This document shows positions 1-64,000 of a DNA stretch of 64,000 bases, one piece after another (positions within the stretch are counted from its first letter, which is position 1; every line of letters starts with the position of its first letter). The stretch is from assembly GCA_030765065.1 (NCBI GenBank), contig CM060980.1, forward strand, positions 60,372,364-60,436,363. Direction: 5' to 3'. The translations under genes were made by a program, and so were the position numbers. Under the pieces are notes generated by a model. It saw only the letters and a program-made list of their open reading frames with translations. It searched no databases and was not told the origin of the DNA. Source of the stretch: Deroplatys truncata (lineage: Eukaryota > Arthropoda > Insecta > Mantodea > Mantidae).

Positions 1-770
1 ATCATCAAATCCAGCGTAAATTGCTAATGCCTAACTTTGTACTCATAGAGTATTTAACAAGTAATGAGAAGTTTAATTCTTATTTCGAGCGTTTTAAAAT
101 TATTGCCCTAGGTGATTACTTGAGCTTTTGTGAATCTCCCTAAACAGTAGACCACTGCTAATTGAATGCCCGTTGTTTGAAAAAAACATACTTTCCAAAT
201 TATCACTTCACTATTATAACCTGGATCTTTCAAAACCACTGCACCAGACGTTAAAGAGACCATGTTGTTACAAAACGTTCTTAACATTCATTCATCACAT
301 TATTCGTAGTTTTTTCCTAACTTTCTTTAATGTGTCATTTTCTCCTTATTTATTATTAAACTGTAACTCTAATATGCACTGCAAAGTATGATTCCTTTGC
401 TGTATTGGATATTCAACAACAACAATAATAATACAACTGGTTGTGGGAAATTGAAAATTAAGGATTTATTGCCTAGCATATGCAGTTGATCTAGCAATTC
501 TTACTGCTGATGTCGTAACAGCTCAAAAAAAATTGAATTACTACAGAAATTGCAGAGAAAATCGGGCTGCAAATATCCTTCGAAAAACCTAAATACATTT
601 CATGCAATAAATAAACACCAAAATACGGCAAAAATAAGCAGTTTTACGATTTAAATACCTAGGTGAAATAATTAAGGAAAATGGGGTCGAAACTAAAGTT
701 AATAAAAGTAGATGCCAAAAAATGGAAATAGTATATCGGTTTACTCAATGCAACTACAATAAAAAGCGCG
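1..770. other. AT-rich stretch, nothing recognised
   Basis: No coding region, RNA gene or repeat of a family seen elsewhere in the window could be recognised here. The open frames are short and have no recognisable domain. Confidence 0.5.
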
Positions 771-789
771 TGTCTAAGCATACTAAATT

Positions 790-1156
790 ATCTGCTTACC
801 CTCCTCTTATGTAGGACTTACAGCCCCAGGACTTACAAGCGGGTGCCTGGGGTCAGAGGCCCGTCGAGGAGCAGACACTCATGGATCAGACAGAGCATCC
901 AGGATGGGTGATCAGCCCGATGCCTGGTATGGGATAAAGGAAGTAGATGAAACGAAATGTTGGTGAAATGGATGAATGGAAGGGTGATGATGGAGCAGTT
1001 GGTGGAATGAATGGCGGGGGAGACCGGAGAACCCGGAGAAAACCCGCCCAGACGCCGCTTCGTCCACCACAAATCCCACATTCAGGTCCCTGGAGTTGAA
1101 CCCGGGCCGCCTCTGTGGGAGGCGAGCGGTCTAACCACTCGGCCACGGCGCCGCCC
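790..1156 (-). mobile_element. tRNA-derived SINE (family S2), full length
   Basis: Read on the minus strand, 1156 to about 1085 resembles the 5' part of a Ser/Leu-type tRNA. It has an A box (TGGCCGAGTGG) and a B box (GGTTCAACTCC), the internal RNA polymerase III promoter of a tRNA-derived SINE. A CpG-rich body follows down to about 797. A diverged copy at 32,664-32,950 shares the far end (TTACCCTCCTC) and other body blocks. Possible imperfect target duplications lie at about 774-785 and 1157-1167. The two open frames here (833-1081 and 886-1146) come from the SINE and are not genes. The promoter boxes are seen directly; the outer limits are approximate. Confidence 0.8.
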
Positions 1157-1649
1157 CTAAGATATTAGAACATGTAATTAAACCGGAGTGTCTCTACGGA
1201 GAAGAAACTAACTTTGAACAGAAAAGCAGATATTCAAAACATTGTGAAAAAAAACCTACAAAATCATAGGAAATATTTTAGGACTACAAATCAGAGATGA
1301 ACAATACAGACTCAGAAGTAAACATGAAATAATAATTGATTATAATACGTGGTTAAAAACTGGATTTTATTTAGCGAGTAGGATTTTTTGCGAAATGTAA
1401 GCCGAGTTTCGCAATCCTGCGAGCAAAATAGAACCACTTTTAACACGTTTGGCATATGCTATTTTTAGACAGCACTCGAATTTGTATAACATCAATAATA
1501 TCATATTGTTTCCTGAAACTAACAGAACGTGGTTCTTGAAACAAGAAAAATGACGTTAAAAATGCGAGATGTCAGATGTGATGTTTTGTTGCTTCGCTAG
1601 CTGTTATCATCATAAAACGTACGGTTTGGACCTGAAGATCCGTTCCGGT

Positions 1650-2080
1650 TACACAGATCTACAGCTGATCTGTCCTTCGCTTATTGGGTTTTCCTACCTT
1701 TCTTCTACTAGCTGAATGGTAATTTAACACTTGGAAAGGACTACGGCGTGACTCCATTCTGCGAAGGTGCGTGCACCATTCATCTCTTTTATTTTCCACA
1801 GTTTCTACCACATGTGTAATTCCTAATTCTTTTCTTATATCTTCACTCCGTTGATGATCCAGCAGAGTGTATTCAGCCATTGGACGCAGCAATTTCATCT
1901 CCGATGCCTCAATCTGTTATTTATATTTACTTGTGAGGGCCCATGCTTCTGCTTCATATAGCAGGACTGGAATCGCCATGACTTTATAAAATTTTAAAAC
2001 TATTTCCTTGTGTACCTTCTTACATAGTATCCTTTTGATAGTTCCTATTAACCGATTATACTTAAGAAGCTTATCATTAA
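1650..2080 (-). pseudogene. LINE reverse transcriptase C-terminal relic
   Basis: The minus-strand translation gives the familiar end of an insect LINE ORF2. A block of the type VMAIPVLLYEAEAWALTSK lies at about 1985-1925, followed after one stop by EMKLLRPMAEYTLLDH and RSEDIRKELGI. It continues into HLRRMESRR and a basic tail with GKPNKRR. These match the thumb/tail region after the RT core in RTE/Jockey-like LINEs. The RT core with its YxDD motif is absent, so this is a 5'-truncated copy. Stops break it. The clade cannot be fixed from this piece. Confidence 0.75.
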
Positions 2081-2729
2081 TATAATTTTCTACTGTATAG
2101 GAAACTGTACACCATAAATAATTGAATCTGGGAGTTGTTCTACTATTTTTGTATTTAATTCAGTTTTCGCTAGCAGGTGAAATTATTTTCAACATGTTTT
2201 CCTTACACCAGCAAATGACGCGATTAAATGCTGTATCATACTGCTTTCTGGATATTTTTTTGGGTAAGTACTTGTTGTGTTATTCTTTTTGCTGCTTCTT
2301 AATTTCACCTGGCCCTTCCAGTTTGATTTCTTTGAATTCATAATTTCCAAATTTAATCTTTATGGATAAAAGAATAACGTTTTAGATCAAAGAAAACAGA
2401 AGGATGCCAATATTACTTGTAGATTAACTCTACAAAGAATTGCGATAAATTTAAATATGACGATTTGTATTGTGAATAGATAATGCGAGCGCCATAAAAA
2501 ATTAATCGTGTAAACAGACAATGAAAAGTAAAACCTAATCAAAACAAGTCGAGTTATTAAACATGCACAGATGGGATAATTGTCATGTGATTGGACTTGA
2601 CATGAAAGTTTGTAACAATGTGTGATAACACAACTAGTGCGATTATCTAAAGCATTTAGCTCGTGTGCACTGTGTTAGAAATTCTACTTTTAGTCCATGC
2701 TGTCAAAAAGATACACAGACATTCACAGC

Positions 2730-2950
2730 GACCTTAGAAAACGAAGGTTAACCTTTTATGGACATATTAAACGAATGTACTCAAACAGTTTCAAAACAAA
2801 TAATGGAATTCTACAAAAATAAAAGTAAAGCATTAGTAGATACCATAAGGGTATTAGTGAAGTAAAGATGACTTTAAATTGGCAGGAATTACGCAAGAAG
2901 ATACGCTAAACAGAGATATCTTTAGACGAAATGCGTCAAACCGAGGAAAA
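2730..2950 (+). pseudogene. LINE ORF2 tail relic
   Basis: The plus-strand frames read DLRKRRLTFYGHIKRMYSN, then after a one-base shift KQIMEFYKNKSKALVDTIR, then KLAGITQEDTLNRDIFRRN. This order (RRLTFYGHI.RM, a short basic stretch, then GIT.ED...DR..FRR) is typical of the extreme C-terminus of insect non-LTR retrotransposon polyproteins. At least one frameshift and several stops make it dead. It is a different LINE tail from the neighbour at 1650-2080. Confidence 0.6.
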
Positions 2951-3067
2951 AACCTAGAACAAAATGGATAGACGAGAAAAAGAAACCCACAACCAAAGAG
3001 TGAGACAACCATGGATTCAAAGAAAAACCATTAAGTACTTTGTGTAGTCATTCGCATATAAAAAGTA

Positions 3068-3256
3068 ATGATATACCTCACTATTCATAAAAAGAATGAT
3101 TCTTCTATCCTCGGTACGTTACTGAGGATATTACATACGAATTGTTTCAAATTCAGCAAGGATTCAAATACTAAAACAGCATTCAAATGCATATTCGATG
3201 TAACAAGCTCTTGTGAAGCAAAGAGAAGAAATGAAAGTAAGAAACCCACACTTTAA
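3068..3256 (+). other. Unrecognised 62-codon open frame
   Basis: An AT-rich open frame with no recognisable domain or repeat. It is probably a chance reading frame and is listed only so that the stretch between two LINE tails is accounted for. Confidence 0.1.
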
Positions 3257-3509
3257 AAGTGTGTCCGTTAGGCTATGCTTAGGAAAGGTCTAAATTTGCA
3301 AGATAGAATATTTCGGAAACGGCTAACACTTGATGAAAATTTGACGCAAATTATATATTTTAAATTACATTTTTCTGTAGCAAGCTTTTGTCTGTCTTTT
3401 AACATTTTGTTGTTGTACAACCTTGAAGATAATTCAGTCAAATAAAGTGAAGTTCGCCAATTAATACAAGACTATAGACAAAAATAGGTAGACCATTTTT
3501 ACGAATGAC

Positions 3510-3625
3510 TGACGCCTAGAGGATACAGATTTGTTGGAAGGCCAAAGAAGCGTAGGAGAGAGAAGATGTGACACCGGAACGAGTGTAGCCTAATCTGTGT
3601 GGAAAAAGAAGATAAAAGGGAAGTT
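3510..3625 (+). pseudogene. LINE C-terminal tail fragment
   Basis: The translation PRGYRFVGRPKKRRREKM resembles the basic RG.R..GRP.KRW ending shared by many insect LINE polyproteins. A stop follows within the tail, and there is no RT upstream in frame. It could be the remains of the same LINE type as 1650-2080 on the other strand. Confidence 0.5.
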
Positions 3626-3629
3626 CACA

Positions 3630-3745
3630 AGAAATTCAAGATATACACTTTTCATGTTGATATATCAAACATATGATATAACCCAAATCGTTAGAGTCGT
3701 ATTTGAGAAAATAGAAGACAAAAGACATTTTTCCATATATAAGAT
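3630..3745 (+). mobile_element. Fragment of the 850-bp repeat (family R)
   Basis: Blocks such as CAAGATATACA.TTTTCAT and AATCGTTAGAG..GTATTTGAGAAAAT match the middle of the long copies at 49,157-49,968 and 52,753-53,611. Only this middle piece is present. Confidence 0.5.
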
Positions 3746-3959
3746 GTAGGATGTGTTAATCGGAGGGAGACACCCCGCACACTGCGGCCATATTTATCTA
3801 TTTCGGGAGACAGGAATGAGGTGAACAAGTCTTAGGAGTCCCAAATCCGCAGGCAGACAGGCTCACAGAGATCCGCAGAATTCTCTAATATTTCCAGTTG
3901 AACACCCGAGCACTATTCGGCGAAAATCTTAAGAGGGCGACTTAGCAACCCTAACAGGC

Positions 3960-4225
3960 GGGATAACTCACCCTGGCTCATACATCCACGCCATCTACCC
4001 GGCACCGCCTGCAGGACCTAAAAGCACACTTGAAACGTGGAATGGAAATGAAATGAGAGGAAATGGGGGAAAGAAATACATGGTAGAATACACCAACCGC
4101 ACCAGCCTTGGTGACCGGGGAAAACCGCGAAATACCCCATGGTCAGAGTGGGCGGTCACCGGGAATCCAATCCGGGACCGCCAGAATGAGAGCTTCACAC
4201 GATACCGCGGAGCCATCTTACTCGG
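3960..4225 (-). mobile_element. tRNA-derived SINE (family S3)
   Basis: On the minus strand the head (about 4222-4155) has a B-box-like GGATTGGATTCCC preceded by a tRNA-like A-box region. The body contains the block GGGAAAACCGCGAAATACCCC seen in other S3 copies at 12,250-12,625, 25,560-25,815 and, on the plus strand, 54,880-55,150. Sequence further left (3,750-3,960) is also GC-rich and may belong to this element, but its limit is unclear. Two overlapping open frames on opposite strands (3995-4216 and 4053-4250) lie inside it and are not genes. Confidence 0.65.
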
Positions 4226-4259
4226 TCATATAAAAGGTAACTTAGGATGAGAGAATTTT

Positions 4260-4720
4260 CTGATAATATTTGTGTGGCATTTTTGGAAGATGCTGAACTT
4301 AAAAATATCAAGTCTTGAGTTATGCTGTTCACATCACATACACGCGCGTGGTTGGAGCTTTGATTTTTAAAATGAATGGTTTTTTAGGTTCAGGGAACCG
4401 AAAACTTACATCGATATAAAACATTTGGGTGGAATACGATACTTCCTTTTACCTATCTTAGGTTGGCGGTAGAGAAAGTAAAAATCGTTAGAGCAGTTTT
4501 GAGAAACTAACATTAAGGAAAACTGTTCTTTGAATCGTTCTCTCTCTCTCTCTGTCTGTCTTATTTTCTCTCTCTCTCCCTCTCTCATTATTTTCTTTTA
4601 AAAATCCATTGTTGGGAGTTCAGGAAACTCAAAACGCGTAATTTCCTTTAAACAGTGCATCAAATGTTTGGGCGATACTTCCTCTAAGTGGTGGAAAGAG
4701 TAAAATCATTCCTCAGAAAA
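4260..4720 (+). mobile_element. Two partial copies of family R with a CT microsatellite
   Basis: From 4320 the sequence follows the right half of family R: TTATGCTGTTCAC, a TTCAGGG...AAAACTTA block, GGGTGGAATACGATACTTCC and GTAGAGAAAGTAAAA at about 4470-4484. A second short copy of the same right end lies at about 4610-4712. Between them is a (CT)n-rich tract at about 4538-4588. The minus-strand open frame 4406-4588 is that tract in translation. Confidence 0.55.
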
Positions 4721-4759
4721 AAATTATCTCTTTAACTATTTAAGATTTTCGAAAACACT

Positions 4760-6616
4760 TGCTTTAATTGTAATTATAAATTACATACTGTGAAATTTTT
4801 CTATAGTGTTTTCGTTTTCGCCAGTCCACTCACGGCCATTTCTCCCCGCTTTGCAATGTCCCTCCACTCCACTCAGTTCTCCGAGAGTGGGGGATTACAA
4901 TGCGTGACTTTGATGGGCTGGCCGGAGTGAAACCAGTCTAAAATAATGTAAATATTTTAATCACTATAGCGATATTCTAAGATATTGCAAAGAGTTCTGT
5001 ATTTGGATTTTGAAAGCATCTTTACACGTTGCACAGTAGCCGATATATTTCTTTATTCTATTATACAAGCAATTTCATTAGAGCGCTGTGAATACGTTAG
5101 CACAAGTTAGTTGAACTAATCGCAGAGCATAAACAAGATATTATTTTAGTTTCTCAAATATAAATACTTATATTACACAAGACCTGCTTTGATGTGGGAT
5201 GTTCGGTCTGTTTTACGGAAGAAGTTTGGAAGGCAAAGGTGCTATGTGCTCGGCTGGTTTCTGTACAGCAGGTAGCTCTGCATGATGGATTCTCAGATAT
5301 GAGGCTCTCTCTCAGAAACTGTGGATCGGATATAAATACACACTGATGATTTACGCCTTAATTACCCCTTTATGTTTCTCTGTACAATGAATAATTTTTC
5401 CTAACACAATAAGTTTGTGTTCGCCAAATCCCACGCTCAAACAAAATTATTAATGTTGCTTCTAATTTATTTGCCTTAAACTTCTTTCAGTATTACTCCC
5501 CTTATTTTAACCATTTTCCCAGACCCAACTTAGCTGAGATTTGCCTAAGTCACATTCTCACGGCTGAATTCCGGACATGTGTTGTCTATAAACTAAGATA
5601 AGACATTGAATGACGATGTGAACACTGTCAGAAGCTGAGCTCCTACGCTGAACAAATTTTCTATTTCACGCCCGTTTCTAGTCCCTCCAGTATCTTTCCT
5701 AGTCGCATGGTTTTCGATTGCTTTTTTGGTTTACGTGACAGATTCTAACTCATCTTATTGGTTCTCACGTTTTATAAAATACGGATATTTTCCATCTGCA
5801 ATTGTCACATTATTTTCTCTTGATTACGTTTTCTGTTCGTTTGACTGATTTTGAGTGACTCGGTTTTGCTCTGTATTGTCTAACGCTCCCGTACAAATAA
5901 GTTTTCCTTCGATCTCAATCCTTTTGTCCTCCGCTATCTGAGAGCTGTTTGAATCTGCCCACCTACCGTTCTCGTCACGAATTCTGCTTTTAGCTTAATA
6001 CATTTTCTTTCTTTAATACATATTATGAAACTTAATACTTATTCTCTTTTAATGAGTTTCCGTAGTGTTGCGATTCCTTCACGTGTATTTATTTCTTTTT
6101 CATATCAATTTTTATTTTATACCTTATTTTCTTTTGTTCTATTTAATTTTTTTCTAGGTTTTTGATCCCATCGGGCAAATACTACTACCTGTAATATTTC
6201 CAATAATATAAGCGGTACATATTAGTTATACGAAAAACTAAGAGTACAAATGTTACGATTTTTCATACGCATATTAATAATTAATTACTGGTCTTAACCT
6301 CTTTTCAAATGCAATTAGGTGTACCTATGTAGCTCGGTTACCGTAAACCTGTATTTTCCGGTATAGTTTTATTTGCATCTGAATTTAATGTCCCCATATA
6401 TCAATCTATTTAAAAATATGTATGTATTTGCCGTAATCAAGCTTCGATTTGCATGAACTTACATTTATACATATTAAATGAAGCAAAAATATATAAAAGT
6501 AAATTTCATATAAAAGCCAAAGTGTTTAGTGCGAAACAACTTTGTACAGAGAATTTGCTGGATTCTAGAGCTCCTGGCACCCGATTAACAAGACAGTTGT
6601 GTGAGACAACCAGTAC
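4760..6616. other. Long AT-rich stretch without a recognised gene
   Basis: A GC-richer patch at about 4825-4935, with a rough inverted arrangement of CCAGTCCACTC and GGGCTGGCCGGAGTG, may be a decayed small DNA element. The rest contains no recognised coding, RNA or repeat signal. Confidence 0.4.
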
Positions 6617-6620
6617 ATTC
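6617..6620. repeat. Target-site duplication ATTC, left
   Basis: ATTC directly precedes the left LTR and is repeated at 10,801-10,804 directly after the right LTR. A 4-bp duplication fits Gypsy/Ty3-type integration. Confidence 0.8.
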
Positions 6621-7594
6621 TGAAGTAACATTATTTGTATATGTTTGTATTTGTTAGCCCCACATTTGGGAGCCAATTTGCGATGGTAAATTTATAATGT
6701 TATTTGTGTATCTGTTTACTCAACATGGTGAAGCCATCTTGCGACGTGATTCATTTGTTAGGTTTGTTAGCTCCATCTGGTGTTAGCAATTTGCGGCAGT
6801 ATTAGTTTTTGTTTGAAAGAATGCTACTGTTATTTTATTTAATTTTGGTTCTCTGTCCTCCGGCTAGCTATTATCCTTTGGTCGAGCACTTCTCTTTATA
6901 CAGGTTGTGTAAACGGAAAGGAATCTTTTATCCAAAGATAACACTGATGAAGAAATTTGTTTTACACTTTTATTGTCGAACACGTTAACTATCACATTTA
7001 CACATTGATCTTGACACTCGCCAAACTGAAACTGTTGTAATAACTTCATTACTGATCACTCTTAATTCGCGCACTTCAACTTTTTGTATAATTAACTTTA
7101 CAACATTTAAGATTTTTCATAACTCTGTTACGCGTAACCTGCAAATTGATATCCGACGTGTGCCGTACAAATATTTTCGACGGACTGAAGCACTTTACCT
7201 CTAACCTAGCTTCTATTTATACTCATACACCCCGATATGCCTAAAGATTATAACTGAGCAGCAATTGGCTAATAAAACGCGCCAACATTAGCGTCTATTT
7301 TTATATCCAATGAAAATTATGAATACATATGCTCTAGGGAAATGTTCCAGAAGATTCTAAAGGAAAACGCGCCAACATTACGTAACTTCCTCGTTTCCAA
7401 TAATGATAAACAGCTCACCCCCTCGCTGCATTATTGCACGCTATTATTGTCAGTTTCAGTAAGGTATTAAAAACTTACTTCCCAACAATAATTACAATCA
7501 ACAAACTTCTCAAATCAATGTCACATAATAATGCATATTCATACTATAATCACTCTTTACATTTAAATAATTTGTGATACAAATTACTGCATCA
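6621..7594 (-). repeat. 3' LTR of element F
   Basis: 974 bp. It differs from the other LTR by six substitutions, at about 7,037, 7,201, 7,260, 7,280, 7,323 and 7,508. Its last 170 bp in element orientation contain primer-site-like motifs (6,657-6,675 and more decayed ones near 6,729 and 6,787), so duplicated primer sites have become part of the LTR. Confidence 0.92.
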
Positions 7595-8305
7595 TATGCC
7601 CCACTAGAAACATAATTATAAATATTTACAACTTGTTTGGAAATTTTATAATTGGGTTTTTAGTCTCCTAAATCTTGGAACACACGCTATTTATCACTTT
7701 CACTTAACACTTCACACGTATTTAACACACGACATATGTTTTTCCTTTATCTCGCCACTATTTACTGGCTCTTGTTTCATGTTTTTAGACATTAATTTAA
7801 CATTACAAAAAAAAATTTTATAGCAAATACTGTACCCTGAATTATTTAGTTACTGTTACAAAATTATTTACTTTCTTATATTGTTGACAACAATTTGTGC
7901 ATTTAAGAATTTTTGTAATTACTATACATATTTACTAAAATATTCACCCTCTACACAAATATATTTACATCTCTTAAATCTAGACACTGTTTCACATTTT
8001 CGTTTGCTACATAAGTATTTGTTTTTAATTATTTTACCCCATTTTTGTTGTTTTGTACATTATGTTCAGAATACTCTTGGAATTATATTTACGTACTTTT
8101 ACTTTAATATAACATTATACTTCATTTCAAATGCTGTTACAGTTACTAAGAATTTAATTTTTTTTAAAAAAACATTTCTCTTTTTTTTATAATTTATTTC
8201 TCTTTTCACATGACATATATAAATAGTTAACCCTCTTACTTTCCAATACATTGCTCTGCAGGTCATCTTTAACTATCCAGCATTTACTTTTTATGTCATT
8301 GCTAT
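7595..8305 (-). other. Non-coding 3' part of element F interior
   Basis: About 710 bp of AT-rich sequence between the Gag stop and the 3' LTR. No pol domain can be read in any frame. The 103-codon plus-strand frame at 7881-8192 is low-complexity and antisense to the element, and I do not regard it as a gene. Confidence 0.6.
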
Positions 8306-9373
8306 TTACCCTCCTGGATCAAATTGTGTGTGGCTAAACATTACTCGTAGCCGTATCCTAACCTTCCAAAATTTGTTCATGAATAACCTCTTGTATTCAT
8401 ATGAAATTTCGTCCCATGATATAATTTGAAAACAATCTAAAGTTTCCTGAATTACACATCTTTTACCAACTGTCATTTTCAATTCTTCTGCTATCTTTTT
8501 AATTTGAGAGTCCTCTGACAAGTCTGTAATAAACTGTACTGGATTGGAGTTTTCAATTTGAACATCTTGGTACTTGTTAATTTCAGAAGTTAGCTTTTGA
8601 TTATTTACAGGCAAAACTTTAACTTCTTCGTAGAATTTATTTCTGTGCGTTTCTGATTCTTTCTGTATTTCTGATATCTCCCCTCTGAAATTAACTTGCG
8701 CTTGATTCACATCTACATTCATAACCTCTTTCATCTCTCTTATCTCACTTGAAATAATACTCATTCTACTACCTGACTCTGCACATTCTACATCAACATG
8801 TTCTATTTTATTATTAACCTCACTTTTTTGGTTATATATTTCCCTGCTTATGTCTAACATTTGCTTTGAAACTTCCCCTATCTCATTTGCTATCATTTCC
8901 TGATTTTCATTTCTCATTCTCATCATACTACTATCTAGCTCCATGAATTTCTTTTCAATTTCTTCCCTGTTTTGATCTATTTTCTTTTCTAATTTCTCAT
9001 TACTTTTACCAATATCTTGAGTTAGTTTTTCTAATTTCTCATTAGTCTTACCAATATCTTCCCCTAATTTCTCATTATTCTGTTCCATACTCTGAGTCAA
9101 TTTTTGTTCTAATTTCTCAATATTCTTATTTACTGTATCGCCAAAATTTCTCATCATTTCCATCATCATACTAGCATCAAAATGAACATTTCCTGCTATT
9201 CTATTCTGACTTTCTTCACTAACATTTCCTCCCTCAAATTCTACATTGTTTGAGCTATATTCTGTAACATGTATTGAATTACAGCTAACTGTTACATTAT
9301 CCCCTTCCATTATTGTTTCTTCAATATTATTAGTAGCCATTGTTTTCTTTATCCTACCGCTCCTAAGGTACAT
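8306..9373 (-). CDS. Truncated Gag-like coiled-coil protein of element F
   Basis: 355 codons from an ATG at 9373. Residues 3-7 read LRSGR, a basic start of the kind found in insect Gypsy Gag proteins. Residues about 81-250 are strongly charged and heptad-like, rich in E, K, N, I and L. They include two near-identical 14-residue units around IGKTNEKLEK (107-116) and IGKSNEKLEK (121-130), copied in the DNA as a 42-bp repeat. Residues 275-282 (NSNPVQFI) and 320-336 (W...FMNKFW) resemble the first part of a Gypsy capsid domain. The frame then ends 19 residues later. The second half of capsid and any zinc knuckle are missing, so an internal deletion probably joined gag to downstream sequence near 8,370. 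The frame is intact and could supply a structural or packaging protein; that role is inference. Confidence 0.8.
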   Translation of the reverse strand: MYLRSGRIKKTMATNNIEETIMEGDNVTVSCNSIHVTEYSSNNVEFEGGNVSEESQNRIAGNVHFDASMMMEMMRNFGDTVNKNIEKLEQKLTQSMEQNNEKLGEDIGKTNEKLEKLTQDIGKSNEKLEKKIDQNREEIEKKFMELDSSMMRMRNENQEMIANEIGEVSKQMLDISREIYNQKSEVNNKIEHVDVECAESGSRMSIISSEIREMKEVMNVDVNQAQVNFRGEISEIQKESETHRNKFYEEVKVLPVNNQKLTSEINKYQDVQIENSNPVQFITDLSEDSQIKKIAEELKMTVGKRCVIQETLDCFQIISWDEISYEYKRLFMNKFWKVRIRLRVMFSHTQFDPGG

Positions 9374-9826
9374 TTAAATTTTTTTACCTTTTTTTTGGAA
9401 TTAACATAACACTTTTCTAACCTTTCTGATGCTGTCTGTTGCTGTTACTTTGGTGTCCAGCTTTCTGCCCCTCTCTCCTAGATTATATGTCGCTTCTGCG
9501 TTGTATTATGATGAATCTGCGTCGTCTCGATGTTTTTGTGTCCACTCATCCGCGTCGTCTGTCGTTCTTCTAGTTGTTTCTGGAATCTGCGTCTTGTAGT
9601 TCAGTTCACTACTCCATTCGCTTCACGTCCTGGTTCCTTCGCCCCTTCCTGGTTATTTCACTCCTTTCCTGGTCACTGTGCCCCACGTTCTGGGTGCCAA
9701 TTTGAAGTATTATTATTAATGTTATTTATTTAACATTATTGTAGCCCCACGTTGTGGTAGCCAATTTGAAGTAACATTATTTGTAATATCTATTTATTGA
9801 TTGAGCCCCACGTTTGGGAGCCAATT
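9374..9826 (-). promoter_or_regulatory. Element F leader with three tandem primer binding sites
   Basis: In plus-strand orientation the motif GCCCCACGTT.GG..GCCA occurs at 9,680-9,699, 9,744-9,763 and 9,805-9,823. Each is followed by ATTTGAAGTA. On the element strand this reads TTCA AAT TGGC...ACGTGGGGC, that is the LTR end, a 3-bp spacer, then a primer binding site. The motif is close to GCCCCACGTTGGGCGCCA, the 3' end of eukaryotic tRNA-Lys(CUU) with CCA. The copy at 9,805-9,823 sits 3 bp from the LTR and is the one expected to have primed this copy. The remaining leader before the Gag ATG is unremarkable. Confidence 0.75.
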
Positions 9827-10800
9827 TGAAGTAACATTATTTGTATATGTTTGTATTTGTTAGCCCCACATTTGGGAGCCAATTTGCGATGGTAAATTTA
9901 TAATGTTATTTGTGTATCTGTTTACTCAACATGGTGAAGCCATCTTGCGACGTGATTCATTTGTTAGGTTTGTTAGCTCCATCTGGTGTTAGCAATTTGC
10001 GGCAGTATTAGTTTTTGTTTGAAAGAATGCTACTGTTATTTTATTTAATTTTGGTTCTCTGTCCTCCGGCTAGCTATTATCCTTTGGTCGAGCACTTCTC
10101 TTTATACAGGTTGTGTAAACGGAAAGGAATCTTTTATCCAAAGATAACACTGATGAAGAAATTTGTTTTACACTTTTATTGTCGAACACGTTAACTATCA
10201 CATTTACACATTGATCTTGACACTCGCCAAACTGAAACTGTTATAATAACTTCATTACTGATCACTCTTAATTCGCGCACTTCAACTTTTTGTATAATTA
10301 ACTTTACAACATTTAAGATTTTTCATAACTCTGTTACGCGTAACCTGCAAATTGATATCCGACGTGTGCCGTACAAATATTTTCGACGGACTGAAGCACT
10401 TTACCTTTAACCTAGCTTCTATTTATACTCATACACCCCGATATGCCTAAAGATTATAACTGAGCTGCAATTGGCTAATAAAACGAGCCAACATTAGCGT
10501 CTATTTTTATATCCAATGAAAATTATGAGTACATATGCTCTAGGGAAATGTTCCAGAAGATTCTAAAGGAAAACGCGCCAACATTACGTAACTTCCTCGT
10601 TTCCAATAATGATAAACAGCTCACCCCCTCGCTGCATTATTGCACGCTATTATTGTCAGTTTCAGTAAGGTATTAAAAACTTACTTCCCAACAATAATTA
10701 CAATCAACAAACATCTCAAATCAATGTCACATAATAATGCATATTCATACTATAATCACTCTTTACATTTAAATAATTTGTGATACAAATTACTGCATCA
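9827..10800 (-). repeat. 5' LTR of element F
   Basis: 974 bp, bounded on the element's outer side by TGATGCAG (10,800 inward) and followed by the ATTC duplication at 10,801-10,804. It includes a primer-site-like motif at 9,863-9,881 inside the LTR, matching 6,657-6,675 in the other LTR. Confidence 0.92.
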
Positions 10801-10804
10801 ATTC

Positions 10805-11729
10805 AAGGTCATTCATGATTATCCTTCTGCTATCACTAGTCATATCTTTACTTCTTTTTATCCAATATCGAATCGGTACTCTATTTCAATCTTCTAAAAA
10901 TTATTGAATTGACGACGATAGCTGTTGCTGTTAAAGAACAGAATATGCAGCAACTAATGTTTTTAGTAGTATGATCCGTAAAACTCTAAAAATAATAAAA
11001 GTAACTTAAAATTGTGATAAATGTACTAAATATATTCTTTCAGTGAACAAAGAAACATTATATAACTATAAAAGTCATCGAGAGTATATTTGTAGACGTA
11101 AAACAAATGTGTTTCTATTTAAATCAGAAACACAGTAGATTATATCACACTTTTTTAATGCTTCGGTACAGTTAATAAACTTTGCAAAATAAAACTTTGA
11201 ATCTTAATCTATTATTAACCTCTTTTCAGAGTAGATATCGAATCGGTGCTTCATTTCAGTCTTCTAAAATTTATTGACCTGACGACAATAGCTGTTTCTG
11301 GCAAAGAATAGAATTTGCAGAAGCTAATGTTTTTAGTAGTATGACACGTCAAATTCTAATAAATAATAAAAGTAATATACAATTGTGAGAACTGTGTTAA
11401 ATATATTTTTTCTTTTATTTAATAGAAAGATGTTTTAAGGAACAAATTGAATGTTGTAATTTCTGAAAATATTTTCAAAATGTTGAAATATAGCAGGATG
11501 ATAAGTAAATTTTTATAAACTATGTTAGTATATGTACTGTATTTGAATTATGTAAAGTGCTGACTCTTTGCTTTTTGTTTTTATTTTTATATTTCTTGTG
11601 TAAACTTTTTATAAGTTGTGCATTTAATTCATTTTAAATAGCAATGTTAATTGTATATTGTATCTCTTTTTTTAAATTTTTCGCTTTTGAGAGATACATT
11701 TATTAATCTGTGAATTAAACTGCCATAAA
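10805..11729. other. AT-rich stretch with an internal duplicated block
   Basis: A block at about 10,860-11,060 (ATCGAATCGGTACT, ACGACGATAGCTGTTGCTG, TGTTTTTAGTAGTATGA, AATAATAAAAGTAA) is repeated at about 11,230-11,415 with roughly 80 percent identity. The spacing is about 370 bp. Nothing coding is recognised. It may be an old tandem duplication or two copies of a small repeat. Confidence 0.55.
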
Positions 11730-12083
11730 CTACATATAATTATCCATATGAGTGTGCTCTCTATAAATTACAAATTTTAAAGTAATATTTTTTCTTGTTT
11801 TTTTTAAATCCAAAAAGGGTATCATATAACAATTTTCTGTTTCCATAGTAAATTTAATATTATTATCTTGTGCATTCAAAATGTTCAGAGCAGTGTTTGT
11901 AGCACGATATAAGGTAATGGCAAATACATCATCCACATATTTGAACCAGATTTTAAAAAATTCTGTATGATATATAGTGACTTCAGTTTCACTAAAACTC
12001 ATGTAGAGCTCTGCTAAGAAATGAAATGTAGGATTCAGCATGCAACCAGCGTTACTATGAATATTGCTTCTTTTTATCATCAA
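11730..12083 (-). pseudogene. Penelope-like element reverse transcriptase fragment
   Basis: The minus-strand frame shows FLAELYMSF, then WFKYVDDVFAI (the YVDD catalytic loop of a reverse transcriptase), then NIKFTMETENCYMIPFLDL and finally YREHTHMDNYM. The order and wording (LAE/DLYM, YVDD, IQFTME...LPFLD, Y.KPTHTDRY) are those of Penelope-like element RT. Fingers and palm upstream and the GIY-YIG endonuclease downstream are missing. It is a truncated retroelement relic on the minus strand, with about 117 codons still open. Confidence 0.8.
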
Positions 12084-12249
12084 ACAGCATTATCATGTTT
12101 GCCGTGTACAAAATTTGAACAACATTTCTGATGGAACCGAAGTCCCCCATTGTCATAATGGATGTTAGGTGTGGTCTAACGAAAGCGCCTTCAGTAGCTG
12201 GAGCACTGCACTGCATGTAGCCAAAGTGGACCCTTTGTACTTCCAATAT

Positions 12250-12625
12250 GACCCCTGGAAGGAAGGGGTGAATGGGAGACCCGAAGAGCGACCAGAGCTG
12301 GACGACTATATGCGTTAATAAGGACGAGGTCGCTAACGATTCACAATATGACCTGCAAAACGCCAGAGAGAAATATATTCAAATCGCAAATTTCACCGTC
12401 CTGTCGAAGCATACCATCGCCTGGTCCTACAACCACGTTGATGAGATGAAACAGTCGAAAGGAAATGATGAGGACAGGAAATGGACAGAAAGAGTAGTCA
12501 CCTAGCATTCGCCGGCAACCTAAGGAAACCACGAAATAAGCCCATAGTTGAGTGAGCGGCCAACGGGAATCGAACCCAGAATCTCCCAATTGCGAGCCTT
12601 ATACGCTACCGCAAGTCTCTTCGCA
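12250..12625 (-). mobile_element. tRNA-derived SINE (family S3)
   Basis: On the minus strand the head (about 12,620-12,550) has a tRNA-like 5' half and a B box read as CTGGGTTCGATTCCC. The block with GGAAACCACGAAAT and GTGAGCGGCCAACGGG corresponds to the same positions in the copies at 3,960-4,225 and 25,560-25,815. The left border near 12,250 is judged from the end of GC-rich sequence. Two open frames here (12,272-12,505 and 12,341-12,589) are products of the SINE body. Confidence 0.65.
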
Positions 12626-13985
12626 GGTTTAGATGTGTCAAACATGTTCGATTAGTTCAAGAAAACTGCTGGATTTGACATTCCTCACAGTCCTAGTTCG
12701 TGCTGTTGGCGTATCAAACGATACATGATCTTTAAACTGTTATTGCGGAGCTGTAAACTGAGAATTGATCAGGAGAAGCCGTTCAGGTCAACAATATCCG
12801 TTTGAACGCTAACTCTAAAGTGCCTGTCAAAGGTTTTCACTTCGCACCTCGCAGTGCCACTAAACGAGCCAATCCCCATAAGAGTCTATCTATCACACCC
12901 AATGGCCAGTCTACAGTGTTTGAATTCACCCTCGACTCGGGAGCAGCGGCATCTTTAACAAACGTTTAATATAGGAACGTAGCAGCGGCAGAGAAGCTTT
13001 ACAATCCAATTACATCACGGACTTCAATCCTCTTCCCTCTGACTGAAGCAACCCCCTCCCCTTCCCTTCTCCCGCACCCTCAACTACTCAACTACCCGCA
13101 GTCCATTTCCTCAACTGACCAGTTGGTCAAGACTAGGGGGTGAGGTTTGGTTGGAGAACAGCGGTTAGTTTGTCTATTCGGATTCTATCTCCGTTCAAGT
13201 ATCTTTCTTGGTCGATTCCCAATGTCCACACAGAGCAGTTGCTTCTTAGCTCTTGAGAAGTTCACCAAGATGTGGTTAACATTGTCAATTCGATTAAGAT
13301 AATTCCTCCCTCAGAAACGTACGCACGCTAGAAGATTCTGATGTATTTAACGTATTCTTGTGTACTTTTACACTTCTTTGCATAAGAAACTTGCGGAAAC
13401 CTCAAGTGAAAAAGTTTTGTGTTCTATTCATCTTTAATTCTATATTACTATTAGATCAACAAACTATATTCAAACCAGAATTATAATTATTATTATTGTT
13501 AGAAGCGTTGTAATATTCAAAACAGCATCAAAAATTTGATCAAAATTATGAGATATGAATCGGTTTTTGATAATGTATACCTTTAAGACGGTGTACATAT
13601 TGCAATTTTTATTCACCGAGAATGCAAATGCAAATCACTACACAAATTATTTTTTTTCGTAGAATTTCTAGATTCAGGTGAGACTAATGACAAAAAAATT
13701 GCAATTTTACTTTCTTTGCGCACTCCCATTAATTTGAATTTCCTCTTTAATTGCCTATATTAATCACTGTAGGCAAATTACTTATATTTTCAATACATTT
13801 TTATAAATCGCATTGCACCTGCCATTTTTACTATGAATTTTGCACCACTTCACAGAACAAAATTATACCTCCTTAATATTTTGGAGTGGAGTGGTAAATT
13901 TTAGCCCATCTTTAGGGAACGTTTCTCTCTTAAAATCGGTACTACTGTTAAGAGCTTACGGCAGCTGTGTATGCTCAAACCATGG
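12626..13985. other. No gene recognised
   Basis: Mixed sequence with a pyrimidine-rich patch at about 13,030-13,110 and AT-rich sequence after 13,400. No domain, RNA gene or repeat of the other families in the window was seen. Confidence 0.4.
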
Positions 13986-13989
13986 AACG

Positions 13990-14755
13990 CATCCTAACTC
14001 GGTCCCATTATCTTCGTGAGTAAAATGTCAACAACCCAACTCATTCCGGTAGGATATCCTGTCAACAACCTAACTCTGTCCCGTAGGATATTCTGTCAAC
14101 AACCTAACTCAGTCCCGTAGGATATTCTGTCAACAACCTAACTCAGTCCCGTAAGATATTCTGTCAACAACCTAACTCAGTCCCGTAGGATATTCTGTCA
14201 ACAACCTAACTCAGTCCCGTAAGATATCCTGTCAACAACCTAACTCATTTCGGTAGGATATCTTGTCAACAACCTAACTCAGTCCCGTAGGATATACTGC
14301 CAACAACCTAACTCAGTCCCGTAGGATATCCTGTCAACAACCCAACTCATTCCCGTAGCATATACCGTCAACAACCTAACTTAGTGCCGTAGCATATACT
14401 GTCAACAACCTAACTCAGTCCCGTAGCATGTACTGTCAACAACCTAACTCAGTGCCGTAGCATATACCGTCAACACCCTAACTCAGTTCCGTAGGATATA
14501 CCGTCAACAACCTAACTCAGTCCCGTAGCATATACCGTCAACAACCTAACTCAGTCCTTATCTTCGTGAGTAAAATGTCAACAACCTAACTCAGTCCCGT
14601 AGCATATACCGTCAACAACCTAACTCAGTCCTTATCTTCGTGAGTAAAATGTCAACAACCTAACTCAGTCCTTATCTTCGTGAGTAAAATGTCAACAACC
14701 TAACTTAGTCCCGTAGCATATACCGTCAATAACCTAACTCAGTCCCTAGCATATA
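13990..14755. repeat. Minisatellite, 34-bp and 40-bp units, about 21 copies
   Basis: A tandem array whose 34-bp unit is built around GTCAACAACCTAACTCAGTC followed by CCGTAG.ATAT. I could line up about 21 consecutive units from 14,026, plus a partial one before. Early units end in GGATATTC or GGATATCC, later ones in GCATATAC. Four units, at the very start and near the end, carry a different 3' half (TTATCTTCGTGAGTAAAA) and are 40 bp long. The array has no reading frame constraint and no dyad in the unit, so it is neither a CRISPR nor a coding repeat. Confidence 0.95.
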
Positions 14756-14759
14756 GTTC

Positions 14760-15880
14760 GAAACTGTAATAAAACTCTGGTTTAGTGAAGTGTAAAGTTG
14801 TGTGGCATCCCTGTTTCGAAAAATTGATAGTGGTACTGAGCATAAGTAGTTGGTTGTGAACATTGCTGATAGCTCTTCAAAAGAACAAACGTTATTACAG
14901 ATTACATATTTTGGCCTTTTTAGAAATCTGTCATTTAATTAGAGTTAGAATTTTTTAATGTACATCGGCTTTCAACGGTTTTGTGTGTGGAGTTTACAAA
15001 ATTGTTACATGCATTTAGTAGAGCAATTTTTTATATAACATCTGATTTTGCTGTTCAAATAGGTTATAGTGAAACATAAAACTGCAATATCGTTTTTCAG
15101 TCACTATAGTTCTGCCGAAAGTCATAAACCTTTTAAAATTAACGAAATTGTGATCAATTTCCTACAGGACCAGTTGGATTGTTAATATGTTGGAAAAGGC
15201 ATTCCAAAGTAGAAAATGGGACCGAGTTGGGTTTCCCGAAGCCATGTGGTTTCTTTCTTTGCAAATATATGTCAGTTTACTTTCTCAATTTTGCTTTGAA
15301 CAGCTTTATCTGTGAATGGCATTTTCCGGTATAAATAACTCGTTTTCTCATAAACTATTGAAGATAGTTGAATTAAAACTTTGGCTGACAAAAAAACCAC
15401 TAACTGCTATCGTGGATATACTTCAGTGTTAATAATATGATGGTTATTTTTTAATACTAACTTCTGATAAATTTTAATAAAAATGGTATAATTAAGAAAA
15501 TAATCCTTAATAAACAAACTTATTTTACATACCTTAAACAGCTTGAGGTAGTGGATCATGAATTTAGTAGTTGGATAGGGGTTTTAATATTACCTTAAGG
15601 GAGGTGTACAAAATAAATGTATAATTTAATCATCCTCAAACAAATATAAGCTAATCTAACAATCAGTGTATCCGGCGGCTTCTACGCATAAACTTGACAA
15701 ACTTTTTACATTCACTCAATTTCAGTTTAAAACACTGAACAACAGTTTTCCAATGACGCATACGATTGAGTATATAATTTCCATTATATATATAAACGAT
15801 GAATGTACAATATTAATATTAGAATTTTATGTAAATCTTTTTTAAAGTTCCCTTGTTTTACCCAGTTTATGATTGCTGTG
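14760..15880. other. AT-rich stretch, nothing recognised
   Basis: No coding or repeat signal that I recognise. Confidence 0.4.
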
Positions 15881-15884
15881 TTTT

Positions 15885-16018
15885 TTACTGCTTTAGTTAC
15901 TGCTCATTATCGCAATTATACAACACAAAAACACCCATGCCCATGACGGGACTCGAACCCGCGACCCTCAGCTTGGCGGAGCTATACACTCCAGTGACCA
16001 CGGCTACGAGGGCTGGCA
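15885..16018 (-). mobile_element. tRNA-derived SINE with tRNA-like head
   Basis: On the minus strand 16,013 to 15,935 reads as a tRNA-like sequence beginning GCCCTCGTAGCCGTGG. Its B box is perfect (GGGTTCGAGTCCC) and it ends at CATGGGC. Most of the acceptor stem pairs, but with mismatches, and sequence continues as GGTGTTTTTGTGTTG, a SINE-like body. I therefore treat it as a SINE head and not a working tRNA gene. It is the least decayed tRNA-like sequence in the window. Confidence 0.6.
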
Positions 16019-16079
16019 GTCTTAAGTTACGATTGCATGAAGAAAGCCTAATTATTATAATTCAATAAACCGTTATAGA

Positions 16080-19000
16080 GGTTTTTCACTATAAATCTCG
16101 GAAAACATTCTTAAGTGGGGGGTAAAAGAACTTCGGATGACAATGTCCGCAGCACAGGCAAAACGCTTTGTATTAATAAAACTGGTTGAGAATAGAAAAT
16201 AATTTTACATTTTAATAAACAACAATCCTCTGACTTTAAAGGATTACTTTAATAATTTATACTGCGCACTAATATTATTCTGATATTAACAGTATTATTG
16301 CAAGGCTAAAAAAATAAATAACAGACACTACGGTTATTATTCTCGAATGGAACCAGCGGTAGTCAACAATTAACTTGCCAGTAAACACTGTGTTATTTTA
16401 CTGCACATTACTTTCTGAAAATGATACACTGGGACATTTGCTCCAATTTGCTCCCTAGAAAGGAATCTATAACCAACATTTGTACTTAAAAAGAACCTGA
16501 AAAGTTTATACTTTACTCCTCGCGCTTTGGTTGGTTGTAGGCACATTGTTTTATATTCTATGCTCTTACAAACTGGTAAGAGCAGAAAAAATTAACTTGG
16601 GTGGAGAAAAATAGCCCATTAACCTACATCGTTTTATTGCCTCATCTAGCACTGGTTTGTGCATAGCCTTTAACATTTCTCTCTATTACTGGCCTAATAC
16701 AAAAAGAACTAATGAGTGATGTGATATTCCGTGTGAAATCAAGGGCGCGTAAGAAATATTCTGTCTTAATGAATTCCTCTCTGACTGCTGCAAATAAATA
16801 GAATTTGGGGTTTTCTTAAAATGTACAACATCCACATATTTTTTCTGATGTACACATATAGAGAATCTGAAGTACTTATTGCCGCCAACGAATAAGAATG
16901 TAATGGTGCAGAATTTCTGAAATACCGCGAAGCCCTAAAACAGTTGGGAAAAAATTATCAAGGATGAGGCTATTGTTGCGACGTATTTTCAATTTAAGTA
17001 ACTACTTTGGTCTATAAGCATTTAGATATCAACAAAAATAACAAAAATAAATCATATATAATTACAAAGTATACCTATATGTATAATACATACATGTGTT
17101 CGCGTGTGTGTGTGTGTGTAGCAACCAAATATTTTGTACTATAAGAGAAATGAAATTATTCATATAACCAAATAAAATCACTAACTTTCAGCAAAGAAAG
17201 CGAAGAAAATGATATGTTGTCATTTAAAATATTTTAGATGACGTCATTTCCTGTACAACAATGGCTGAAATACAATACAATTTGTTTTTTTTTTTCTAAA
17301 GTTTTACTTTCAAAATATTAAATTTGACGTATCCGAGCATTTCTTAAAAAGTGAATTAATTTTAGTTTTATTTGCATTATTCCTTACCTGCATATATTAC
17401 TCTCATCACTTATATGACCCTAATGTTCAATAATGGTCGTTAAATAAATGACAATTGTCGTCAACCTTGTTAATATTACCATAATTGTTATTAACTTTAC
17501 GCTACTCAACTAGAAAAAAACGTGTAAGCTATGGCAGATTTAACCTCCGCCCATCTTCGAGAATGACGTAAGTAATTTAATAATAAAATAGCTAGAATGA
17601 TACAAGACGAAAGGTAGAAAGACGACACTTGGGGAAGACGAAGCTACACATTTGAATACCAACTTAAATCGCCTATACATCCACTTCCTTTTAGCACACA
17701 AATGTGTGCGCAAGATAGCCTATGACTGACTCATGTACATATAAGCGATTTCCTCAGTTGCCACTACTGACAGAGAAGAAGTAGTAGTAGTGGTTTTAGG
17801 GCGCACAACAGCAGTGGTCATTAGCGCCCAAACAGACAAGAAGATTCTTGGTGGCAAGAGACTGGAGTCATTTAAGAGACACATAAATAATGTTTTATAC
17901 TTAGTTGAAAACATTCCAAAATCTTAGAGTGATCCAAAATATAAAATACAAGGTATAAAAATGAGAACAAATCTGACATGAGAATATAGATTTATTGTTA
18001 AATATTCTCGAAGATGGAAGAAATCGCTTGAAAAGAAAAAGAAAAAGAAACATAATGCCTATTTGTGTAAGGTTGTCGTAATTGTTAGTAAAGTAGCAAT
18101 TCCAAGGATTATAAAGTATAAAAATAATTAATCAAGAGTTGAATAAATAAGTAAGTAAAATATTAAATATCGCTTTTGAACCGATTACGGGCGTATTGTC
18201 CAGAAAGAGGGAAACTGATTTGAAAATCTCTCTCTCTCCAATTTTCTAAGAAGTGATTTTATACTTTAAAGACAAAATAACTTAGGGAATCTCAAAAAAA
18301 GCAAATAAACATAAACTAAAACAAAATAAAAAAGTACTAACAAGACAATAAATCTGGAGTAAACATTATAGTTTACATAATTAGGTTGCTATGTATCTAT
18401 TCAGGATATATACTCAACATTAGGCAAATTTCAAATAATTTGTGGCATTATCAACAATACTTAAAATTACAAAAACGAAGGATACAAAAATTAAACTTGA
18501 CAAAATAATGGCAGTTTCTGTATTGCTATAGAATATGAAAGGAAAAGATGATTTAATTTTTGTTTCAATGGAAATTTAAGGTAATCATTATTTAGTATAC
18601 CCATACTGAAAAATAAATTTCTGAAGGTAGCTTAGAAAATTTCTCTCTGGTGCAAAATACGAAGCGTTAATTACATTGTTTAAACAAAAGCGTTTTGTGC
18701 CTATTGATATATTAATTTTATTTAAGCCTGATTTAGTGCACCAAGGTCTATAAAATTATTAAAATTAATCCTAGCAATATCACACTTCTTTGGTTCTTTG
18801 GGATAATTCATATTAGCTATTCTGACATGTCTCAAGCAATTAAATGTGTTCACTCTACAGACCTGAGATGTTCGTACACAGTTTATAATCACTATTTAAA
18901 GTTAAATAACACAACAAAACTCCCCAAATCTGATAATTTACCATTAAATAGTACAAGCATCTTGCCCAAGTATCCGGAAAAGATACCTACTCAAGTGACG

Positions 19001-19350
19001 CAACCAAAAGGGCGTAACAGGGCCAAATGTTGCTGAGGTATTAAACTTCAGAACTCTTCTGCACAATATATATCTAAGAATGTTGACATAGATTTAACAT
19101 TATTCTGCAATTTTTTAAGCAGAAAATTCGATTAGTTGCATTTTCTTCCTCTTATATGAGGACACTTGGCGAAGTCAGCCTGTTTCCAGAAATGCAGCTG
19201 GATGAAATGATTATGGCGCTCTGCTATCATATACTGTGTAATTATACAGAAATCCTTCCCCGATAGGTAATTTCCTCCGATGCATTCTGTAGGAGTTAGT
19301 TACTGCTAATAACAAAAAACAAACGCCATAAAATCTAAAGCACAGAAATA
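16080..19350. other. Long AT-rich stretch, few signals
   Basis: At about 17,785-17,905 a block reads TGGTTTTAGGGCGCACAACA...GTCATTAGCGCCC, in the style of insect retroelement untranslated regions. It is probably a small repeat relic. A short GT tract lies at 17,104-17,118. A 69-codon frame at 18,827-19,036 has no recognisable domain. Nothing else was identified. Confidence 0.4.
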
Positions 19351-19352
19351 TA

Positions 19353-20043
19353 CGAGGGTAATCCAGAATATAACGACCGTTTGCTTTAATAAGCTAAAAA
19401 AAATTTAAAAATACATGTCACTTACAGAATTATGGCTCACTTTATTTCCCCAAACAATTCACCACCATTATTTAAGCATTTGTCATATCTGTCAAAAAGC
19501 TTCCTATGTTGTGGTTGTCTGCCACCAGCCCACTAATTCAAGGTGTTGGACACATTTCACCACACAAAGAACAAGAAATGTTTGGGAAAGAAATCTGTAA
19601 CTCATCTAGGATTACGCGTCTGTCTTGTACGATTTTGTTGTTCATCTCATCCTTCAAATCATCTGTGATGAGTGACAGACGGTATGGTCAAGTTTCGTCA
19701 TGCATATTTGTTCATCCATTGTTAAACATTTCACACCTCGCTCTCACATTTCTTTCGTTCATTAGTGTATTAACATACATTTCCCTATTTGGTGGTAAAT
19801 TTCCGCAGGTTTCAACTTTCGAGCATTCAAAAATCTAATAATCCATCTCACCACACAATCGTTGGGGCTTTGTATCACAAAGTTCATTTTGAACAATCAC
19901 AGAATGCAAATAACTTGTTTCGACCAGCACTCACACAACACTGAAAAATATGTCGGAAAAACCATTCGACCATGGATAGAATCTCGATAGCCAGCTGCGC
20001 GGTGGGAATGCGCAAACGGTCGCTTCTTCCTGGATTATCCTCG
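19353..20043 (-). mobile_element. Internally deleted mariner-like transposon
   Basis: Inverted termini are seen: CGAGGGTAATCCAG...CGACCGTTTGC at the left and, reverse-complemented from the right, CGAGGATAATCCAG...CGACCGTTTGC. They are flanked by TA on both sides (19,351-19,352 and 20,044-20,045), the expected target of Tc1/mariner elements. The minus strand near 19,690-19,600 translates to SLITDDLKDEMNNKIVQDRR and VILDELQISFP, matching the second helix-turn-helix region of mariner-type transposases. Further along is a piece like MLK.WW.L near the end of the protein. At about 690 bp it is half the usual 1.3 kb, with the catalytic middle largely deleted and shifted. Confidence 0.8.
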
Positions 20044-20045
20044 TA

Positions 20046-21241
20046 TTTTTAAGGATGAATAGAAGCCTGCACAGTATGAGATACATTCAGTATTGAAGAC
20101 ATCATATAATAGAACTGCTGATAATATTCTTCATCAATGACAAGTTACAGCAACACAGGAGTAAGTGCTTTCACTAATTAGAAGGTTGGTTAGGTCAGAT
20201 TGACAAGAAAACTGTACACCGTTCATACTCAAATGGCAGGAGGACTGTATGGTAAATAAACCGAAGATACGTTCGGATAATCTCTGCACTTCAGAACAAG
20301 AAACGTTTAGCTAATTTTAGAGTAGCCCGAGTAAGTGAAATAATGTGTTTTAAAAGCATAAAAATATACAAAACCGATCAATAACGTTTTAGTCCTTTTT
20401 GTAACGATAAAATTTAGACTTATTATAACTTTATTAAAATATACAGAGATGTGAAGACGGATTCAAACAGCTTCTCTATAAAAACAGTTATTCACTGCGC
20501 ATTCTAAAATAATTGTATTGGCAATTCAAAATAAATCGACACAGTGTCTATTTCAGCTTTATTGGAAAATCGAAGCAAATTCACACATATAACAATACTC
20601 GCATATTGCTCGATACATATTAGATAATTATATATTTTCTTCAACATACATTTTGTTATTGTTACTAAATTAATGGCAACTAATTGTTGACAATTCGACA
20701 GTAATGCATTTGAGATTCACCTTGGAACTGCTCCCTAGATTTTTAACGAGTGTTTTATCTGTAACTACCTAATAGTACTAGAGCAATAGCTAGTTTTTAT
20801 AGCAGTAATTTGATACATATAGTTATTGAATAATCATTAATGGTGCATATCAAAATTCTACATAGAGTTTATCTGCAGTAATCTCGCAAAGGTTTTGATT
20901 TTATCAGCAAACTTATGAATGATGAGGTCACGGTAAATTATTTAGAGAAAATAAAGGCTCAAGTGAGATTTAATTAAACTGTTTCACGAATAAAATATAG
21001 TAAATTATATCAATAATAGATATTATAAAATTAAGTAATAAATAGTTATTTTTACTTCCAAAAACAAATCACTATCGCAGTAATGGAATAACACAAACAC
21101 CGAAAATAATAGCATTCTTAACCACTAACAGCACCTTTTAAGGTCTACGAAATAAACTACGGAATGTTTTAAACGAAAATTAAGTTAAAGTTAATTACTA
21201 TGAAATAAGAATAATTTTAAAAATACACTTTTGAAAACATA
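20046..21241. other. AT-rich stretch, nothing recognised
   Basis: No coding, RNA or repeat feature recognised between the mariner relic and solo LTR A. Confidence 0.4.
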
Positions 21242-21245
21242 AATC

Positions 21246-22095
21246 TGAGGCGTATTTTAACACTTAAATGATTATTATATATAAATTCAATAACAGTGTA
21301 TATTACAGCCATTGTATATGTTTATATTATTGTATACATGTGTAATAATGTTATGTGAATGCATTACATAATTTAATAATGTAGGATCTGTGAGAATAAT
21401 AGGTTAAAAGTTGCTAACAATGAGGTAACAATGAGATAACCTTGAGGCAATAATGAGTAAGAAAGTTTAATGATGATACTAGTCATTATTGGAACAACAA
21501 TAATGTAAATTTTGAGACAGTTTATAAATAGCCAATCAACAACCAGAAAAAGCTTTAGTTAAATGAAGGTATTCAATTGAAGTAGGATTAGCCAATCAGA
21601 AACTGAAATATAGCAAAATTTACAAATTCAGAAGTCAGTTGGTTGTAGACAGTGTCCCTAACCGGACGCGAGATGCGTCCTCGAGAAATTTAATATGTAT
21701 TCGTGTGAGACGAAAATAGTTTACGTGTTAAAAAGTGCAGGTAATTAATAAAAAAATTTCACAGCTCTCTCTCTCTCTCTCTGTATCAGTGAAGTGTTAT
21801 TTAAACCGTGTCAAGCATTAATAAATGGGGTGAAGTAAAATTATAATCTGTGTAAGCCTACATTCTTCAGTCGCACCACTCCCTGCTAAGACACTCATGT
21901 CTCTAGGAATGAATACTGACGCAGCCGAGGCAAACATAAATATATAGTATTTAAAGGGACAGTCAAAATTACAAGGTTAATATTTTTTAAACATTATTTT
22001 GGGCAAAGGCCACCGGAAAGTACATTTAGGGCGAAGGCTATCGGAAACGTTTTACCGTACGTGTGGTTGCAACTACCTAAAATAAACTTACTTCA
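21246..22095 (+). mobile_element. Solo LTR A (Gypsy-type family)
   Basis: 850 bp, starting TGAGGCGTATTTTAACAC and ending AACTTACTTCA. It is flanked by AATC at 21,242-21,245 and 22,096-22,099, a perfect 4-bp target duplication. It aligns with LTRs B, C, D and E along its length: the AATGAGGTAACAATGAG block, GTGAAGTGTTATTTAA, AATAAA near 21,822, GTGTAAGCC, and GACGCAGCCGAGGCAAACAT. Near its end are two copies of the GGGC.AAGGC.A.CGGAAA unit. It contains no primer-site motif, unlike B and E. A solo LTR arises by recombination between the two LTRs of an inserted element. A (CT)n tract lies at 21,763-21,781. Confidence 0.88.
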
Positions 22096-22099
22096 AATC

Positions 22100-23790
22100 T
22101 GACATCTCAGCCGAGCTAAGATAAGCTACTGCATAACGATTATATTCTGGAGATATTTATGAAAGAAACACTATGAAGTTATAGTTCCAAAACAAAGCAT
22201 TTATATCTACATATTGTTTCCTTTCATTTCAACACATTTTCTGTTTCACTGGTCGAAAATAATATCATGTTATATATGTGAAATAGTAAAAGCTTCAATG
22301 GCTTCCTGAAACACCTTTGTACGGCAATAAAAACAAAACATTTTTATTTTGATATAATGATTTCCAAATCCATTTTATTCGATTTTTGAGAACCAAAAAT
22401 GCGGAACTGTGTAGGAATATATTGGACACAGTAATAACCTGAGCTTCCCCGATAACGTGGTGCGAGGTATAACCAGAGGCAAATTCCCTTTAAATCCAGA
22501 GAAGGCGCTGGCCGGGTGGGTTTTCCTTAGGAAGATAGCTTGTTTCCGAAAATAACTCTAACAACTTAGGCGGGACGGAAGTAAATACGCTCCTTATGCA
22601 CATCAAACCAAGGGGAAGACTACCCTAGAACCTCGGTGCAGGTCCACTGTCTACCAGCTGTCTACGCTGATATAGAACGCATTCATGTACTACACAACCT
22701 TGCCAGGGTTTTGACATACAGATATCCCAAGAGATAGGGAGCAACTGCTCGTCGAGACCAACCCAATCCGAACAGCTCCCCTACAAGAGGGGTCAGACGT
22801 TCGACTCCACGTACTTCTAACCTCACCAAAGTACCACGAGTGTTAGGGATCCGCAGCGCCGCGCAACAGTGAAGGAGTAAGTAAATTCATGTACTGCAAC
22901 GGAAACAGTAAAGAACTTTAATTGTCTAATAAAAAAACCTTATAATTATCATCATCATCATCATCAGATCTTCATGGTTCCGGAGACATCTCCTGTTCCG
23001 GCTTCATGCTTCTTTCCATCGTTTTGCAGGTCTTCCTATACTTCTGTAGCCTAAGAGTTTGTATCTATATACCTGGGGTATTTTAAAAAGTTCGATTTGC
23101 AATAAAAGACAAACTTCTGAACATTTTTCGATAGTTTTGTTTTATCTGACTCTTCAAACCTTACACTACTTTTCTGCCTGTTATCAATGTTTGTTTTATC
23201 CTAGCACAGTTTCTTAGAACCTCGTTACAGACTTCGCCGCTAGTACATCTAGGTAACGTGAGCTGCTTCTGAAGTTAATATTTTTTGCATTTAAGTGAGC
23301 TGTGATAATCTCTTAGGGATCATTTGCGTTACATGTACGAAACCCTCTTAAAGGACCTAAATAATAGATTTTATATTTTTGGTTAACAGCACATTAACTT
23401 GCAGATTCACAATTGTTTACTTTCAGCTACACTGTGGTAAATATCTGACTCCAGACCACTAGTTTCCGTGCCCATCCATTGAAACTAACGGTACCAGTAA
23501 CGCAGTTTCTTCTGTCACGGAATCTTTGCCACAGAAAAATGCATCGCAGAAACTGTAGGATTGTTTTATGGACTGGCGACAAACTTCTATTAGGAGGAGC
23601 ACTAAAATTTATTCTTTGCCAGAAAGATAATAAGCTATACCTATACAATGGAATAAAACAATTATTAACCAAAAATATTCAGTAGTGCTTATTTAATTGC
23701 ATAATTGACCATACTTTAAAAACTTCCCTCGTATTTTAATTCAAATGTGGCTATTATCCATTCCTTATAAATGTCTCTTTCATTGTTCTG
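22100..23790. other. No gene recognised; part of a repeat pair
   Basis: The block at about 22,376-22,470 resembles 24,245-24,340 (shared GAAC.AAAAAT..CG.AA.TGT and ATATTG.ACA.AGTA.TAAC.TGAGCTTC), so both are copies of an unnamed repeat. GC-richer sequence continues to about 22,880. A short (ATC)n run lies at about 22,950-22,965. Opposite-strand open frames at 23,427-23,685 have no recognisable domain. Confidence 0.4.
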
Positions 23791-23799
23791 CTTCTTTAG

Positions 23800-24080
23800 T
23801 ATTTTTGTTTATCGAAAGTATACCTAATTCTTTTCTAACATCTTCATTTCTAATTCGATCTTATACAGCCTTTTACTGTTCGTAGATATTTCATTTCTTC
23901 AGCTTGTATCTGTTTTTATTCTTCTCTTTTTGCACTCCATGTCTCCAAACCGTATAGAAAAACAGGAACTGCCATCGCCTTGAAAATTTGGCTTGTTTTC
24001 TTTTCAAGGTATAGGTCATTATGTTGAAACGTTATTCCTTGTTTCTTCACTGTTTTATTTATACGCTACACTGCAGCCCA
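23800..24080 (-). pseudogene. LINE reverse transcriptase C-terminal relic
   Basis: The minus strand reads AVPVFLYGLETWSAKREE, a stop, then KQIQAEEMKYLRTVKGCIR, with further stops. This is the AVPVLLYG.E.W...K.....L..AEMK.LR...G segment just after the RT core of RTE/Jockey-like LINEs, the same protein region as the relic at 1650-2080. It is 5'-truncated and heavily mutated. Confidence 0.7.
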
Positions 24081-24244
24081 GATAGTTAAAATATCCTACT
24101 TATTCTAGTGCTTTATTATTTAAATGTATCTTCGTTTTTTATTTGCGCCTTAATCTTCGATTTCTCCACTGAAATGTTTTGGTTGTAGATTTGAGTCAAT
24201 TTCTATAGCTTATCCATAATTAAACTTATTTTCAGACCTACGTA

Positions 24245-24400
24245 TATTTATCTGACTTTTGGGAACTAAAAATTGCGCAATTGTATCAGAGCATATTGAA
24301 CAAAGTAGTAACTGGAGCTTCTTCAACAAGTTAATTGATCAGAAGTATAAAACTGCACAAGAAGTTTCAGGAAAATGCATGTGAATAATTTGCAGAATGA
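24245..24400. repeat. Second copy of the unnamed repeat at 22,376
   Basis: See 22,376-22,470: the two stretches agree over about 95 bp, in the same orientation and about 1.87 kb apart. No element type can be assigned. Confidence 0.4.
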
Positions 24401-24963
24401 GACACATTGGGACGCAGCCGTTCGACCTCTTACTACTTGCTGCTCTAGCGGTGAGCCCACATTCTGCTAAGGCTACTCTGGAGCTGCATAACCGCATTGT
24501 CCGAGGAGGTCCGGCCAACCACTAAAGTTAAATTTATGTTAAGAGGGTGAAGCGATGCCCGAGGATGGACCACCTGTATGAATGGCCCTCGCAAGGAGAT
24601 AGTATAACCTGCAAAGTTTGCAATCAGCGGCTGTATTCAATTTGCTACCTATGTCTTAGCTCTTGTAATGCTGTTTACTCCAATTGAATCCAGTTCCTTG
24701 GGCAGCTAAAAATATAAGCGAGTGCTATGGGCTTGCAAACATTTGCGGCAAATTCTGCCGTAACAGTTTCGTACAATTTATGGAGCAATTAACAAAGTTG
24801 TGCAGAGATTGCTATTAAGATAGTGTGTATATTAAATATAAGGTTTATTTTAATACATCCTAAATGTATTAATACATGAACATGCAATTAGGGAATATCA
24901 GCTTTCTAGAGAAGTTAAAAAACACGCTTTTCATTTTCTAAGACTACAATAAAAATGTTACTT

Positions 24964-25013
<50 letters not shown>

Positions 25014-25242
25014 AAGAGTTCCAATATTGAAGGAAGCAGTTTGAAACTAAGAGGTGAAGTCAAGTGTTTTCACATCCAAGTTTCTGCAAAGCACTTAACG
25101 CATGTTTATTGCGCGAAAATGAAATTAATCTCTATCAGGTGTTCAAAAGCAGTATCTTCGCCGACCCCGCTAACCTCTGCAAACTGATGATTGATTAGTC
25201 TCATCTGGTAGTGCTGACTAGCCAGTCTCAACTGAAGGTGAA
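24400..25242. other. No gene recognised; AC microsatellite inside
   Basis: A moderately GC-rich patch at about 24,410-24,620, then AT-rich sequence with an uninterrupted (AC)n run at 24,966-25,008. Nothing coding recognised. Confidence 0.5.
24966..25008. repeat. (AC)n microsatellite
   Basis: About 21 uninterrupted AC units. Unlike the AC tracts at 48.1, 49.8 and 53.4 kb it is not inside a family R copy. Confidence 0.95.
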
Positions 25243-25539
25243 ATGGCGTTGAAAGAGTTATATTTAAATGCTGTACAAATTAGGATTTCAATTAGGATAA
25301 CGCTGCGGAGAGGACACCTAGCACCTCGACCCGCACAGAGATCTTTTGTACATGCACTCCAGGGAGGAACGGATGAGATGAAGGAACCGCAGGTGACCGG
25401 CCGACACAGGCAACAGAGACGCGCAGAGCACCTAACAGTTTCAAGCTTGACCACCCAGCCGGAGAGTTCTCAAGACAGCCCTACCACACCATTGGTGAGT
25501 GACTCAAGGTCGCCTTCAGCTGATACCGAGGAAAGCTAG
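25243..25539 (+). CDS. Unrecognised open frame, possible first exon
   Basis: 98 codons starting GTGAAATGG, which has G at -3 and G at +4 and so a favourable start context. Composition is clearly more GC-rich than the surroundings. The middle is basic (LRRGHLAPRPAQR) and the end is rich in S, T, P and E. At 25,495 the sequence reads CCATTG/GTGAGTGA, a good splice-donor match. If real, this would be a first coding exon of about 84 codons on the plus strand. I do not recognise the protein. The stretch adjoins SINE sequence, so a repeat origin is the main alternative. Confidence 0.2.
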   Translation: MALKELYLNAVQIRISIRITLRRGHLAPRPAQRSFVHALQGGTDEMKEPQVTGRHRQQRRAEHLTVSSLTTQPESSQDSPTTPLVSDSRSPSADTEES

Positions 25540-25559
25540 ACACAGCAGCGGAGACTCGA

Positions 25560-25815
25560 GTGGCCTCCGTATGACGGGGCCGAGAAGAAATACCAACGCG
25601 GAAACCATCTACGCCATCTGTCCGCAGTCGTCCGACATATAGCCCCGGAGCCAACCTGCAACATGAAAGAGGAAGATGAAATTCGGAGGAGACATTCAGC
25701 CTTCCCAGCATTCGCTTAATGAGTCGGGAAACTCCCGAAAAATCCCATGGGTCAGGAAGTCAAAAACCCACGATCTCCCGAATGCGGGCCACAGACGCAA
25801 ACACCTGAGCCATAT
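25560..25815 (-). mobile_element. Decayed tRNA-derived SINE (family S3)
   Basis: The end at about 25,735-25,815 (AACTCCCGAAAAATCCCATGGGTC, then CCCACGATCTCCCGAATGCGGGCC and CACCTGAGCCA) lines up with the head-proximal part of the S3 copies at 4,118-4,213 and 12,511-12,615. The B box is degraded. The left limit is uncertain and could include some of the preceding GC-rich sequence. Confidence 0.5.
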
Positions 25816-26292
25816 TCGGTTCTGCACAAATTAAATCTTAAGTAAACGTTAACAAATAAAGTAAAGGAAAGACAGTATGATATAAGTGGTGGAATTCAAC
25901 TATCAAATATGATAATGTTGCATGTCTAAAAAATAAATATACATATCAATATTTGGAGGATTAAATACACTTTGTTAACCAGAACGCTCGTATATTAAAT
26001 CCTGCACCAGAGTAATATTATAATACACTGATTTACTAGACTTCAAGTCTGGTGAATATACGAAATTACCTTCTTACCAATAATGAGGAATGCCAGCTAA
26101 AATGCTAAAGGAGGAAAAGCCTTGTATAGCCAAGTGGTCCAAATTGGGGATTGAACCAAATCTTGCTAGCTTCAGGGAATGAGCTTCTTTCTTTAAAACA
26201 AATTTATAAAACGATAACGTTCAGTAATAAATTACTGATAATTCTTAATTTATTCTGTACAAATTACTAAAAGGATTTTCACAAATATTGAA

Positions 26293-26508
26293 TTAAGGAA
26301 CAGTTAGTTTTCGTACAATACGATACAGCGTCGTATTTAAGTTTGTAACATTTTGGGCAGGCAAACATTTTAGAGCAAGTAGATCACAAAGCTGTTCGCC
26401 ACCAAAGAGATACTCGCTCTCCAACATTTCTATTGTGTCAGTATGTCCAACATCGACCGGCGCTCCTGAAGGGGTGGGGGGCCCTAAAAACTCAAGTCTT
26501 TCTCCCAT
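26293..26508 (-). other. Unrecognised 71-codon open frame
   Basis: ATG at 26,508 on the minus strand. It has a proline/glycine-rich start (LGPPTPSGAP), then an acidic stretch with ESEYLFGGEQLCDLL, and ends RIVRKLTVP. The composition is less AT-biased than the neighbours and the sequence is not low-complexity, so it may be part of a decayed element or an exon. No family is recognised. Confidence 0.2.
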
Positions 26509-26639
26509 GATGATATTAATATTTATACATACCTCAAGCAAGCTTTTGCGCACGTATGGAGCGAGGTTTTTTATTTACTTTTTTCTCACTCACGCTAATC
26601 TTGTTTCCTCATCCGTGATGGCATAAACTTTTAGATGTT

Positions 26640-27478
26640 TGAAGAACGTAAAGTGAAAAAGGGAGGAAGGAAAGGAGGGAGGAAGAAAAGTCCTATTACT
26701 GTGCACCATGTTTCATTACCTCTCTACTTTCCTAAGTGTTCAGTTAGTGTAACGTTAAAGAAGTCTTCAAAAAGCATCGACGATATACAAAATGGATGAC
26801 GTTAAAAAAAGACGCTCGCAACACCCTCTTATATTACGGCCCATCATAGATTGTGGCGCCGCCAGTGGTCTTGTATCACATAGAGCAGATGCTATATATT
26901 ACGTTTAATATACTCATGAAACTGTTGCAAAGTAAAAAAGGGAGAGACATGGGGAAAAAATGGAACGGGCCTGACAATTCCATCATCTATCTTATGTTTA
27001 AGCAACCAGAAAATCTGGCGCTTTAAGTGTATGCGTCCCAGAAGAGTATGGCACAGAGGACATCAAGTGTATTTCTGAATAGTTAAACAGTATACGGAGC
27101 TAGGAACTGAAGAGGCTCATGGAAAGTGATGAGTATATGGCATATGTGTAATGGCGTTCTGTGTAACAGAGATCCTTAAACCTGTCCTCCGTTCTGTCCA
27201 TCATTACGTCATATTTAAATCTACTATACTCCACGACTTCTTATAACACAAAGCGAAGCATCGGAACACAAACGTAGCGGCAGCGAATCCTTCTCCCTAT
27301 CGGCTATACTTATAGTATACGCGAGTGATGCCATCGACAAAGCTACAACATATCAGTTTTGTATTTAATCGGGATAGCCATTCCATTGTTTAATTATTTT
27401 TTAATGTACTTATTTAAATGCCATAAAAATGTACCAAAATAGCCTAGCATGTTTACCAGTGCATAAGTAATAACTGGA
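26640..27478. other. No gene recognised
   Basis: Contains a short purine-rich run (GGAGGAAGGAAAGGAGGGAG) at about 26,664. No other feature. Confidence 0.4.
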
Positions 27479-27482
27479 GTAT

Positions 27483-28533
27483 TGAAGAAGTTGTTTATAT
27501 TGTTTACCCCACGCTTTGGGTGGCAATTTGAAGAAGATAGTTGCTTCGTTTTTGTTATTTGCCCCACGTTTTGGGAGGCAATTTGAAGAAAGGTTTGTTG
27601 CTGCTGCGTATGGAAAGTCAGTTTCAACATGTATTATATTTCGACTGTTGGGGAGCCGAACTTGAAGTAGTTGCAACCTCACGTATGGTAAAAAGTTTCC
27701 GGTAGCCTTCGCCCCAAGTTTTAAAAATATTAACTTTGTAATTTGACTGTTTCTTTAAATATTATATATTTATGTTTGCCTCGGCTGCGTCAGTACTATT
27801 GTTAGAGACATGTTTATCTTTGCGACTGAATATAGGCTTACACAGATTTTAAGTTTTTCTTCACGCCATTTATTAATGCTTGGCACGATTTAAATAACAC
27901 TTCACTGATATAGAGAGCTGTGAGATCCTTTTATTAAATACTTGCAGTTTTTAACACGTAAACTATTTTCTCACACAAAATACATATTAAATTTCTCGAG
28001 GACGCATCTCGCGTCTGATTAGTAACACTGTCTGCTAGCAACGCGTCCAGTTATGAACACTGCCTACAAGCAAATGACCTGACTTCCACCGCCTAAATTT
28101 GTAAATTTTTGTTTTTCAAGTCTCTCATTGGCTAATGCTACTCCAATAGAATACCTTTATTTAACTTAAGCTTTTTTCTGGTTGTTGATTGGGTACTTTA
28201 TAAACTGCCACAAAAATTACATTGTTGTTGCTCCAAGAATGACTAGTAGTATTATTAAACTTTCTTACTCATTATTGTCTCAAAGTTACCTCATTGTTAC
28301 CTCATTGTTAGCAACTTTTAAACTATTATACTTACACTCCTACATTATTAAATTACGTAATGCATTCACATAACATTGTTACACATGTATACAATATTAT
28401 AAACATATACAATGACTGTAATATACACTTTTTATATATTGTTACATACACATATTGCTTTAAGGCGGGCTGTTATTATATTTTATATTACATAGTTTGA
28501 CTGAAATCATTTAAGTGTTAAAAAATACTATCA
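27483..28533 (-). mobile_element. Solo LTR B with internal primer-site repeats
   Basis: 1,051 bp bounded by a perfect GTAT duplication (27,479-27,482 and 28,534-28,537). On the minus strand it starts TGATAGTATTTTTTAACAC and ends TTGTTTAAACAACTTCTTCA-like sequence at 27,483. It is homologous to A, C, D and E. Within the LTR, at 27,506-27,525, 27,561-27,580 and more weakly 27,643-27,658, lie motifs of the form CCCCACG.TTTGGG.GGCA followed by ATTTGAAG, the primer-site unit found outside the LTR in element F. B is about 200 bp longer than A because of them. Overlapping frames at 27,394-27,682 are by-products. Confidence 0.88.
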
Positions 28534-28539
28534 GTATTT

Positions 28540-29646
28540 GTCTTATGAAAGTGAAGTAGCAAGTAAACCGTTAACAAACCTTAGTTATTTTATATTAGTT
28601 AAAACACTGAACATTCAAGAAGACGAAACCCCGATTTTTGTGTATAAAATTTAGGAATAAGTAAAACTTCTGCTAATCTTACGAATAGTGTTTTATTTTA
28701 ATTATCAATATATTTGTAAGTTCATTATTATTCAATTAATTCGCGATACTATAATAAAGTAAGCATTTCTAAGGCGCTGAATAACGTCCTGTAGTTTTCG
28801 AAAACTTAGTATTCCACAAATAAATACTTCTGCTCATTTCAGATCGTGGCATCTGTCTTAATTCCAGCAAAGTTCAAGAGTTTATCTTATCCATTAGGAA
28901 ACGGCAATGAAAATGCCTTATCTTTTAAATTTCTGGAAGTTGTTGATTAAAAGCTGGAAGTGGTTTGTAAACCACCTTTAGGGTAGGCTTATGTACTTAT
29001 TCATACAAATGACATATTTGATAGCAGAGGTTTTCTCAAAAACTACCACTACTTTTGTTTTAGCAATTTACTTATCTCCGGTACTCACTTGTGAGCCAAT
29101 GTTGTGAGTATTAACAAAGTGAAAACTCCGTAAAATTTAAAGCACTTTAACAATATCAGATATTAATACTCAGTAAATAAATATACATTTCTGAACGTTT
29201 CTATTCATAATCATCTATATCCATTTCATCACCTTAAGAAAAGTAATTTTAATAGTTTAATTCTAATAATTATAGTAAGAACCATCATTACTTTATAAAG
29301 AAAAGCTACCTCCCTTTGCATTTTAATTGCAGAATGCCTAAGTGTGAGTTTACAAATCTCCACTGTAACCATTCACTGAATAAAGCACTGAGTTTTTATA
29401 GAGCAATAAATATTATAGGCGTTAATTAAAGAGAAGCAGGGAAAATGTGGAATCCAGAGAAATAGAGAACTATAGGTATATAAAAATAAAAACTAACAAT
29501 CATAAATTTTATTAAAGTGAAGAGATTAGGATGGATTAGGTAGGATGTCAGATGAGAGGGCTAAAAGAATATATAAATTAAAATCCCTCGAGTCTAGTAC
29601 AAGAGGAACACCTATAAGTAGAGAGGAAGACGATATAATGAGATCC
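28540..29646. other. AT-rich gap between solo LTRs B and C
   Basis: B and C lie on the same strand, but each has its own 4-bp duplication, so this 1.1 kb is flanking DNA and not the interior of one element. No coding signal. Confidence 0.55.
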
Positions 29647-29650
29647 CAAA

Positions 29651-30427
29651 TGATATTTGTTTGTAGCTTCACGAGAGCTTTCCGGTGGCTTAGTCCCAAC
29701 GTTCAGGAATCAACTTTGTATTTTTATGTTTCTTTAAATATTATATATATTTATGTTTGCCTCGACTGCGTCAGTATTAATTTGTAGAAACATGTATCTC
29801 TTATCAGGAGGTGATGCGGCTAAAGAATGTAGGCTTACACAAATTATAATTTTTACTTCACTCCTTTTATTAATCCTTTACAGAATTAAATAACACTTCA
29901 CTTATATAGAAAGCTGTGAGATTATTAATTAATTACTTGCACTTTTTAACATGTAAACTTCATAATATTCTCGCCGTAATGAATTTTCGTCTCACACTGG
30001 ATACGTACCGAGCGAATGAACTGCTCAGTTACGTTGCCTTCTAGCGACTGGCGTTTACATCTTAAATTTGTAAATGTTTCTATTTCACGTCTCTGATTGG
30101 CTATTTATAAACTGTTTTAAATATTACATTATTGTATCCAAGAATTACTAGTAGAATTATTAAAGTTTCCATTTCATTATTGCCTCAAGGTTACCTCATT
30201 GTTAGCAACTTTCGGCCTCTATTCTCACAGCTCCAACATTATTACATTACTTAATACATTCACATAATATTATTATACATGTACACAATAATATAAACAT
30301 AATACAATGACTGTTACATACGTTTTATATATTATATTATACACATATTGCTTTAAGGCGGGCTGTTATTATATTTTATATTATATAATCAGACTGATAT
30401 CTTTTAAATGTTAAAAATACTGCCTCA
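29651..30427 (-). mobile_element. Solo LTR C
   Basis: 777 bp with CAAA at 29,647-29,650 and at 30,428-30,431. On the minus strand it starts TGAGGCAGTATTTTTAACA and ends with ACAAACAAATATCA. It is homologous to LTRs A, B, D and E (CTTTAAGGCGGGCTG, AGGTTACCTCATTGTTAGC, TGCCTCGACTGCGTCAGTA). It has only one copy of the CCGGTGGC...CCCAACG unit and no primer-site motif, and is the shortest of the group. An 80-codon plus-strand frame at 29,545-29,787 runs into it and is not a gene. Confidence 0.82.
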
Positions 30428-30431
30428 CAAA

Positions 30432-31700
30432 AGCATGAAAATTAAAACTGGAGTGAACCGATTAAGAACGCATAGAATGGAGTACTATTGTTGAGAGGGA
30501 ATAAAGCTGTAGAGCTTACTAAGAAGAACTACAGGCGTTAAAAGTGTTACATTCATCTAGTGAGAGGATGTTTGACCATTTAAAAATAAAATACTAAGGT
30601 ACATTTTTAAATACGGTGGTGTTTATTCTTGCTCTAACGGATTATATTTAAGGAAGTGAGAGATGTACATTCTTCCGAACTTGGAACCTTTCTTAGCCAT
30701 AATCTTCTTGAAACGACTACAGAGAGGAAGTCCGAGTCTTTCATGGCTATGCAATGTGCGAAGAATATACATCAATAATTAAAAACAAACAAGCGTTTTT
30801 TTTTTTCTGTGGGGGGTAAGCATCACAGCTCGGTATTTATTTTGTGCGACATAAAGGTCCCTGAGGTTGTGGAACTCAACAGAAGCGTCGGTAGTAAAAA
30901 TCCATCCATCCGTCCATCCCATTGTCGAGTGGCACAAAAGCCAACGATGTCAAGAAGCAGCAAGCCAGTCTAGTTGATATTCAAAGTAGCTGTGATGCGC
31001 GCAAGCTACTTGCCTAATGCCACCAAGGGGAGAAAAATAGAACATCACTCAGAAAAACTCTTCCTGGGCTTAGCACTCTTCGCTTCCTGCAATATTTTAC
31101 TCCTTTTCCTAAGTGACTCAACTCGCTGTGTTTATCGAAATGGACTGCATGTGTATCAGGCCCATGTTTTCAAATCCGATGGTATCTTACAGCATCTCAT
31201 TTACTCCGTTATACTTATCATTTTTTCTGACGAATCTTTAAAAACAGTTCGCTCCATTCTGTTTATCATAAAATGCGCCGTTATAATCTGATTGTTATTT
31301 CTAACATTTTGATTATTGCATATCATTAGGGCTGTAGTCTCTTTCCAACATTATTATATATATATGGACGACATGTTTACAACACGGAAATTAAATACTT
31401 ATCCTGGATTTTTCCTTGGCAGAAGCACTTCAGTAAATTCTTTGTTTTATCCCACGATCAAGTCTTAATACGGAATAGTGAAGACAAACTGCAATCACGG
31501 TGTTTAGTTTACATAATTTAGCAAAGGACTATAATTTTAAAATATCTGTATACAAAAGAACAACGATAGTAATAGGAGATAAGGTAATGGGACATGTAAA
31601 ATATTTTAAATAATTGGGGTGTTGAGTCTCGTATACATCTGGAGATCCGGATGCAAAATTAAGTCCTGATGAACTGCAGTGAATTCAGAATAAGAATAGA
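30432..31700. other. No gene recognised
   Basis: Includes a poly-T/G run at about 30,797-30,818 and (CATC)n-like sequence at about 30,900-30,920. A 105-codon plus-strand frame at 30,974-31,291 with a hydrophobic middle (FLGLALFASCNILLLFL) has no recognised family. A chance origin is likely. Confidence 0.35.
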
Positions 31701-31714
31701 AAAATATAAAACAA

Positions 31715-31985
31715 AAATTCAGCCCAAATCAAGTTTTTAAGAAGTACTGTAGATTATACCCTATTAAATAAAAAGCGAAAAGAGGAACTAAGAAAAAATT
31801 ACCGGGGAACCAGTATTAGATAACAAAACATCAAATAGAAGATGGTGTCAACATTTAGGAAAGATGCCAGAAAATTGGCCACCGATAATAGTTATGGGAC
31901 ATGCTCGGAAAGTAAACCGGGAAGCCCGAGGGAAAAAATAGGCATCGGAACAAGCTAAGAAGCCTTAATCTTGATGATGAAGAAG
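31715..31985 (+). pseudogene. LINE reverse transcriptase C-terminal relic
   Basis: The plus strand reads KFLRSTVDYTLLNKKRKEEL, then after stops RRWCQHLGKMPENWPPIIV, and a basic tail with EARGKK. This is the same post-RT region as the relics at 1650 and 23,800 (E.KFLR...GYTLLD..R.EELR, W..HL.RMPENR.P). Several stops are present. The piece begins without the RT core, so the insertion was 5'-truncated or decayed. Confidence 0.65.
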
Positions 31986-31989
31986 AAGT

Positions 31990-32655
31990 GTAGCGTTATG
32001 TTGTCATATGTTAATAGCGCTGATGTATGTGTCTGGTTGCGCATGCAAACCATAAGGTGTTGAACCCATATACGATGACGATGCAATCAGCTATGTCTTT
32101 CTTTCGGTTTAGAGGCTTCGTGCTGCTGCCCCTGCTTCGAACAATTATTCTCCCAGTCGTTCCTCACAACGGATTGCGAGTAAGCATTATTTTAAAATGC
32201 CATAGTTACTGAAGTTTCATTTAGGTGGTAACTTAATAACGATATTCTCATAATTACATTGCTTTATTATGTATTATATTATATTATTATCATTATTATT
32301 GTTATATATTCATACCAATGATTAAGTGAATGGGCATAGTTGTTGATATGCCTATATCAGCCAAAACAAATTTATTTATATACAGTCAAGGACCCGCATC
32401 TCTGTGTATTCAAAATCTGAATGGAATATGAAGTTAATTAAGAACAGTAATAAGATGTAAAATAATTCGAGGGTATTGTTAATTACATTCAATGCACAAT
32501 TTATGAATTCTTGTTTTAACATACCTTTACAGAATTTTCTTGATCTATTAAGTATATTTAGTTTTGAAAAGTGCTCATTGTACATCTTGAACGATGAAAG
32601 TTTGTTCACTAAATACTTATACAGGTTCCAAAATATTCTTTGGGAATCTTCTTCC
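31990..32655. other. AT-rich stretch, nothing recognised
   Basis: Short opposite-strand open frames (32,376-32,609 and 32,476-32,727) overlap each other and show no domain. Confidence 0.4.
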
Positions 32656-32663
32656 TCAACTGA

Positions 32664-32950
32664 TTACCCTCCTCGTTATATGACTTATGACCCCAAGGAC
32701 TTACAAGCCAATACCGTGGGTCATTAGGTATCGAAGAGCAAGCAAACTCCGAATCAGATGATCAATCCAATCTCTGGTATGGCGGTGAATAAGAAGGAAA
32801 TAAAATGTAGTGTTGATAGGAATGATAGGAAAATTTGCGCATCAAACTATCCAACCCAGCATTTGCTTAGCGACCGAGGAAAAGTAACCGCGAAAAAACC
32901 TTCGGTCAGATTGGTCGATCCGCAGGCCACATACATTGACGCTTGAGCGA
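32664..32950 (-). mobile_element. Diverged SINE copy (family S2)
   Basis: TTACCCTCCTCGTTATATGA, CCCCAAGGACTTACAAGCC and AATCCAATCTCTGGTATGG correspond in order to 797-930 of the S2 copy at 790-1156. The tRNA-like head near 32,945 is badly decayed. Frames at 32,476-32,727 and 32,758-32,946 run through it and are not genes. Confidence 0.65.
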
Positions 32951-32954
32951 TCCC

Positions 32955-34699
32955 ACTAGGTTCCTTGAGAACCTATGAGTTGCATCAAAAGGCTACAAGA
33001 GAACGCTAAACGTGGTCCTGCAAGGCACACCCCTCAATCCTGTCAATATCACTGTATCATCACAGTCTAATGCTTAGCGGCTAGCCTTCCCGGGTAATAT
33101 TCCTAATGCGTTATCCAGTCTGCGACGTTTTACAAGTCATACAACTGAGGAGATAAGGAAAACATTTTCTAATGCAAGTGGACTATAACATTACGCATAA
33201 GAAACAATATCACATTGCTTAAGATCTTAAAAGTTATTTGTGCAGATAGTTTAATATGAAACTCGAGTAGTGGGGTAGTTCTGTCTTCGTGAATGCGGGA
33301 ATTATGTTCTATCCGCAGTTAACAAACCATACTTTTCCATGATAATTAAATAATGCCTAAACATTTTTATTTTAAGTACATTAAAATTCCACTTTATCGA
33401 ATTGCGCTTAACTAAAACCCGGCTTAACCGAGAAAAATAAAAAAGAAAGGGGAAAAAAACAAGGAACGAAATTCTAAAGTTTAGCTGGAGCATTGTTGCG
33501 ACAATTGGCAATATTCTATTGGCCCAACCCTAAATTCCAGTGCAGGCACCGATGCAGTACTTGGTATCGTATGCAGTTAATCTTTACCCCCTACCCCACA
33601 ATGTAAGAAATATTGTATACCATTATAACAAGTATTAGCTGTTTGCACATGCATTCAATACGAAGGTCCACTGTTATTATAATGTTGGTGTTGGTCGATG
33701 TGGTTTATTTCTGTTTAAGATGTCAGCGTAAAGAAGGCGTGTTGTAATAAACATGGGACAGAAACTCAAAGCCGTTAGCTATAGAGTGCAGTGGATGAGC
33801 TATTCAAGGTATGGCGCAGTTATTAATGAAAAGAATGGATGCATTTAATAAATTTGTTAAGCCAAACTAAAATCACAAACGAAAGGGAGTGGACAAGAAT
33901 TCACATATATTATTATGAATATATTGTGTCATAAATAATAAGTACTATTTTTTGAAGATACCAATTATATAATTTATAATAATATTGTAACGTAAGCTCG
34001 TCCCAGGAAATCGTGTAATGAATTAGCATGCAATGATGGTGTTATTTTTTGTGTGTTTGTTGGTATTTTCCTGCATGATATAAATACTGCATTAGCTTAA
34101 TCTATAGTTTATTCTGCTTCCAAATTATAACATAAAGACATGCAGGGGCTATAAAATTGATAATGTATCAAACATTTATCAGCAGAATTCTCTATAACTC
34201 AATAATATTCATAAATTAGATGATTCAGAGAAAATTCAAAACAATACGAATACTGCGAATGATATGACATTAACAGTAAATACTCAAAGGGTTTATTCTT
34301 CAAATAACTGAATGTGCTATTGCTTTAATGCAGTAAGAAATCGAAAATCGTAACAGATTTAAATGATTACCAAGAAAATATATAACTAAGCTAAATATTA
34401 TTTAGTACCATGTAGGTGCAGGGTGCAGATTTATATAGTGTAGTTACTAGGCCCCCCCCAAAAAAATTGTTCAACTGCATTGGTATAATAAAAAAATTAG
34501 CATGAAATATAGCAAAAATTATAAAAACAAAAGTAATGGGTTTCTTAATCTCCAAAATCTCAACAATTTAACAATCTGTATAAGATTACAAGTAAGTCAA
34601 ACTTCAAATTATATTGTAATAACAATTATAAGCAATAAAATTTTTCATAATTCTATGAAACCATTGACAATTTATGGAAAACGAATGAAAATCTAAATA
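32955..34699. other. No gene recognised
   Basis: AT-rich DNA; only short open frames. A homopolymer step (CCCCCCCC then AAAAAAA) lies at about 34,452-34,467. Confidence 0.4.
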
Positions 34700-34701
34700 T
34701 A

Positions 34702-35924
34702 CACTATGTGATCAAAAGTATCCGGACACCCCACAAACATACGTTTTTCACCTTAGGTGCATTGTGCTGCCACATACTGTCTGGTACTCATTATCCGCGA
34801 CCTCAGTAGTCATTAGACATCGTGAAACAGCAGAATGGGACACCCCGTGGAACTCACGGACTTCGAACGTATTCGGGTGATTGGGTTTCACTTGTGTCAG
34901 AAGTCTGTACGCGAGATTTCCACACACCCAAACATCCCTAGGTCCACTGTTTCTGATGTGATAGTGAAGTGGAAACGTGAAGGGACATGTACAGGCCGAC
35001 CTCGTCTGTTGACTGACAGAGACCGCCGACATTTGAAGAGGGTCGTAAAGAGTAATAGGCAGACATCTATCCAGACCATAACACAGGAATTCCAAACTGC
35101 ATCAGGATCCACTCCAAGTACTATGACAGTTAGGCGTGAGGTGAGAAACCTTGGATTCCATGGTCGAGCGGCTGCTCATAAGCCACACATCACGCAGGAA
35201 AATGCCAAACGACGCCTCGCTTGGTGTAAGGAGCGTCAACATTACACGATTGAACAGTGGCAAAACTTCGTGTGGAGTGACGAATCACGGTACACAATGT
35301 GGCGATCCGATGGCAGGGTGTGGGTATGGAGAATGCCCGGTGAATGTCATCTGTCAGCATGTGTAGTGCCAACAGTGAAAATCGGAGGTGGTGGGCTATG
35401 AGTGGTCGTGTTTTTCCTGGAGGGGGCTTGCACCCCCTGTTGTTTTGCATGGCACGATCACAACGCAGACCCACATTTAAGCACCTTCTTGCTTCCCACT
35501 GTTTAAGAGCAATTCGGGGATGGCGATTGCATCTTTCAACACAATCGAGTACCTGTTCATACTGCACGGGATGTGGCGGAGTGGTTATATGACAATAACA
35601 TCCCTGTAATGGACTGGCCTACACAGAGTTATGACTTGAATCCTATACAACACCATTGGGGTGTTTTGTAACGCCGACTTTGTGACAGGCCTCACCGACC
35701 TACATCGATACCTCTCCTCAGTTCCGCACTCCGTGAAGAATGGGCTGCCATTCCCCAAGAAACCTTCCAGCACCTGATTGAAAGTGTACCTGCAAGAGTG
35801 AACGTTGTCATCAAGGCTAAGGGTGGGGCTGCACCATATTGACTTCCAGCATTACCGATGGAAGGTGCCACGAACTTGTACGTCATTTTTAGCGAGGTGT
35901 CCGGATACTTTTGATCACGTAGTG
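34702..35924 (+). mobile_element. Complete Tc1-like DNA transposon, inactive
   Basis: 1,223 bp with 29-bp terminal inverted repeats (34,702-34,730 and 35,896-35,924) that differ at one position. The outer sequence is CACTA(T/C)GTGATCAAAAG, continuing through GTATCCGGACACC. TA flanks each end (34,700-34,701 and 35,925-35,926), the usual Tc1/mariner target. One transposase gene fills the interior. The near-perfect ends suggest a fairly young copy, although the gene is broken. Confidence 0.95.
34835..35842 (+). pseudogene. Tc1-family transposase, frameshifted and catalytically dead
   Basis: Starts at ATG 34,835 and stays open for 188 codons to 35,401. It contains the paired helix-turn-helix DNA-binding region (residues about 6-110, with GRPRLLTDRD at 54-63) and the first catalytic aspartate in WSDES (Asp149). 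A frameshift follows near GGGG at about 35,395. The rest is readable in another frame to TGA at 35,840-35,842, with one further in-frame stop after HHWGVL. The second catalytic position reads FQHN where FQ.D is expected, and the third reads DLNPIQ where DLNPIE is usual. Two of the three DDE residues are therefore lost. Overlapping short frames on both strands here are shadows. Confidence 0.93.
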
Positions 35925-35926
35925 TA

Positions 35927-37171
35927 TGTGTACTTGAGAAAGTTACTTAGGTGTAGATATTTCACATAAACAATTTTTTACTTAGAACAACATAATACTT
36001 ACAAAACGAAATAAATCACAACATTCAAAGAAATACCACTACTATACTCAGAATAGTCATTGATCCTATTCTTCAATGTCTAATAACGTTTACGCAATCT
36101 CTTTTGGGAATATTATTTTATTAATAACCCAAAATTAACAGCATTAGAATTCTGAGAAAAAATTCTGGAAAGAAAGAGAATTTAAACCTGCGTCTAAGCA
36201 CCCTGTTGGAACCAGAATTACATGTCCATTATGATTTACAGTGAGAGGAATTATGCACTTAAAAGAACAACCACGCACTCGCACAGTATGCCAAAAAAGT
36301 AAACAAAAAAAATTGTGGACCCAAAAATTTAGTAGCAGCGCACCCTTACCACTGGGGAAAATAATGCGGGAAAAATACAATAGCCCCATATAGACATGGG
36401 TGGAAGGATGAGAATCGAGCCACGAGCCTAATAAAAGGAAATGGGAACAGCGCCTCAACCAGATGTGACGTAACGGTACCGGCCCGGCGCCTCCAACATT
36501 TGTGACTTAAGCCCGACGACGACGTCATCAACGCCTTCACCAGACGTCACGTAAAGGGTGGGGGAACGTAGCAAGGGTTGTCTCGAGTGAATTTACAGTT
36601 CGCGGTAGTTGGAAGGGAGGTGAAAGTGTGTCATTATTAGAGTAACTCCTATTTCCAATATTTCTTATCTTTAATTTGTCTAGAATAACCTAAAATATAT
36701 TTCAAAAAGAAAGAATTAAACAGCTGGTGGATTTACCTACGTGGCAGAGGAGGTCCGGCGGTAATCTTCGTCGGGCCTAGGTCGAGATTGCAAACTAACT
36801 CTAAATAAATTTATGAAACGGAACAGAAAAAATTCCTGCTAGAGACGTGGTTGGTCGAGAGAGAGAGAGGGGGAGAGAGAGAGACAGAGATAGAGTTGTC
36901 AAAAAACCGAAGTTTAAATACCCGACAAAATGCTAATTGGTGTCTAGCTTGTAACTGACATAAGCATATGTCAGCAGAAATTAGGTAGCTCATCCACGTG
37001 GCGGAATGAAGTGATATTTTACCACAAACTGCATTTCACCTAATCTCTGCGTACCGCAACATCCGGGAAATAACGCGCAAGAAAGCCATTTTCTGGAGTT
37101 ACTTAAAAGTTTGCACTGAATATCTCAAACGTTATAAAACATATTTATCAAAATTTAAAATATAAATATCA
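35927..37171. other. No gene recognised; CpG-rich patch inside
   Basis: From about 36,430 to 36,620 the DNA is unusually rich in CpG, and a unit like CAC/ACCAGATGTGACGTAA recurs as CACCAGACGTCACGTAAAGG about 75 bp on. A B-box-like GAGAATCGAGCC at about 36,410 hints at a SINE head. A (GA)n tract lies at about 36,857-36,886. No coding region identified. Confidence 0.4.
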
Positions 37172-37180
37172 CTGTCGCAA

Positions 37181-37474
37181 CTTGTTTGTGGTGTAGTGTT
37201 TATCATGCTAGTCTCTAGCTCCCGAGGTCGCGGGTTCAAACGCGGCGAGGGCGATGGATTTTTTCGGGCGTAAAAATCCTTTGCATGGCTTCCTTCGGAA
37301 GAGAAGTAAAGCCGATGGTCCCGTGTCGTAGAATTACGGCACGTAAAAGAACCTCAAGCCTGATATAGAGGCCTCTGAGCAAAATTACCAGTCTTTCACG
37401 CCCAATGTAGAATGGGACGCTAAGGTTCACAGTAGTTAAAGAGTGTCCATAAAAAATCTCAATTTCAATTTTAA
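37181..37474 (+). mobile_element. SINE family S1, copy 1
   Basis: The plus-strand tRNA-like head has TAGTGTTTATCATGCTAG and the B-box region CGGGTTCAAACGCG. The conserved S1 body follows: CGATGGATTTTTTCGGGCG, TAAAAATCC, CCGTGTCGTAGAATTACGG and CACGTAAAAGAACCTCAAGC. It ends AGAGTGTCCATAAAAAATCTC. Imperfect target duplications (CTGTCGCAA at 37,172-37,180 and CCGTCACAA at 37,475-37,483) fit its limits. The minus-strand frame 37,236-37,499 is not a gene; other S1 copies give similar frames. Confidence 0.82.
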
Positions 37475-37645
37475 CCGTCACAATAATTGCAGAAAGCATT
37501 GTATGTTATGAAAGGTCTAATAAAATCTATTAATCGTAAATGAGAGAAATGCAACGCACCTCCTCTCGTCGAGTTGCACAAATCATTTGCCGAGGGTGTT
37601 TTTGGAATTCCCTAACTTCCTAGCTGGTTCGTTTAACTTGGAATC

Positions 37646-38522
37646 TGAGGCAGTATTTTAACACTAAAATTATATCAGTCTGATTATATAGTATAAAATA
37701 TAATTACAGCCCGCCTTAAAGCAATATGTGTTTGTAATAATATATAAAAGTATTTAACAGTTATTGTATTAATGTTTATATTATTATGTACATGTATAAT
37801 AATGTTACGTGAATGTATTACGTAATTTAACAATGTAGCAGCTGTGAAAATAGAAGTCGAAAGTTGCTAACAATGAGGTAACAATGAGGTAACCTTGAGG
37901 CAATAATGAATTGGAAATGTTAATAATGCCACTAATAATTCGTGGAACAATAATGTTATATTTAAAATATTTTTAATAAATAGCTAATCAACAACTAGAA
38001 AAACCTTAAGTTAAATAAAAGTATTCTATTGGAGTATAATTAGCCAATCGGGAGACTTGAAATTGAGAAAATTATAATTTTAAGCGGTAGACGGCAGTTG
38101 CTAGAAGGCAGCGTTCCAAGCAGTTCGCTCGGTACGAAATCAGTGTAAGAGATATAAAATTCATTACAGTGTGATTAATATAAATTTTACGTGTTAAAAA
38201 GTACAATTAACAAAAATCTCACAGTTAGATATATCTGTGAAGTGTTATTTAATCGCGTGAAAGCTTAATAAAACGAAGTTAAATACCATTATAAGTTGTG
38301 TAAGCCTTCATTCTTTAGCCGCTCCAACCCTGCTAAGAGATACGTGTTTCTATAAATTACTACAGATGCACCCGAGGCAAACATAAATATATAATATTTA
38401 AAGAAACATTAAAATACAAAGTTGACTTTTTTAAACGTTGGGGCGAAGGCCACCGGAAAGTTAACGTGGGGGTGAAGGACACCGAAAACTTAGTATCATA
38501 CGTGGGGCATCAATCTGCTTCA
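37646..38522 (+). mobile_element. Solo LTR D
   Basis: 877 bp starting TGAGGCAGTATTTTAACAC and ending CAATCTGCTTCA. Flanking AATC (37,642-37,645) and AATT (38,523-38,526) would be a duplication with one later change. It is homologous to A, B, C and E throughout, with two copies of the GGGGCGAAGGCCACCGGAAAG unit near the end and a remnant ACGTGGGGC of a primer-site motif just inside the border. It could also be one LTR of an element whose interior has been lost. Confidence 0.72.
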
Positions 38523-38852
38523 AATTGTACTGGGTTTAAGAGGCTAAGGAAACTCCGGTATTGATAGGGGAACATAAATAATTTAAAGAGTAAACTGGAA
38601 TGAGTAATAATTATTCAACAATCATATGAATACAATTTGTAAAAATTTCACATATATAAAATATAGTGAGGTGTGTATAACACTAAAAGTTATTTGTCTG
38701 TGATCTGCGCAGTCAACTATTTGGAGATAAATACTAAAATGACCTGTAAACTATATAGAAATGAGAATGCAGTAATATTAATTTAAATGTGAAAGCATCG
38801 TATTCATATTCCTTACATTTCGTAATAATTTGAGCTAGCAAAGGACATATAG

Positions 38853-39960
38853 ATGGTGTCTCATAAGTAATGTCGGTTTTTAAGCAAAACTTTATCAGAA
38901 CGCTTTCTGACAAGAAATTAAACTACTCTTTAAAGTAGAGACCATCAGATTCTACGGTCTTAGGCATCTTTCAGTGAGGTTTATTATCCCGCGATGGTTC
39001 CGGTCTCTGGTTTTTGATGCGAAGAATTCTGTGATACCTACTTCCACAACTTCAATGGTTTCGAAATTTCTTCCACGCTAGAAATGCACCATGGGTCGAA
39101 ACAGATGGAAATCTGAAGGTGCAAGATCAGGGTTGTATGCTGGCTGAGGTAGCATTTGACTCCTACCAATTTGTGAATTTTTGTCATGGTTGTTCGTGCA
39201 GTACAGGGTGTTGCATTGCCCTACTGCTAGAGAACTCTATTTCGGTTAACTAATACAGGTTATGCCGATCTCAAAGTTTCATGAACTCGTTCCAGTTATT
39301 GGGAATACAGATCCGCATTGACTGCAGATCCGTTTGGAACAAACTCCCAGTGAATAACTCCTTCAAAATTCCACCAGATATGCATTACTTTGGGACCGAG
39401 GTGACCTCTTTTAACGATGACTTTGGCAGGTTGAAGGGGACTGAACCACTGTTTCGGGGCGTCAGGGTTGCGGTAATAGACCCATTATTATATGTGACAA
39501 TTCTTCTGAAAAATCGATTATCCATGGGATTAGTGATAAGCTGAAGACAGATATACACTCTAGGTTTAATCCGTTGAGGTGTCAACTCATGAGATACAGA
39601 TCTACAGCTTCTGATTGCTTTTCCAATTTTCTTAATCTGACTATATGGTATACTTTGATAGACCAAGCTCTTCTGACAGTCTGCAAGTACTTTTTTGCGG
39701 GTTTTCTTCCAAAATTCTCAATATCTTAAAGTTTAAGTCTTCCAGAACGTGGTTAATCTTTAGTGTTTTATTCTCCAGTGTTGAAACGTTGGAATTATGG
39801 TTGTGCCATACGCTCATTAACGACACCTTCTCCTTCCACTTCACATATTTTTCGAACCGGGGATGCAGCTTTATAATATTGTTTCTAGTAGTATTTTAGG
39901 ACACTAACCTCAAACTTTGCAACTTCCATGTTGTGATGTATTAACAGCTGATGACTGACA
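38853..39960 (-). pseudogene. Mariner transposase gene, decayed
   Basis: Read on the minus strand from about 39,890. The N-terminal DNA-binding part contains LEDLNFKILRILEENPQKST and LSEELGLSKYTI. Next come IRSCRSVSHELTPQRIK and LITNPMDNRFFRRIVTYNN, where the first catalytic Asp (usually TCDEKW) has become Asn. After that come EVTSVPK and, near 39,165, PAYNPDLAPSDFHLFRP, the third-Asp motif of DD34D mariner transposases. Several frameshifts and stops break it. The left end near 38,853 (GGTGTCTCATAAGTAATGTC) looks like a mariner terminal repeat. A matching right end was not found, so the 5' end is probably lost or diverged. Confidence 0.85.
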
Positions 39961-40075
39961 AATTCTCGCAATATACGCAATACTAGCCGTGGCATTCCGT
40001 AACTAGATTGGCGAACCAAAGAAAACCAATTCTATGTTACAAAACACCAAGCTTAAAAACTGAAATTCCTTATGA

Positions 40076-40303
40076 AATTAAATTGAGTTTTGTTTATGGA
40101 CGCTCTTTAACTGCTGCGGTCCTTAGCGTCCCACTCTATATTGGGCGTCAAAGCCTCTTTGTCAGGCTTGAGGTTCTTTTACGTGCCGTAAATCTACGAC
40201 ACGGGACCACCAGCTTTAGTTCCCTTCCGAAGAAAGCCATGCTAAGGATTTTTACGCCCGAAAAAATCCATTGGCCTCCGCCGTATATGAGCCCGCGACA
40301 TTT
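40076..40303 (-). mobile_element. SINE family S1, copy 2, head-truncated
   Basis: The minus-strand copy has the S1 body intact (CTCTATATTGGGCGTCAAAG, CTTTTACGTGCCGTAAATC, ACGACACGGGACC, TTTTTACGCCCGAAAAAATCC), but only the last bases of the tRNA-like head. CTTATGA at 40,069-40,075 and 40,304-40,310 is a probable target duplication. Truncation at the 5' end of the SINE is what LINE-type target-primed integration often leaves. Confidence 0.82.
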
Positions 40304-40689
40304 CTTATGAGACAACATAATATAAATAACCATTACATAAAAGGTAGCATAAAAGCGAGTACTATATATAACCCTCAATTACAACCCAATTGGCATTAAA
40401 CCAATGAAAGGCTGAATTTACTGTAATTATTACCGCATATAATGTAATTCACTGTTTGGTCAACTCATACCATAGAACATAAGAAAAGTTGAATTTGCAG
40501 TGAGTTAACTGCCCCATTAATACAGCTGAATAATACGCTACACAACATTTAAAAGAGTTGAAAAAATCACCATATTATACGTCCGCATTAAATAAGAATT
40601 TAGAATATTGAATGATAGACAATGAGAGATACCCAAATTCTACCAAAGTTAAATACAAAACGAAAAACAATATCAAATAGAATCATGAT

Positions 40690-41290
40690 CTAACGTGGTC
40701 TACTCGTGTCGACGATGTAAGCAACTAGCCAATGCAGAATGTTGACTCGTCGAGTGTTGGAATCGGTCTCTCTGTGTCGAAAATCAAGGCAGGCCAGCCG
40801 TGCTGAAGCGAGGTAGATGGAAGGAGGAGCTTCCACGTTTCAATGATGTGGCGTGGCCAAGTTAAGCTACCCTTGTTGTTGCCAATTGAAGATGCAAACC
40901 AAGTGGCGAGGAGTATATACCGCCACAGAATCTCTCTTGTGGGAAAAATATATAAACATATTTTTTGCTGAAGATCTCCATCCAATGCGACATCTGGTGA
41001 TCTCGAAGTACTGGAGCGGAACACATAAGTTCCAACAGTAACTGCAGAATTGTGGCATTTCACTTGATGATGACGGTATGCCTTATCAAGCCCCAGCAGC
41101 ACTCCACAGCCAATCTGGAACATCGGTGATTACGAATATTAACTCGTGTGCACCACACCATCGCTCCATCTTACACCTGCACCACCAGTATCCACATCCA
41201 AACATCCTCTTGAACATCTATGATGCATTTGCAATCCCACGATGTCTTGATGTGACTCGTGAGACCAAGTTAGCCATAAAACAATAACAA
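40690..41290 (-). other. Possible LTR-proximal remnant of a Gypsy element
   Basis: A GC-richer block lies just downstream, in minus orientation, of the integrase relic at 41,390-41,790. It includes GGCGGTATATACTCC (TATA-like) near 40,912-40,926. Position and composition suit the LTR of that relic, but no second LTR or target duplication was found. The 132-codon minus-strand frame at 40,725-41,123 is probably non-coding. Confidence 0.3.
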
Positions 41291-41389
41291 ATTTTAATTA
41301 TGAGGTGATCCATACAAACAAATCACAAACAATATACACTTTACACTTTTAAAATAATGGAGAATCGAGCTTAATAGCGCTTACATCTT

Positions 41390-41790
41390 AAGCAACTGTT
41401 TCTGTGATGCATGTGCTCTTAAATTATCGCTTTTCTGTAGAGCCATGCAGACAGGAGTGTAAAACTTCTTAATTAAATAAGGACCCACATACCTAGGTGC
41501 AAGCTTGGCTGCAAATTTACTTTGAGTATTCCTTACAGGATAATTGCAAGAAAAACTCGATCGCCTACTGCAGATGCATGCTCAATCTTACCCTTATTAC
41601 AATACGCTGCAAGCGTAACCTTACTTTGTGTAAATTATTCCTTAACCTCTTCCACTGTTCTTCAATATCTTGAGCAATTAAATGTTGGGGTAAAATATCT
41701 ACCAATTACCACAAGTTCGACAGCGGGTAATTTGGAGGAATCACATGAGAAGCTCAAAACGACATTGGCCATGTGCTTTGTATATTACTG
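41390..41790 (-). pseudogene. Gypsy-type integrase C-terminal relic
   Basis: The minus-strand frames read KGKIEHASAVGDRVFLA, then after a frameshift NTQSKFAAKLAPRYVGPYLI and later LRAHASQKQLL. GDRV...KF.AKLAPR..GPY is the C-terminal DNA-binding region of Gypsy/Ty3 integrases, the part just before the end of Pol. An upstream stretch with VEELVVIG-like spacing also fits. RT, RNase H and the integrase core are not present. Confidence 0.65.
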
Positions 41791-41799
41791 AATGATAGT

Positions 41800-43777
41800 A
41801 ATGCGTCCCAATATTCGAATTAAAAATAAAGGTTAACATCATGGTGATTTACCTTAAATTTGTACGCAGATATTTTAAGAGCACATCTAGAGAGCCGTCC
41901 AAATCTTCTTGGCCTGGCCAGAATCCAGGAAAGAGCCTGGTTAACGCATAATTTTCTGAAGAAGAACTGTTGAAAAATTTTCCCAAGAAGAAGAAGCTTT
42001 CTAAAAAGCTAAAATCTCATATCGATTCTCACGGCTAATTATATTGCACTTTATACAAGAAATGGTAATAATTAACCTTTGAACTACCAAAAAATGTCAA
42101 CAAGCATTATTATAAAAATGTAAGTAAAGCATTCTACTCTAAAGATAAATTGTATTCATCGTTTAGACATCCACATTGCTCGTGAAATAAAATTCACTTT
42201 TTAGCAAAATTATTCCAGTTACTATTTAACTGTTCTACCTTACAAAAATTAGAATAGCATTGTGTATTAACAACACCGTATTGAGAAGAGTCAATTGCTA
42301 TAAACTGAGCTATACGTATTTTAAATAATTTAAAATACACTGGACAAATAAAATAAGGTATTAAAAGAATTATTACGCGTAACACATGCTGTGTATATTC
42401 CAAAAATAACAAAGAAAAGGCAATTTTTGCCAAGAATCACCTCTGCCAAGCCAGACAGATACCTATATTACCACTGTTTTAATCTGCGCGGTAAATTCAA
42501 ATCTGGCAATTCCAAATTACAGCACCCGAGACTACAGATCATCGAGAACTTCGATAAAGAGATCAATCCACGAGGTAAGCCGCTTGTAGAGGTATTAAAG
42601 ATTACAAATTCGTGTTCAAAACTTAATCGGAAATATTGAGTTGCGGCACTATCAATAACGAAAAACCTATTTGTTTTTTGGTTACCTTGCGTTTTGTGGA
42701 AGCAGTAGTGTATCAACGCCAACAAATACAATGCATATCAAAGGGTGACCTGATACTACCTGATCGCAAGCGTTCCGAGAAGAAAGTTAAGATAATAAAT
42801 AGTGATTTTATGAAATTGTCTTATATTATTAGACGCATTTGAAGTACATCTTTCTTTCTTTCACTGTTTAAATCATTTCCATCGATTATCGAAAAATATG
42901 TTATCCGAAACGGCTCTGTTTCCATTAGTTCGGTTAAGCCGAGTTCTGCTATAATAGCATAATTGAATTGCACTCTAATGCACTGAGATACAATGTTCAC
43001 TATGCTAGGCATTCCATAGATCATACCTGTATATCAAGAACAACGTAACGTTTTTAACTGGTATGTAACAGCGACAGATAAAATTTAGCTGAAGGAACAA
43101 AAAGATGGAAGGGGGGAATAATTGGTTTTCTAAAATGAGAATTTGAGGATCGCATCCTTTCAGATATCAGACGTAATTACTGCTGTTGTCAAATAAATTG
43201 GCAGTGAAATAATATTGGTGCTTGACCGCCTCATGAAATTATGCGAAGGTGAAGTGAGTAATGTGATAAAGAAGGGTTTGGTGGCAGATATTGAGACTTC
43301 ATAAACCTTCATCTATGTGTGTGTAGTGCTCTGATTTGCAGATTGTGATTTCCGTGAAAACAAATATCAATTTTAGCACCTAATAAGCTGGAGTAGGTGA
43401 AATAAAAGTGAAGATAGTTCTCCAGACAAGAAATGACACTGCTAGTCAAAATACAATTGTTAGACGTTTTTCTGTTTTAGAATATTTACTTGTTATATAA
43501 TGCATGCTAATTTGCTACACAACTACACCTAACCATAATTTATATACTGATTTATGGTTATTCCTAGGTCAAGATTTCAAACTATATTAATATTATAAAA
43601 AGAGAACATTTGTATGTAAGTATATATGTAGGGTAATCTCAAAAACAACTCAACCAATTTTGAAGATTCCTTTGCCATTCAACAGCCCTTTTCGTTCTGG
43701 CGGACATGGGCTATAATACGCCTTTTAATTTAAATTCATAAATTGCTAAAAACTAAAAGTGAATGTTAAAAACTATA
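41800..43777. other. No gene recognised
   Basis: Overlapping opposite-strand frames near 42,391-42,842 have no recognisable domain. A short inverted pair (TAACCATAA/TTATGGTTA) lies at about 43,532-43,561. A stretch around 43,640-43,740 (GTAGGGTAATCTCAAAAACA) may be a decayed repeat. Confidence 0.35.
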
Positions 43778-43786
43778 TACTAGAAT

Positions 43787-44114
43787 GTCCTGCTCCGTGG
43801 CGCTGTGCGTTAGAGCGTGGAGCTCTGTTTCCCGGCCATGGAATGCGCCCAGGCTCGATCCCACCCATGGAAGTGCGGATTTTAAGTCTGAGTATAGGAC
43901 CAGTGCCTACTCAACATCGTGAGGAAAGTGAGGAGCTGCAATAGGCAGCGATCCCGGCCATGGAAACCAACATTCTGGGGAAGATGCACGATACTGGTCA
44001 CATCATCTCCCGGAACGGTTGGGTGATCGCCCACCTGTGCCTTGCGTACGTGGGCGTAAAGTCAGCATATCTAGTGGGCAGGTCAAGGCTCTTCATGGGA
44101 TGTTACGCCACGGG

Positions 44115-44159
<45 letters not shown>
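43787..44159 (+). mobile_element. tRNA-derived SINE with (TTA)n tail (family S4)
   Basis: The head has CGTGGCGCTGTGCGTTAGAG (A-box region) and the B box AGGCTCGATCCC. A GC-rich body of about 300 bp ends in an uninterrupted ATT run at 44,115-44,160. TACTAGAAT at 43,778-43,786 and again at 44,160-44,168 is a perfect 9-bp target duplication, which fixes the element's limits. A 3' simple-repeat tail is common in SINEs copied by LINE machinery. Frames at 43,759-43,944 and 43,960-44,217 lie within it and are not genes. Confidence 0.9.
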
Positions 44160-44169
44160 TACTAGAATA

Positions 44170-45490
44170 CAGCCACATTGGAATTATAAATTTGGATACT
44201 TGCGAAGAAGGCTTTAGGTCTTCGTTAAGAATGCCATGGAATAGAACCTAGTTGTTACTTCACAGAGAATGCACGTAAAATACAACAGATAAATGTCGTG
44301 AATATTCCATTCCAAGCAATATAGTCTATGGATGGTCACGATTTAGTAACTGAGACAATTCAAAACTAAAGAGAATCGAACCACCCAACAACGTTTCGAT
44401 ACGATGCGATAGGTATGCCAAAATAATTTAGTAAGTCTCATATAAGAAAGTTTTGCTTTCTTTCCTCTGTATATTGTAATACAATTCTTTAGGCAGGGTA
44501 TGCTATATAACTGAAGATAACTGCTTTCTTTCCTCTGTATATTGTAATACAATTCTTTAGCAGATAAGTGAAGAAGGAAAAGTGTGTCAACTAACATTAG
44601 AAGTCTGTCCATTGATATTTTATCATTAACAACAAGAGAAGGTTATTTTGCTCGATGACCGCAGCCTGTACACACGTTAACTGGATGGTCTGGGAATGGG
44701 GAACTTTTATATTTACCAGCTGCACTCTATTTTGTTGTATAATATATAAGGGTTTCTCTATCGTGTGACAACTACGTAGCTTAATGTGATGTAACGGTGT
44801 AACCAAAGAGAAGACACTAAAGTTTAAAATTTCATCTACTGTATGTATCTAAAATCTGTCATTGCTACCGATGCTTCTTCGATAGCCAAAAGGTACTTGT
44901 AGGCTATACTGCATTTGAAGAACTTGGAAGACTATCGGGCATTAAAAAATAGAACGCTCCGCCTATGTTTCACATCCTTTTTCGTGAGAATCATAGGAAT
45001 AGGCGTACGAATAGGGAATAGCTGTACGAAATTATGATTATAAGGGATAAAGAGAGCATTCAGCACAAAACGTTTCTAGATAATTGTACGATAATTTCAT
45101 AAAGGACGGAGGGAGGTAAATTAAATTGATTAAATCACTCGGGTTTAAACAGCTATACATGCAACGTCGTTTAAGCACATAACGATGTAAACAACATAAA
45201 ATATGCATCGCGAAAATATTTTGGTTCGTGACTCTTAGGAATATGTAACGCGTACGTTACCTAGAATTAAGTATGCAAAATGTAAATGGAAATCAGGCCA
45301 ACTATGGACCAGAGGTACAGCGGCGGAGGATGCTGAGATGCAATTGAGACTAAATTTTCCGCTAATACTGTAGTAATGACAAAAATCAAATAAAGCCGAA
45401 GAAGTTATAACAAAATAGTTTAATGCGAGTTTCCTTTCTAGAGAAAACGGGTGTGGTGGTCGAAATACATAAATGGGCCCAATTTTTAAT
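44170..45490. other. No gene recognised; small internal duplication
   Basis: The block CTTTCTTTCCTCTGTATATTGTAATACAATTCTTTAG is present twice (about 44,455-44,491 and 44,524-44,560), a 69-bp tandem duplication. Nothing else recognised. Confidence 0.5.
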
Positions 45491-45499
45491 TTCTCTGCT

Positions 45500-46285
45500 G
45501 CTTACCTATAGTAAATAGAGGTATTATTGTATTCCACCCAAAAATAAATTTCACTGGAAGTATATGTTTTGAGGCCCCCTAAAACAAAAAAAAAACATTT
45601 TTAGAAAAATGTCCATATATGTGTGCATATATGTTTGTGAATACACTCAAATCGAAAAGTCAGTTAAATACTAAACTTAGTAAATAATTTTAGCATCTTC
45701 TTAGCATGCAAGATAAAGATTCTCAAGAAATATCCCCACTCCAAACGGCCCTTTACATAGAAAACGGTTCGAAGGTGTTGATTTTCTCAAATGTGGCTCT
45801 AACGGTTTGGATTAAAATACCATAAAATTTATATATTTTTACGACAAATCAAATGTATATTTTATATTTTCGGGAAGTAGGCTCTGAAGTCCTCTTCATT
45901 GTGAACGACATTTGCATAATTGATAAACCGTAAGATATAGACAAAAGCTTGCTAAAGATATTGAACATGTTAAAGCTCACAATTGTGTCATATATACTTG
46001 GATTTAATTTTGAAGTACTTATACTTTTCTCAACTGGGAAGTTGTTATTCTTTCTCTTTCTCTCTTGTGGTCATGTAAAGAGCAAGGAATTTCAAAGACA
46101 TCTCATAGCCGCATGCTCTTTAAAATCTGACTATATGTTTGCTTGCTGTATCCTACAACGAAATGTGTAAATGTGATGATATTATCTGAATTAACAAGAA
46201 GTAGATAGAATAATAAGCTTTTGTAAGAATAGTTTGTAGAAGAGTGGGTAGAGAAAACCACGTGAGTGTAACATATTTATTTAAA
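45500..46285 (-). mobile_element. Family R copy, minus strand
   Basis: Begins with TTACCTATAGTAAATAGAGGT...GTATTCCACCCAAAAATA and ends with GTGGGTAGAGAAAACCACGTGAGTGTAACAT. These are the right and left ends of the plus-strand copies at 49 and 52.7 kb, reversed. The CA-rich middle is reduced to ATATGTGTGCATATATGTTTGTG. It is more diverged than the other long copies. Confidence 0.7.
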
Positions 46286-46323
46286 GTAATTCAATGATTT
46301 ATACATTTTTTCACTCTAGAATT

Positions 46324-47291
46324 TGAAAGAAGGTTGTAGCCCCACGTCTAGGTGCCAATTTGAAGATAAGTTTACTTTGAGGGAGTTGTATTGTAGTTCA
46401 ACCTTTGGGGAGCCAAACTTGAAGTAGTTGCAACCACGTGCGATACAAAGTTTCCGGTGGCCTTCGCCCCAACGTTCACTTGCCGGTGGCCTTTGCCCCA
46501 AGTTCACTTTCCGGTAGCCTTCGCCCCAACGTTTAGGAATCAACTTTGTATTTTAATGTTTCTTTAAATATTATATATGTTTATGTTTGCCTCGGCTGCG
46601 TCAGTATTAATTTGTAGAAACATGTACCTCTTAGCAGGGTGTGATGCAGCTAAAGAATGTAGGCTTACACAAATTATAATTTTTACTTCACTCCTTTTAT
46701 TAATCCTTCACACGATTAAGTAACGTCACTAATATAGAGAGCTATGAGATTATTTATTAATTACTTGCACTTTTTAACAGTAAACTTTATAATATTCTCC
46801 CGTGATGAATTTTATGTCGCACACTGAATACATACCGAGCGAACTGCACAGGAACGTTGCCTTATAGCGACTGGCGTTTACCGCTTAAATTTGTAAATGT
46901 TTCTATTTCAAGGCTCTGATTGGCTAATCCTACTCCATAGAATACTTTTATTTGACTTTCAGCTTTTCTGGTTGTTTATTGGCCACTTATAAACTGTTTT
47001 AAATATTAAATTATTCTTCCAAGAATTACTAGTAGCATTATTAAGCTTTCCAATTCATATTGCCTCAAGGTTACCTCTTTGTTATCTAATTGTTAGCAAC
47101 ATTATTAAATTACCTAATACATTCACATAACATTATTATACATGTAGACAATAATATAAACATATACAATGACTGTAATATACACTTTTTATATATTGTA
47201 GTATACACATATTGCTTTAAGGCGGGCAGTTATTATATTTGATATTATATAATTAGACTGAAATCATTTAAGTGTTAAAAATACTGCCTCA
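46324..47291 (-). mobile_element. Solo LTR E with internal primer-site repeats
   Basis: 968 bp flanked by AATT at 46,320-46,323 and 47,292-47,295. On the minus strand it starts TGAGGCAGTATTTTTAACAC and ends CCTTCTTTCA. It is homologous to LTRs A-D. Inside its end are primer-site-like motifs at 46,339-46,357 (GCCCCACGTCTAGGTGCCA) and about 46,402-46,416, each followed by T..GAAG. Three tandem GGCCTTCGCCCCAACGTT units follow at about 46,448-46,533. Because the AATT also occurs as the LTR-to-primer spacer, the duplication is weaker evidence here than for A or B. Confidence 0.78.
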
Positions 47292-47295
47292 AATT

Positions 47296-48011
47296 ATAGC
47301 GCTCTGTTCACACGAGCGTAAATTGGTCTACGCTAGGAATGAAGCGTAGTTTCTCCATCCAATGCTAACGAACTTGCCAAGTTTCCGTTTAATGCGTCTT
47401 TGCACACAAGAAAGGAATTGTCTGGTGCGTTAACCGAAGAAGGCAACAACTTGGTATTGGCCGATCTCTTATTCTTTTCCATCCAGCATGAATATTAATA
47501 ACTCTTGTGACATTCTGCTTTCTTCCCATTCTCCCTCTTCTAAATGAATGACAATAAAAACAAGAAAAATTCTGGTCAACGACGCGTAAAGACTCGCCAT
47601 TACTTCCTCTCATCTATGTTCCATTTTAATAGCGACACACACCATTTAATAATTTCGGAAAAGAGAGAAAAGGCGAAGGGAAGAATCTTGGAAAAGGAAT
47701 ATATTTCGCATTAAAACTCTTCCAATGAATTGTCTCCTCTGGTCTATATTTTCTGGTTCCGTTCTACTTGCTAAACCGAAATGAGCAAGCTTTGCTCTGT
47801 ATCACATTTTACGCCATTCTTTTCAGAAGTAAATTATTCGTCTGTATTAATCTGGTGCCACTTTCACTGGCTGTTGTTTTGAATTTCACTTTGAATGACT
47901 ACAGTACAGCACGCACATCTTATTTGAGCATCTAGATCCTGCTTAACAATGTTGAGACAATTTTTCTTAATTGCAATTATTGTTTTAATTTTTGATGTTG
48001 AAATTTCCTTA
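47296..48011. other. No gene recognised; possible DNA-element relic
   Basis: The stretch 47,300-47,640 starts GCGCTCTGTTCACACGAGCG, in the style of some DNA-transposon ends, and has a minus-strand frame (47,389-47,613) of unknown nature. No matching inverted end was found. Confidence 0.3.
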
Positions 48012-48104
48012 ATTTTACCAATAACTAATACACCTTTTAGATGAAATATAGTAATTTATAGTAATATAGTACTTATTTTATCTAAAAGGTGTATTAGTTA
48101 TTGG

Positions 48105-48110
<6 letters not shown>
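48012..48110. repeat. Perfect 31-bp inverted repeat with 37-bp loop
   Basis: 48,012-48,042 and 48,080-48,110 are exact reverse complements (ATTTTACCAATAACTAATAC... and its mirror). The AT-rich loop is 37 bp. The right arm runs directly into an AC microsatellite at 48,112. A transcript or single strand would fold into a strong hairpin. Confidence 0.95.
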
Positions 48111-48143
<33 letters not shown>

Positions 48144-48270
48144 AGTGGTACCTTTTATAAATACTTTTTTTATTCAGGGAGCCTCAAAACGCGTATTTGG
48201 GTGAAATTTCAGTATAGTATATTTGGGAGGAATGGAACACTTATGCTTACCATAAGTAAGTAGAGGATGT
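48111..48270 (+). mobile_element. Right-end fragment of family R starting at its AC tract
   Basis: (AC)n at 48,112-48,137 is followed by TTTTTTTATTCAGGGAGCCTC, AAAACGCGTATTTGGGTGAAA and GCTTACCATAAGTAAGTAGA, the normal order of the right third of family R. Confidence 0.7.
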
Positions 48271-48277
48271 AAAAATT

Positions 48278-48404
48278 TTGATGCGTTACATTCACATGCT
48301 TTCTCCATCTCCGCCTATTAATGAGTATACAAATTATTCTTACCAAAATTATTTTCCTACCTACTTCATTTTATTCGAGATAAATCTTCTGTGGAATGGC
48401 AGCA

Positions 48405-48440
<36 letters not shown>

Positions 48441-49090
48441 ACACGCATATATATGCAAAGGAAATATTCATAGTTAAATATTTAAGAACTGGACCCTATA
48501 CGCTGGTATTTAAATTCCATACTCATTGAGAGAAAGAGCTGAAAATCGGCAGTATCAATAATTCGAACAAGCATTAACGGATATCTCGGAATTGACTGAT
48601 GCTACACAAAAGTTATTTGATATAAATTGTGTGTTTTTAAAGAGATCTGTATTTTTTGTGTGGTACGTTTTCGCCTATTGGTGTACACATTATATAAGTT
48701 TCCTTCTTAATGATGAGGATTTTACAAGCTATTTCCGGAAAATTCAAGATATACATTTAATTTTAATGTAAATAATTTTAACATATGTTATTTTAATCAA
48801 AAGCGATAGCCATTTTTCATAAAATAAAAAAAATGTTCCATGTGACGGGTAGTTTGGGATGGTGGATACTCTTGTAAACTTTTGTGTCGTATCTTTGGAA
48901 ATTACTGAACTTAAATGCCACGTTTGGTACTTATCCGACATGTAATTGTTTAGTTATGCTGTTCACAGACACGGGCATGTATCTAAAAAATTTTTTTTAA
49001 GGGCTCTCAAAAATATTGATGTCGAATTTTTGTGTGGAATGCAATTCCTTCTTACCTACTATGTACGTGGTAGAGAAAGTAAAAGAGGCT
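48278..49090 (+). mobile_element. Family R copy with an inserted AC tract
   Basis: Starts GCGTTACATTCACATGCTTTC and ends TACGTGGTAGAGAAAGTAAAAG. A second AC tract at 48,405-48,444 lies near the left end, where other copies have none. The central block (AAGATATACATTTAATTTTAATG, GTTCACAGACACGGGCATGT) follows the family order. The frame at 48,278-48,529 reads the AC tract as Thr-His repeats and is not a gene. Confidence 0.72.
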
Positions 49091-49156
49091 TCCCCGGTAA
49101 GTATTAGATTGCAAGATGAAAGGGAAGCAAAACAATCTGATGGTTACACTCACATG

Positions 49157-49968
49157 ACTTTCTCTACTCTTGTACAAACCATTTTTAGAAACGCTTATTC
49201 TCCATATGCATCACGATAATCGAGATATCGAGATGTTAATCTTATTGCTAACTTTCTTGTAGATGCAAGGGGAATTGGTTGGCTTTAAGTGATAGTCAAA
49301 TGTTTTAAGAGTTGGTTGCTATGTGCAGTATTCTATTCTCTTTGCATTACCAGGACAAAAAAAATGAATAACGAATTTGAGAAAAAGTATAAGTATTGCT
49401 AAATTTAAGGGAATAACAAGCAATATCTCGAAAATGGTTCACCCAAAAAAATGTATATGACATAAATTGTGTTTTTAACGCGATCTACATTTTTTGTGTA
49501 GTAAAATTTTGTCTATCTCTTATGGTTTACCAGTTATGCAAACGTCGTTCACAATGAAGAATACTTTTACAGACATTTCCAGAAAATTCGAGATATACAT
49601 TTCATTTGTCATGAAAATACCTTAAATATATGATACTTTAATCAAAATCGTTAGAACCATTTTTGAAAAAATTAAAATTTTCGAAAAATGTTTCATGTAA
49701 AGGGTAATCTGAGGTGGGGAATTTTCTTGAAAACCTTCTGTCGCATCTCTGGAAGATACTGACACCTAAATACCAAGTATGGTGTTTATCCGACTATTCG
49801 TTTCTGAGTTATGCTGTTCACAGACACACAGACACACACACGGACATGTTTCCAAAAATGCTTCTTTTTTGTATTCAGGGGGTCTAAAAATTTCCGGAGA
49901 AATCTCGGTATCAAATTTTTGAGTGGAATACAATACTTCCCCTACTTATTATACGTAGTAGAGAAAGT
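49157..49968 (+). mobile_element. Family R copy, near full length
   Basis: 812 bp between the 12-bp inverted ends ACTTTCTCTACT (49,157-49,168) and AGTAGAGAAAGT (49,957-49,968). Conserved sequence extends about 20 bp further left (GATGGTTACACTCACATG). It is closely similar to 52,753-53,611 over its whole length. The middle holds GAGTTATGCTGTTCACAGAC and a short CA-rich run. No coding capacity is seen, so it is non-autonomous. It lies 66 bp after the previous copy, in the same orientation. Confidence 0.8.
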
Positions 49969-49999
49969 AAAAACGCACAGGAAGAAGGCACAAGAAATG

Positions 50000-50675
50000 G
50001 CTTGGCAGTGGAAACCGGAACAAATGGCATCTCTTAATGTTAATTGGAAGTATATATTTAAATACCTTATTCAGTATAATATAATATTGAATTAGTTAAA
50101 ACAATCACTTAAGGAGCAGTAATTAATTCAATTTTAACAACATGAAAGGTGAGTTTGGTGTTGGACTAGAAATGTTAACCTCTTCCTATTTCCCGTTTAA
50201 ATGTTTTATTTTTTTTCGGGCGGTCTGTATCCATTGCTTATTTTTGCGATATAGGCTTTAAAACCCTTTAACTCTGGAAGGGAAAGAAGTCGATGCTATA
50301 CCTTTGAAACGGTGAATACAGAATTCTCTCCACCTGTATATCGTGTGCCTTTCACGTAGCAATGGTGTGGAGCTCGTAAAGTGTATCTGTCTGCAGAGGA
50401 GGTTATCGCGTATTGTTATGGACGGCAGACGCGGTATGCTAATAGCTAAGTGCCTCACGTTAGATAGAACTGGAGTGAGTTTGGAGACTCCAAGGAGGAA
50501 GTGAGGGGGAAAAGAGAAAGAAAAAGTAATACTCGTGTGTGGTGAGATCAGGGTTGTCCATCGCAAGAACAGTAGCTGGTGAAATGTATACATTCAGGTG
50601 AAATTACATTTCTAATTTGCTTTTCGGCAGGAAACAAATAAAATCGAGTACACTGCAGTGCATAAATGTGGCCTA
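50000..50675. other. No gene recognised
   Basis: A GC-richer block at 50,260-50,600 holds a 111-codon minus-strand frame (50,258-50,593) that is rich in S, F, L and P and has no family I recognise. It is more likely repeat-derived than a host gene. Confidence 0.3.
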
Positions 50676-50686
50676 TTCCTCTAGAT

Positions 50687-50840
50687 CAGAGGTGGCGAAA
50701 AGGGACTCGCGAGTCATTTTGACTCGTAGACGCCATTCCCTCGCTGCCACAGTCCATTTGTTTTTCACATACTATTGTGTGATGCAGTGCGTGTTACATA
50801 TTTGGTGACTCACGGAAGGAAGGTATTTTCGCCACCCTTG
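50687..50840. mobile_element. hAT-type miniature element 1
   Basis: 154 bp with inverted ends CAGAGGTGGCGAAAA and TTTTCGCCACCCTTG. It is flanked by the 8-bp duplication CTCTAGAT (50,679-50,686 and 50,841-50,848). CAG.GGTGGC-type ends with an 8-bp duplication indicate the hAT superfamily. It is too short to encode anything. Confidence 0.9.
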
Positions 50841-50848
50841 CTCTAGAT

Positions 50849-51000
50849 CAGTGGTGGTGAAAATGGGACTCGCGAGGCAGTGTGACTCGGAGGCGCCACT
50901 CCTTTTCTAGCTGCCTGTTCATTTGTTTTCCATATGCTGCTGAGTGTTGTGCATGTTGCATATTTGATGACGAGAGAGAAAGGCATTTTCGCCACCTTTG
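50849..51000. mobile_element. hAT-type miniature element 2, adjoining element 1
   Basis: 152 bp with ends CAGTGGTGGTGAAAA and TTTTCGCCACCTTTG. It is similar to element 1 (GGGACTCGCGAG, GACTCG.AG.CGCCA, CATATTTG.TGAC). On its left it shares CTCTAGAT with element 1, and on its right is ATCTAGAT (51,001-51,008), one base changed. The two elements thus stand as element-duplication-element. Confidence 0.9.
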
Positions 51001-51009
51001 ATCTAGATC

Positions 51010-52725
51010 ATAATAACGTTTTCTGCTCCGTAAGGTTTCCACTTACACGTAACCAACATTTGACACCAACCAGCCGGTATTAGTTCTCTATGTCACTGAC
51101 ATGGAAAACAATTCAGGGACCTAAAAGTGAAGCAAATGAATTATGTTATAATCGATGTGAAATGAAATGGTGGTTAGGATACCGCCTCTATGAAGGAGTT
51201 TCGCTATGATTTGTATACAAGGAAAGGCTAAAAGAAATCAACATCATTCGGCCTTCTAGAGAAAGAGATGAATTATTTGCATGTGTCATGAAATTAGACG
51301 ACAGCTACGATATTTATAGGAGAGCTTTCATCAAATTCATAGTGAAGAAAGTTAAAGTTACCGACGTTCGATTGCGGCAGTAAGAAAACGGTGGTTTAAA
51401 ATGAAAATAAAATGTTTAAGTTTGTTAAAAGAACAAGCAAACGAAACTTATTCCTAAATTTTCAAAATATTATATTTTAGTTTTGCGCCAAAATTCAAGA
51501 TACCCTTCAAATGCCTCCAGTTCGGCAATTCGGTCATATTTCGGAAGGTAAAGTACTCTCCCAATCCAATCCAATGCAATCTAGAATTATGCTCGAGGAA
51601 TAGGAGGAGGTCACGCTGACAGAGATTGGGGCTAAATTTGCAGTACCAGCATAAACAGCTGCGTTTGATTGTGAGCCAAGTTTTATGCACGTCAGAATAC
51701 AAGGAAAGAAAAATCCAGATAGGTAAACATGAAATTGAATAATTTGATGTTATCGGATTTTCAGCTTGAACAGACTGGAATCAGATCAAAGAATATAAAA
51801 AAGGTTTATAATAATAATAATAGTAATAGTAATAATAATAATTATATATGGCCTAATGCTAATGATGATAGCTCAAGTCAAATCTTGTTATTAAAGAGCG
51901 GTTCAAGTGAACTTGCGATATTTTTTATTTTCCATTGATTTTCACTTGCCAAATTTGACAAAGAATACTTATACAAACCTTGAAAATTTAGGGATTCAAA
52001 GCCAGTGATAAAAACGTACCTAATTACCTTAAGAGAAGATGGCATTGGCATAAAGTCAATGCTTAGTTTCAGCTTTATTTTAATCTTTCGTATTTGAAGG
52101 ATTTATTTATAAAACTTTTAGAACGCAACAATAATTGCCCGAAATTGACAAACTATTCTTACTGTGCCTGCCCTTTTTCATTAATATCAAATATCTTGTC
52201 TATTTCTTAGATATATAATATCCATTGTTACTCCTTGAGGCGTTAAAACCCTGCAAGTGATTTTCATGTATAGTCACACAAAACAATATATTCGAGTGAA
52301 TGGAATTGTGCCGTTATAATTTCTAGTGGATATGCTCATAAGGAGATACTAAACCGCCTCGTCCGCGCCCAGCCTAGTTCTGGCACCCCACTTAATGTCT
52401 TATTTATGCCCCCTTTTCCTTTTCTCCTAGGCCTGAAAGCCAACTGTGTTGATAGGTTTATGTTTGAGTACCAGACCTGAAATTACCCTAATACGAGATG
52501 GATTCAACCACAGGCTTGTGTGGGATGTCGTTGCGAAGAAAGCCTTCCAGCCATTCAGGTGAAAAGTTTCAGTACTCCTCCCCTTTTACCACTCACCTAA
52601 ACCTGGTCTTTGTTCTTAGGAGAATGCGTGTTTGTTGGACTTGAATTCAAACCAACAAGAGATTCGCTCGCCCAGCACTCTGTGGAACACAAATAATATG
52701 GAGTTAAATAAAAATATTATAGAAA
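51010..52725. other. No gene recognised; TAA-type microsatellite
   Basis: A (TAA/TAG)n run lies at about 51,808-51,844. A GC-richer patch at 52,340-52,680 has no coding signal. The 82-codon minus-strand frame at 51,454-51,702 is not recognised. Confidence 0.4.
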
Positions 52726-52752
52726 AAAAATCTGATGTGTTACACTCACATG

Positions 52753-53611
52753 ACTTTCTCTACTCTTGTACAAACTATTTTTACAAACGTTTATTCTCCA
52801 TATGCTTCATGTTACTCGAGATATCGAGATGTCAATCTTATTGCTAATTTTCTTGTAGATGCAAGGGGAACATGGTAGGTTATAAGCGATAGTCAAATAT
52901 TTTAAGCGCTGGTTGCTATGTGGCGCATTCTATTCTGTTTGCATATCCAGGACATAAAAATTAAATAACGAATTTGAGAAAAAGTATAAGTATTGGAAAA
53001 TTTAAGGGAATAACAAGCAATATCTCGAAAATGGTTCACTCAACTAAAAAAATGTATATGACATAAATTGTGTATTTTAACGCGATCTACATTTTTTGTG
53101 TAGTAAAATTTTGTCTATCTCTTATGGTTTACCAGTTATGCAAAAGTCGTTCACAATAAAGAATACTTTTGGAGACATTCCCAGGAAATTCAAGATATAC
53201 ATTTTATTTGTCATAAAAATATCTTAAACATATGATATTTTAATCAAAATCGTTAGATTCATTTTTGAGAAAATTAAAATTTTCGAAAAATCTTCCATGT
53301 AAAGGGTACTCTGGGGTGAGGGGATTTTCTTGAAAACCTTCGTTTCGCATCCTTGGAAGATACTGAACCCAAATACCAAGTTTGGTGTTTATCCGACTGT
53401 TCGTTTCTGAGTTATGCTGTTCACAGACACACACACAGACAGACACACAGACACACAGACAGACACACAGACACACATACGGACATGTTTCCAAAAATGC
53501 TTTTTTTGGATTCAGGGGGTCTCAAAACTTGTATTTCCGGTGAAATCTCGGTATCGAAATTTTGGGTGGAATACAATACTTCCCCTACTTACTATACGTA
53601 GTAGAGAAAGT
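52753..53611 (+). mobile_element. Family R copy, near full length, with CAGA microsatellite
   Basis: 859 bp between ACTTTCTCTACT (52,753-52,764) and AGTAGAGAAAGT (53,600-53,611). It is highly similar to 49,157-49,968; the main length difference is the (CA/CAGA)n tract at 53,422-53,478. The preceding GATGTGTTACACTCACATG is also shared. The open frames at 53,240-53,494, 53,353-53,601 and 53,414-53,695 are translations of this tract. Confidence 0.82.
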
Positions 53612-53614
53612 AAT

Positions 53615-54870
53615 AAAAGCATCGGCACGCTTCCATGCACTCAACTGTACATATTTTCCCAGAAGTTTATTTTAGCCACATATGAAAAAAATTAGGGTGA
53701 TAGTTGGAAGACAAATTTTATTCTCCGAATATTATTGCTTTTGGTAATCACACACTCACATCAGAAACTGTAAAATGGAAGTTTATCATAACAGGCACAT
53801 TTGTTTAATTTTGTTTAGGTGTAACAAATCTTAACAGCCTGTAAATTTCACTTTTAATAGGGTAATCTGAAGTAATCTAAGAGCGTATTTTTGAAAATTG
53901 ATACCAATGTATATGAAAAGAAAACCACACGTCACAAATAAATTATCCTCAAATTGAAGTGCCTAAATACATATAAAATACTATTGCGTAACTATTCAGG
54001 TAGATATTTTAATGTTACCTATTAGAACTATAAAACTAAAACAGGAATATCTAAAAAATGTATCCCAATGAATCTGGTTAATATAATGGATGAATTTAAT
54101 TTAAAATGTCACACTTAAATATCATCTCCAGTGCATACTTGTGCATAATACAGATGGTATTCTTTTTTGGAATACCAATATTTTTAATACTCAAGGAAGC
54201 TTTGTGTCTTAACTGCTGTACATATAAAACTGTCAATGTCTATGTGAATTGCTGCTTGAATTACACCATTGTTGTGTAGAGAATTTCTCAAGAAAGGTTT
54301 AGGTATCAGTCATTCTAGAACAACAACATGTAGTACGAGAAAGCAGCTATATGTCGTAAAAAATAATAACAGGGCTATTATTAGGAAGGAATTTATTTAT
54401 TTTATCAGAAAGTTTCTTCCTCTCCTTCTTACGAACCTTTTATCACAGTATTCTTTCATAAACTATTGAAATTGAGGTATAAAACGACAAAAATGTGTTC
54501 GAATTTAATTTACCTCGGTTTTGCCACCAGTTGTTTATTGTATATGTTTCTCAGTGTATGATGGAAAACAGAAATATTTTACGACTATGTACTTCTAAGC
54601 CTAGAGATTTGCTCAATTAAAATGAAAAGTGTTTAAGTACTATCAAATAATGGCTTTTTCTTCAAAAAGGCTTGAAAGGCTTTGTAGCTTTGTTTATATG
54701 AAAATATATTTCTATATATGTAAATAAACTGTATAAACCTGATGTAAAAATATTATGGGTTCATAATTGAAGTTTTAATTAAGCGTTAGGATATAGCATA
54801 TACTTGAATTTGTATTTTTATGGATGTGAAAAGAGCAGTGAAGTCGCAGGTCATCTAGGTTAGTAAACTT
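53615..54870. other. AT-rich stretch, nothing recognised
   Basis: No coding or repeat family identified. Confidence 0.4.
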
Positions 54871-54879
54871 AGTGACTTT

Positions 54880-55300
54880 ACCGAGTAGGATGCTCAGGCG
54901 GGAACGTCTGTCTTTCGTATTCGGGAGGTCTCGGGTTCAATCCCTGGTGACAGCCGACTCTGATCTATGGGTTTTTCGTGGTTTCTCCGGGGTCGACAGG
55001 TGAGAAATGGGGTAGTTTCTTTTCTACCGCGATTTCCTTTCCGTCATTTCTCTGTGCTTTCTTGGTGTTTCTTCTCCCTATGCTTCCGCTGTGTTTCACT
55101 GTAGCAGCCGGCAACAGAATCAACAGCAGCTATTGAAGACAAAGTTCAAAGGGTGACATCAGGCAATTCGTCGTCAAACTTGACGCACCATCGCGGGGCT
55201 TCGAATTGAGGATCATCAGAAACTGAGGAAGCCACACTACAAATCAAACCCAGTGACCAATAACACGAAAAGGAAGGAAGGAAGGAAGGAAGGAAGACAA
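54880..55300 (+). mobile_element. tRNA-derived SINE (family S3), plus strand
   Basis: The head has TAGGATGCTCAGGCGGGAAC (A-box region) and the B box CGGGTTCAATCCC, then GGGTTTTTCGTGGTTTCTCC, the S3 body signature in sense orientation. The distal part (GTAGCAGCCGGCAACAGAA ... GGCAATTCGTCGTCAAAC, about 55,100-55,180) is found again, without the head, at 58,930-59,010. A (GGAA)n run at 55,271-55,295 may be the tail. The minus-strand frame 55,146-55,376 is not a gene. Confidence 0.65.
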
Positions 55301-55404
55301 TCCAGCACGGCCGTAGCGCAGATACACTGGGAGCAAGAAAGATAACATCAGCATCAACAGATGACAGGGAGTGCATCAGCTAATCAGGCACTGACTTTTA
55401 ATTT

Positions 55405-57330
55405 ATGGATTTTAATATTATTCATGTGGATGTGGTCAAGAAGTTGAAAAAAGTAGGTGAAAAGAATTCAGTAGAAATGGTGGAAATTTGGGAAGGACAA
55501 GGTAATACTAGGCATGAAATTGTACAGAATAGAGCAACAGACATAAGAAAAAATAGCCGAAATGTGCGGAATAGCTTAGAAGGGGAACAGGAAGCAAGAA
55601 ACAATAAAAGCCAGGGAGAAGGAGTAAATAATTCAGGAATGGGAGGAAGTTATTTAATGGCAGTGATGGAGATGTTAAAAGGTCTAGAAGAGAAAATAGA
55701 AAATGGTATAAGAGAAAAGATTGAAAAGGGGCAAGAGAAGCTAGAAAATAGTCCACAAGAGTAGGAAAGAAATTAGGGGATGAGCTAAGAAAAAAATTAT
55801 AAAAGTCAGCAAAGGTTAGAAAATAGAAAACAAGAGCTAAGAAAGAAGTTAGAGCAAAAGATTGAGAGTAATAATCAGAAATTAGAAAGGGCCAACAGGA
55901 GCTAGGAAAGTAGAAAATCAATAGCGTGCATTAGAAGCATTCAAGGATGAAATTAGAGGGAAAATAAGCAATATTAGAAGTGAAATAAAAGAAAGGAAGA
56001 AAACAGGTTCAGGAAACATAAAATGTTAGGAAAGAAATTAGCCAAGAAGTAGATAATTCTGACAAAAAATTGTAAACAAGTCTGTGAGAAATCAGAGATA
56101 GAAAGTAGGAAATTAAGGGAGGAATTGGCAAAGAAATTTGAAACAGAAAGGGAAATAGCGAGCAAAGAAATGCAACAGGTTAGGGGAGCAGCTGAAAAGA
56201 ATTAGAAGGAAGTAGAAATATGCAAGAAAAAGCAGAAGGGGAAGATAGAAGTAATCACAGATCAGGTTAGGGATATAGTAACAGAAGTAACAGAAAGAGA
56301 TGTGTATTAGAAAATTTAAGAATAAGTATAAATGTACCAAACTCAAACTGTAGTAATGTAAGGGAACCAGCATCAAGAGATGAAGCGACCAAAATGTGGT
56401 AGTAGACATCTCTTTACTAAATGTAGGTGCAAGCACTTGCAGTAGCGAACTTAGACGAAGTAATGTTCAGAGAAATAGCGATCAGAACCATAATATGTAT
56501 TGGCCTAATCACATCTTAATTCCAACATCAACTTTTGAAAATGAGCACTCAGACGATCAAAATCTATCACTGAGAATTGCAGGAATATTTCACTGTAAAG
56601 TGTATACCGGGGGAGTACGAAATGACAATAGTTGGAAATGTTTTAAGGGAAATTCAGCAAATTTGTTAGATACGACAATGACTTCAAATATGTTCATGAG
56701 TAGATATTGGGGAACATATAGACAATAAAGGTATATATTAGAGTTGAGTAACGGAAAATATAACCAGAAAACTGACTATTCAGTGGTTAATTATTTTATG
56801 AAATTAACAAGGAATTCTAAAATGTAAGATCCACCAATAAGTGATAAAGATCTCATAAATATTGTCACATTCTTCAAAACTATTCAGCACTATCTAGTAA
56901 TAGCAAAGTCTAGCAATGTATCAGAAATGATTGATTTGCTGATGCAACTAGACAGTAATAAACAAAAGTCCAAGGGACACATAACAGAAATGAAGTAAGA
57001 GATGCAACAGAAAGTTCACATTTCTTTGAGCAAAGCGCACAGTTTAATAGAAATTGGAATCCTAATGACGTTAGGAATAGATATAGAAGTCCAGTTCCTA
57101 GATCAGAAACAGCTCCATGGAAAAACAAACAGAAACCGTTTTCATAAGTGTCATTAAAATATAAATTCAGACAAAGAGGTAGACATGATCAGGTTAATTA
57201 TTTGAATATTGGAATATTTGATATTCAAGATGTCCTAGAGGAGGAAATCAGCAGTTTAGAGGGAGACATAACTCAGGTAATGAATATTCGAGACCAGAAA
57301 ATAATTATGAATTTCGACCCAGATCACTAG
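55405..57330 (+). pseudogene. Gypsy-type Gag gene, degenerate
   Basis: An ATG at 55,405 opens 119 codons of lysine/glutamate-rich coiled coil (KGLEEKIENGIREKIEKGQE), followed by more broken coiled coil to about 56,280. A capsid-like domain then reads in one frame from about 56,690 to 56,995, with stops at 56,726, 56,825 and 56,996. Its motifs are RYWGTYRQ, LELSNGKYN, VVNYFMKLTRNSK, PPISDKDLINIVT, QHYLVIAKSSNVSEMIDLL and MQLDSN, a run characteristic of insect Gypsy capsids. A basic tail (FNRNWNPNDVRNRYRSP) follows in another frame. Structural core of a virus-like particle in life, it is dead here. No LTR or pol was found next to it. Confidence 0.8.
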
Positions 57331-57748
57331 ACGAGAGGATAAAAATGGAAGTGGGAAAAATTCATCAATAGAAAATGACCAGAAAAATAGTAGGAAATAC
57401 CCATAATCAGAGAAATTATAAATGCAAATAATAGTTCAGCAGGAACAGGTGCAATTAGTAGGATACAATCAGGTACTTCTAACTTTCGATAATTGAATTT
57501 GTGGATGCAATTCTTTATAGATGATTATATAAATATGTATAACGTGAAAGATAAAATTCTGAAAATGTAACTAGATAAGAAGTAAAAATTGTAAAAAAAG
57601 TTATATTAAGCAGGACGTAGTGAAAGTGAAGTGAGGTGAACAAAACGAGCATTAAAATCAGCGTTTCAAGAAAATAACGAAACAAAGACTCTTGGGAATT
57701 TATATAAATACCAAAAAAATGTAGAATGGCATACAAAACTTAGCATAA

Positions 57749-58056
57749 CTTAAATTAAAATTAAATTGAGTTTTGTTTACGGACGCTCTTTAAATACTAT
57801 GGTCCTTATCGTCCCATTCTATATTGGGCGTGAAACACCGGTAATTTTGCTCAGAGGCCTCTTTATCAGGCTTGAGGTTCTTTTACGTGCCGTAAATTTA
57901 CGACACGGGACCTCCGGCTTTACTTCCCTTCCGAATGAAGCCATGCTAAGGATTTTTACGTCCGAAAAAAATCCATCGCCCTCCGCCGGGTTTGAATCCG
58001 CGACCTTGGGAACAAGAGGCTAGTACGGTGACACTAGTCCACGGAGAACGACACAT
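57749..58056 (-). mobile_element. SINE family S1, copy 3, full length
   Basis: 308 bp bounded by a perfect 9-bp duplication TTAGCATAA (57,740-57,748 and 58,057-58,065). On the minus strand the tRNA-like head has GTGGACTAGTGTCACCG and the B-box region GCGGATTCAAACCCGGCG. The full S1 body follows, and its distal end is AGAGCGTCCGTAAACAAAAC. It is the best reference copy of S1 in the window. The frame at 57,766-58,023 runs antisense through it and is not a gene. Confidence 0.92.
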
Positions 58057-58069
58057 TTAGCATAAGAAA

Positions 58070-60880
58070 TAACGTATTTAATTTGTGAAGATAAAAGTTA
58101 TCAATTGTTTTAAATACATGTATGTAATAATGAGCTGTAGAGAAAAACAATTTGTAAAACTATGTAAGAAAATTGAAAGGGTTACTGACAGAGGATCAGA
58201 TAAACTGAAAGTTAAAATCTTATTCAGGCAAGCGTGTACCTACATTCTTTAATTATTGCGAATAATAAACGAATATAACGAGGAATTTTGATACCGTAAT
58301 TATTGACGGGAAGATATAAATAATTCAATAAAGAAATGGTGTGAAAATAAATAAATAATTGCAATAAGTAACTTCTATATATTCAATCGATGCATAATGA
58401 AAGAAGAAAGGGTTACAACTTTGTAGCTGAATAAGGAAGTCGGTACTAGGAAGATTTCGGTTCAGGAAAAGTATTAATTAGTTAAAGTGTAGGGCAGCTA
58501 AGCTTATTAAGTGTTCCGGCCAACTTAAGTCAACAAGAAACCCACTAGGGCAAGGTTCAGGTAACTAGAATTCAAGACGTTAAGACATAAGAGACGTGAA
58601 ACGCAAGTAGGCAGGTTCGTAAAAATGAGAAAGTTAAATAATTCACTTGGGAAACAATTAACTTTTGAAAGTTTCTTTTGTTGCGGAAACATTTATTTCA
58701 AACCGTAAAGTTGATACTGCAGAAGTTACCAGGTATAATAATTCGGTTGTTATATTTCGAGTGCTACGATTTATAATCAGTTTCATTCTTTATCTTCAAA
58801 TGGCCGGCGACTCGCTTCAGTAGCTCAAGTATTAGATCACATTAAATTTCTGAGTCAATTTAAACTGGTGTTATCCTTTCACACTACGCCCAAGCATACA
58901 TTGAGAGAAATATTTCCTGGCCAATCACTGTAGCAGCCGGCAGCAGAACCAACAACAGATATTGGAGACGACGTCATAAGGAGACACCGGGCAATTCGTC
59001 GTTACGAGGCAAGCTATATTGAGTATTTATTATGCTATAATGCAAACCCGTTCATTACTCATAACACTTACTCCTTCAGCTCCTGCATAATGCCGCTAGG
59101 TAAGCCTTCTCAAGAATAAAAGAAGTTATGTCCACAATTTCATGCCCGGATTTTAGTTCGGATTAAGTGCGAGTGCAGCAAATAGAGAATTTTGAAAGAA
59201 TACATTTGCATGTATCGGGATATTCATCCAAATAATTAAATTGATTTGGAGTGAAGAGAGTATCGCTAATGCATCAGCACTCATAGATACTGCTGCCGAA
59301 CGCAGGAAGACTAGGAGATGAGAAAACCAGCCTGTCATTCTCGACAGCTCCATTATACTATGTGATAAGAAAGCATTTTACTACAAACAAAATACTCAAT
59401 AGGCCAATAATACTCCAAATTTCTGAACGTGGATTTTATTTCTTGGTTTGTGGTTCCGAGGCATCTAAGCATTGCAACCGTTATGTCAGATGGTTTAAGC
59501 CCTACCGGAATTGCTTTGGTGAAAAACTACTCTTTCTTTGTCTTTAAACACTCCGTAATAGTTTAAGTAATAATGTTGTATAAGTACATTCTTTTTTCAA
59601 TTTACTCCAGTTAAATTCTTGAAAACAGGTTTTTGAACAAGGTCGCAAAGCCCTTTGTACATATAGTTAATAGTTTATTTTAGGCTTAAGCTCACAATTA
59701 CATGGTTATAATATAAGATTATTCTTAGTTACACACTCTCTAAAACATAAAAATAATTTAAAATTTATTAGTGCTAAAGCCTATTTTAAATAGGATACTT
59801 TGATGGTATTTTATTAAATAATTTCAGGCCCATAATTGAATAACTAGATCCCATTTACCCAGTAAGTTGTAATATCAAGGTTCACAAATTGATAAAGATA
59901 TCCTTTCTCTATCAGGTAAAATTTGTTAAATCATAAATATATACATTTATTACCATGGTAAATTTAAATGAATAAAAAGAGGTTTACGATGCTTCTGGTT
60001 ACTTTGTAAAAACTCTTATTGCCCCCTTTGTAAGGTAAGCTAGTAGTAATTTTCCTTAAATTATTATTTTTCGTTATAAGTACATGCACATAAATTTAAA
60101 ATCGCTGCTGAACGGATAATTTTTTAAAATCATGTTTTGTATGAATTTGATATTGTTAACAAACGTCTCTAGAATATGAAGTCCTGAAGGCTAAAAAGAG
60201 GTAGGAATGGATGATAGTTACCGCTGATTCAAAAGATAAAAGAAACATTCATGTAATAATAAATGTAAATGGGATACTATTATTGTTCTTCCAGTATTTA
60301 TAGAAAATCGCTGGACTTATTAATGAAATTTCTATACCACATCAGTTTTAAAAATTAATTGCATGCATAAAAATCATAAGCAATTTAACCAGTTATCTTA
60401 AACGAAATAAAATGAATGTTAAGTAAAATTCTCCTCAAAATAAAAGCTTTTGCGAAATGCCTACGTAAATGTGCTGATATGATCTTCTAACTTGCTTGTA
60501 AGTTATATTTTAATACTGTATTTATTATAAGGAATTGACACTAAAGAATTACAAACTATGTGTAGATATTAAGAAGGATATTTTACACGAATGGGGAAAG
60601 CTTCATTAGCTTACCATAGATATCACTGGAAAGCTTGAAGTTTCAAAACTGCTAACATTTAATCTGAAGGTGAAAGAAAATAGATTTAAAGTGCCTTAGT
60701 ACAACACGGATGTAAGCATCAGGAAATGCTGTGTCAACTTGCAGTGAAGGAAAAGGAATGGTAGTGATGGCTGTAAGGGCATGCTCAATATTCTTGCTTT
60801 GTTATTTGCCGGAAACCTAAATTTGGAATGTAATAGGACGTGCTGTTTGGGATGACTCTTTCTTTTTATTTTTTTTTACT
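58070..60880. other. Long stretch with a SINE fragment only
   Basis: 58,930-59,010 repeats the distal part of the S3 SINE at 54,880-55,300. Elsewhere AT-rich DNA without recognised genes. The 66-codon minus-strand frame at 59,153-59,353 and the 61-codon plus frame at 59,362-59,547 show no domain. Confidence 0.4.
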
Positions 60881-60885
60881 TTATG

Positions 60886-61720
60886 AACTACATATAGTAA
60901 GTAGGGAAAGTATTGCACTCCACCCAAAAATTAGATACCCAGACTTCACAAGAGATAAATGTTTGAGGCGCCCTGAATCCCAATAAAGCATTATTTGGAA
61001 ACATGTCTGTGTGTGTCTGTGTGTCTGTCTATCTGTGAACAACATAAATGAAAAACAAATTTGAGTAACGTATTTCAGTTTAGTGTCTTCCAGGGATGCG
61101 ACACGAAGATTTTCAAGAAAATCCTCCGCCTCCTACTACGCTTTACATGGAACATTTTTGGAAATTGTTTACTTTCTAAAAATGGTTGTAGTGATTTTAT
61201 TAAAATACCATAATATATGAAAGGTACTTATATGACAAATAAAATGTAGATATTGAATTTTCTGGGAATAGCCTAGGAAGTCCTCTTCATTCGGAGAGAA
61301 TTTTGTATGATCTTGTATGAATTGTAAACGTCAAGCGATAGACGAAAACGTACCACAAAAATCTATATATCTTTAAATCACGTTATTTACTTAAAATAAG
61401 CTTTTTTGGCATAAGCTGTTTCTGAGGTATCCGTCATAGTTTTCGAACTGCTCAATACTTGTCATTCTTTCAAAGTCCCATCGATTTTCAATTATTTCTC
61501 GCGATTGCATGGAAACAATGCAGAATTTTAAGGCCAGCATACAGCGTCTAGTTCTTAAATATTCACTATTCTCTTTGCATTTATAACGAAATTTGTAATT
61601 TAGTTAATTTTGCAAAGGTTTATTTGGATTAAATGTAGAGAGATAGAAAAATAAGCTTTAATAAGAATAGTTAGTACTCTTACTAATAAGAATGTCGTCA
61701 TGTGAATGTATCACATCAGA
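60886..61720 (-). mobile_element. Family R copy, minus strand
   Basis: Begins ACTTTATGAACTACATATAG and TATTGCACTCCACCCAAAAATT, passes TGTCTGTGTGTGTCTGTGTG at 61,005, and ends near CATGTGAATGTATCACATCAGA, the reversed left end. It lies head-to-head with the plus-strand copy at 62,118-63,262. Confidence 0.72.
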
Positions 61721-61863
61721 CATTTTTATCTTGGAATGCAGTGCTGTTGTTTCAAGGTGCGTACAAAATGCCGCGATTTATGTCATGTGAATGTATCACA
61801 TCAGATTTTTTTTACCTTGGAATGCAGTGCTGTTGTTTCAAGATGCGTACAAAATGCCGCGAA
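61699..61863. repeat. 85-bp tandem duplication at the edge of family R
   Basis: 61,699-61,783 and 61,784-61,863 are near-identical (CATGTGAATGTATCACATCA ... GGAATGCAGTGCTGTTGTTT ... GTACAAAATGCCGCGA). The unit starts with the reversed left-end motif of family R. The open frame 61,706-62,101 crosses both units and is not considered a gene. Confidence 0.9.
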
Positions 61864-62117
61864 TTCTAGTAGCGAGCACTTTGTATACTTCTCTCTTTCT
61901 TTGTTCCTATTGGATTCATTAAGGATAAGTGTCTATTATCAAACTCCTATACATTCAGGATTTCAATACAAAACTTGTAATCTGAATCCGGTAATGAAAC
62001 ATTTAACTCAAAAGATTAAATTGGTACCCGTTATCAGTTATTTAATCCATAAAATATTTATAATAACTATTTGTCTTTCCTTATCCTCAATATATCATTA
62101 AAATCCAACAAGAGGTT

Positions 62118-63262
62118 TAAAAATGACTTTCTCCACTCACTCTTATGCAAACTAATCTTAAAAAAGCTTATTTTTCTGTCTATTTCTTGTTAATTGAGAT
62201 AAACTTTCATTACACATTTGGCTAAAGCGATAGTCGAGTTTTTAAAAAGCGGGTAGCTATATAATGGCTTTGAAATTTCATGCTCCTTGGATGAACATGT
62301 GAAAGAACGAATAGCGATTAACTACTTGCCCCAAGTATAAGTATTTGAAAATTCAAACCAATAACGAAGTATATCTCGGAAATGATTAACGCCACAAAAC
62401 TTTTATGTGGCATAAATTCTGAGATCTACATTTTTGGTGTAGTAAGGTTTTGTCTATCGCTTATGGTTTACAACAGTTATTTGGAATAAAGAGGACTTTA
62501 TGGGCCACAAACGTCTTATTTAGCAAAATCTACACTAAAATATGTGTAGTAAGATTTTGTCTGTCGTTTACGCTTTATAAAAGTCAGTCAGAATAAAGAG
62601 GACTTTACAGGCTATTTCCAGAAATTTCATTTCTCATGCGAATATACTAAACATGTAGTATTTTAATCAAACTCGTTACGCCATTATTGGAAAAATAAAA
62701 GTAATGAAAATGGAGTCATGTAAAAGTGTTTGGAGTGGAGAATTTTCTTGAAACTCATCGTGTTGTATCCCTGGAAGAAGCTGAACCTGAAGTGCCAAGA
62801 TTAAAGTATTTAATCAACTTTTCGTCTTTAAGTAATGCTGTTCACAAAAGTTAAATTGAGTTTCATTTATGGACGCTCTTTAACTACAATGTTTCCTAGC
62901 ATCCCATCCTATATTGGGCGTCAAAGACGAAATTTTTCTTAGAGGCCTCTTTATCACGCTTGAGGGTATTTTACGTGCCGTAAATCTACGACACGGGACC
63001 ACCGGCTTTTTTCGATTCGGAAGGAAGTCAGGCTAAACCATGCCCGAAAAAAATCCATCGCCCTACGCCGGGTTTGAACCCGTGGCCTCGGGAACTAAAG
63101 GCTAGATGCTGTTCACAGACATGCAGATATAGAATTCTACCCAAGATGTTTTATAAACACCTTTTTCGATTCAGGGACCTCCTGTGTATTTCCACTGAAT
63201 TTATATTGGAATGTTAAAGTGGAATACAATATTTTTCTGCTTACTATAGGTAAGAATTAGGG
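62118..63262 (+). mobile_element. Family R copy split by a SINE
   Basis: The left end is GACTTTCTCCACTC; the middle has AAAACTTTTATGTGGCATAAA and TCTACA.TTTTGGTGTAGTAA. The right end has GTGGAATACAATATTTTTCTG and TACTATAGGTAAG. Within it, at GCTGTTCACA, the S1 SINE at 62,847-63,105 has inserted. A block around TGTAGTAAGATTTTGTCTGTC (about 62,540) repeats one at 62,435, so a short internal duplication is present too. Confidence 0.75.
62847..63105 (-). mobile_element. SINE family S1, copy 4, inserted in family R
   Basis: 259 bp flanked by a perfect 12-bp duplication ATGCTGTTCACA (62,835-62,846 and 63,106-63,117). The head is truncated just before the B box (GGGTTTGAACCCG on the plus strand). 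The body matches copies 1-3. Because the duplicated 12 bp belong to the family R consensus, the SINE came in after that R copy. Confidence 0.94.
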
Positions 63263-63265
63263 AAG

Positions 63266-64000
63266 GTAGATAACCATGAAATCCCTACTTGGAGACAGAA
63301 ACTCTAATGAAGCTGCAAAGTTTTTTTTTTAAATGGGCTCCCGAATGTTCAAATTGACTATAGGTAGCAAAATTACTTCGTCTAACTGCTAATTATTTTA
63401 AATGAATTACATAATATAGCTAGCATTTACTGAAAATCTATTTGATAATATGCATACAATTCAGATTTGCACGATTACAATTTTCTCGTATAACATATAG
63501 CTGATTTTCCGTCTCCTGGAATTCTCCTGTGGATAATACGTCACGTCAGAGAGTAAATTTATATAAATGTCTAGCGGCAGGGTTTGAACCTGTCACATTG
63601 GGTTCCGGTGGGAGCTTTGCGGTACCGCCGACCCCGGATCTCCAGTAATGGACCACCGTGCATTTATGTACTATGTAGATTTTGTATTTAAATACTGCTG
63701 TATTTCACGAAGGGGGCGATTCGGTAGTGTAGGTATGATACAGTCCAAATTCATCGTAACATTGGTCGGATAAGGATGTATCCATCCTAAGATGAAGAAG
63801 TGGAACAGGAATAACATCAAATGCCAAAGATATGGTAAATTTTCTTTGTCTTAAAATTCTTATTAATTTCAACTATTTTAAAACCATTGCATAATAATGT
63901 TCTCCGGTTTAAAAAAGTAACTAATGAGTTCTTGATTAGACATAGTATTCCTCCTGGAATTCTTTATTTTATGTTGATCGGAATTTCATAGAGCATAATT
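63266..64000. other. Mostly AT-rich; tRNA-like SINE head inside
   Basis: At about 63,568-63,650 the minus strand shows GGTCGGCGGTACCGCAAAG (A-box region) and a B box ACAGGTTCAAACCCTGC, so a tRNA-derived SINE head is probable. Its body was not delimited. No gene recognised. Confidence 0.45.

Follow-up and report, generated by a model that had tools for sequence, protein, structure and literature searches.

The length and end of a long terminal repeat (LTR) are normally treated as set by a single primer binding site (PBS). In a stretch of 64,000 nucleotides from the mantis Deroplatys truncata (the window), an LTR element carries several such sites in tandem where LTR and leader meet, which raises the question of whether one of them works and the rest are by-products, or whether any of them can prime and thereby decide where the LTR ends. 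Our analysis indicates that the array is very probably a series of complete LTR termini, any of which may prime, the unit that is used setting the LTR end.

The element in the window and its primer-site array

The element lies on the minus strand, and its two LTRs (974 bp each, with 6 substitutions in the 974 positions of their alignment) start with TG, end with CA and are flanked by a target-site duplication (TSD); long direct repeats and a TSD are the marks of an LTR retrotransposon. Read in the sense direction, the 5' LTR terminus ..TTACTTCA is followed by AAT and then by TGGCTCCCAAACGTGGGGC. The 3-bp spacer and the minus-strand orientation proposed in an earlier reading of the sequence alone were therefore correct, given the TG..CA boundaries and the ATTC duplication. 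The conserved AGTGGGGCATA at the polypurine-tract position is just weakly purine-rich, and TTTCTAGTGGGGCATA precedes, with at most one change, the listed downstream LTRs of relatives, a nested LTR in L020 excepted. The main features of the copy are as follows.

6617-6620, no strand: left copy of the TSD ATTC, flanking the element
6621-7594, minus strand: 3' LTR, aligned to 9827-10800
7595-7610, minus strand: TTTCTAGTGGGGCATA, at the polypurine-tract position directly upstream of the 3' LTR, kept before the downstream LTRs of relatives
8306-9373, minus strand: internal ORF of 355 aa, coiled-coil-like, the sole long internal ORF
9824-9826, minus strand: 3-nt spacer from the LTR end (CA) to the PBS, read from the sequence
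9827-10800, minus strand: 5' LTR, aligned to 6621-7594, TG..CA, with TSD
10801-10804, no strand: right copy of the TSD ATTC, flanking the element

A Pfam search with the 355-aa ORF gave no match above the curated cut-off, and a Gag identity, which we had considered for it, found no supported match. The gag and pol of an autonomous element were not both found in this copy, which has no pol; we filed it as non-autonomous because its single long ORF (355 aa) has no Pfam match above the cut-off. Among plasmid sequences, none was similar to the window sequence.

Tandem Repeats Finder reports a repeat at 9680-9886 with a period of 64, 3.4 copies and a score of 241, and a pattern scan places the same sites within the LTR element, in agreement with the claim of repeated primer sites at the LTR/leader junction. 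Each unit resembles a complete LTR terminus, that is, ..CA, AAT, a PBS and an AT-rich spacer of about 26-50 nt. Sites and remnants of the array, with edits counted against the tRNA-Lys(CUU) complement, are listed below.

9680-9699, minus strand: leader PBS no. 3, form C, 20 nt, the last of the array, 3 edits
9744-9763, minus strand: leader PBS no. 2, form B, 20 nt, 3 edits
9805-9823, minus strand: PBS at the LTR end, form A, TGGCTCCCAAACGTGGGGC, 2 edits
9863-9881, minus strand: PBS within the 5' LTR, form A', 3 edits
6657-6675, minus strand: counterpart of the form A' PBS within the 3' LTR, from the pattern scan
9976-9994, minus strand: fossil unit deeper in the U5 of the 5' LTR, score 16, reached by 0 of 2000 Markov sequences
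6770-6788, minus strand: counterpart of the fossil unit in the 3' LTR, same as 9976-9994
9919-9949, minus strand: second, doubtful fossil unit, marginal, its score being reached by 104 of 2000 Markov sequences

The sequence-only reading had given one literal motif for four sites. It fits exactly at 9805 alone, whereas the sites at 9680 and 9744 carry one extra central base and are for that reason missing from an ungapped scan; with up to 3 mismatches, that scan found four places (6657, 9805, 9863 and 46339, the last belonging to another element of the window) against 0.01 per window expected by chance. At 9863 the motif is followed by ATTTGCGATG and not by ATTTGAAGTA as had been stated, and of the weaker versions reported inside the LTR the one at 9976-9994 is significant, whereas the one around 9919-9949 is marginal. 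A tRNA-complementary PBS is thus present in the window copy, although an imperfect one with 2 edits at the LTR end; since no site is exact (2-3 edits each), the priming site of this copy can be read only from its LTR end, at 9805. Two other accounts of the imperfect forms were considered and rejected. An exact match to some other tRNA fails, by reasoning, on the centre, which exceeds by 1-2 nt what a normal acceptor stem allows. Selection for a self-hairpin of the unit was suggested by forms A and C (-6.3 and -7.0 kcal/mol, near the strong end of random centres), and we do not claim it, considering that the exact form also reaches -6.3 kcal/mol and that B and D reach -4.0 and -3.7.

The choice of tRNA-Lys(CUU) as the matching tRNA held, as genes with such a 3' end are present in this genome. 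A 21-nt pattern of its 3' end, with at most 2 mismatches, has 1073 genome matches and its reversed control 0. ARAGORN predicted tRNA-Lys(CUU) genes in 2 of 15 exact-match loci, tRNA-Met in 1 (L052) and no tRNA gene in 12; the scanned loci with the exact 3'-end pattern and no tRNA gene fall in the series L042-L054. Both positive loci sit in one tandem array with a 144-bp period (G000:C9:191136769-191158089), in which tRNA-Lys(UUU) and tRNA-Asn genes are interspersed, according to ARAGORN on two 3-kb loci.

LTR ends among the relatives

Relatives were gathered in two sets. For set 1, 361 bp around the LTR end were searched against the animal's own 4.29-Gb genome, which gave 42 matches; 33 stretches, holding 40 of the 41 other matches, were taken together with the window copy. 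Twelve of the 33 had no usable LTR pair (L009, L011, L014, L020, L021, L026, L031, L035, L036, L038, L039 and L040), and L032 and L033, which form one tandem locus where one further match was left out, were also dropped. The 20 resolvable copies comprise 15 whose two LTR arrays agree and 5 discordant ones (L012, L016, L018, L019 and L041), judged by eye and left out of the test. L013, L027 and L037 were added by hand, and L012 and L018, called automatically with weak end matches, were moved by hand to the discordant group; L030, with an equally weak end match, was retained because a short deletion in its last spacer accounts for the mismatch. The tandem locus L024 was read from its first LTR to its last. 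The caller demanded AATTGG after the LTR end of the 5' copy, so set 1 is no independent test of the unit boundary. Because the first query contained the LTR end itself, a second search was made with internal sequence. It found 40 places including the window, and small pieces were examined for 20 of the 39 others (the best 24 minus four in two tandem loci). The LTR end in set 2 is the end of LTR homology alone, taken without TSDs, and units were read by eye. Arrays agreed in 12 of these 20 copies and were discordant in 6 (C14_186, C7_158, C3_115, C11_183, C16_665 and C13_40); the pieces of the remaining 2 (C7_200 and C16_376) hold no 3' LTR.

Arrays in the relatives contain 1-6 PBS units, spaced mostly 48-71 bp from start to start. 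A single primer site in the relatives would have spoken against the sequence-only reading; in the 5' arrays of the internally selected set 2, a single clear unit was found in 8 of 20 and two or more in 12 of 20. Together with the variation of LTR ends, these multi-unit arrays do not fit a model with one PBS and one fixed U5 end. The 5' end of the LTR is nearly constant, being TGATGCAG with few exceptions among the listed LTRs, which were found with the head of the window's LTR. The 3' termini vary (TTACTTCA, CCGCCGCA, CACTCGCA, CACCTGCA, CCACTACA and others), and in set 1 they are bounded by 4-bp TSDs: 13 of the 15 concordant copies have an exact one, L022 matches at 3 of 4 positions, and L027 has a truncated 5' LTR start. 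The LTR end falls at units 1 to 5 of arrays of 3 to 6, from the first unit through the last, in copies whose LTRs diverge by 0.1-3.2%. In 12 of 12 set-2 copies, homology between the LTRs ends 0-3 nt beyond the CA in front of AAT-TGG or of what is left of that sequence. When family members are collected, their units mapped and their ends compared, the LTR ends, set by TSDs (set 1) or by homology (set 2), thus lie at different units. The proposal that several usable sites give differing LTR ends therefore stands at the level of the family; the window copy itself has imperfect sites only.

We consider it most improbable that an unrelated satellite, or recombination after insertion, gave rise to the array, with LTR ends altered once the element had integrated. 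Recombination does occur, as the tandem loci L024, L033 and L038 and the discordant arrays attest (11 of 38 resolvable copies, with 5 of 20 from set 1 and 6 of 18 from set 2). However, exact 4-bp TSDs lie at the shifted ends in 13 of 15 set-1 copies, the 5' end of the LTR hardly varies, and both LTRs of young copies have the same end. The satellite reading, which had been named as a possible refutation, was rejected because the units coincide with TSD-bounded LTR ends in the relatives.

Spacer modules and the exact tRNA complement

The spacers between units can be followed from copy to copy. Module U1 (about 36 nt) lies within the LTR in 8 of 10 set-1 carriers, the exceptions being L029 and L037, where it belongs to the leader; modules U2, U3 and U4, matched with a tolerance of up to 5 edits, likewise turn up both before and after the LTR end, and a fifth module was found in LTRs only. 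Since the side on which a homologous module lies, LTR or leader, differs between copies, the LTR end has moved relative to the sequence. In 122 units from 32 copies, the imperfect forms A-D track the spacer downstream of them (1.24 bits versus 0.11 when shuffled, reached in 0 of 5000 shuffles) and, more weakly, the upstream end (0.215 versus 0.07 bits, 14 of 5000, or 240 of 5000 without the leader unit). The exact PBS form is found with all four downstream spacer classes (6, 5, 4 and 2 units). The simplest reading, by analogy with retroviruses, would be that use of a unit for priming is what gives it the exact form.

The exact complement of tRNA-Lys(CUU), TGGCGCCCAACGTGGGGC, is concentrated at the LTR end. 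In set 1 the LTR-end unit is exact in 9 of 15 copies, compared with 3 of 48 other units, which take in one fossil unit of L010 (Fisher 3.4e-5); when one unit per copy was drawn at random, at least 9 exact units were reached in 9 of 200000 trials, with 2.8 expected. The within-array test of set 2 covers 7 multi-unit copies, the five single-unit copies (one exact, four form C) having been left out. Here the strict comparison, 3 of 7 against 2 of 13 other units, is not significant alone (p = 0.21), and 18-mers within 2 substitutions of the tRNA complement, a criterion chosen after the data were seen, were found at 6 of 7 LTR ends against 3 of 13 elsewhere (p = 0.012). For both sets together, exact units make up 12 of 22 at the LTR end and 5 of 61 among the others (p = 2e-5), and the 18-mer class 16 of 22 and 8 of 61 (p = 5e-7; within-copy permutation 0 of 500000). 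All these p values are guides, because copies and units share ancestry. The hand choices in set 1 do not drive the enrichment: without them, the 14 automatic calls give 7 of 14 versus 2 of 44 (p = 3e-4), and set 1 minus L030 plus L012 and L018 gives p = 2e-4.

The association is not complete. Five of the 22 multi-unit copies (the window copy, L013, L015, L017 and L034) retain an imperfect form at the LTR end, as would be expected if either strand of a heteroduplex can be inherited and also if no tRNA copying occurs. Among the concordant single-unit copies of set 2, 4 of 5 retain form C (TGGCACCCAGAACGTGGGGC) and not the exact complement; with so few copies this is still compatible with even odds of inheriting either strand, and it is not what routine overwriting predicts. 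The LTR ends of L025 and C13_187 carry partly changed PBS forms, which would fit partial repair or inheritance from a heteroduplex. At L072 (C3_115), complementarity to the tRNA continues past the 18 nt of an exact PBS into the TCGAA that comes next, which gives the impression that plus-strand synthesis overran its usual stop.

Two alternatives bear on this pattern. The exact site could simply be the strongest primer, so that the LTR end marks the best site and overwriting by the tRNA is not needed. We regard this as possible, if on the doubtful side: the predicted duplex of PBS and tRNA is -41.8 kcal/mol for the exact form versus -29.9 to -32.2 for forms A, B and C, and exact sites away from the LTR end, seen in L022, L025, L027, C7_215 and C3_79.94, are in keeping with it, but it leaves unexplained why the exact form occurs in four spacer backgrounds while the imperfect ones are tied to one or two, and why partly changed forms stand at the LTR ends of L025 and C13_187. 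Judging by these predicted energies, preference for exact sites could nevertheless explain part of the association without overwriting. The other alternative is that a single primer site works in each subfamily, whose LTR end would be fixed, the remaining units being dead by-products of duplication and the differences among copies marking subfamilies. Such an explanation gains from the single-unit copies (8 of the 20 set-2 5' arrays, form C being common to 4 of the 5 concordant ones) and from the relatedness of the copies, by which exact sites could be inherited; we consider it unlikely even so, since homologous modules fall inside the LTR in one copy and outside it in another, none of the four spacer backgrounds lacks exact sites, and LTR ends are spread over the array, first unit to last, in 15 copies with LTR divergence of 0.1-3.2%.

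A proposed movable LTR terminus and known systems

What we favour, with some reserve, is a lineage that has no fixed LTR terminus and instead maintains a self-renewing array of interchangeable termini, each an att end with a primer site; one unit would be picked per cycle and stamped by the tRNA, units would be gained and lost by transfer, U5 would grow from leftovers, and young copies would record their own priming. In each cycle of reverse transcription the tRNA may prime at any unit of the array. The primed unit would fix the end of U5, and the LTR of the resulting copy would therefore take in every unit upstream of the primed one. When plus-strand synthesis copies the 3' end of the tRNA, the exact complement of the tRNA can replace the primed unit, and a young copy would thereby record the unit that was used, while units left behind in U5 would decay. 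Strand transfer depends on the PBS, of which the array has several, and would in this way shuffle units and make or remove them: if the PBS end copied from the tRNA pairs, at the second-strand step, with a different PBS of the array, a unit may be duplicated or deleted, and discordant arrays within a copy may come from transfer between two co-packaged RNAs (template switching). L027 has one spacer twice, before and after the LTR end, and a two-unit block occurs twice, with one difference, in the 5' array of L041. The loci L024, L033 and L038 are tandem LTR-internal-LTR-internal-LTR arrangements with near-identical repeats, probably products of LTR recombination or of recent duplication.

Engineered HIV-1 vectors with two PBSs, attributed to Voronin and Pathak (2004), reportedly show frequent initiation at both, to go by the title of that work. 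They are alike in having more than one PBS per RNA; the vectors are artificial and have two sites, whereas this element is natural, with 1-6 sites in many copies, each site with its own LTR-type end. HIV-1 isolates of the MAL type have a natural partial duplication of the PBS, a 23-nt insertion downstream of it; the passage of PMC3185550 on this insertion resembles our case in that the duplication is natural, and differs in that the duplication is partial and the passage gives no alternative start or LTR end. In HIV and SIV, according to PMC4549124, the PBS of the progeny stems from the tRNA copy or from the genome, and it may therefore reveal which primer was used. There, one PBS is served by several tRNAs, whereas here one tRNA has several PBSs, and the PBS would consequently tell which site was used. 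The yeast elements Ty1 and Ty3 are also LTR retrotransposons with an unusual PBS architecture, a bipartite one, reportedly not perpetuated from the tRNA in the portion of PMC5371799 that deals with it, unlike the element studied here, in which the pattern points to tRNA copying; because of this report, not every LTR element can be taken to copy its PBS from the tRNA. None of the listed titles and abstracts of open-licence PMC papers (in one search "PBS" mostly meant something else) describes a natural array of complete primer sites by which LTR ends are shifted, and a term search of PMC7472051 for multiple PBSs yielded no passage. The element would follow the known cycle of LTR retrotransposons, with an interchangeable terminus as the proposed variation.

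An LTR end that seems to be chosen at each insertion offers natural evidence on inheritance of the PBS from the tRNA, on priming by imperfect sites and on the gain of U5 sequence. Programs that assume one PBS and one LTR length when finding LTRs may split such families. The genome has CAAAT directly before the exact PBS at 3892 places (0 for the reversed control), and 19 of about 100 listed places lie, by eye, within 130 bp of another, which suggests that the tandem-terminus design may be common in this genome. At L083 (C16_376; C16:376340250-376340710, minus strand), which has a single form-C primer site, an open frame of 153 aa lies downstream of the region matching the internal ORF. By eye it resembles the start of a Gypsy reverse transcriptase, and the locus is a possible autonomous relative; sequence searches of Pfam and PDB with this frame gave no reverse transcriptase match. 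The window also contains a second LTR-like family (46336-46533 in minus sense and 38430-38530 in plus sense), with a PBS-like unit at 46339-46357 after ..TCTTCA/AAT and 28-29-bp repeats with ACGTGGGG-like cores, perhaps the same PBS-array design in decay. A minisatellite with a 34-bp period and 21 copies occupies 14026-14755 of the window.
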